Positions 1 through 64,000 of a stretch of DNA of 64,000 nt are shown here, piece after piece. This stretch comes from Streptantibioticus ferralitis (GTDB lineage Bacteria > Actinomycetota > Actinomycetes > Streptomycetales > Streptomycetaceae), in the NCBI RefSeq assembly GCF_029223525.1, contig NZ_JARHTQ010000003.1, positions 248,001 to 312,000 of the forward strand, read 5' to 3'. Position 1 is the stretch's first letter, and the number at the start of each line of letters is the position of its first letter. Below the pieces are notes generated by a model. It did no database searches, was not told the DNA's origin, and saw only the letters and a program-made list of their open reading frames with translations. Made by a program: the position numbers and the translations under genes.

Positions 1-171
1 GGCATGCGCGACGCCCCCGCGTATTGGAAGAATCCGCACCCGCGCCCCTGCCACCCGCGACGGAGGCGTCCGAGCGCCGTTCCGGCCAGGATCCCCGGAC
101 CGGCCGCAGCCCCCGCCACCCCTACATCCCCCTACGCCCCGAAGCCGCGCGCGGACGCGCGCACGGCGCCC

Positions 172-1062
172 TCATCCCGCCAGTACGACGCTGGTCACCT
201 CGCCCGCCAAGCGGTCGACCGTCGGCGGCCCGGCGATTGCCCGCAACCCCGCGCGTTCGGCGACGAACGCGCGGGGCGTACGGCCGGTCATGGTCTTGAA
301 CTCGCCGTTGAAGTGAGCCTGGTCGTAGAAGCCGCAGACGGCGGCCGTCCGCGCGGCAGGTAGGCCGGCGGCCAGCAGACGCAGGGCGTGCTGGAGGCGC
401 AGTACCCGGGCCGCCGCCTTCGGGCCCAGGCCGATCTGCTCGCGGAAGCGGTTCTCCAACTGCCGTACGCCCCAACCGACATCGGTGGCCAGTTGGCGCA
501 CCGGCATCGTCCCCTCTGTACGGCACAACTGGGCCCATGCGGTCGCGATGCGGGGTGAGCTGGTCGGCCCGGACGACGACCAGTTGAGCAGTACCGCATC
601 GAGCAGGGCGAAACGGCGCCCCCAACTCGGTGTCGCGGACAGCGCTTCGGTCAGTTGGGCGAAGCGGCGGCCGAGTAAGTCGCCCGGGTCCACGGTCCGG
701 TCAGCCAGCTCGTGCATCGGCACACCGAAGAGCGTGAAGGCCGTCCATGGCGCCAGCAGCACCTCGATGCCATGGAGCCGCCCGTCGTGCTCGCCCAGTG
801 ACGCCCGGGTGTGCAGGCCCGAAAGGCAGGCCTCGAACATCGCGGGCGGGGCGGTGGGGCCGGTGATCCGCAGCCGGTGACCGAGGCCGATGACCAGGGT
901 GACCACTCCGACCGGCGCCTCCCATCGCCGTCGTGGACGTTCCATTGCGAGCCGGAAGCCGCGATAGGCGATCACCCCCGGCCGCAGCCGCGGATGCGGG
1001 AACGCGGACGCCGTCTCCCAAGTGCCCGTGGAACTCGCCTGGTACCGCACCGCCTGGTACAT
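172..1062 (-). CDS. AraC-family transcriptional regulator
   Basis: Predicted DNA-binding regulator of 296 aa. The C-terminal third (about residues 180-270) is a double helix-turn-helix of the AraC/XylS type. It includes the typical second-helix region with VCGFYDQAHFNGEFKTMTGRTP, close to the family's GFxDxSHFxRxFKxxxGxTP pattern. The N-terminal part resembles the poorly defined ligand-sensing half of such proteins, and no effector can be named. I chose the ATG at 1062 because a GGAGGGG stretch lies about 7 nt upstream on the minus strand. The open frame continues upstream to 1362, but that extension has no good ribosome binding site and a low-complexity Arg/Gly/Pro composition. The gene is divergent from the thioesterase gene, with a 474-bp shared upstream region. 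It may regulate the cluster or may be a flanking gene; the sequence does not decide. Confidence 0.85.
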   Translation of the reverse strand: MYQAVRYQASSTGTWETASAFPHPRLRPGVIAYRGFRLAMERPRRRWEAPVGVVTLVIGLGHRLRITGPTAPPAMFEACLSGLHTRASLGEHDGRLHGIEVLLAPWTAFTLFGVPMHELADRTVDPGDLLGRRFAQLTEALSATPSWGRRFALLDAVLLNWSSSGPTSSPRIATAWAQLCRTEGTMPVRQLATDVGWGVRQLENRFREQIGLGPKAAARVLRLQHALRLLAAGLPAARTAAVCGFYDQAHFNGEFKTMTGRTPRAFVAERAGLRAIAGPPTVDRLAGEVTSVVLAG

Positions 1063-1275
1063 CCGGTGTCCCCTCCGTGCGCTCCGTAACTCCACCGACA
1101 CCGCGCCGTCTTCACACCAGCAAGCCACCAATGCGCTCGCTCCGCAGGTCGATTGACGGAACCGTTGCCTCGCGGACACACCGCGCCCGGCAGCCGGGAA
1201 GGACCGCCTGCCCGGGCCTGCCGTAAGGCCCAACTCGCATAAGCGTGCGACGTCAAGTGATTTTTGACATCGTCC

Positions 1276-1392
1276 GAACGGGTGATCGAGTAGTCCCGGC
1301 CACCAGGCAGAACGACCGATCCCAGGTGGTCCAGTCGGGCCCCGTCCGGGTGGCGGGGGCAAAGCTAGGGGTACCCCCTAGATCACCCGTTC
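1276..1392. promoter_or_regulatory. 12-bp inverted repeat in the divergent AraC/thioesterase upstream region
   Basis: GAACGGGTGATC at 1276-1287 is perfectly inverted as GATCACCCGTTC at 1381-1392, with 93 bp between the arms. The right arm directly abuts a second palindrome (1365-1381). This suggests a looped or multi-site operator for a regulator acting on the divergent pair. The rest of 1063-1536 shows no supported gene. Confidence 0.5.
1365..1381. promoter_or_regulatory. CTAGGGG-TAC-CCCCTAG palindrome, candidate activator site
   Basis: Perfect 7-bp arms separated by 3 bp, about 155 bp upstream of the thioesterase start. It resembles in style the CTVGGG(N4)CCCBAG sites bound by PAS-LuxR polyene regulators such as PimM, but the centre is one base longer. 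The TAGGGGT half-motif recurs upstream of PKS1 (11823-11851). The cluster's LuxR-type activator is a plausible binder; this is inferred. Confidence 0.5.
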
Positions 1393-1536
1393 TGCTAGAC
1401 ATGGAGCCAGGCCGAGGAGTTCGTGTGGATTGCCGGACAGGCAACGACGCCTCGCAGCGGCATGCCGTAGAGGGGCTCCGCAGGGACGACCACGTTCGGC
1501 CGCAGTCGGGGAACCACAGGAAAGAGTTTCGGTGCA

Positions 1537-2304
1537 GTGGGTGAACTCCAGGACGTCAGCCGTTGGATACGCCGTTTCCACCCTGCCGAGGAAAGCGGAG
1601 TACGTCTCGTCTGCCTGCCGCACGCCGGCGGGTCGGCACCCTTCTACTTCCCGATGTCTCGCGCGCTCGCTCCCGCGGTAGACGTCCTGTCATTGCAGTA
1701 CCCAGGACGCCAGGACCGTCGCACGGACCGGGCCATCGAGAACATCGGTGAGTACGCCGACGCGATCGCCACTGAACTGAAGCCGTGGTTGGACCGTCCG
1801 ACCGCGCTGTTCGGCCACAGCATGGGAGCGATTCTCGCCTTCGAGGTGACCCGGCGTCTGGAACGCGATCTCGACTTCGTTCCGCTCGTTGTCTTCGCCT
1901 CCGGTCGACGGGCTCCGTCCCGGCACCGCGATGAGAATGTGCACCGCCGTGACGACGACGGCATCGTGAAGGAGATGCGGCTGTTGAGTGGCACCGACTC
2001 GGAGATCCTCGGCAATGAGGAGATCCTGCGCATGGTGCTACCGGCAATCCGCAGCGACTACACGGCCATTGAGAACTACCGGGTGGAGCCCGGCGCATCG
2101 GTACGCGCCCCGATCACCGTGCTGACCGGCGACAGCGATCCCCGGACCAGCCTGGACGAGGCGCAGGCCTGGCGCGAGCACACCAGCGGAGCGTTTGACA
2201 TCCATGCTTTCCCGGGCGGCCACTTCTTCTTGGCCAATCATCAGCAGCAGATCGTCAAGATCGTGTCTGCGGCGCTCACATCCCGCGGCGCAGCACTCTC
2301 CTAG
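1537..2304 (+). CDS. Type II thioesterase (alpha/beta hydrolase)
   Basis: A 255-aa discrete editing thioesterase of the GrsT/RifR/TEII family. It hydrolyses stalled or aberrant acyl groups from PKS carrier domains. Visible motifs are the nucleophile elbow GHSMG at residues 93-97 (Ser95), the downstream acidic segment LTGDSDP (Asp near 199-201) and the catalytic His in FPGGHFFL (His229). The early LPHAGGSAPFY segment is typical of TEII enzymes. Length is usual for the family. The start is GTG at 1537, with AGGAAAG at 1518-1524, a rather long 12-nt spacing. It is followed by a hairpin terminator and then the LuxR-type activator in the same direction. Its presence supports an active multimodular PKS. 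Confidence 0.93.
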   Translation: MGELQDVSRWIRRFHPAEESGVRLVCLPHAGGSAPFYFPMSRALAPAVDVLSLQYPGRQDRRTDRAIENIGEYADAIATELKPWLDRPTALFGHSMGAILAFEVTRRLERDLDFVPLVVFASGRRAPSRHRDENVHRRDDDGIVKEMRLLSGTDSEILGNEEILRMVLPAIRSDYTAIENYRVEPGASVRAPITVLTGDSDPRTSLDEAQAWREHTSGAFDIHAFPGGHFFLANHQQQIVKIVSAALTSRGAALS

Positions 2305-2313
2305 GGAAACGCA

Positions 2314-2339
2314 GGAGGCCGGGCTGACCACCGGCCTCC
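2314..2339 (+). terminator. Hairpin terminator after the thioesterase gene
   Basis: GGAGGCCGG (2314-2322) pairs perfectly with CCGGCCTCC (2331-2339) across an 8-nt loop, 9 nt after the thioesterase stop codon. There is no clear T-run, as usual in high-GC actinobacteria. The remainder of the gap to 2526 contains only short repeats, for example GAACC/GGTTC at 2443-2458 and TGACGTCA at 2478-2485. Their role is unknown. Confidence 0.65.
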
Positions 2340-2525
2340 CGAACCGTCCGAATCCGATGCGCACCCACCACCCCGCGGTGCACTGAGAATTCGGCGGAAA
2401 ACCACGATCTGACGAACTGATCCGACGCTATGTGCGGCCCGTGAACCCGTAAAGGTTCCGATTTACGCGCATTGCCGTGACGTCAACTCATGCGCGGCCC
2501 GGCGTACTGCGAATCGGGGGAAATT

Positions 2526-5315
2526 GTGTCACTATCCGCCAAGCTGGTCGAGCGCGACGCCCACATGGCCGCGCTGAAGGAACTACTGCACAGCGCGATG
2601 AACGGCCGGGGCCGTGTCGCCTTGGTTAGCGGTGCGGTAGCAAGTGGGAAAACGGAACTGCTGGACAGCTTTACCGAGCAGGCGATCGAGGAAGGCGCGC
2701 TGCTGCTCGACGCCACCGGTTCGCGTGCTGAACGCTCGCTCCCGTTCGGGATACTGAGAAAGATATTCGACCACCCGTCGATATCGCCGCAGGTGCGTTC
2801 CGACGCGATCAGGATGTTGGACGAGGCGGCCGCCGAGTCGGCGCCGCACGCCCGAATGCGGGCCATGCCCTTCGCCTCCTGGGCACTGCTGCAACTCGCC
2901 AGAGAGCAAACGGTCGTTATCGCCATCGACGATGTGCACTACGCCGACGACCACTCCCTGCAGTTCCTGCTCTATCTGGCCCGACGGGTGCGGCAGGCGC
3001 GCATCCTCATCGCGCTGACCGAGGCCACCAGGCTGCGTCAGGAGCAGCTGGCGTTCCACGCCGAACTGCTGCGGCAACCGCACTGCAGCCGTGTGCACTT
3101 GAGCATGCTCTCCCTGAAGGGCACGGCGGGTGTCCTGGCCGGCCACTTCGCGCCCTCGACGGCGTCCCGGCTCGCCCCGGAATGCCATGAGATCACCGGC
3201 GGCAACCCGCTGCTGCTTCGGGCGCTGCTGGAGGACTGCCAGGGCGCCGCCGACCGCAACGAACCGTTCCAGCGCATCGCACCGTCCGAAACCTTCTCGC
3301 AGGCGGTGCGCGACTGTCTGCACCGCGGCGAGCCGGAAATGCTGACCGTGGCCCGAGGCATCGCCGTACTGGGTAACGTCGGTTCAACCGCCCTGCTCAG
3401 CCGGGTACTGGACATCCACGCCGAGGCGGCGGAGCAGGGCATCCAGGACCTCAGCCGGTGCGCCGTCCTGGACGGCGACGCCTTCCGCGACGCCTCGGCA
3501 CGCGACGCCGTACTGGCGGCGACACCGGCGGCGACCCTGTCAGCGCTGCATCTGCGCGCCGCCCAACTGCTGCACAAGGACGGCGCCAGCGCACTCGACG
3601 TGGCCCGGCACCTGCTCGCCTCCGACCAGGACGTCGAGTCGGCCATGGTGCCCGTCCTCCAGGAGGCGGCGGAGTACGCCCTGGTCGACGACGACATCGA
3701 GTTCGCGCTGAGCTGCCTCGAACTCGCCTACGGCGCCTGCACGGAGAGCGCCACGCGGGCCGCGATCAAGGCAAAGCTCGTCAGCGTCGTATGGCGGAGC
3801 TGCCCGGCAGCCGCCGAGAAGCACCTGCCGCAGCTGACCGCCGAACTGGAACCAGGACGGCTGCCGCGCCGCTACCTGGCGATGTCGATGTCGTATCTGG
3901 CGTGGTCAGGACAGCTGGACAACGCGGCCGACGTGGTCCTTGAACTCCAGTCACGTACCGGACAGCAGCCCGGCAACGACGAGGCGGCACTGGAGGCCGC
4001 CCGCCGCTGGCTCGCCATGATCAGCCCGCCGCTTGAGTCGGTCTTCCCGGAGTCCGGGATCAGCCGAGCGATGACGCAGGGCGGCGCCTGCGGAACCGTG
4101 GGCGACGCCCACACCCAGGCCGCGTCCGCCATTTCCGCTTCGCTCGCCGACGGCCTGGGTGACACCGCCGTCGCCGAGTCGCAGCGGGTACTCCAGCGCT
4201 ACCGGCTCAGTGACAGCACCCTCCAGCCGCTGGTCTTCGCGCTGCTGGCGCTGCTCTACGCGGACCGCGCCGACCTCGCGCTCGCCTGGTGCGAGCGGCT
4301 GCTCGGCGAGTGCTCGGCCCGCCGCGCGCCCGCCTGGCACGCACTGCTGTCCGCGGTACGGGCGGAGATCGCGCTGCGCCAGGGAGACCTGCCGGGCGCC
4401 GCGCACAACGCCCGCTCCGCGATGTCGCTGATCTCGCTGCAGAGCTGGGGAGTGCTCATCGCTCTCCCGCTGAGCACCCTGGTCCAGGCCGAGACCGCCA
4501 TGGGCAGGCACGACGAGGCGATGGCCCTCCTCGAACAGCCGGTCCCCGCCGCGCTGTTCCGGACCCTGCCGGGACTGCACTACCTGCGGGCAAGAGGCCG
4601 CAGCCATCTGGCGACCGGCCGCTACCACGCCGCCCTGGAGGACTTCCTCGCCTGCGGGCGCCTGATGGAGGAGTGGGGCGTGGACGCCCCCGAACTGGTG
4701 CCGTGGCGGATCGACGCCGCCGAGGCCTGGCTCGCCCTGGACGAGGCCGGGCAGGCCAAGTCCCTCGCCGAACGACAGCCACTGCGCGGCGGCTCCGGCA
4801 GCAGCCGGACGCGGGGCGCCCAACTGCTCGTGCTGGCCCGCACCGTGGAGCTCAAGCGCCGTCTGAACATGCTCAAGGAAGCGGTCGAGATCCTGGAGGG
4901 CGGCGACGACCGGCTGCAGCTGGCCGCCGCGTTGGGCGAGTTGGGCAACGGCTACCGTGCGCTCGGCGAGTTCAACCGGGCGCGCCTGCTGGTGCGCAAG
5001 GCATGGCACGTGGCCAAGGCGTGCGGCGCCGAGCCGTTGTGCCAGCAGCTGATCCCCGGCGACGCGGACGGTGAGGCCACCACCACGGGCCAGGCCGATG
5101 TGTCACGGGAGGCGGAGGCGCTCACCGAGGCCGAGTCGAGGGTGGCGGTGCTTGCCGCACACGGGCACACCAACCGAGAGATCGCCACCAAGCTGTATGT
5201 GACGGTGAGCACCGTGGAGCAGCATCTCACCCGGATATACCGCAAGCTGAAGGTCAAACGCCGCCGGGACCTCCCGTCGAAGCTCGCCGAGAGCAGCCTG
5301 GCGGGGATCGCCTAG
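2526..5315 (+). CDS. LuxR-family LAL transcriptional activator (PikD-like)
   Basis: Large ATP-binding LuxR regulator of about 929 aa, the size of pathway activators of the LAL class such as PikD. With the GTG at 2526 as start, Walker A (GAVASGKT) lies at residues 36-43 and a Walker B-like VVIAIDDVHYAD at about 130-141. The middle is helical, TPR-like sequence. A C-terminal LuxR helix-turn-helix starts LTEAESRVAVLAAHGHTNRE and includes the recognition segment TVSTVEQHLTRIYRKLKV. I prefer GTG 2526 over the upstream ATG at 2490 because GGGGGAAA immediately precedes it at good spacing and the family begins close to an LVERDxxxxxL motif. It is the most likely pathway-specific activator of the PKS operon. 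Candidate targets are the TAGGGGT-containing sites upstream of the thioesterase and PKS1; that link is inferred. Confidence 0.93.
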   Translation: MSLSAKLVERDAHMAALKELLHSAMNGRGRVALVSGAVASGKTELLDSFTEQAIEEGALLLDATGSRAERSLPFGILRKIFDHPSISPQVRSDAIRMLDEAAAESAPHARMRAMPFASWALLQLAREQTVVIAIDDVHYADDHSLQFLLYLARRVRQARILIALTEATRLRQEQLAFHAELLRQPHCSRVHLSMLSLKGTAGVLAGHFAPSTASRLAPECHEITGGNPLLLRALLEDCQGAADRNEPFQRIAPSETFSQAVRDCLHRGEPEMLTVARGIAVLGNVGSTALLSRVLDIHAEAAEQGIQDLSRCAVLDGDAFRDASARDAVLAATPAATLSALHLRAAQLLHKDGASALDVARHLLASDQDVESAMVPVLQEAAEYALVDDDIEFALSCLELAYGACTESATRAAIKAKLVSVVWRSCPAAAEKHLPQLTAELEPGRLPRRYLAMSMSYLAWSGQLDNAADVVLELQSRTGQQPGNDEAALEAARRWLAMISPPLESVFPESGISRAMTQGGACGTVGDAHTQAASAISASLADGLGDTAVAESQRVLQRYRLSDSTLQPLVFALLALLYADRADLALAWCERLLGECSARRAPAWHALLSAVRAEIALRQGDLPGAAHNARSAMSLISLQSWGVLIALPLSTLVQAETAMGRHDEAMALLEQPVPAALFRTLPGLHYLRARGRSHLATGRYHAALEDFLACGRLMEEWGVDAPELVPWRIDAAEAWLALDEAGQAKSLAERQPLRGGSGSSRTRGAQLLVLARTVELKRRLNMLKEAVEILEGGDDRLQLAAALGELGNGYRALGEFNRARLLVRKAWHVAKACGAEPLCQQLIPGDADGEATTTGQADVSREAEALTEAESRVAVLAAHGHTNREIATKLYVTVSTVEQHLTRIYRKLKVKRRRDLPSKLAESSLAGIA

Positions 5316-5347
5316 GCGGCGGGCACTTCGGGGCCGCTGGGGCCGGG

Positions 5348-5397
5348 GTTGCTTCGGAGCGCCGGTCCGTGCCGCGGGGGTGTTCGCCGTCGCGGCG
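5348..5397. repeat. Direct-repeat copy of the left arm of the large palindrome
   Basis: A stretch containing TTCGGAGCGCCGGTCC followed by a G5 run and TTCGCCGTCG. It closely matches 5454-5503 in the same orientation and, inverted, about 5661-5712. It lies just after the LuxR-type gene's stop codon. Confidence 0.7.
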
Positions 5398-5460
5398 TGG
5401 CAGTGCCGAGGCAGGCCCCGGCATCCCAGGCCTGTGGGGTTCGTCGGTTGAGGCTGGTTC

Positions 5461-5705
5461 GGACCACCGGTCCACGCCGTGGGGGCTGTTCGCCGTCGGG
5501 CGGGACTTCTTGGGCAAGCCCCCGGCGCCCCCGGACCGGGGGCGGGCCACCCGCATGCGCGGCATCGGGGGGCAAGCCCGTCACGTCTTCGAGTTCGGCG
5601 GGTTCGCTCCAGGAAATCCCGCCGCACGCAGGGGGTTTGGGGGCTTGCCCCGCAAGAAGATGCCGCCGCGACGGCGAGTAACCCCCGTGGCGTGGACCGG
5701 CGGTC
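5461..5705. repeat. About 245-bp imperfect palindromic element between convergent genes
   Basis: The outer arms 5461-5498 and 5668-5705 are imperfect inverted copies sharing CCGGTCCACGCC, a G5 run and CGCCGTCG. Inside them GGGCAAGCCCCC (5512-5523) pairs exactly with GGGGGCTTGCCC (5639-5650), with further matches between. The element fills most of the 447-bp gap between the ends of the LuxR-type gene (+) and the response regulator (-). It could be a compound transcription barrier or a MITE-like mobile repeat. No coding sequence is supported here. Confidence 0.7.
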
Positions 5706-5739
5706 GTACGACTACCGCGGACACCCCAACCACACGCCC

Positions 5740-5768
5740 TCCTGACGGCGGCCAAGCCGCCGTCAGGA
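5740..5768 (-). terminator. Terminator hairpin overlapping the response-regulator stop codon
   Basis: TCCTGACGGCGGC (5740-5752) pairs perfectly with GCCGCCGTCAGGA (5756-5768) across a 3-nt loop. This 13-bp stem overlaps the stop codon of the minus-strand response regulator (5763-5765). It probably ends the two-component operon and may also stop readthrough from the LuxR-type gene. Confidence 0.75.
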
Positions 5769-6395
5769 CAGCAGGCCGCGCTCCAGCGCCGTGATGACCG
5801 CGGCGGTCCGGTCCGACACATCCAGCTTCCGGTACGCCCGCAGCAGATGGGTCTTCACCGTCGCCTCGCCGATGAACAGCTTCCTGCCGATCTCCGCATT
5901 GGTCAGCCCCTGACTGACCAGGCGCAACACCTCGACCTCCCGATCGGACAGCGGCGGTACGTCCACCGCCCTCGCCCGGAACAGCTTGGTCGCCAGGGAC
6001 GGCGTCAGCACCGTCTCGCCGCGGGCCGCCGCCTGGACCGCGTTGATGAGGTCCATCCGGGAACTGCCCTTCAGCAGGTACCCGGCCGCACCCGCCTCCA
6101 CGGCACGCAGGATGTCGGCGTCGCTCTCGTAGGTGGTGACGATGACGACCTTGCTGCGTGGCGACTCACGCAGGATGTGCCCTGTGGCGTCCACCCCGTC
6201 CATACCGCCCATCCGCAGGTCCAGCAGCACGATGTCGGGCATGAGGCGGGCCGCGAGGGCCACCGCCTCCTCACCGGAACCGGCCTGCCCGACGACGGTG
6301 ATGCCCTCGGCGGACTCCAGCATGGCGCACAGGCCTTCCCGTACCACCGGGTGGTCGTCGGCCAGCAGGACCCTGATCGCGGTCTCGTCGCTCAC
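5763..6395 (-). CDS. NarL/LuxR-type two-component response regulator
   Basis: 210 aa. The N-terminal receiver domain (about residues 6-122) has the acidic pair D13/D14, phospho-acceptor D59 in LLDLRMGGMDG, T86/T87 and K109. The C-terminal LuxR helix-turn-helix (about 148-205) starts with LSDREVEVLRLVSQGLTNAE. The start is GTG; the upstream GAGGGA overlaps the end of the kinase gene. The gap to the kinase stop is 4 nt, so the two are translationally coupled. The partner is the adjacent histidine kinase. Likely targets are the divergent promoter at 7654-7807, which carries a near-perfect palindrome, and hence the membrane-protein genes to its right; this is inferred from arrangement. Confidence 0.95.
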   Translation of the reverse strand: MSDETAIRVLLADDHPVVREGLCAMLESAEGITVVGQAGSGEEAVALAARLMPDIVLLDLRMGGMDGVDATGHILRESPRSKVVIVTTYESDADILRAVEAGAAGYLLKGSSRMDLINAVQAAARGETVLTPSLATKLFRARAVDVPPLSDREVEVLRLVSQGLTNAEIGRKLFIGEATVKTHLLRAYRKLDVSDRTAAVITALERGLLS

Positions 6396-6399
6396 GTTC

Positions 6400-7653
6400 T
6401 CATCCCTCGCCGGTCGGCTCCACGGGCACCGTCACCTCGATGGTCGTGCCCTGGCCGGGGCGGCTTCTGACGGCCGCCGCCCCGTTGATCTCCCGTGCCC
6501 TGGCCTGCATACCGCGCAGTCCGAAGCCCCCGCCGTCCCGCGGTACGGGCTGCTCCTGGAAGCCCTCACCGTCGTCCCGCACCAGTAGGCGGACGGTGGC
6601 TTCCTCGTACACCAGGACCACGTCCACGTTCCGGGCCTGCCTGGCGTGCTTGCGCACGTTCGCGAAGGCTTCCTGGACCGACCGCAGCAGGACCACGCTG
6701 ACCGCCATCGGCAGCGGCCGATCCGCGCCCTGCACCGAGCACCGCACCGTCAGCCCGGTCTCCGCGACCAGACCGTCCGCCTGCCGCCGTACCGCCTGCA
6801 CCAGCGAGCTCTCCCGCAGCGCCGGAGGGGTGAGCGCCGCAACGAACTCCCGCGCCTCGACGAGGCTGTCCTTCGCCACCCGCCCCGCCAGGCCCAGGTG
6901 CTGACGGGCCAGCTCCGGTGCGCCCGTCACTTCCGACTCCGCGGCCTGCACAAGGCTGATGATGCTGGTCAGGCCCTGCGCCAGGGTGTCGTGGATCTCC
7001 CGTGCCAGCCGCTCGCGCTCGGCGGAGATCCCGGCCTCATGGGACAGCCGGGCCAGCTGCTCGCGACTGCGCCGAAGCTCGTCGATCAGCTCGCCGCGCT
7101 CCCTGCTCTGCCGCACGACCCGGATGATCCACAGCCCCAGCAGCACGGACAGCGCGATGCCGAGCAGTGAGGTGGGCAGCACGGAGCCAATGTCCCCACC
7201 GGTCAGCCAGACGACCGTCACCGGCATGAGGTTGGCCAGTAAGACGACCGCGATCGCCGACGAGGTGGACAGCGCCATCATCAGCATCGGCACGACGGCG
7301 AACAGCGCGAAGGAGCCCGAGATGTCGAACGTGGTGGCCACCGCGAACAGCAGGAACAGACCCACTCCGAACACGATGTTCCGTCGGCTGACGCTCCGGT
7401 GGACGGTGTTGTGGAGCATCAGGCTCCGGCCGAGCGCCGCGTACCACGGGACCGCCAGCGTCAACGCGCCGATGGCGACGGCACGGCGCACCTGGTCGCC
7501 GTTGGTGGTGAACAGCAGCACGGTGGTGACGGCGTAACTGATCGCGAAGTACCCGTCCCACAGGCCGAACCAGCGGTTCCCCGCCTCGGGGGCCTGGTCC
7601 TCGTCCTGGTCCACCGCGTTCACCTGGGTGTTCACCGGGGTGTGAGTGCGCAC
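6400..7653 (-). CDS. Two-component sensor histidine kinase (HisKA_3 type)
   Basis: 417 aa from the GTG at 7653. The N-terminal half holds several hydrophobic membrane segments. The dimerisation/phosphoacceptor motif RLAREIHDTLAQGLTS has its His near residue 221. The C-terminal HATPase domain shows the N-box VQEAFANVRKHA, a DDGEGF G1 box and GFGLRGMQAR. I prefer GTG 7653, with AGGA about 8 nt upstream, to the GTG at 7692. The 7692 codon has no ribosome binding site and sits inside the operator-like palindrome 7686-7705. The kinase forms an operon with the response regulator. The sensed signal is unknown. The membrane-embedded input and the neighbouring envelope proteins suggest cell-envelope stress, which is an inference. 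Confidence 0.93.
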   Translation of the reverse strand: MRTHTPVNTQVNAVDQDEDQAPEAGNRWFGLWDGYFAISYAVTTVLLFTTNGDQVRRAVAIGALTLAVPWYAALGRSLMLHNTVHRSVSRRNIVFGVGLFLLFAVATTFDISGSFALFAVVPMLMMALSTSSAIAVVLLANLMPVTVVWLTGGDIGSVLPTSLLGIALSVLLGLWIIRVVRQSRERGELIDELRRSREQLARLSHEAGISAERERLAREIHDTLAQGLTSIISLVQAAESEVTGAPELARQHLGLAGRVAKDSLVEAREFVAALTPPALRESSLVQAVRRQADGLVAETGLTVRCSVQGADRPLPMAVSVVLLRSVQEAFANVRKHARQARNVDVVLVYEEATVRLLVRDDGEGFQEQPVPRDGGGFGLRGMQARAREINGAAAVRSRPGQGTTIEVTVPVEPTGEG

Positions 7654-7685
7654 AGCACAAGTCCTACCACCCTTCGGTGTCCGCT

Positions 7686-7705
7686 TGTCCACCGGTCGGT
7701 GGACA
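7686..7705. promoter_or_regulatory. 9-bp-arm palindrome in the divergent promoter of the two-component operon
   Basis: TGTCCACCG (7686-7694) and CGGTGGACA (7697-7705) form a perfect inverted repeat with a 2-bp spacer, centred between the divergent kinase and membrane-protein genes. Dyads of about this size are typical for dimeric LuxR/NarL-type response regulators. Autoregulation by the adjacent response regulator is the simplest reading. Confidence 0.6.
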
Positions 7706-7807
7706 GCCGGTCCAACCGTTCAGTCGTCCCGGCGGAACGGGTCGCTCTCATAACGTTGAGTGCAGTGGCGCAGGGAATGGCGCCGGACCAGGGAAGGCCT
7801 CAGTCTC

Positions 7808-8359
7808 ATGAGCCCGTTTTTGACCGCGCTCATCGCCAGCGCGACGATCCTCACCATCATCCTGGCGACCGACCTCGGCCGCAGGCGCGTCACCAACATG
7901 CGGATGCTGCGGTCGCTGCTCGCGGTCGGCATCGTCATCGCGCTCTTCGTACACTCCCTGCCGACCGACGGCAATGACGTATCGCTGCAACTCGTCGGCA
8001 TCGGCGTCGGTGCCATCTGCGGACTGATCGCGGGTGCCTTGCTCCCCGCCCACCGGGACCCGGCCAGCGGCGAGATCTACACCACCGGCGGCATCGGATA
8101 CGCTCTGCTCTGGCTCGTACTGTCCAGCACGCGCGTCCTGTTCGCCTACGGGACCGAGCACTGGTTCAGCCAGGGAATCATCAAGTTCAGCATCGACTAC
8201 AAGCTCAGCGGGCAGGACGTCTACGCGAACGCCTTCGTCTTCATGTCGCTGGCGATGGTGCTGGCCCGTTCCGCGGTGCTGCTGACCCGGCGCCGCAAGC
8301 TACTGGCCCAGGGCGCCACTGCCGCCGCCCCGCAGGCCGAGGCTGTCCGCACCCGCTAA
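7808..8359 (+). CDS. Small integral membrane protein of unknown function
   Basis: 183 aa and mostly hydrophobic, with about five predicted membrane-spanning stretches. Examples are residues about 3-22 (FLTALIASATILTIILATDL), LLAVGIVIALFVHSL, QLVGIGVGAICGLIAGALL, YALLWLVLSSTRVLF and VFMSLAMVLARSAVLL. The basic C-terminal tail (TRRRKLL) is probably cytoplasmic. I do not recognise a specific family; it has the look of DUF1453/CcdC-like membrane proteins. ATG 7808 was chosen because GGGAAGG lies about 9 nt upstream; the frame opens earlier at 7760 without support. It is the first gene after the divergent promoter shared with the two-component operon, and is followed 43 bp later by the PH-domain pair. 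Probably regulated by that two-component system. Confidence 0.8.
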   Translation: MSPFLTALIASATILTIILATDLGRRRVTNMRMLRSLLAVGIVIALFVHSLPTDGNDVSLQLVGIGVGAICGLIAGALLPAHRDPASGEIYTTGGIGYALLWLVLSSTRVLFAYGTEHWFSQGIIKFSIDYKLSGQDVYANAFVFMSLAMVLARSAVLLTRRRKLLAQGATAAAPQAEAVRTR

Positions 8360-8402
8360 CTGCCCAGCGTCAAGCGTTGGTTGGAACGCTCAAGGGGAAG
8401 CA

Positions 8403-8903
8403 GTGGAAAGCATGAATGATGTGAGGCTCCGTCCGCCTCGTAATCGCGTCGAGCGCCGCGCCGTCGCCTGGTGGACCACGCAGTCGTCGATCTTCGCGCT
8501 GCCGCTGCCGATCGTGTTCGCGGTGCTCTACCTGTTCATTCCGCCCGCCAGGACCTGGTTCGGCTGGTGCCTGGTGGCCACCTTGGTCCCCGGACTCGCC
8601 TACATGCTCGTCATGCCCGCCTGGCGCTACCGGGTCCACCGCTGGGAGACCACCAACGAGGCGGTGTACGCCTCGTCCGGGTGGTTGTGGCAGCGGTGGC
8701 GCGTGGTGCCGCTGTCCCGGATCCAGACCGTGGACACGCTGCGCGGCCCGATACAGCAGATGTTCAGGCTCTCCGGGATCACCGTGACCACCGCGTCGGC
8801 TTCCGGTGCCGTCAAGATCAAGGGCTTGGACCACCGTGTCGCCGCCGACGTGGTGGACCACCTGACCAGGTACACCCAGGCGACGCCGGGAGACGCGACA
8901 TGA
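8403..8903 (+). CDS. Membrane-anchored bacterial PH-domain protein (YdbS-like)
   Basis: 166 aa. Two hydrophobic helices (about residues 28-48 and 54-72) precede a soluble bacterial PH domain (bPH2, PF03703-like). That domain shows the YRVHRWETTNEAVYASSGWL start, the VVPLSRIQTVDT core and the FRLSGITVTTAS segment. This is the architecture of Bacillus YdbS. Start is GTG 8403, with AAGGGGA just upstream; an in-frame ATG at 8412 is possible. The stop overlaps the next start (ATGA at 8900-8903), so it is made with the YdbT-like partner. YdbS/YdbT in Bacillus subtilis are linked to envelope-antibiotic tolerance. A similar role here is inferred. Confidence 0.88.
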   Translation: MESMNDVRLRPPRNRVERRAVAWWTTQSSIFALPLPIVFAVLYLFIPPARTWFGWCLVATLVPGLAYMLVMPAWRYRVHRWETTNEAVYASSGWLWQRWRVVPLSRIQTVDTLRGPIQQMFRLSGITVTTASASGAVKIKGLDHRVAADVVDHLTRYTQATPGDAT

Positions 8904-10465
8904 CCTCCGGCGCCGCGGTGCGGCACCGGACAGACGCCGCGACCCCCGAATGGGAGCGGCTCAACGGCCGCCTGATCCTGGTCCACGCCAGTCTGCTGGC
9001 CGCCCCGCTGGCCTCATGGGCGGCCACGCTGGTGGCCACCGGCGGCAAGCTCAACCTGCAGGCCCTGATCACCCTGGGCTCGCTGCTCATCACCTTCCTG
9101 GTGGTGACCAGCATCGGCCTGATGCGGTACTTCACCACCCGCTACCGCATCACCGACGACCGGATCGAGCTGCGGTCCGGACTGCTGTTCCGCAGCCAGC
9201 GCGCGATACGGCTGGACCGCATCCGCAGCGTCGACCTGACCGCCAACCCGGTCCACCGCGTCTTCGGACTCACCTCGCTGCGGATCGGCACCGGCGAACA
9301 GACCTACTCCGCGGGCCGCAAGCTCACCCTGGACGGCGTCAGCAAGGCCCAGGCCGCCGAACTGCGGCAGCGGCTGCTCAGCCGCCGGGACGCGGTGCTC
9401 GGCCAGGCGGCGGTCGAGGACGACGGCCTGATCGCCGACCTGGACTGGTCCTGGATCCGCTACGCGCCCCTGACCATCTGGGGCGTGGGCGGTGTGCTGG
9501 CTGCCGTCGGCACCGTGTACCGCACACTGCACGAGATGAAGGTCGACCCGCTGCAACTCGGGTTCGTCAAGGCCATCGAGAACCACTACGGATCCGTGCC
9601 CCTGTGGTTCGGCATCCTGGTCACCCTGCTGATCGTGGTGGTGCTCGGCGCCATCTTCTCGACCGCCACCTTCACCGAGGGCTGGTACGGCTACCGCCTG
9701 GAGCGGGAGGACGCGGGCACCTTCCGGGTACTGCGCGGACTGTTCGTCACCCGCTCCGTCACCATCGAGGAACGGCGGCTGCGCGGTGTGGAGTTGGGCG
9801 AGACGATGTTCCTGCGCTGGGCAGGCGGCGCCCGCCTCAACGCGGTGGCCAGCGGCCTTGGTGACCGGGACGAGAACCGCAAGCGCCGGATGCTCACGCC
9901 CCCGGTGCCCCGCGCCGAGGCGCTCCGTGTCGCCGCCGACGTACTGTCCGAGGACGAGTCCCCGACGTCCCTGACCGACCTCAGGCACCACCCGCGGATC
10001 GCCCTACGACGGCGGATCAACCGCGGACTGACCGTGACGGCCCTGATCGTGATCCCGCTGGCCGGCCTCGGCCTGTGGCTGTCCACCACGCTGCTCTACG
10101 CGGCCGGAGTCACCGCCCTGATCCTGGTACCGGTCAGCGTGGCACTGGCGTACGACGCCTACCGCACCCTCGGCCACGGAATGCGCGGCCGCTACCTGGT
10201 GACCCGCTCGGGCACCTTCGCGCACCGTACGGTGGCGCTGCAGCGGGAAGGCATCATCGGCTGGAACATCTCCCGGTCGTTCTTCCAACGCCGCGCCGGG
10301 CTGCTGACCTTGGGCGCCACCACGGCGGCCGGTGAGCACTGCTACAAGGTCCGGGACGTGACCGTGACCGACGGACTGTCCTTCGCCGAAGAAGCCGTGC
10401 CGCACCTGCTCACCCCGTTCCTTGAGCGGGGAACGTCCCACCGGCGGGACCGCAGGCGCCGCTGA
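8900..10465 (+). CDS. Multi-PH-domain membrane protein (YdbT-like)
   Basis: 521 aa with a repeated layout of paired membrane helices followed by bacterial PH domains. The first PH unit starts near YRITDDRIELRSGLLFRSQ and includes IRLDRIRSVDLT. A second follows WYGYRLEREDAGTFRVLRGL, and a third follows GRYLVTRSGTFAHRTVALQ. This matches YdbT, the usual partner of YdbS. The start ATG at 8900 overlaps the upstream stop codon in ATGA, indicating translational coupling. The frame is open back to 8471, but that part overlaps the YdbS-like gene and is a shadow. The C-terminus ends in a highly basic RRDRRRR tail. A strong bidirectional hairpin follows the gene. Confidence 0.88.
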   Translation: MTSGAAVRHRTDAATPEWERLNGRLILVHASLLAAPLASWAATLVATGGKLNLQALITLGSLLITFLVVTSIGLMRYFTTRYRITDDRIELRSGLLFRSQRAIRLDRIRSVDLTANPVHRVFGLTSLRIGTGEQTYSAGRKLTLDGVSKAQAAELRQRLLSRRDAVLGQAAVEDDGLIADLDWSWIRYAPLTIWGVGGVLAAVGTVYRTLHEMKVDPLQLGFVKAIENHYGSVPLWFGILVTLLIVVVLGAIFSTATFTEGWYGYRLEREDAGTFRVLRGLFVTRSVTIEERRLRGVELGETMFLRWAGGARLNAVASGLGDRDENRKRRMLTPPVPRAEALRVAADVLSEDESPTSLTDLRHHPRIALRRRINRGLTVTALIVIPLAGLGLWLSTTLLYAAGVTALILVPVSVALAYDAYRTLGHGMRGRYLVTRSGTFAHRTVALQREGIIGWNISRSFFQRRAGLLTLGATTAAGEHCYKVRDVTVTDGLSFAEEAVPHLLTPFLERGTSHRRDRRRR

Positions 10466-10496
10466 TCCCCACACAGACCAACTGTCCCAACCCCCG

Positions 10497-10535
10497 AGAA
10501 GTGGGGGGCGACCTGACCAGTCGCCCCCCACTTCT
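10497..10535. terminator. Strong bidirectional terminator between convergent genes
   Basis: AGAAGTGGGGGGCGAC (10497-10512) pairs perfectly with GTCGCCCCCCACTTCT (10520-10535) around a 7-nt loop. This 16-bp stem lies between the end of the YdbT-like gene (+) and the end of the glycosyltransferase gene (-), and so can serve both. Confidence 0.85.
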
Positions 10536-10579
10536 GATTGCCTGCCGCTAGATGTGTGCCGTGTGCCGGTGCGCACGGA

Positions 10580-11701
10580 TCAACCCGCGGCCAGCTCCTC
10601 CAACCGCGCCACGATCGACGCCGGAGTCGGCATCGCAGTGATCTCCTCACGCACCTCCTGGGCGGCGGTGCGCAGCTTCTCGTCGGACACCAACTGCTGC
10701 AGCAGCGCCACATCGAGATCGGCGGCCGCGCCGCTGATCCCGGCGCCCCGGTCGTGCACCGCCGTCGCGTTGACGAAGCGGTCCGCGCCGTCCGGCAGGA
10801 TGATCTGCGGGATACCGGCGTTCAGCGCCGCCAGCGTGGTGCCCGCACCGCCGTGGTGCACGGCGCCGACGCAGGTCTGCAGCAGCACGGTCAGCGGCAC
10901 CCACCCCACGACCCTTACGTTCGCCGGAAGTTCACCCAGGGCGCCGGTGTCGACGTCGCCGAGGGCCAGTACGAACTCCGCGTCCACCGAGGGCGCCGCG
11001 GCCAGCAGGCGCTGGACCGGCCCAAGACCGGTGACATGCACCGACGCCGTACCCAACGTCACCCCGATGCGCGGCCGCTCCGGCTTGTCCAGCACCCAAT
11101 CCGGCAGCACCGCACCGCTGTTGTACGGCACCGGGCGCATCGACCAGCTGTACGGCTCGGCCTCCACCATGCTCGGCGGCGCGATGTCGATGGTGCGCAC
11201 CTGCTCGGGCACGCTCTCCACGCCGTGCCGGCGCATGGTCTCGGTCAGTTGCGCGACGGTCATCGTGCGGATGTCGCCGCCGCGGGCGAAGCCGAAGTTG
11301 TGCTGTACCGCGGGCACACCGAGCTTCTGCGCGGCGATCAGTGCGGAGACGAAGATCTGCTCGTAGACGATCACGTCCGGGCGGAACGCCTCGGCAGTGC
11401 GCACGATGCCGTCCGTCAGATGGTCGTTGAGGTGTGCGAAGAGCTGGATACCGGCCATCGGGTCCGGTCCCTCGGGGTTGCGAACCCGCACCAGCAGGTC
11501 CGGCACGGTCTCCTGGAAGAAGCTTTCCATGTCGAGACCGGGTGCGACATCAGCCACATGCAGCCCGGCGTTGGCCACTTCCAGACCGTAGCAACCGGTG
11601 GCCACCAGCACCTCATGACCGGCCGCCCGCAGCGCCCACTGCAGCGGAACCGTGGGGAAAACATGGCCGATGGCCGGATAGGAGACGAACAGCACGCGCA
11701 T
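10580..11701 (-). CDS. GT1-family glycosyltransferase (natural-product type)
   Basis: 373-aa GT-B fold enzyme of the actinobacterial macrolide/aromatic polyketide glycosyltransferase group (CAZy GT1, UGT-like). It should transfer a nucleotide-activated, probably deoxy, sugar to the polyketide. The N-terminal acceptor domain begins MRVLFVSYPAIGHVFPTVPL with the candidate catalytic base His13. The donor-binding signature HHGGAGTTLAALNAGIPQI lies at about 282-300, followed by the loop PDGADRFVNA. It is somewhat shorter than DesVII/EryCIII-type enzymes (about 420 aa), and no P450-like helper gene is adjacent. ATG 11701 is chosen because AAAGGGG lies about 9 nt upstream. The frame opens back to 11812, but that part lacks the Rossmann start. 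It is divergent from PKS1, sharing a 226-bp promoter region. No sugar-biosynthesis genes are in the window. Confidence 0.93.
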   Translation of the reverse strand: MRVLFVSYPAIGHVFPTVPLQWALRAAGHEVLVATGCYGLEVANAGLHVADVAPGLDMESFFQETVPDLLVRVRNPEGPDPMAGIQLFAHLNDHLTDGIVRTAEAFRPDVIVYEQIFVSALIAAQKLGVPAVQHNFGFARGGDIRTMTVAQLTETMRRHGVESVPEQVRTIDIAPPSMVEAEPYSWSMRPVPYNSGAVLPDWVLDKPERPRIGVTLGTASVHVTGLGPVQRLLAAAPSVDAEFVLALGDVDTGALGELPANVRVVGWVPLTVLLQTCVGAVHHGGAGTTLAALNAGIPQIILPDGADRFVNATAVHDRGAGISGAAADLDVALLQQLVSDEKLRTAAQEVREEITAMPTPASIVARLEELAAG

Positions 11702-11822
11702 CAGTACGCGCCCCTTTCGGACTGCGCGAAATGCAGTCGATATTCTTGACTTTTCCTGCTTGCCAAGCGCATTCTCATCGAGTCCCCTGAAGCCCGTCAA
11801 GGCGCCTGTCAAGGCTCAACGG

Positions 11823-11851
11823 ATAGGGGTGAATAGGGGGTTTGGAGGGGT
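11823..11851 (+). promoter_or_regulatory. Three helically phased G-rich direct repeats upstream of PKS1
   Basis: ATAGGGGT (11823-11830), ATAGGGGGT (11833-11841) and GGAGGGGT (11844-11851) recur every 10-11 bp, one helical turn, about 80-105 bp upstream of PKS1. Such phasing is typical of cooperative activator sites. The TAGGGGT core is shared with the palindrome at 1365-1381. The rest of the 11702-11927 divergent region holds the unlocated promoters of PKS1 and the glycosyltransferase. Confidence 0.5.
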
Positions 11852-11927
11852 TACTTAAGGGCTGTGCTCCATGACAGGCTGCGAAATGGTCGTTGGATTC
11901 TGTCTGTCACGGTAATGGAGCGCGTTG

Positions 11928-36164
<24,237 letters not shown>

Positions 36165-36165
36165 C

Positions 36166-39100
36166 GTGGCTACTGCAAATGAAGAGAAGCTTCTCGACAA
36201 TCTGAAGTGGGTCACCACTGAGCTGCGCCGTGCCCGTCGCCGCCTCCAGGAGGTCGAGGCGGAAGCACAGGAGCCGATCGCGATCGTCGGGATGAGCTGC
36301 CGTTACCCGGGTGGCGTGGGCTCGCCGGAGGACCTGTGGCGGCTGGTCGCCGAAGGCGGGGACGCGATCTCCGGCTTCCCGGCGGACCGCGGCTGGGACA
36401 TCGACGGCCTCGCCGATCCCGACCCCGACAAGAAGGGCACCTTCTACAACACCGGCGGTGGATTCCTCACCGGCGCCACCGAGTTCGACCCGGGCTTCTT
36501 CGGCATCAGCCCGCGTGAGGCGCTGGCGATGGACCCGCAGCAGCGGCTGCTGCTGGAGACGTCCTGGGAGGCGTTCGAGCGCGCGGGCATCGCCCCGGGC
36601 ACGCTGCGCGGCAGCCACACCGGCGTCTTCGTGGGCGCGAGCTCCATGGGCTATGGCGCCGACCTCAAGGAGGCCCCTGAAGGCCTGGAGGGCCTGCTGC
36701 TGACCGGTAGCGCCACCAGCGTGCTGTCCGGCCGGATCGCCTACAGCTTCGGGCTCGAAGGCCCCGCGGCCACCATCGACACGGCCTGCTCCTCCTCGCT
36801 CGTCGCCCTGCACTGGGCGGCGCAGGCGCTGCGGCAGCGCGAGTGCTCGCTGGCCCTGGTCGGCGGGGTGACGGTGATGCCGACCCCCGATGTGTTCGTG
36901 GAGTTCAGCCGCCAGCGCGGCCTGTCCGTCGATGGTCGCTGCCGGTCGTTCGCCGCTGACGCGGACGGGACGGGCTGGTCGGAGGGCGTTGGCGTGCTGC
37001 TGGTGGAGCGGCTGTCGGATGCCCGCAGGAACGGTCACCAGGTGCTGGCGGTGGTCCGCGGCTCGGCGGTCAACCAGGACGGCGCGAGCAATGGCCTGAC
37101 GGCGCCGAACGGCCCGTCGCAGCAGCGCGTCATCCGCCAGGCGCTGGCCAGCGCCCAGCTGTCGGCCGCCGAGGTCGACGTGGTCGAGGCACACGGCACG
37201 GGCACCACGCTCGGCGACCCCATCGAGGCGCAGGCGCTGATCGCGACCTACGGCCAGGAGCGGCCAGAGGGAAAGCCGCTGTGGCTGGGTTCGCTGAAGT
37301 CCAACCTCGGGCACGCACAGGCGGCGGCGGGTGTCGCCGGGGTCATCAAGATGGTGCTGGCCATCCAGCACGGTGTGCTGCCGAAGACGCTGCACGTCGA
37401 TGAGCCGACGCCCAACGTGGACTGGTCGGCGGGCGCCGTGTCGCTGCTGACCGAGGCCCGGCCCTGGCCGGAGACCGGCCAGCCGCGCCGCGCGGGTGTG
37501 TCGGCGTTCGGGGTGAGCGGCACCAACGCCCACACGATCATCGAGCAGGCACCGGAGCCGGAGCCCGCGGAGGCGGCCGAGGAGCCGCGGACGCACCCGG
37601 TGCTGCCGCTGGCGCTCTCCGCGAAGACTCCGGACGCGTTGCGCGCGCAGGCGGACCGGCTCCGCTCCCACCTTGGTGCGGCCGACCCGGGCCTCGAACT
37701 GGCCGATGTCGCCTATTCGTTGGCCACCACGCGGTCCGCTCTGGAGCGGCGCGCGGTGGTCGTCGCGGGTGACCGGGAGGAACTGCTGCGCGGCCTGGAC
37801 GCGCTGGCGCAGGACGGGACCGCCTCCGGCCTGGTACGCGGCACGGCCGCCGAGGGCAAGGCGGCGTTCCTGTTCACCGGCCAGGGCAGCCAGCGGCTCG
37901 GGATGGGACGCGAGCTCTACGGCACCTATCCGGCGTTCACCGAAGCGCTGGACACCGTGAGCGCGGCGCTCGACCGGCACCTGGAACTTCCGCTGCGCGA
38001 CGTGCTGTTCGGCTCGCGGTCCGATCTGCTGGACCAGACCGCCTACACCCAGCCCGCGTTGTTCGCCGTCGAGGTGGCGCTGTACCGGCTTGTCGAGGCG
38101 TGGGGGCTGAAGCCCGACTACCTCGCCGGGCATTCGATCGGTGAGCTGGCGGCCGCGCATGTGGCCGGGGTGCTGTCGCTTGAGGGCGCGTGCACGCTGG
38201 TGGCGGCCCGTGGCCGTCTGATGCAGGAGCTGCCGGGCGGCGGTGCGATGGTGGCGGTGCAGGCGTCGGCCGACGAGGTTGATCAACTGCTGACCGAGCG
38301 GGTCAGCATTGCCGCGGTCAACGGTCCGACGTCGGTGGTGATCGCCGGTGACGAGGGCGCGGTTCTGGAGATCGCCGCGAACTTCGAGGCACAGGGCCGT
38401 AAGACCAAGCGGCTCACGGTCAGCCACGCGTTCCACTCCCCGCACATGGACGGCATGCTGGACGCGTTCCGCGAGGTGGCCGCAGGACTCGCCTACGAGG
38501 CCCCGCGGATCCCGATCGTCTCCAACCTCACCGGCGCCCTGGTCTCCGCCGACGAGATCCGCACCCCGGAGTTCTGGGTACGGCACGTCCGCGAGGCCGT
38601 CCGCTTCCTCGACGGCATCCGGGTGCTCGAAGCCGAGGGCGTCACCACATACGTCGAACTCGGGCCGGACGGCGTGCTGTCCGCCATGGCCCAGGACTGC
38701 GTCACACGGCCGGAGGACGCCGCCTTCGTCCCGCTGCTACGGCGGGACCGCGCCGAAGCCGAGACGCTGACCACGGCGCTCGCCGACGCCCATGTGCGGG
38801 GCGTGTCCGCGGACTGGGCGGCTTACTTCTCCGGCACCGGCGCGCGCCGCGTCGAGCTGCCCACGTACGCCTTCCAGCACCAGCGCTTCTGGCTGGAGCC
38901 CGGCTCCCGGATCGGCGACGTCACGGCGGCCGGGCTCGCGGCGGCCGACCATCCGCTGCTGGGCGCGGCGGTGCCGCTCGCCGACTCCGACGGCGTCCTG
39001 TTCACCGGTCGGCTCTCCCCGCGGACCCACCCGTGGCTGGCGGATCACGCGGTCTGCGGCACCCCGCTGCTGCCGGGCGCCGCCCTCGTGGAGTTGGCGG

Positions 39101-42100
39101 TACGGGCCGGTGACCACGTCGGCTGTGACCGACTGGACGAGCTGACCCTGGACGCGCCGCTGGCGTTCGCCGAAGGCGGCGCGGTCCAGCTGCAGATCGT
39201 GGTGGGCGCGGCAGACGAGGCCGGGCGCCGCCCGATCACCGTGTCGTCGCGCCCAGGGCAGCCCGCCTCCGGCGAGCTGCCCTGGACCCGCCACGCCACC
39301 GGCACGCTCGCCCCCACCGCACCCCAACCGTCCTTCACTCTGGCCGAATGGCCGCCGAAGAACGCCGCGACGATCGAAGTCGCGCCGCTGTACGGGGAGT
39401 TGCTGGCGGCCGGTGTTGACTTCGGGCCGCTGTTCCAGGGGCTGACGGCGGCGTGGCGGCGCGGTGCCGAGGTCTTCGCCGAGGTGCGGTTGCCGCAGGA
39501 CGCGGACACGTCGGCGTTCGGCTTGCACCCGGCCCTGCTGGAGGCGGCCGTGCACGCCGCGCTGCTCGACCGTGACACCGGGGCCCCGCTCGTACCGTCG
39601 GTCTGGCAGGGCGTCTCGCTGTACGCGGTCGGCGCGACCGAACTGCGGGTGCGCATCGCCCCGGAATCCGGCGCGGCCGTATCGCTGCGACTGGCCGACA
39701 CGACGGGCGCACCGGTGGCGTCCGTCGAGAACCTGACACTGCGGCCGTTGCCGACCGACGCCCTCGGCGCGAGCCAGGCCGCCGCCATCGAGTCGCTGTT
39801 CCAGCTCGACTGGGCGCGACTTCCCGTACCGGACGCCGCCGCCGCGCCGACCGCCGCGCTGCTCGGGCAGCCGGACGCGTTCGAACTCGGGTCGGCCGCC
39901 GGTGCCGAACCGGCGCAGTACGCGGACTTCGACGCGCTGCTCAAGGCCGTTGACGAGGGCGCGGCCGTGCCGGAGCTGGTCTTCGCACCGTGCGCGTCCG
40001 GCGCCCCGAACAGGCCCGAAGCCGTGCGGGGAGCGGTGCACCGGACGCTTGCCCTGGCCCAGGCATGGCTGGCGGACGAGCGGTTCTCCGGCTCGCGGCT
40101 GGTGTTCGTGACACGCGGTGCGGTGGCCGTGAACGGCGGCGAGCAACTCGCCGACCCGGCACAGGCCGCCGTATGGGGTCTGGTGCGGTCCGCCGAGACC
40201 GAGAACCCCGGACGGTTCGTGCTGCTTGACCTCGGTGCCCAAGGCAACTCGTCCACCACCGTCTTCGGCGCCCTGGCCTGCGGGGAACCGGAACTGGCGG
40301 TCCGCGACGCGGACGCGTTCGCACCCCGGCTCGCCCGGGTCGCCCCCACCGCCGAGGACGCCGCGCGCCCGCTCGACCCGTCCGGCACGGTGCTGGTCAC
40401 CGGCGGCACCGGAACGCTGGGCGCGCTGGTCGCCCGGCATCTGGTGACCGAACACGGCGCCCGCCACCTGCTGTTGCTGAGCCGCCGGGGTGCCGATGCC
40501 GCAGGGGCATCGGAACTCGTCGCGGAACTCAGCGCATTGGGCGCCGAGGTGACGATCGCTGCCTGCGACGCGGCCGACCGGGGCGCGCTGGCCGAGGTGC
40601 TGGCGTCCCTTCCCGCCGAGCATCCGCTGACCGCCGTCGTCCACACGGCCGGTGTGCTGGACGACGGTGTCATCTCGTCGCTCACCCCGGAACGCGTTGA
40701 CCGGGTGCTGCGTCCCAAGGCGGACGCGGCGTGGCACCTGCACGAACTGACCCGCGACCTGGACCTGTCGGCGTTCGTGCTGTTCTCCGCCGTCGCCGGG
40801 GTGCTGGGCAGCGCAGGGCAGGCCAACTACGCGGCCGCCAACGGCTACCTGGACGCGCTCGCGCAGTACCGCAGGGCACAGGGGCGTACCGCGACCTCAC
40901 TGGCCTGGGGTCTGTGGGCCGAAGCCAGCGGCATCACCGGAGACCTGACCGAAGCCGAACTGCGGCGCATGGCCCGCGGCGGAATGGGCGCGCTGTCCTC
41001 GGCGGAGGGCATGGCACTGTTCGACGCCGCACTGCGCGGCGGGCAGGCCGTGCTGGTCCCGGCGCGGCTCGACCTGGGCGCGGTGCGGGCCGCCGCCGGG
41101 ACCGGACCGGTACCGGCGCTGTTCCGCGGGCTGATCCGCACCGCTGGGCGGCGGACCGTGCGGTCCGGCACGGCGGGCAGCGGCTCGCCGCTGGCCCAGC
41201 GGCTGCGCGGGCTGTCCGCCGCCGAGCGGGTACGGACGCTGCTGGACCTGGTCCGTACGCAGGTGGCCGCCGTCCTCGGGCACGCCGGACCCGAAGCCGT
41301 CGAGGCGCGGCGGGCGTTCAAGGAACTGGGCTTCGACTCGCTCACCGCGGTTGAACTGCGCAACCGGCTGAACGCCGCCACCGCACTGCGGCTGCCCAGT
41401 TCGCTGGTCTTCGACTACCCGAACCCGACCGCGCTCGCCGACCATCTGCTCGGCGAACTCCTGGGCACCCGGCCCGAGGAGGCCGCCGCGGACACCCCGG
41501 CCGTGGTCGCTGACGAGCCCATCGCGATCGTGGCGATGAGCTGCCGCTACCCGGGCGGCATCGGTTCCCCGGAAGAGCTGTGGCAGTTGCTCGCCTCCGG
41601 CGCGGACGCCATCACGGCCACCCCGGCCAACCGCGGCTGGCAGTTGGACACGACGGGCGCCGCGGAGGCCTTCGCGGGCGGCTTCCTGCACGACGCCGAC
41701 CAGTTCGACGCGGCCTTCTTCGGGATCTCGCCGCGTGAGGCGCTGGCCATGGACCCGCAGCAGCGGTTGCTGCTGGAGACCTCGTGGGAGGCGTTCGAGC
41801 GGGCGGGCATCGACCCGGCGACGCTGCGCGGCAGCCGGGCCGGAGTCTTCGTGGGCGCCGCGTACGGCGGCTACGACGCCGGTCTCGACCAGACGGACGG
41901 TGTCGCGGGCCATGTGATGACCGGCAACGCGGCCAGCGTCATGTCCGGCCGGGTCGCCTACGCCTTCGGGCTCGAAGGCCCCGCGGTCACCGTCGACACC
42001 GCGTGCTCGTCGTCGCTGGTCGCGCTGCACTGGGCGATCCAGGCACTGCGCAGCGGGGAATGCACCATGGCACTGGCCGGTGGTGTGACGGTGATGTCGA

Positions 42101-45100
42101 CACCCGGCACCTTCACCGAGTTCAGCCACCAGGGCGGACTGTCCGCCGACGCCCGCTGCAAGGCCTTCGCCGCCGCGGCGGACGGTACGGGGTGGGGCGA
42201 GGGTGTGGGCATGCTGCTGGTGGAGCGGCTGTCGGACGCCCGCAGGAACGGCCACCCGGTGCTGGCCCTGGTCCGCGGCAGTGCGGTGAACCAGGACGGC
42301 GCGAGCAACGGCCTTACGGCGCCGAACGGCCCGTCGCAGCAGCGGGTCATCCGTCAGGCGCTGGCCTCCGCCGGGCTGTCGGCGGCGGATGTGGACGCGG
42401 TGGAGGCGCACGGCACCGGCACCCGGCTGGGCGACCCCATCGAGGCCCAGGCGCTGCTGGCCACGTACGGGCAGGACCGGCCGGAGGACCAGCCGCTGTG
42501 GCTGGGCTCGGTGAAGTCCAACCTCGGGCACACCCAGGCGGCGGCCGGTGTCGCCGGGATCATCAAGATGGTGATGGCGATGCGGCACGGTGTGTTGCCG
42601 CGGACGCTGCATGTGGATGAGCCGACGCCACACGTTGACTGGTCAACGGGTGCGGTCTCACTGTTGACCGAGGCCCGGGAGTGGCCCGAGACGGCACGCC
42701 CGCGCCGGGCCGCCGTCTCCTCGTTCGGCATCAGCGGCACCAACGCGCACACCATCCTGGAGCAGCCCTCCGGCACGGACCCGGGCGTCCGGCAGACGGC
42801 CGACCTGCCGTGTGTGCCCGTCGTGCTCTCCGGCAAGGACGAGGCCGCACTGCGCGCCCAGGCCGACCGGCTGCGCTCGCATCTCGACACCCACCCCGAC
42901 CTGGAACCGGTCGACTTCGCGTTCTCGCTGGCCACCGGCCGTGCGGCGTTCGAACACCGCGCCGTGGTGGTGGCGGGGGAGCGGGAGACGGTCCGCGCGG
43001 GCCTGGACGCGGTGGCCGAGGGCCGCCCGACGGCAGACGTGGTGCACGGGAGCACGACGGACGGCAGGCTCGCCTTCCTGTTCACCGGCCAGGGCAGCCA
43101 ACGGCCCGGCATGGGCCGGGAGCTGTACGAGGCGTATCCCGTCTTCGCGGAGGCGCTGGACACGGTGTGCGCCCACCTCGATCAGCACCTTGAACTTCCG
43201 CTACAGGGTGTGCTGTTCGGTTCGCGGCCCGAGTTGCTGGACCGGACCGGCTACACCCAGCCTGCGTTGTTCGCGGTCGAGGTGGCGCTGTTCCGGTTGG
43301 TGGAGTCGTGGGGGCTGCGGCCGGACTACCTGTCCGGGCACTCGATCGGTGAGCTGGCGGCGGCGCATGTCGCTGGTGTGCTGTCGCTTGAGGACGCGTG
43401 CACGCTGGTGGCGGCTCGCGGCCGTCTGATGCAGGAACTGCCGGGCGGCGGCGCGATGGTGGCGGTGCAGGCCTCGGCGGACGAGGTTGATCAACTGTTG
43501 ACCGAGCGGGTCAGCATTGCCGCGATCAACGGTCCGACATCCGTCGTCATCGCCGGAGACGAAGGCGGGGTACTGGAGATCGCCTCGCGCTTCGAGGCGC
43601 AGGGCCGTAAGACCAAGCGCCTCACGGTGAGTCACGCCTTCCACTCGCCGCTGATGGACGGCATGCTGGCGGACTTCCGCAAGATCGCCGAGCAACTGAC
43701 CTTCCACGCGCCGACGATCGCGATCGTCTCCAACCTCACCGGCTCCGTCATCGACGACGACGAGATCAGCACACCGGAGTTCTGGGTACGGCACGTCCGC
43801 GAGTCGGTGCGCTTCCTCGACGGCATCCGCGCCCTCGAAACCCAGGGCGTCACCACGTTCGTCGAACTCGGCCCGGACGGTGTGCTGTCGGCCATGGCGC
43901 AGGACTGCGTCACCACCGACGACACCTCTTTCGTCCCCGTCCTGCGCAACGGGCGCCCCGAGGCGGAGGCACTGACCACCGCAGTCGGCCTCGTCCACGT
44001 GCGGGGCGCCGCTCTCGACTGGGACGCGTACTTCGCCGACACCGGCGCGCAGCGCGTCGACCTGCCCACGTACGCCTTCCAGCGCCGCCGGTTCTGGCCG
44101 GAGCCCATGGTCACGACGGCCCCCGTGGACAGCCGCCGCTACCGCGTCATCTGGAAGCCGACGGCCGACACCACGACCCGCCGGCTGACCGGAAACTGGC
44201 TGACGCTGATACCGGCCGCCCGCACCGACGACCCGTGGATCGCCACCGTCACCGCCGAGCTGCGGGAACGCGGGGCACGCATCGTTCCCGTACCGGTCCA
44301 GGACGCCCTGACGGCCGAGCAGTTGCGAAACGCGGTCGCCGGGGATCCGGTCTCCGGTGCGCTGTCGCTGCTCGCGCTGGACGAGGAACCGCACCCCGAC
44401 CATCCGTCGGTGCCGGTCGGTCTGGCCCTGACCGCGGCGCTGTCGGAGGCGCTGGAGACCGTGGACCTCGGAGCGCCGCTGTGGTGTGTGACGCGCGGCG
44501 CGGTGTCGGTCGGCGCGGCCGACCGGCTGCTCAGCCCCGCCCAGGCACAGGTCGCCGGACTCGGCCGGGTCATCGCCCTGGAGCAGCCCGAGCGCTGGGG
44601 AGGCCTGATCGACCTACCGGAAACCCTGGACGCACGGGCCGCCGACCGACTCGTCGGCGCACTGACGGGCAGCGGCGACGAGGACCAGCTGGCCATCCGC
44701 CCCTCCGGCCGGTTCGTCCGGCGACTGGTCCACGCGCCGCGCGAGATCGCGGCCACCGACTGGACGCCGCGTGGAACGGTACTGGTCACCGGCGGAACCG
44801 GCGCGCTCGGACAGCACGTCGCCCGCTGGCTGGCCCGCAACGGCGCCGAGCGGATCGTCCTGGTCAGCCGCCGCGGACCGGACGCCCCCGGCGCGGCGGA
44901 ACTCGCGGCGGAACTGTCCGATCTCGGCGTCACCGCGACCTTCGCCGCCTGCGATGTCGCCGACCGCGGCGCACTGCAGGCACTGGTCGACACGTTGGCG
45001 GCCGACGGCCATCCGGTACGGGCCGTGGTGCACGCGGCAGGCGTCTCCCAGCCGCCCGGCACCGGCCGTGAACTGCCGGACTTCGCGGACATCGTGGCCG

Positions 45101-46095
45101 CGAAGACCGCGGGTGCGATCCACCTGGACGCCCTGTTCGCCGACGACTCGCTGGACGCCTTCGTGCTGTTCTCGTCGATCGCCGGAGTCTGGGGCAGCGG
45201 CGGCCAGGGCGCCTACGCGGCCGCGAACGCGTTCCTCGACGCCCTCGCCGAGCAGCGCCGGGCCCGCGGGCTCACCGCCACCGCGGTCGCCTGGGGCCCC
45301 TGGGCGGACGGCGGCATGGCGGCCGAGGGGGACGCGGAGGAGCAACTGCGCCGCCGTGGACTGCCGCCCATGGCACCGGAGTCGAACCTGGCCGCACTGT
45401 CCGACGCGGTCGTCGCAGGGGACACCACCGTCACCGTCGCCGATGTCGACTGGGCCCGGTTCGCCCCCGCCTTCACCGCGGCCCGCCCGCGCCCGCTGAT
45501 CGCCGACCTGCCCGAGGTGCGCGACGCACTGCGCGGCAGCGACGACACCGAGCCGACACGGCAGGAGTCCTCGGCACTGCGCGACCGACTCGCCGCACTG
45601 GACGCCGCCGACCGCATGCCGACGCTGCTCGACGTGGTCCGTACCCATGTGGCCGCGGCGCTGGGACATGACTCCCAGGACGCCATCGCACCGACCCGCG
45701 CGTTCAAGGAGTTGGGCTTCGACTCGCTGACCGCCGTCGAACTGCGCAACCTGCTGAACACCGCCACCGGACTGCGGCTGCCCACCAGCCTGGTCTTCGA
45801 CTACCCCAACCCCACCGTCCTCGCCAAGCACCTGCTGGGCGAACTGCTACCGGACAGCGCCCCGGACGCCCAGCCGGACACCGACCCCCAGGAGGCCGAG
45901 CTGCGACGCCAGCTGATGGCCATCCCGCTGGGCCGGATCAGGGACGCCGGACTGCTGGACACCCTGCTGGAACTCGCCAACCCCCAGCAAACCCCTGCCC
46001 CGGGCATGAGCGATCAGGGGGCGTCCCCCGACGACATCGACGGGATGGACGTGCAGCATCTGATCGATATGGCGCTCGACAGCAATCAGCCCTGA
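36166..46095 (+). CDS. Type I modular polyketide synthase 2: modules 6-7
   Basis: 3309-aa bimodular synthase. Domain order: N-terminal coiled-coil docking helix (residues about 1-35, [20 protein letters not shown]), KS-AT-DH-KR-ACP, KS-AT-KR-ACP, C-terminal docking segment (about 3231-3309, ending [14 protein letters not shown]). KS cysteines are Cys208 and Cys1947; carrier serines are 1725 and 3187. Both ATs have GHSIG and HAFH, so malonyl-CoA. Start is GTG 36166, one nucleotide after the PKS1 stop, with a weak ribosome binding site, so translation is probably coupled. The longer open frame reaching back to 35884 overlaps PKS1 and is not used. Oddities are Glu for the catalytic Asp in DH6, Ala at the Ser position in KR6, and an unusually short loop in KS7. 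Confidence 0.98.
36271..41470 (+). other. PKS module 6: KS-AT(malonyl)-DH-KR-ACP with altered DH and KR residues
   Basis: KS about 36271-37550 (Cys codon 36787), AT about 37861-38740, DH about 38947-39760, KR about 39790-41150, ACP about 41190-41460 (Ser codon 41338). The DH keeps [11 protein letters not shown] (His961) but has [11 protein letters not shown], with Glu1126 for Asp, and FGPLFQG for YGPxFQG. The KR has LDD and Tyr1555, but Ala1542 where Ser is usual. The beta-carbon outcome (alkene, hydroxyl or ketone) is uncertain. Confidence 0.9.
41515..45855 (+). other. PKS module 7: KS-AT(malonyl)-KR(A)-ACP
   Basis: KS about 41515-42770 (Cys codon 42004), AT about 43069-43950 (GHSIG Ser codon 43342), KR about 44134-45530, ACP about 45580-45850 (Ser codon 45724). 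The KR is A-type: no LDD, Trp codon 45190 eight residues before Tyr codon 45214. The KR lacks the FWEAVE dimerisation element seen in PKS1. KS7 has a shortened N-terminal loop and [13 protein letters not shown] instead of FSRQRGLxxDGRC. Confidence 0.92.
45856..46092 (+). other. C-terminal docking segment of PKS2
   Basis: About 79 residues after ACP7 with helices ([30 protein letters not shown]), a linker and a terminal acidic helix [14 protein letters not shown]. It should dock onto the PKS3 N-terminal coiled coil. Confidence 0.78.
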
Positions 46096-46116
46096 CGTGC
46101 CCGAAGTGCGGAGAAC

Positions 46117-49100
46117 ATGATGACCACCCCCAACGAAAAGATCGTTGAAGCGCTGCGGGCCTCACTCAAGGAAACCGAGCGGCTGCGCCGACAGAACCAA
46201 CAGCTCACCGAGGCATCGCGGGAACCCATCGCGATCGTCGGCATGAGCTGCCGGTTCCCCGGCGGAGTGCGGTCGCCGGAGGATCTGTGGCGGCTGGTCG
46301 CGGAAGGCGGGGACGCGATCTCCGGCTTCCCGACCGACCGCGGCTGGGACACCGAGTCGCTGTACGACCCGGACCCGGAACGGGAGGGCACGTTCTACGC
46401 GCGTGAGGGCGGCTTCCTGCACGACGCGGCCGACTTCGACCCGGCGTTCTTCGGGATCTCGCCGCGTGAGGCGCTGGCGATGGACCCGCAGCAGCGGCTG
46501 CTGCTGGAGACCGCCTGGGAGGCGTTCGAGCGGGCGGGCATCGACCCGGCGGCCATCCACGGCAGCCGGGCCGGTGTCTTCGTCGGCGCTTCCTCCCAGG
46601 CATACGGCGCCGGCCAGTACGACCTGCCGGACGGCGTCGAGGGCCACCTGCTCACCGGAACCGCGTCCAGCGTGGTGTCAGGACGGCTCGCCTACGTCTT
46701 CGGCCTGGAAGGCCCCGCCGCCACGGTCGACACCGCCTGCTCGTCCTCGTCCGTCGCGCTCCACCTCGCCGTACAGGCGCTGCGGCAGGGCGAATGCTCG
46801 CTCGCCCTGGCAGCGGGCGTGACGGTACTTGCCACCCCCGACGTCTTCGTGGAGTTCAGCCGCCAGCGCGGCCTGTCACCGGACGGCCGCTGCAAGTCCT
46901 TCGCGGCCGACGCGGACGGTACGGGCTGGTCCGAAGGCGTCGGCGTGCTGCTGGTGGAGCGGCTGTCGGACGCCCGACGCAACGGCCACCCGGTGCTCGC
47001 CGTGGTCCGCGGCTCGGCGGTCAACCAGGACGGCGCCAGCAACGGGCTCACCGCGCCCAACGGCCCCGCGCAGCAACGGGTCATCCGCCAGGCCCTGGAG
47101 AACGCCCGCCTGACCGCCGACCAGATCGACGCCGTCGAGGCCCACGGCACCGGAACCCGGCTCGGCGACCCCATCGAGGCGCAGGCGCTGATCGCCACCT
47201 ACGGCCAGGAACGCGCCGCGGAACAACCCCTGTGGCTGGGCTCGTTGAAGTCCAACCTCGGGCACACCCAGAACGCCGCGGGCGTCGCCGGAATCATCAA
47301 GTCGGTCATGGCCATCCGGCACGGCGTACTGCCGAAGACCCTGCACGTCGAGGAGCCGACGCCGGACGTGGACTGGTCGGCGGGCGCCGTCTCGCTGCTG
47401 ACCGAGGCCCGGCCCTGGCCGGAAACCGGCCAGCCGCGCCGAGTCGGCGTGTCCGCGTTCGGGGTGAGCGGCACCAACGCCCACACGATCATCGAGCAGG
47501 CACCGGACTCCGACGCTCCCACCGAGGACACCGCCGCACCGCCGGTCGTGCCGTTGGTCCTGTCGGCCAAGGGCCCGGACGCGTTGCGCGATCAGGCGCG
47601 GCTGCTACGGGACCGACTGCTGGCCGACGACGGTGCCGCTCTCACCGACGTCGGCTACTCGCTGGCCCTCGGCCGCTCGGCCTTCGAACGCCGGGCGGCC
47701 GTCGTCGCGCCAGATCGCGACCGGCTCCTGGCGGGGCTGGACGCACTGGCTGAGGGCCGTGGTGCGGCCGGGGTCGTTGAGGGTTCGCCGGTTGGCGGGA
47801 AGGTCGCGTTCCTGTTCACCGGGCAGGGCAGTCAGCGTCTTGGCATGGGCCGGGAGCTGTACGAGGCGTATCCGGTGTTCGCTGAAGCGCTGGACGTGGT
47901 GTGTGAGCGGTTCGAACTGCCGCTGAGGGATGCGCTGTTCGGTACTGACAGCGGGGTGCTGGATCAGACCGCTTACACGCAGCCCGCGTTGTTCGCGGTT
48001 GAGGTGGCGTTGTTCCGGTTGGTGGAGTCGTGGGGGATCAGGCCGGACTTCCTGTCCGGGCATTCCATCGGTGAACTGGCGGCGGCGCACGTTGCCGGGG
48101 TGCTATCGCTCGATGACGCTTGTGCGTTGGTGGCGGCTCGTGGCCGTCTGATGCAGGAGCTGCCGGGTGGCGGCGCGATGGTCGCTGTTCAGGCCGCCGA
48201 GGATGAGATCACGCTCACCGAGGGCGTGAGCATTGCGGCGGTCAACGGTCCGACGTCCGTGGTGATCGCGGGTGACGAGGCCAAGGTTCTGGAGATCGCC
48301 GCGGCCTTCGAGGCGCAGGGTCGTAAGACCAAGCGGCTGACCGTCAGCCACGCGTTCCACTCGCCGCACATGGACGGGATGCTGGACGCGTTCCGTGCGG
48401 TGGCTGCGGGGCTGACGTTCAACGCCCCGCGTATCCCGATCGTTTCGAACCTCACCGGTGCTGTGGTGTCGGCTGAGGAGGTCACCGCGCCGGAGTTCTG
48501 GGTCCGCCATGTCCGTGAGGCCGTCCGTTTCCTCGACGGCATTCGCACGCTGGAGGCGCAGAACGTCACGACGTTCGTCGAGCTCGGCCCGGATGGTGTG
48601 CTGTCGGCGATGGCCCAGGACTGCGTCACGGCTGATGGCGCCGCCTTCGTCCCCGTACTCCGCACCGGCCGCCCCGAACCCGAAACCCTGACCGCCGCCT
48701 TGGCCCAGGTCCACGTCAACGGCATCGTCGTCGACTGGCAGGCGTACTTCACCGGAACCGGCGCCCGCCGCGTCGACCTGCCGACCTACGCCTTCCAGCG
48801 CGAGCGCTACTGGCTGGAGCCGGGATCCCGGGTCGGTGATGTGACGTCGGCCGGGCTTGAAGCCGCCGATCACCCGCTGTTGGGCGCGGCCGTGCCGCTC
48901 GCCGATTCCGACGGGTTCCTGTTCACCGGCCGACTCGGCCTTGACACCCACCCCTGGCTGGCCGACCACGCCGTCATGGGCACCGTCCTGCTGCCCGGCA
49001 CCGCCTTTGTGGAGCTCGCGATACGCGCGGGCGACCAGGTCGGCTGTGACCGGCTGGCGGAACTGACTCTCGAAGCCCCGCTGGTGCTGCCGGAACGCGG

Positions 49101-52100
49101 TGCCGTCCGCTTCCAGATCGTGGTCGGCGCGGCGGACGCCGCCGGATTCCGCTCGTTCAGCCTCTCGTCCCGCATCCAGGACACACCGGTGGAGGAGCCG
49201 TGGACGCGGCACGCCACGGGCGTACTGGCGTCCGGAACCCCGCAGCCCAGCGCCGTCCTCTCCGAGTGGCCGCCGAAGGACGCCGAGGAACTCGACGTCG
49301 CGGGCCTGTACGAGGACCTGGCCGCCACCGGACTCCACTACGGGCCGACCTTCCAGGGCCTGCGGGCGGCCTGGCGGCGCGGTGCCGAGGTCTTCGTCGA
49401 GGTACGGCTGCCCGAGACGGCCGAGGCGGAGGCGGCCGAGTTCGCTCTGCACCCCGCGCTGCTGGACTCCGCGCTGCACGGGCTCGGACTGGGCGTGCTG
49501 GGTGACACCGGCGGCGGTCGGTTGCCGTTCGCCTGGACGGGTGTGTCGCTGCACGCCAGTGGCGCTTCCGCGCTGCGGGTACGGCTCGTCGCGACCGGCG
49601 CGGAGGGCGTGCGGCTGGAGATCGCCGATGTGAACGGTGCGCCGGTCGCCACGGTCGAGTCGCTGGTGCTGCGCGCGGTGTCCGCGGAGCAGGTGCGCGC
49701 GGCGCGTGCCGCGTACCACGAGTCGGTGTTCCGCCTTGAATGGCGGGAGCTCGCGGCGGCCGACGCCGCAACAGCACTGTCACGAGCGGTACTTGGCACC
49801 GATGATCTCGGGCTCGGCGTGGACACCTACCCGGATCTGGCCGCGCTGACCGCGGCGGTGGAGTCCGGTGTCACGGCCGTGCCCGACCAGGTGCTGATCT
49901 CGTGTGCGCCTGACGCCACGTTGTCCACGGACGCGGTGCGTACGGCGGTCGGGGGCGTGCTGGAGCTGGCGCAGGCGTGGCTGAGCGAACAGCGGTTCGC
50001 CGGATCGCGGCTCGTAGTGGTGACCCAGGGCGCGGTGGCGGCCGAGACGGACGATGCCGTCGATCCGGTGGTCGCCGCGGTCTCGGGGCTGATCCGCTCG
50101 GCCGAGTCGGAGAACCCGGACCGTTTCGTCCTCGTCGACCTCGACGACCGGCCGGAATCGCGCCGAGCACTGCCCGCCGTACTGGCGGCGGACGAGACGC
50201 AGTTGGCGGTACGCGGCGGTGTGGCGCGGTCGCTGCGGCTGGCACGGGTCGCCGCGGCCGAGGACGGCGCGCAGTCGCGCTCGTACGACCCGGACGGCAC
50301 GGTACTGATCACCGGCGCCTCCGGAATGCTGGGCGGACTGTTCGCCCGGCACCTGGTGACCGAGCACGGCGTGCGCCATCTGCTGCTCATCAGCCGCCGT
50401 GGCGCCGACTCGGAGGGCGCCGCCGAACTCGCCGCAGAACTGGGCGAGTTGGGCGCCGATGTCACCTGGGCCGCCTGCGATGTGGCCGACCGCGCGGCAC
50501 TCGCGGACGTGATCGCCGCGATCCCCGCCGAGCATCCGCTGACCGCGGTGATCCACACGGCCGGGGTACTGGACGACGGCATCCTCGCGTCCCAGTCGCC
50601 CGAAGGCGTTGACCGGGTGTTCCGGCCCAAGGTCGACGGCGCGTTGAACCTGCATGAACTGACCCGCGATCTGGACCTGTCCGGGTTTGTGCTCTTCTCC
50701 AGCACCTCCGGGGTGTTCGGTGGTCCCGGCCAGGCCAACTACGCCGCGGCGAACGCGTTCCTGGACGCGTTGGCCGTGCACCGCAGAACTCTCGGGCTGG
50801 CGGCCAGCGCGCTGGCCTGGGGCCTGTGGGGCGAGTCCGGCGGTATGGCCGCCGCGTTGGACGAGACGGACATCCGCCGCCTGCGCCGCTCTGGCCTGCC
50901 TCCGCTGTCGGCGGCCGAGGGCCTGGAACTCTTCGACCTCGCGCACGCGCACGAGGACGAGCCGTCCCTCGTCCTGATGCGCGTTGACGTCTCGGCGCTG
51001 CGCACCCAGGCCGCCGCGGGCGCGATGTCCCCGCTGCTGCGCGGACTGGTCCGTACGCCGATGCGGCGTGCCGCCGGTGGTGCCGGGGCCGGGTTCGGCG
51101 GCGAGTCGGGCCTCGCCCAGCAACTGGCGGGCCTCACCACGGCGGAGCAAGACCGGCTCCTGCTGGACCTGGTACGTACCCAGGTCGCCGCGGTACTCGG
51201 CTACACGGGGCCGGGCACGGTCGAATCCGCCCGCGCATTCAAGGAGTTGGGCTTCGACTCCCTCACCGCCGTCGAACTGCGCAACCTGCTCAATGACGCG
51301 ACCGGGCTGCGACTGCCCGCCACGCTGGTCTTCGACTATCCGACGTCCGCCGCCCTCGCCGACCACCTGCGCACCGAGCTGCTGGGCGACCAGACCGAAC
51401 TGGTCGGTACGGTGACGCGGGCCGTCGAGGACGATCCGATCGCGATCGTGGCGATGAGCTGCCGCTTCCCCGGTGGCGTACGGTCGCCGGACGACCTGTG
51501 GCAACTGCTGGCGTCGGGCGGCGACGGAATCTCCGGATTCCCCACCGACCGGGGCTGGGACCTCGACGCGCTGTACAGCGCCGACCCCGATCGCGAAGGC
51601 ACCAGCTACGCGCGCGAGGGCGGCTTCCTGCACGATGTGGCCGACTTCGACTCGGCGTTCTTCGGGATCAGCCCGCGTGAGGCGCTGGCGATGGACCCGC
51701 AGCAGCGGCTGCTGCTGGAGACCTCGTGGGAGGCGTTCGAGCGGGCGGGCATCGACCCGGTCACGCTGCGCGGCAGCCGTACCGGGGTGTTCGTCGGCTC
51801 CAACGACCAGGACTACCTGACCCTGTGGTTGCAGGACCCCGACGGCCTCGAAGGACATCTGGGCACCGGCAACGCGGCGAGCGTCGCCTCCGGGCGCATC
51901 TCCTACACCTTCGGACTGGAGGGCCCGGCACTCACGGTGGACACGGCGTGCTCGTCGTCGATCGTGACGCTGCACCTCGCGGCCCAGGCGCTGCGCAACG
52001 GCGAGTGCTCGCTGGCGCTGGCCGGAGCGGTGACGGTGATGTCCACGCCGGGAGCGTTCACCGAATTCAGCCGTCAGCGCGGGCTCGCCGCGGACGGCCG

Positions 52101-55100
52101 GATCAAGGCCTTCGCGGCCGGTGCCGACGGCACGAGCTGGTCAGAGGGCGTCGCGATGCTGCTGGTGGAGCGGCTGTCGGATGCTCGACGCAACGGCCAT
52201 CCGGTGCTGGCGGTGCTGCGCGGCAGCGCCATCAACCAGGACGGCGCGAGCAACGGTCTGACCGCGCCCAACGGACCGTCGCAGCAGCGGGTGATCCGCC
52301 AGGCACTGGCGGCTGCCGGCCTGTCCACGGCGGACGTGGACGCGGTGGAGGCGCACGGTACGGGCACCACGCTCGGTGACCCGATCGAGGCGCAGGCGCT
52401 GCTGGCCACCTACGGCAAGGACCGGCCGGAGGGACGGCCGCTGTGGCTGGGCTCGGTCAAGTCCAACATCGGTCACACCCAGGCAGTGGCCGGTGCCGCC
52501 GGAGTCATCAAGATGGTGATGGCCATCCGGCACGGCGTGCTGCCCCAGACGCTGCACATCGATGAGCCGACACCACACGTGGACTGGTCGGCCGGCGACA
52601 TCGCCCTGCTGACACAGGCGCAGCCCTGGCCGGAGACGGGCCAGCCGCGCCGGGCCGGTATCTCCTCGTTCGGCTACAGCGGCACCAACGCCCACGCGAT
52701 CATCGAACAGGCACCGGCCGCGGACAGCACGCCCGTTGCAGAACCGTCGGTCCACCTCCCGTACGTCCCTGTCGCGCTCTCCGGCAGGGCGGACGCGGCG
52801 CTACGCGCTCAGGCCGAGCGGCTTCACGCGCATCTTGAGGCGGAGCCGGGCGTGTCCCTGGCTGATGTCGGGTTTTCGCAGGCTGTCACCCGTGCCGCGT
52901 TGGATCGGCGTGCGGTGGTTGTCGCTGGGGACCGTGCGGATCTGCTGGCGGGCCTGGCCGAGCTTGCGGCCGGTCGCACGTCCGCCGCGCTGGTGGAGGG
53001 GACGGCCGCTGAGGGCAAGGTGGCGTTCCTTTTCACCGGGCAGGGCAGTCAGCGGCTGGGTATGGGCCGTGAGCTTTACGAGACGTATCCGGTGTTCGCT
53101 GAGGCGCTGGACGCGGTGTGTGAGCGGACCGAACTGCCGCTGCACGACGTGCTGTTCGGGACCGACGCCGACCTGCTGGACCAGACCGGCTACACGCAGC
53201 CTGCGTTGTTCGCGGTCGAGGTGGCGTTGTTCCGGTTGGTGGAGTCGTGGGGGCTGCGGCCGGACTTCCTGTCCGGGCACTCCATTGGTGAGCTGGCGGC
53301 GGCGCACGTTGCCGGGGTGCTGTCGCTGGATGACGCCTGCACGTTGGTGGCGGCTCGTGGCCGTTTGATGCAGGAGCTGCCGGGTGGCGGCGCGATGGTC
53401 GCTGTTCAGGCGTCCGAGGATGAGGTCACGCTGACGGATGGCGTGAGCATTGCGGCGATCAATGGGCCTTCCTCTGTCGTCATCGCGGGCGACGAGGCCG
53501 AGGTTCTGGAGATCGCTGCGGGCTTTGAGGCGCAGGGTCGTAAGACCAAGCGGCTGACCGTGAGCCATGCGTTCCATTCGCCGCATATGGACGGGATGCT
53601 GGACGCGTTCCGCGCGGTGGCTGCGGGGCTGACGTTCAACGCCCCGCGTATCCCGATTGTTTCGAACCTCACCGGTGCTGTCGTCTCCGCTGAGGAGATC
53701 TGCGCGCCGGAGTTCTGGGTCCGTCATGTGCGGGAGGCGGTGCGTTTCCTGGATGGTGTGCGGGTGTTGGAGGCCGAGGGCGTTACGACGTTCGTCGAGC
53801 TCGGTCCCGACGGTGTGCTGTCGGCCATGGCGCAGGACTGTGTCACGGCAGAGGACGCCGTGTTCGTTCCGGTGATGCGTAAGGGGCGTGTTGAAGCGGA
53901 GACGTTGACGGCTGCTGTCGCCCGGGCGCATGTCCGTGGTGTGACGGTGGACTGGGAGGCGTTCTTCGCGGGCACGGGGGCGGCCCGTGTCGATCTGCCG
54001 ACCTATGCCTTCCAACGTCGTCGCTTCTGGCCGGAGATCGCGATTGGCTCTGGTCGGCCTTCGGGGGCGGCCGGTTGGCGTTATCGGGTGGTTTGGCGGT
54101 CGTTGGCTGAGGTTCGGTCGTCGTCGCGTTTGTCGGGTGAGTGGTTGGTGGTGGTGCCGGAGGCTGGGTCTTCGGCTGATGTTGTCGGTGGGCTTGTTGA
54201 GCGTGGCGCCAGTGTGCGGGAGTTGGTTTTTGCGTCTGAGGAGGGGCTTGGGCGTGGGGTGTTGGCGGAGCGGCTTGGGGTTGGTGTAGCGGGTTCGTTG
54301 GCTGGTGTGGTGTCGCTTTTGCCTGGTGTGGTGTCGACGGCTGTGTTGGTGCAGGCGTTGGGTGATGCCGGTGTGGTGGCGCCGTTGTGGTGTGTGACGC
54401 GGGGTGCGGTGTCGGTTGCGGCGTCGGATCGGTTGCGTGATGTGGGGCAGGCTGGGGTTTGGGGTCTGGGCCGGGTTGTTGGGTTGGAGCATCCTGAGCG
54501 TTGGGGTGGCTTGGTTGATCTGCCGGAGACGGTGGATGGGCGGGCGTTGTCCCGGTTGGTTGGGGTGCTGGCTGGTGGGGTGGCTGGTGAGGACCAGGTC
54601 GCGGTGCGTTCGGCTGGGGTGTTCGGGCGCAGGTTGGTGCGTGCTGCGCAGGGCGGTGTCGAGGGTGGTGCGTGGGCGCCGGATGGCACGGTGTTGGTCA
54701 CTGGTGGTACCGGTGCGTTGGGTGCTGAGGTGGCGCGTTGGTTGGTGCGTGGTGGGGCCCGGCATGTCGTGTTGACCAGTCGCCGGGGTGTGGATGCGCC
54801 TGGTGCGGCTGAGCTGCGGGCCGAGTTGGCGGCTACCGGTGCCGAGGTCACGATTGCTGCGTGTGATGTGGCGGATCGTGGGGCGCTTGAGGGGTTGCTT
54901 GGTTCGATTCCGGCGGAGTATCCGCTGACGGGTGTGGTGCATGCGGCTGGTGTGTTGGATGACGGTGTTCTGGATGCTCTGACGCCTGAGCGGTTTGAGT
55001 ACGTGTGGCGGGCGAAGGCGCTCTCCGCGCTCAACCTGCATGAACTCACCCGCGATCTCGACCTGTCAGCGTTCGTACTGTTCTCCTCGATCAGCGGCAC

Positions 55101-58100
55101 GCTCGGCAGCACTGGGCAGGCCAACTACGCCGCCGCCAACGCGTACTTGGACGCGCTGGCCGAGCAGCGCCGGGCCGACGGCCTGGCCGCCACCTCCATC
55201 GCCTGGGGCGCCTGGGCCGAGGGCGGTATGGCGGCCGATGCCGAGTTGGAGCGGCGGATGCGGTTGGGCGGGGTCCCGCCGATGGCCGCTGAGCTGGCGA
55301 TCGAGGCGCTACAGCGTGCGCTGGACCTGGACGAGACGGCCGTGGCGGTCGCCGACGTCGACTGGGAGCGGTTCGCACCCGGCTTCACCGCCGTACGCCC
55401 CAGCCCACTGCTGGCCGAACTCCCGGAGGCCCGAAGCACCGCGCCCGCCGTCCCCGACGGTGGTTCGCGGTCGACGCTGGCCCAGCGGCTGGCTGGACTG
55501 TCCGAAGCGGAGCGGGAGCGGGTCACCCTCGAACTCGTCCGTACCTATGTGGCGGAGGTACTCGGACACTCCGATGTCGACGAGGTCGAGTCCGGGCGGG
55601 CGTTCAAGGAGCTTGGTTTTGACTCGCTGACCGCCGTGGAGCTACGGAACCGTCTGGGTGCGGCGACCGAGCTGCGGCTGCCTGCCACGTTGATCTTCGA
55701 CTATCCGACTCCGGCCGCGCTGGCGGAGTACCTGCGTACCGAACTCCTCGGTGTTCAGGCCGCGGTGGTCGGTCCGGTGGCGAAGGCGGTGGACGACGAT
55801 CCGATCGCGATCGTGGCGATGAGCTGCCGCTTCCCCGGCGGTGTGCGGTCACCGGAAGACCTGTGGGAGCTGCTGGCGTCTGGCGGGGACGCGATCTCCG
55901 GGCTGCCCATGGACCGTGGCTGGGACGTCGAATCCCTCTACAACCCCGACCCGGACGCCCCGGGCACGATGTACGCCCGTGAGGGCGGCTTCCTCTACGA
56001 CGCGGCCGACTTCGACCCGGCGTTCTTCGGGATCTCGCCGCGTGAGGCGCTGGCGATGGACCCGCAGCAGCGGCTGCTGCTGGAGACCTCGTGGGAGGCG
56101 TTCGAGCGGGCGGGCATCGACCCGGTCACGCTGCGCGGCAGCCAGGCCGGAGTATTCGTCGGCACCAACGGTCAGGACTATCTCTCGCTGCTGCTGCAGG
56201 AACCCGAGGGCCTTGAGGGGCACTTGGGCACGGGCAACGCCGCGAGCGTGGTCTCCGGCCGACTCTCCTACGTCTTCGGCCTTGAAGGCCCCGCGGTGAC
56301 CGTCGATACGGCGTGCTCGTCGTCGCTCGTCGCGCTGCACTGGGCGATCCAGGCGCTGCGCAACGGTGAGTGCTCGCTGGCGCTGGCCGGTGGTGTGACG
56401 GTGATGTCGACCCCGGGTACGTTCCTTGAGTTCAGCCGTCAGCGTGGTTTGGCGGAGGACGGTCGTATCAAGGCGTTCGCGGCCGCGGCGGATGGTACGG
56501 GGTGGGGTGAGGGTGTTGGCATGCTGCTGGTGGAGCGGCTGTCGGACGCTCGCCGTCATGGTCACCCGGTGCTGGCGATCGTGCGCGGCAGTGCCGTCAA
56601 CCAGGACGGCGCCAGCAATGGGCTGACGGCGCCCAATGGTCCGTCGCAGCAGCGAGTCATCCGCCAGGCGCTCGCCAGCGCTGGTTTGTCGGCGGCGGAC
56701 GTGGACGCGGTGGAGGCGCACGGTACGGGCACCACGCTGGGTGACCCGATCGAGGCGCAGGCGCTGCTGGCGACGTATGGGCAGGACCGTGCTGAGGGAC
56801 GGCCGCTGTGGCTGGGCTCGATCAAGTCCAACATCGGTCACACCCAGGCTGCGGCCGGTGTCGCGGGTGTGATCAAGATGGTGTTGGCGATGCAGAACGG
56901 CGTGCTGCCGCAGACGCTGCATGTGGATGAGCCGACGCCGCACGTGGACTGGTCGGAGGGCGATATCGCGCTGCTGACCGAGGCCGTGGAGTGGCCGGAG
57001 ACGGAGGGGCCGCGTAGGGCCGGTATCTCGTCGTTCGGCTTCAGCGGCACCAACGCGCACACGATCATCGAACAGGTACCGCAGGAACTGCCGGAGGACC
57101 CGGCGGAGGTGGCCGCCGCTCCCTCGACACTGCCGTGGGTGCTGTCGGCCAAGGAGCCGGAAGGGCTACGCGGCCAGGCCCTGCGGCTGCGGGACCACCT
57201 GCTGAGCGGCGATGATGCGGGACTGGCGAACGTGGGCTACTCGCTGGCGGTCGGCCGTACGACCTTCGAAAGCCGTGCCGTACTCGTAGCGGGTGATCGC
57301 GAGGAGTTCCTGGCGCGGCTCGATGCACTGGCCGAGGGACGTGGCACGGCTGGATTGGTCGAGGGTTCGCCGGTTGGCGGGAAGGTCGCGTTCCTGTTCA
57401 CCGGGCAGGGCAGTCAGCGGCTTGGCATGGGCCGGGAGCTGTACGAGACGTATCCCGTCTTCGCCGAAGCGGTGGACGCGGTGTGTGAGCGGTTGGAACT
57501 GCCGCTGAAGGATGTGCTGTTCGGGGACGAAGGCACGTTGCTGGATCAGACGGCCTACACGCAGCCCGCGCTGTTCGCGGTTGAGGTGGCGTTGTTCCGG
57601 TTGGTGGAGTCGTGGGGGTTGAAGCCGGACTTCCTGTCCGGGCATTCGATCGGTGAGTTGGCTGCTGCGCATGTGGCGGGTGTGCTGTCGCTTGCGGATG
57701 CTTGTGCGTTGGTGGCGGCTCGTGGCCGGTTGATGCAGGAGCTGCCGGGTGGCGGCGCGATGGTCGCTGTTCAGGCGTCCGAGGATGAGGTCACGCTGAC
57801 GGATGGCGTGAGCATCGCGGCGATCAATGGGCCTTCCTCTGTCGTCATCGCGGGCGACGAGGCCGAGGTTCTGGAGATCACCGCGGGCTTTGAGGCGCGG
57901 GGTCGTAAGACCAAGCGGCTGACCGTGAGCCATGCGTTCCATTCGCCGCATATGGACGGGATGCTGGACGCGTTCCGCGAGGTGGCCGCAGGCCTGACCT
58001 ACCAAGCCCCACGCATTCCGATCGTCTCCAACCTCACCGGCACCGTCGTCTCCGCCGAGGAGATCACCGCGCCGGAGTTCTGGGTCCGCCATGTCCGTGA

Positions 58101-61100
58101 GGCCGTCCGCTTCCTCGATGGCATCCGGACGCTGGAGGCGCAGAACGTCACGACGTTCGTCGAGCTCGGTCCCGACGGTGTGCTGTCGGCCATGGCACAG
58201 GACTGCGTCACGGCAGAGGACGCCGTGTTCGTTCCGGTGATGCGTAAGGGGCGTGTTGAAGCAGAGACGCTGACGGCCGCTGTCGCCCAGGTGCATGTCC
58301 GTGGTGTGACGGTGGACTGGGAGGCGTTCTTCGCGGGCACGGGCGCACATCGAGTGGACCTGCCCACGTATGCCTTCCAGCGCCAGCGCTACTGGCCGGA
58401 GATTTTCACGCAGTCGACGGATATCGCGACACCTGGCTCGGTTGACGGTTGGCGTTATCGGGTGGTTTGGCGGTCGTTGGCTGAGGTTCGGTCGTCGTCG
58501 CGTTTGTCGGGTGAGTGGTTGGTGGTGGTGCCGGAGGCTGGGTCTTCGGCTGATGTTGTCGGTGGGCTTGTTGAGCGTGGCGCCAGTGTGCGGGAGTTGG
58601 TTTTTGCGTCTGAGGAGGGGCTTGGGCGTGGGGTGTTGGCGGAGCGGCTTGGGGTTGGTGTAGCGGGTTCGTTGGCTGGTGTGGTGTCGCTTTTGCCTGG
58701 TGTGGTGTCGACGGCTGTGTTGGTGCAGGCGTTGGGTGATGCCGGTGTGGTGGCGCCGTTGTGGTGTGTGACGCGGGGTGCGGTGTCGGTTGCGGCGTCG
58801 GATCGGTTGCGTGATGTGGGGCAGGCTGGGGTTTGGGGTCTGGGCCGGGTTGTTGGGTTGGAGCATCCGGAGCGTTGGGGTGGCTTGGTTGATCTGCCGG
58901 AGGCGGTGGATGGGCGGGCGTTGTCCCGGTTGGTTGGGGTGCTGGCTGGTGGGGTGGCTGGTGAGGACCAGGTCGCGGTGCGTTCGGCTGGGGTGTTCGG
59001 GCGCAGGTTGGTGCGTGCTGCGCAGGGCGGTGTCGAGGGTGGTGCGTGGGCGCCGGATGGCACGGTGTTGGTCACTGGTGGTACCGGTGCGTTGGGTGCT
59101 GAGGTGGCGCGTTGGTTGGTGCGTGGTGGTGCCCGGCATGTCGTGTTGACCAGTCGCCGGGGTGTGGATGCGCCTGGTGCGGCTGAGCTGCGGGCCGAGT
59201 TGGCGGCTACCGGTGCCGAGGTCACGATTGCTGCGTGTGATGTGGCGGATCGTGGGGCGCTTGAGGGGTTGCTTGGTTCGATTCCGGCGGAGTATCCGCT
59301 GACGGGTGTGGTGCATGCGGCTGGTGTGTTGGATGACGGTGTTCTGGATGCTCTGACGCCTGAGCGGTTTGAGTACGTGTGGCGGGCGAAGGCGCTCTCC
59401 GCGCTCAACCTGCATGAACTCACCCGTGATCTCGACCTGTCAGCGTTCGTACTGTTCTCCTCGGTGAGCGGTGTCTGGGGTACCGCCGGCCAGGCCAACT
59501 ACGCTGCCGCGAACGCGTTCTTGGACGCCCTGGCCGAGCAGCGCCGGGCCGAGGGCCTGGTGGCAGCGTCGGTGGCATGGGGGCCGTGGGCTGAGGGCGG
59601 TATGGCGGCCGATGCCGAGTTGGAGCGGCGGATGCGGTTGGGCGGGGTCCCGCCGATGGCCGCTGAGCTGGCGATCGAGGCGCTACAGCGTGCGCTGGAC
59701 CTGGATGAGACGGCCGTGGCGGTCGCCGACGTCGACTGGGAGCGGTTCGCACCCGGCTTCACCGCCGTACGCCCCAGCCCACTGTTCGCCGAACTCCCGG
59801 AGGCGCGCCGCGCCCTGAACGGCACTGATGCCTCAACACCCGCCAGCGACAGCCGAGTTGCCGAATCCTCACTGGTGCAGCGCCTCACCGGCCTGTCCGA
59901 GGCCGAGCAGAGCCGCACGCTACTGGATCTGGTGCGGGGCGCCGTGGCGGTGGTACTGGGTCACGCCGGAGCCGAGTCCGTCGGTGCCAACCGGGCGTTC
60001 AAGGAGCTTGGTTTCGACTCGCTGACCGCCGTGGAGCTACGGAACCGTCTGGGTGCGGCGACCGAGCTGCGGCTGCCTGCCACGTTGATCTTCGACTATC
60101 CGACTCCGGCCGCGCTGGCGGAGTACCTGCGTACCGAACTCCTGGGAGTTCAGGCCGCGGTGGTCGGTCCGGTGGCGAAGGCGGTGGACGACGACCCGAT
60201 CGCGATCGTGGCGATGAGCTGCCGCTTCCCCGGCGGCGTGCGTACCCCCGAGGACCTTTGGCGGCTGCTGACTTCGGGTGTCGACGCCGTGGGGGAGTTC
60301 CCGACCGACCGTGGCTGGGACATCGAGTCGCTCTATGACCCGCGGTCCGAGGGCCAGGACACGTCCTACGCGAACGAAGGCGGCTTCCTTTACGACGCGG
60401 GCGAGTTCGATCCGGCGTTCTTCGGGATCTCGCCGCGTGAGGCGCTGGCGATGGACCCGCAGCAGCGGCTGCTGCTGGAGACCTCGTGGGAGGCGTTCGA
60501 GCGGGCCGGAATCGACCCGTCGTCGCTGCGCGGCAGCCAGGCTGGAGTCTTCGTCGGCACCAACGGTCAGGACTACCTGTCCCTGGTCCTGAACTCGGCC
60601 GACGGCGGCGACGGCTTCATGAGCACCGGCAACTCGGCGAGTGTGGTGTCCGGCCGTCTCTCCTACACCTTCGGCCTCGAAGGCCCTGCGATGACTGTCG
60701 ATACGGCGTGCTCGTCCTCGTTGGTGGCGCTGCACCTGGCGGCGCAGGCCTTGCGCAACGGTGAGTGCTCGCTGGCGCTGGCCGGTGGTGTGACGGTGAT
60801 GTCGACCCCGGGCGCGTTCATCGAGTTCAGTCGTCAGCGCGGTTTGGCGGAGGACGGTCGTATCAAGGCGTTCGCGGCGGGTGCGGATGGTACGGGGTGG
60901 GGTGAGGGTGTTGGCATGCTGCTGGTGGAGCGGCTGTCGGACGCTCGCCGTCATGGTCACCCGGTGCTGGCGATCGTGCGCGGTAGCGCCGTCAATCAGG
61001 ATGGCGCGAGTAATGGTCTGACGGCGCCGAACGGTCCCTCGCAGCAGCGGGTGATCCGGCAGGCGCTGGCAAGTGCTGGTTTGTCGGCGAGCGACGTTGA

Positions 61101-64000
61101 TGCGGTGGAGGCACACGGTACGGGCACGACATTGGGTGACCCGATCGAGGCGCAGGCGCTGCTGGCGACGTATGGCCAGGACCGCTCCGACGATCAGCCG
61201 TTGTGGCTGGGGTCGATCAAGTCCAACATCGGTCACACCCAGGCTGCGGCCGGTGTCGCGGGAATCATCAAGATGGTGCTGGCGATGCAGAACGGCGTGC
61301 TGCCGCAGACACTGCACGTTGATGAGCCGACGCCGCACGTGGACTGGTCGCAGGGCGACATCGCCCTGCTTACGGAGTCCGTGCCGTGGCCGGAGACGGG
61401 GCACGCGCGTCGGGCGGGCGTCTCCTCCTTCGGAGTCAGCGGCACCAACGCGCACACCGTCCTGGAGCAGGCCCCGGCGGACGACACATCCGCCACGGAA
61501 CCGCTGATGGACAGCGCCATCACGCCATGGGTGCTCTCCGGCAGGACCGCGCCCGCGCTCCGCGATCAGGCCGAGCGGCTGCTGTCCCACCTGGCGACCC
61601 ACGGTGAACTGCGCCCGGTGGACGTCGGATTCTCGCTCGCCACGGGTAGGGCGGCGCTGGAACACCGTGCGGCCGTCATCGCGGAGGACGCGAACGGGTT
61701 CCTGGATGGGCTGCGCGCGCTGGCAGCGGATGCGTCCGACGTGGGCGTGGTACGGGGAGAGGCCGGTACCGAGGGCAAGACGGCGTTCCTGTTCACCGGG
61801 CAGGGTAGTCAGCGTCTTGGGATGGGTCGGGAGCTGTATGAGGCGTATCCGGTGTTCGCGGATGCGCTGGACGCGGTGGCCGCCGAGTTGGACGGGCATC
61901 TTGAACGGCCGTTGTATGACGTGCTGTTCGGTTCGCGGCCTGAGTTGTTGGATCAGACCGGCTTCACGCAGCCCGCGTTGTTCGCGGTCGAGGTGGCGCT
62001 GTTCCGGCTCGTCCAGGCCTGGGGTCTGATGCCCGACTTCCTGTCCGGGCATTCGATCGGTGAGCTGGCGGCTGCGCATGTGGCCGGGGTGTTGTCGCTG
62101 GAGGATGCGTGCAGGCTGGTGGCGGCGCGTGGTCGTCTGATGCAGGAGCTGCCGGGTGGCGGTGCGATGGTCGCCGTGCAGGCGTCGGCGGATGAGGTTG
62201 ATCAGCTGTTGACCGAGCGGGTCAGCATTGCCGCGATCAATGGTCCGACGTCGGTGGTGGTCGCGGGGGATGAGGACGCGGTGGTGGAGATCGCTGCGGG
62301 CTTTGAGGCGCGGGGTCGTAAGACGAAGCGGTTGACCGTGAGCCATGCGTTCCATTCGCCGCACATGGACGGGATGCTGGCTGAGTTCCGTAAGGTTGCC
62401 GAGGGGCTGTCGTACGAGGCGCCGCGTGTTCCGATCGTCTCGAACCTGACCGGTGCGGTGGTCTCCGCGGAGGAGATCTGTCTGCCGGACTTTTGGGTGC
62501 GGCATGTTCGTGAGGCTGTGCGTTTCCTTGATGGGATCCGTGCTTTGGAGGCGGAGAACGTCACGACGTTCGTGGAGCTCGGCCCGGACGGTGTGTTGTC
62601 GGCGATGGCGCAGGACTGTGTCGTGGCGGATGATGTCGCCGTGTTCGTTCCGGTCCTGCGCAAGGGCCGTGCCGAGGCCGAGTCGTTGACTGCCGCGCTG
62701 GCCCAGGCGTACGTCCGGGGCCTGGTGGTCGACTGGCAGGCGTACTACGCCGGGACCGGCGCTGACCGCGTCGACCTGCCCACGTATGCCTTCCAACGCC
62801 AGCGGTACTGGGTCGACACCTTCGCGGTGTTCGACGATGTGACGTCGGTCGGGCTCGGGCACGTCGGTCATCCGCTGCTGGGCGCGGCGGTGGAACTGCC
62901 CGAGTCGGATGGGTTCCTCTTCACCGGCCGGTTGTCGTTGCAGAGCCACCCGTGGCTGGCCGACCACACGCTCATGGACACCGTCGTTCTGCCGCCCTCG
63001 GCCTTCGTCGAGCTGGCGATCCACGCCGGGGACCAGGTGGGCTGCGGTGGGGTGGACGAGTTGACGGTGGAGTCGCCGCTTGTCCTTCCCGAGCGCGGCG
63101 GGGTCCAACTGCGGGTGACCGTGGGCGAGCCCGACGAGTCCGGGCGGCGCGCCCTGAGCGTGCACTCGCGTCCGGACGACGCCACGGGAGACGGCGCCGT
63201 ACGGCCCGATCTGCCCTGGACCCGTAACGCCAGCGGTGTACTCACCGCTGCGGAGCCGAGCATCGCCCCGCAGCCCGATCTGGCCGTATGGCCCCCGGCC
63301 CGGGCCGTGGCGGCGCCGTCCGACGCGGCAGAGGTCTACCAGCGGCTGGCCGTGGCCGGGCTGGTACACGGGCCGGTGTTCCAGGGCCTGCACCAGGTGT
63401 GGACGCGCGACGACGAGGTCTACGCGGAAGTGCGTCTCGCGCCGGAGCAGCATGCTGACGCCGCCCGGTTCGCACTGCATCCGGCGCTGCTGGACGCGGC
63501 GCTGCACGCACGCGCCCCGCAGATCGCCGGGGACGGCCTGCCGCTCTCGTGGCGCGGCGTCGCACTGCACGCCTCCGGTGCCTTGACCCTGCGGGTACGG
63601 ATCGCCCCGGCGGGAACCGGCACGGTGTCGCTGACGGCGGCGGACGAGACGGGCACCCCCGTCGCGTCCGTGGCGGCCGTGGCACTGCGCCCGCTCTCCG
63701 CGGACCAACTCGCCGTCGTCCAGACGGCCGACGGCGGAACCACGCGGCACGATGCGCTGTTCCGCCTCAGCTGGGCACAACTGCCCGTCGCCTCGCCGAC
63801 GTCGAGCCGCTACGCGGTCATAGGCACCGTGGACGACGAGCTGACCGGAGCGCTGGCGGCGGCCGGTGTGCACGGCGAGGCGTTCGAGGACCTGGCGGCG
63901 CTGGACGCGGCCATCGCCGCCGGGCAACCGGTGCCGGATGCCGTCCTCGTACCCTGCCTCCACCCGACCACCGAAGAGTCGACCACCGAAGAGACGACTG
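46117..64000 (+). CDS. Type I modular polyketide synthase 3 (partial): modules 8-11
   Basis: Open frame from ATG 46117 to the window edge, about 5961 codons with no stop. An ATG at 46120 is equally possible; GGAG at 46110-46113 gives 6-nt spacing to it. The N-terminal docking coiled coil is [24 protein letters not shown]. Domain order: KS-AT-DH-KR-ACP; KS-AT-KR-ACP; KS-AT-KR-ACP; KS-AT-DH-(truncated). KS cysteines are at residues 208, 1945, 3400 and 4865. All four ATs have GHSIG and HAFH, so malonyl-CoA. It starts 21 nt after PKS2 and continues the same operon. Modules 9 and 10 share almost identical KR and ACP DNA, and modules 5 and 11 share almost identical AT DNA. DH11 has a degenerate active-site motif. 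The KR (and ER, if any) of module 11, the ACP and any further modules lie beyond 64000. Confidence 0.97.
46222..51390 (+). other. PKS module 8: KS-AT(malonyl)-DH-KR-ACP
   Basis: KS about 46222-47510 (Cys codon 46738), AT about 47806-48660, DH about 48865-49690 with [11 protein letters not shown] (His codon 48967), YGPTFQG and [11 protein letters not shown] (Asp codon 49465), KR about 49720-51080 with LDD, Ser codon 50701 and Tyr codon 50740, ACP about 51115-51385 (Ser codon 51259). Of the DH modules seen, this is the only one with all canonical DH and KR residues. Expected product is an alkene. Confidence 0.93.
51433..55750 (+). other. PKS module 9: KS-AT(malonyl)-KR(B)-ACP
   Basis: KS about 51433-52720 (Cys codon 51949), AT about 53020-53880 (GHSIG Ser codon 53281), KR about 54072-55420 with LDD and [15 protein letters not shown] (Tyr codon 55126), ACP about 55480-55750 (Ser codon 55624). 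The front of the KR is rich in TTG, GTG and GGT codons. From about 55000 on, the sequence switches to GC-rich codons and matches module 4. Confidence 0.92.
54072..55089 (+). repeat. KR tract near-identical to 58446-59463 (modules 9 and 10)
   Basis: 1018 bp aligned without gaps at an offset of 4374, with only 4 base differences found by eye. It covers the KR structural half and the cofactor-binding half through the LDD motif. Confidence 0.92.
55798..60144 (+). other. PKS module 10: KS-AT(malonyl)-KR(LDD plus Trp hybrid)-ACP
   Basis: KS about 55798-57080 (Cys codon 56314), AT about 57385-58260 (GHSIG Ser codon 57646), KR about 58446-59810, ACP about 59875-60144 (Ser codon 60019). The KR has the B-type LDD (codons 59329-59337). 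It also has a Trp (codon 59476) eight residues before the catalytic Tyr (codon 59500), a feature normally diagnostic of A-type KRs. Stereochemical outcome is uncertain; LDD would favour B-type. Confidence 0.92.
58446..59463 (+). repeat. KR tract near-identical to 54072-55089 (modules 10 and 9)
   Basis: Partner of the module 9 tract. Identity breaks at 59463 and resumes near 59600 after a patch carrying the Trp motif. Confidence 0.92.
60193..64000 (+). other. PKS module 11 (truncated by window edge): KS-AT(malonyl)-DH-...
   Basis: KS about 60193-61480 (Cys codon 60709), AT about 61780-62690 (GHSIG Ser codon 62053), DH about 62860-63690, then the start of a KR structural subdomain. The DH has [15 protein letters not shown], with Asp5621 where the HxxxGxxxxP Gly is expected and PP for PG. 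It also has HGPVFQG for YGPx[14 protein letters not shown] is intact. DH activity is doubtful. Confidence 0.9.
61783..62811 (+). repeat. AT tract near-identical to 32952-33980 (modules 11 and 5)
   Basis: Partner of the module 5 tract. Differences include a Tyr-to-Phe change (GYTQPA to GFTQPA) and several synonymous changes. Confidence 0.88.

Follow-up and report, generated by a model that had tools for sequence, protein, structure and literature searches.

How does a ketoreductase (KR) come to carry the markers of both stereochemical types, and which type of alcohol is it likely to make? KR10, of module 10 in a giant modular PKS of antifungal type, has the B-type marker LDD and, eight residues before its catalytic Tyr (position −8), the A-type marker Trp. 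Mutagenesis of these two motifs has so far been contradictory, and KRs with both constitute a recognised gap in stereochemical prediction. The combination itself is not new: Xiang et al. 2024 recorded KRs in which LDD and W motifs co-occur as unpredictable β-module KRs (PMC11228615), and KR10 shares this contradictory pair with those cis-AT PKS KRs. It differs from them in that its Trp is conserved across the orthologues of one module and survives homogenisation with the neighbouring KR. What is new here is this conservation of the Trp in KR10 orthologues, while the surrounding DNA appears to have been overwritten repeatedly by the neighbouring KR. Our preferred reading, with a probability of about 0.68, is that KR10 has a B-type body and an old Trp loop that selection kept through conversion by KR9.

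KR10 and its PKS

The window, that is, the whole 64,000-nucleotide stretch of DNA analysed (positions 248001–312000 of contig C44), is the first part of a PKS that reaches past the window end to about C44:393705. Motif annotation of the whole PKS yielded nine PKS ORFs, a loading ACP, and 26 extension modules. These gene and module numbers, along with a glycosyltransferase nearby, characterise neotetrafibricin-type giant linear polyene PKSs, and we infer a product of this type. Genes assigned by reading only are the glycosyltransferase-like ORF (10580–11812, − strand), a type II thioesterase (1537–2304, +), a LuxR-family large regulator (2490–5315, +), and a two-component pair (5763–7692, −); these upstream genes would fit a glycosylated linear polyene cluster. 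The gene and module number also match those of the Inha-neotetrafibricin PKS of S. rubrisoli Inha501, for which nine PKS genes and 27 modules have been proposed (PMC9421130). S. rubrisoli DSM 42083, of the same genus as the window genome, has modules 2–10 collinear with those of the window. Its contig breaks off within module 10, the assembly examined has no KR10, and KRs were compared up to KR9. The mediomycin/clethramycin PKS of Kitasatospora mediocidica (PMC5704753) likewise has nine subunits in nearly the same module order, and its module 10 KS is the nearest to that of the window. However, it has 27 extension modules, and its KR10 carries Val (ITGTVGTAGQGNY) in place of the Trp.

Module 10 extends from its KS motif to its ACP Ser motif at 56305–60024 (+) within a PKS ORF at 46117–65739 (+). 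In the motif annotation of the 26-module PKS it has a KS-AT-KR-ACP arrangement, that of a β-module without DH; the KS, AT, and ACP motifs are placed at 56305, 57640, and 60010, respectively, leaving a gap too small for a DH. The catalytic subdomain of KR10 lies at 59059–59595 (+; Pfam KR match, C44:307059–307595). Having an NADPH motif and the Ser/Tyr/Asn active-site pattern intact, KR10 is predicted to be an active ketoreductase. As the initial annotation had stated, LDD (59329–59337, +) and the Trp codon TGG (59476–59478, +) belong to one KR, both in frame with the catalytic Tyr codon TAC (59500–59502, +), and the Trp is exactly eight residues before the Tyr. Elsewhere in the PKS, KR12 (C44:317366–317899, just past the window end) retains LDD, but its catalytic Tyr is replaced by Gln (GQGNQAPGN). 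The Gln recurs in S. coacervatus, S. lavendulae, K. mediocidica, and BR123 (where LDD is missing), and KR12 is therefore predicted to be a conserved inactive or non-reducing KR.

Apart from the Trp, all published fingerprints tested in the window KR10 are B-type (scored as in PMC11228615 and PMC5331325). LDD is present in all 6 orthologous KR10s, that of the window among them. The window KR10 also has the Arg of position 3 (PER), the Thr of position 5 (HELT), and LSAF, in which Ser takes the place of the A-type Asp of position 6, as well as Asn before the Tyr (QANY). The Trp at −8, which a B-type KR should lack, is found in 6 of 6 orthologues. Judged as an A-type KR, KR10 has the expected Trp and departs from type in its LDD, its Ser, and its Asn. 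Genuine A-type KRs occur in the same PKS: KR5 and KR7 have LDAF and QGAY, and differ from KR10 throughout. Among the nearest solved KRs is AmphB KR2, an A1-type KR (PDB 3mjc, 5xwv), which has Trp at the same position. Unlike KR10, it lacks LDD (HDD after an inserted residue), has Asp in LDAF, and has no Asn before the Tyr.

The combination of LDD and Trp had been called rare. It is uncommon, being found in about 6% of LDD KRs (11 of 190 in a 31-genome subset, searched with the Trp requirement dropped), yet the full pattern, LDD-(138 nt)-Trp-...-Tyr, occurs at 34 sites distributed over 22 of the 381 family genomes. Most of the other cases are of two kinds, namely otherwise A-type KRs (HLDELT...) having LDD, and RPKVDGAWNLHELT...GIWGNPGQ KRs. 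KR10, with its B-type body and QANY, belongs to a third, smaller kind.

Homogenisation of KR9 and KR10 around the Trp loop

KR9 and KR10 were compared at an offset of 4374 bp. A tract of 1339 bp in KR10 (58446–59784, +) has 37 differences from the KR9 copy (54072–55410, +), which has LDD and Leu at −8 and is the conversion partner and likely donor. An island of 129 bp (59464–59592, +), interpreted as a conserved segment of KR10's own, holds 32 of these differences, and the other 1210 bp hold 5 (99.6% identity). The near-identity of the two KRs around a divergent patch, which had been reported earlier, is thus borne out, and so are the patch boundaries at 59463 and about 59600; the length of about 140 bp is to be corrected to 129 bp. 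At the start of the island is the core Trp loop, VSGVWGTA (59464–59487, +), in which KR9 remains distinct from KR10 in each of the five genomes having both domains. For the window PKS, none of 5000 shuffles matched the densest 24-bp segment of KR9/KR10 differences. KR4 holds the KR9 version of the island at 97% identity, with surroundings that are just 70–88% alike. A search for a donor of the island in the window's own genome and 395 family genomes gave no match above 83%, which is consistent with a native origin.

The upstream part of the tract (58446–59376, +) is GRINS-like, with strong GC and TA skew (G exceeding C, and T exceeding A). GRINS are defined as segments of about 1 kb that are over 90% identical to another segment of the same PKS and have GC and TA skews above 25% (Nivina et al. 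2021; PMC10394414). This part has 3 differences from its KR9 copy over about 930 bp, and in 150-bp segments its GC skew is 0.35–0.55 and its TA skew 0.44–0.81, all in agreement with this definition. No strongly skewed stretch of the PKS is longer than 58416–59376 and its KR9 counterpart, 54036–54996. LDD is encoded within the GRINS, and the Trp outside it, 100 bp downstream. Unlike GRINS as described, the converted tract of KR10 continues past the skewed part and leaves an island of functional residues unconverted. Further GRINS-like skewed segments of the PKS lie at 24186–24786, 25266–26106, 67386–68076, and 104166–104796 (window numbering).

In a tree of the KR sequence upstream of the loop, KR9 and KR10 of the same genome grouped together for the window (support 100/100), S. 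coacervatus (100/99), and Isolate_45 (99/98). A single KR10 clade was rejected for the flanks (AU p 2e-5), as was a single KR9 clade (AU p 1.7e-6). In S. coacervatus, 6 of 394 bp upstream of the loop and 3 of 93 bp downstream distinguish KR9 from KR10, against 13 of 24 bp in the loop itself. In 5 of 5 genomes with both domains, the 24-bp segment richest in differences begins between −41 and −36, counted from the Tyr codon. Its density is exceptional against shuffles in four of the five; in S. lavendulae it was reached by 95 of 5000 shuffles, owing to the only moderate similarity of the flanks there. In BR123 and Isolate_45, too, the KR9 and KR10 flanks are no more than about 87–90% alike. The window genome and S. 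coacervatus show recent, strong homogenisation, and the other genomes a weaker one. These comparisons show that KR9 and KR10 have been homogenised repeatedly within a genome in this PKS family, and that the Trp loop alone stays module-specific.

As to direction, S. rubrisoli KR9 has about 85% identity, in the linker and in the lid region, to both KR9 and KR10 of the window. Past the tract, identity to S. rubrisoli module 9 drops to 72% for window module 10 and stays at 83% for window module 9. The drop favours KR9 as donor and, with one relative (S. rubrisoli KR9) as the reference, a conversion from KR9 to KR10 in the window genome. The near-identity of KR9 and KR10 may also be a cause of cluster breaks in short-read genomes. 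A second homogenised pair occurs in the PKS, KR24 and KR25 (C44:381190 and 386701), whose catalytic cores are identical. In S. lavendulae CCM 3239 the cluster (C1:1905001–1965000) contains the module 2–module 3 pair in an additional copy (the GTIG/AAFG KR pattern occurs twice) and nearly identical KR2, KR4, and KR9, suggesting that module duplication and conversion are ongoing there too.

The Trp loop in orthologous module 10s

LDD and Trp occur together at module 10 in 6 of 6 Streptomycetaceae having a collinear PKS and a readable KR10: besides the window genome, these are S. coacervatus, S. lavendulae, Streptomyces sp. BR123, Isolate_45, and S. inusitatus. The loop reads WGTAGQANY at module 10 of S. 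lavendulae CCM 3239 (a closed chromosome), BR123, Isolate_45, and S. inusitatus. In the collinear cluster of S. coacervatus (modules 4–26 read), KR9 has GTLGAPGQANY, and KR10 has LDD and the Trp loop. No KR9 has Trp at −8 (0 of 6), and no Trp was seen in the other LDD paralogues read in these clusters (KR1–4).

In KS trees, all module-9 KS domains form one clade (100/100). The module-10 KS domains are not interleaved with those of module 9 in either of the two KS trees, and their own branch is weakly placed. Just four of 352 aligned columns separate all KR10s from all KR9s. Within the KR domain these are an invariant Trp(−8) and an invariant Thr(−6); the remaining two, at +137 and +146, are beyond the domain and variable. 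Among KR10 orthologues the loop has a pS of 0.64 and a pN of 0.11, so the peptide was conserved while the DNA diverged, which argues that the loop is old and native. The left flank, where there is a 2-amino acid indel, was excluded from this ungapped comparison; in the KR10s of four relatives the region after HELT is altered, with a 2-amino acid insertion.

The Trp patch had been ascribed to a different origin from the rest of KR10. Five orthologous module 10s share LDD, Trp, and the same loop, and this attribution is not supported: the loop is old sequence native to KR10, whereas its flanks were imported or homogenised with KR9. The loop is an old, conserved feature of module 10 and not a recent insertion. 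The retention of Trp(−8) and Thr(−6) would fit selection for a role specific to KR10, and the Trp probably matters for the product.

Origin of the loop and predicted stereochemistry

The preferred reading of a B-type body with a retained loop entails the following. In the window genome, KR9 sequence would have replaced that of KR10 to the left and right of the loop, which selection would have held because KR10 needs it. Less certainly, the Trp may face LDD over the substrate groove and tune entry of the phosphopantetheine chain. The initial annotation had the reverse history, a foreign patch lately inserted into a KR9-like KR10. The sharp edges of the island, the failure of the donor search to find any match above 83%, and the near-identical non-Trp version shared by KR4 and KR9 would suit such an insertion. 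It is contradicted by the LDD- and Trp-containing orthologues at module 10: six species share the loop, with the peptide conserved over diverged DNA, and we consider recent insertion very improbable. An assembly artefact is less credible still. The genome is a short-read one (110 contigs), the site is a 1-kb repeat shared almost unchanged by KR9 and KR10, and in S. rubrisoli the contig breaks inside the same module; yet the same arrangement is found in the closed S. lavendulae chromosome and in single contigs of other genomes. The loop might also have been retained without function, conversion tracts stopping where the loop was already divergent and the Trp being neutral for the product. Conversion depends on local homology, and short tracts may skip a mismatch-rich loop; moreover, several kinds of LDD and Trp KRs exist elsewhere. 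We regard neutral retention as unlikely, since the window genome and S. coacervatus homogenised both sides and spared just the loop region, and since the peptide was conserved over divergent DNA.

The main alternative is that stereochemistry is dictated by the old loop, which makes KR10 A-type, with LDD imposed by conversion from KR9, the loop preserved by selection against loss of the stereocentre, and the C35/C37 diol anti. The Trp is, with Thr(−6), the sole invariant KR10-specific residue of the domain, and its persistence would be explained most readily by a visible effect on the product. The orthologous KR10 of mediomycin, with Val at this position, would provide the contrasting case. Experiments on DEBS point both ways: exchange of motifs turned isolated DEBS KR1 to A-type reduction, whereas intact DEBS 1-TE with the same Caffrey-motif mutations showed no switch in vivo (PMC5331325). 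Against an A-type KR10 stand its LDD, PER, HELT, LSAF, and Asn before Tyr, and its dissimilarity throughout to KR5 and KR7. We think an A-type KR10 possible but doubtful, and give the same weight to the reading that one Trp loop, protected by selection amid GRINS-driven conversion of the remaining domain, LDD too, overrides an otherwise complete B-type background and sets A-type configuration at one carbon.

Carbons were numbered from the carboxyl end at two per module, with each of the 26 modules acting once, so that KR10 sets C35 and KR9 sets C37. KRs of the same type give a syn C35/C37 1,3-diol, and KRs of opposite types an anti one. Because the fingerprints of the window KR10 other than the Trp are B-type, we favour, with moderate confidence, a B-type (3R) alcohol at C35 and a syn diol with the product of KR9; the motifs behind this call have known exceptions, and the KR10 of S. 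inusitatus has the A-type Asp (LDAF). A literature search for a published configuration of neotetrafibricin found none. For mediomycin, the relative configuration has been reported to agree with prediction (PMC5704753).

The proposal that the locus is a natural one-loop test of stereocontrol is well founded, as KR9 and KR10 are a near-isogenic pair; in S. coacervatus their catalytic cores differ by little beyond the Trp loop. An ordinary class of domain thus provides an unusually clean natural test, in which the pair, together with the mediomycin orthologue lacking the Trp, could show whether Trp outranks LDD. Islands that are still different inside converted tracts are suggested as a general route to function-setting residues of PKSs.
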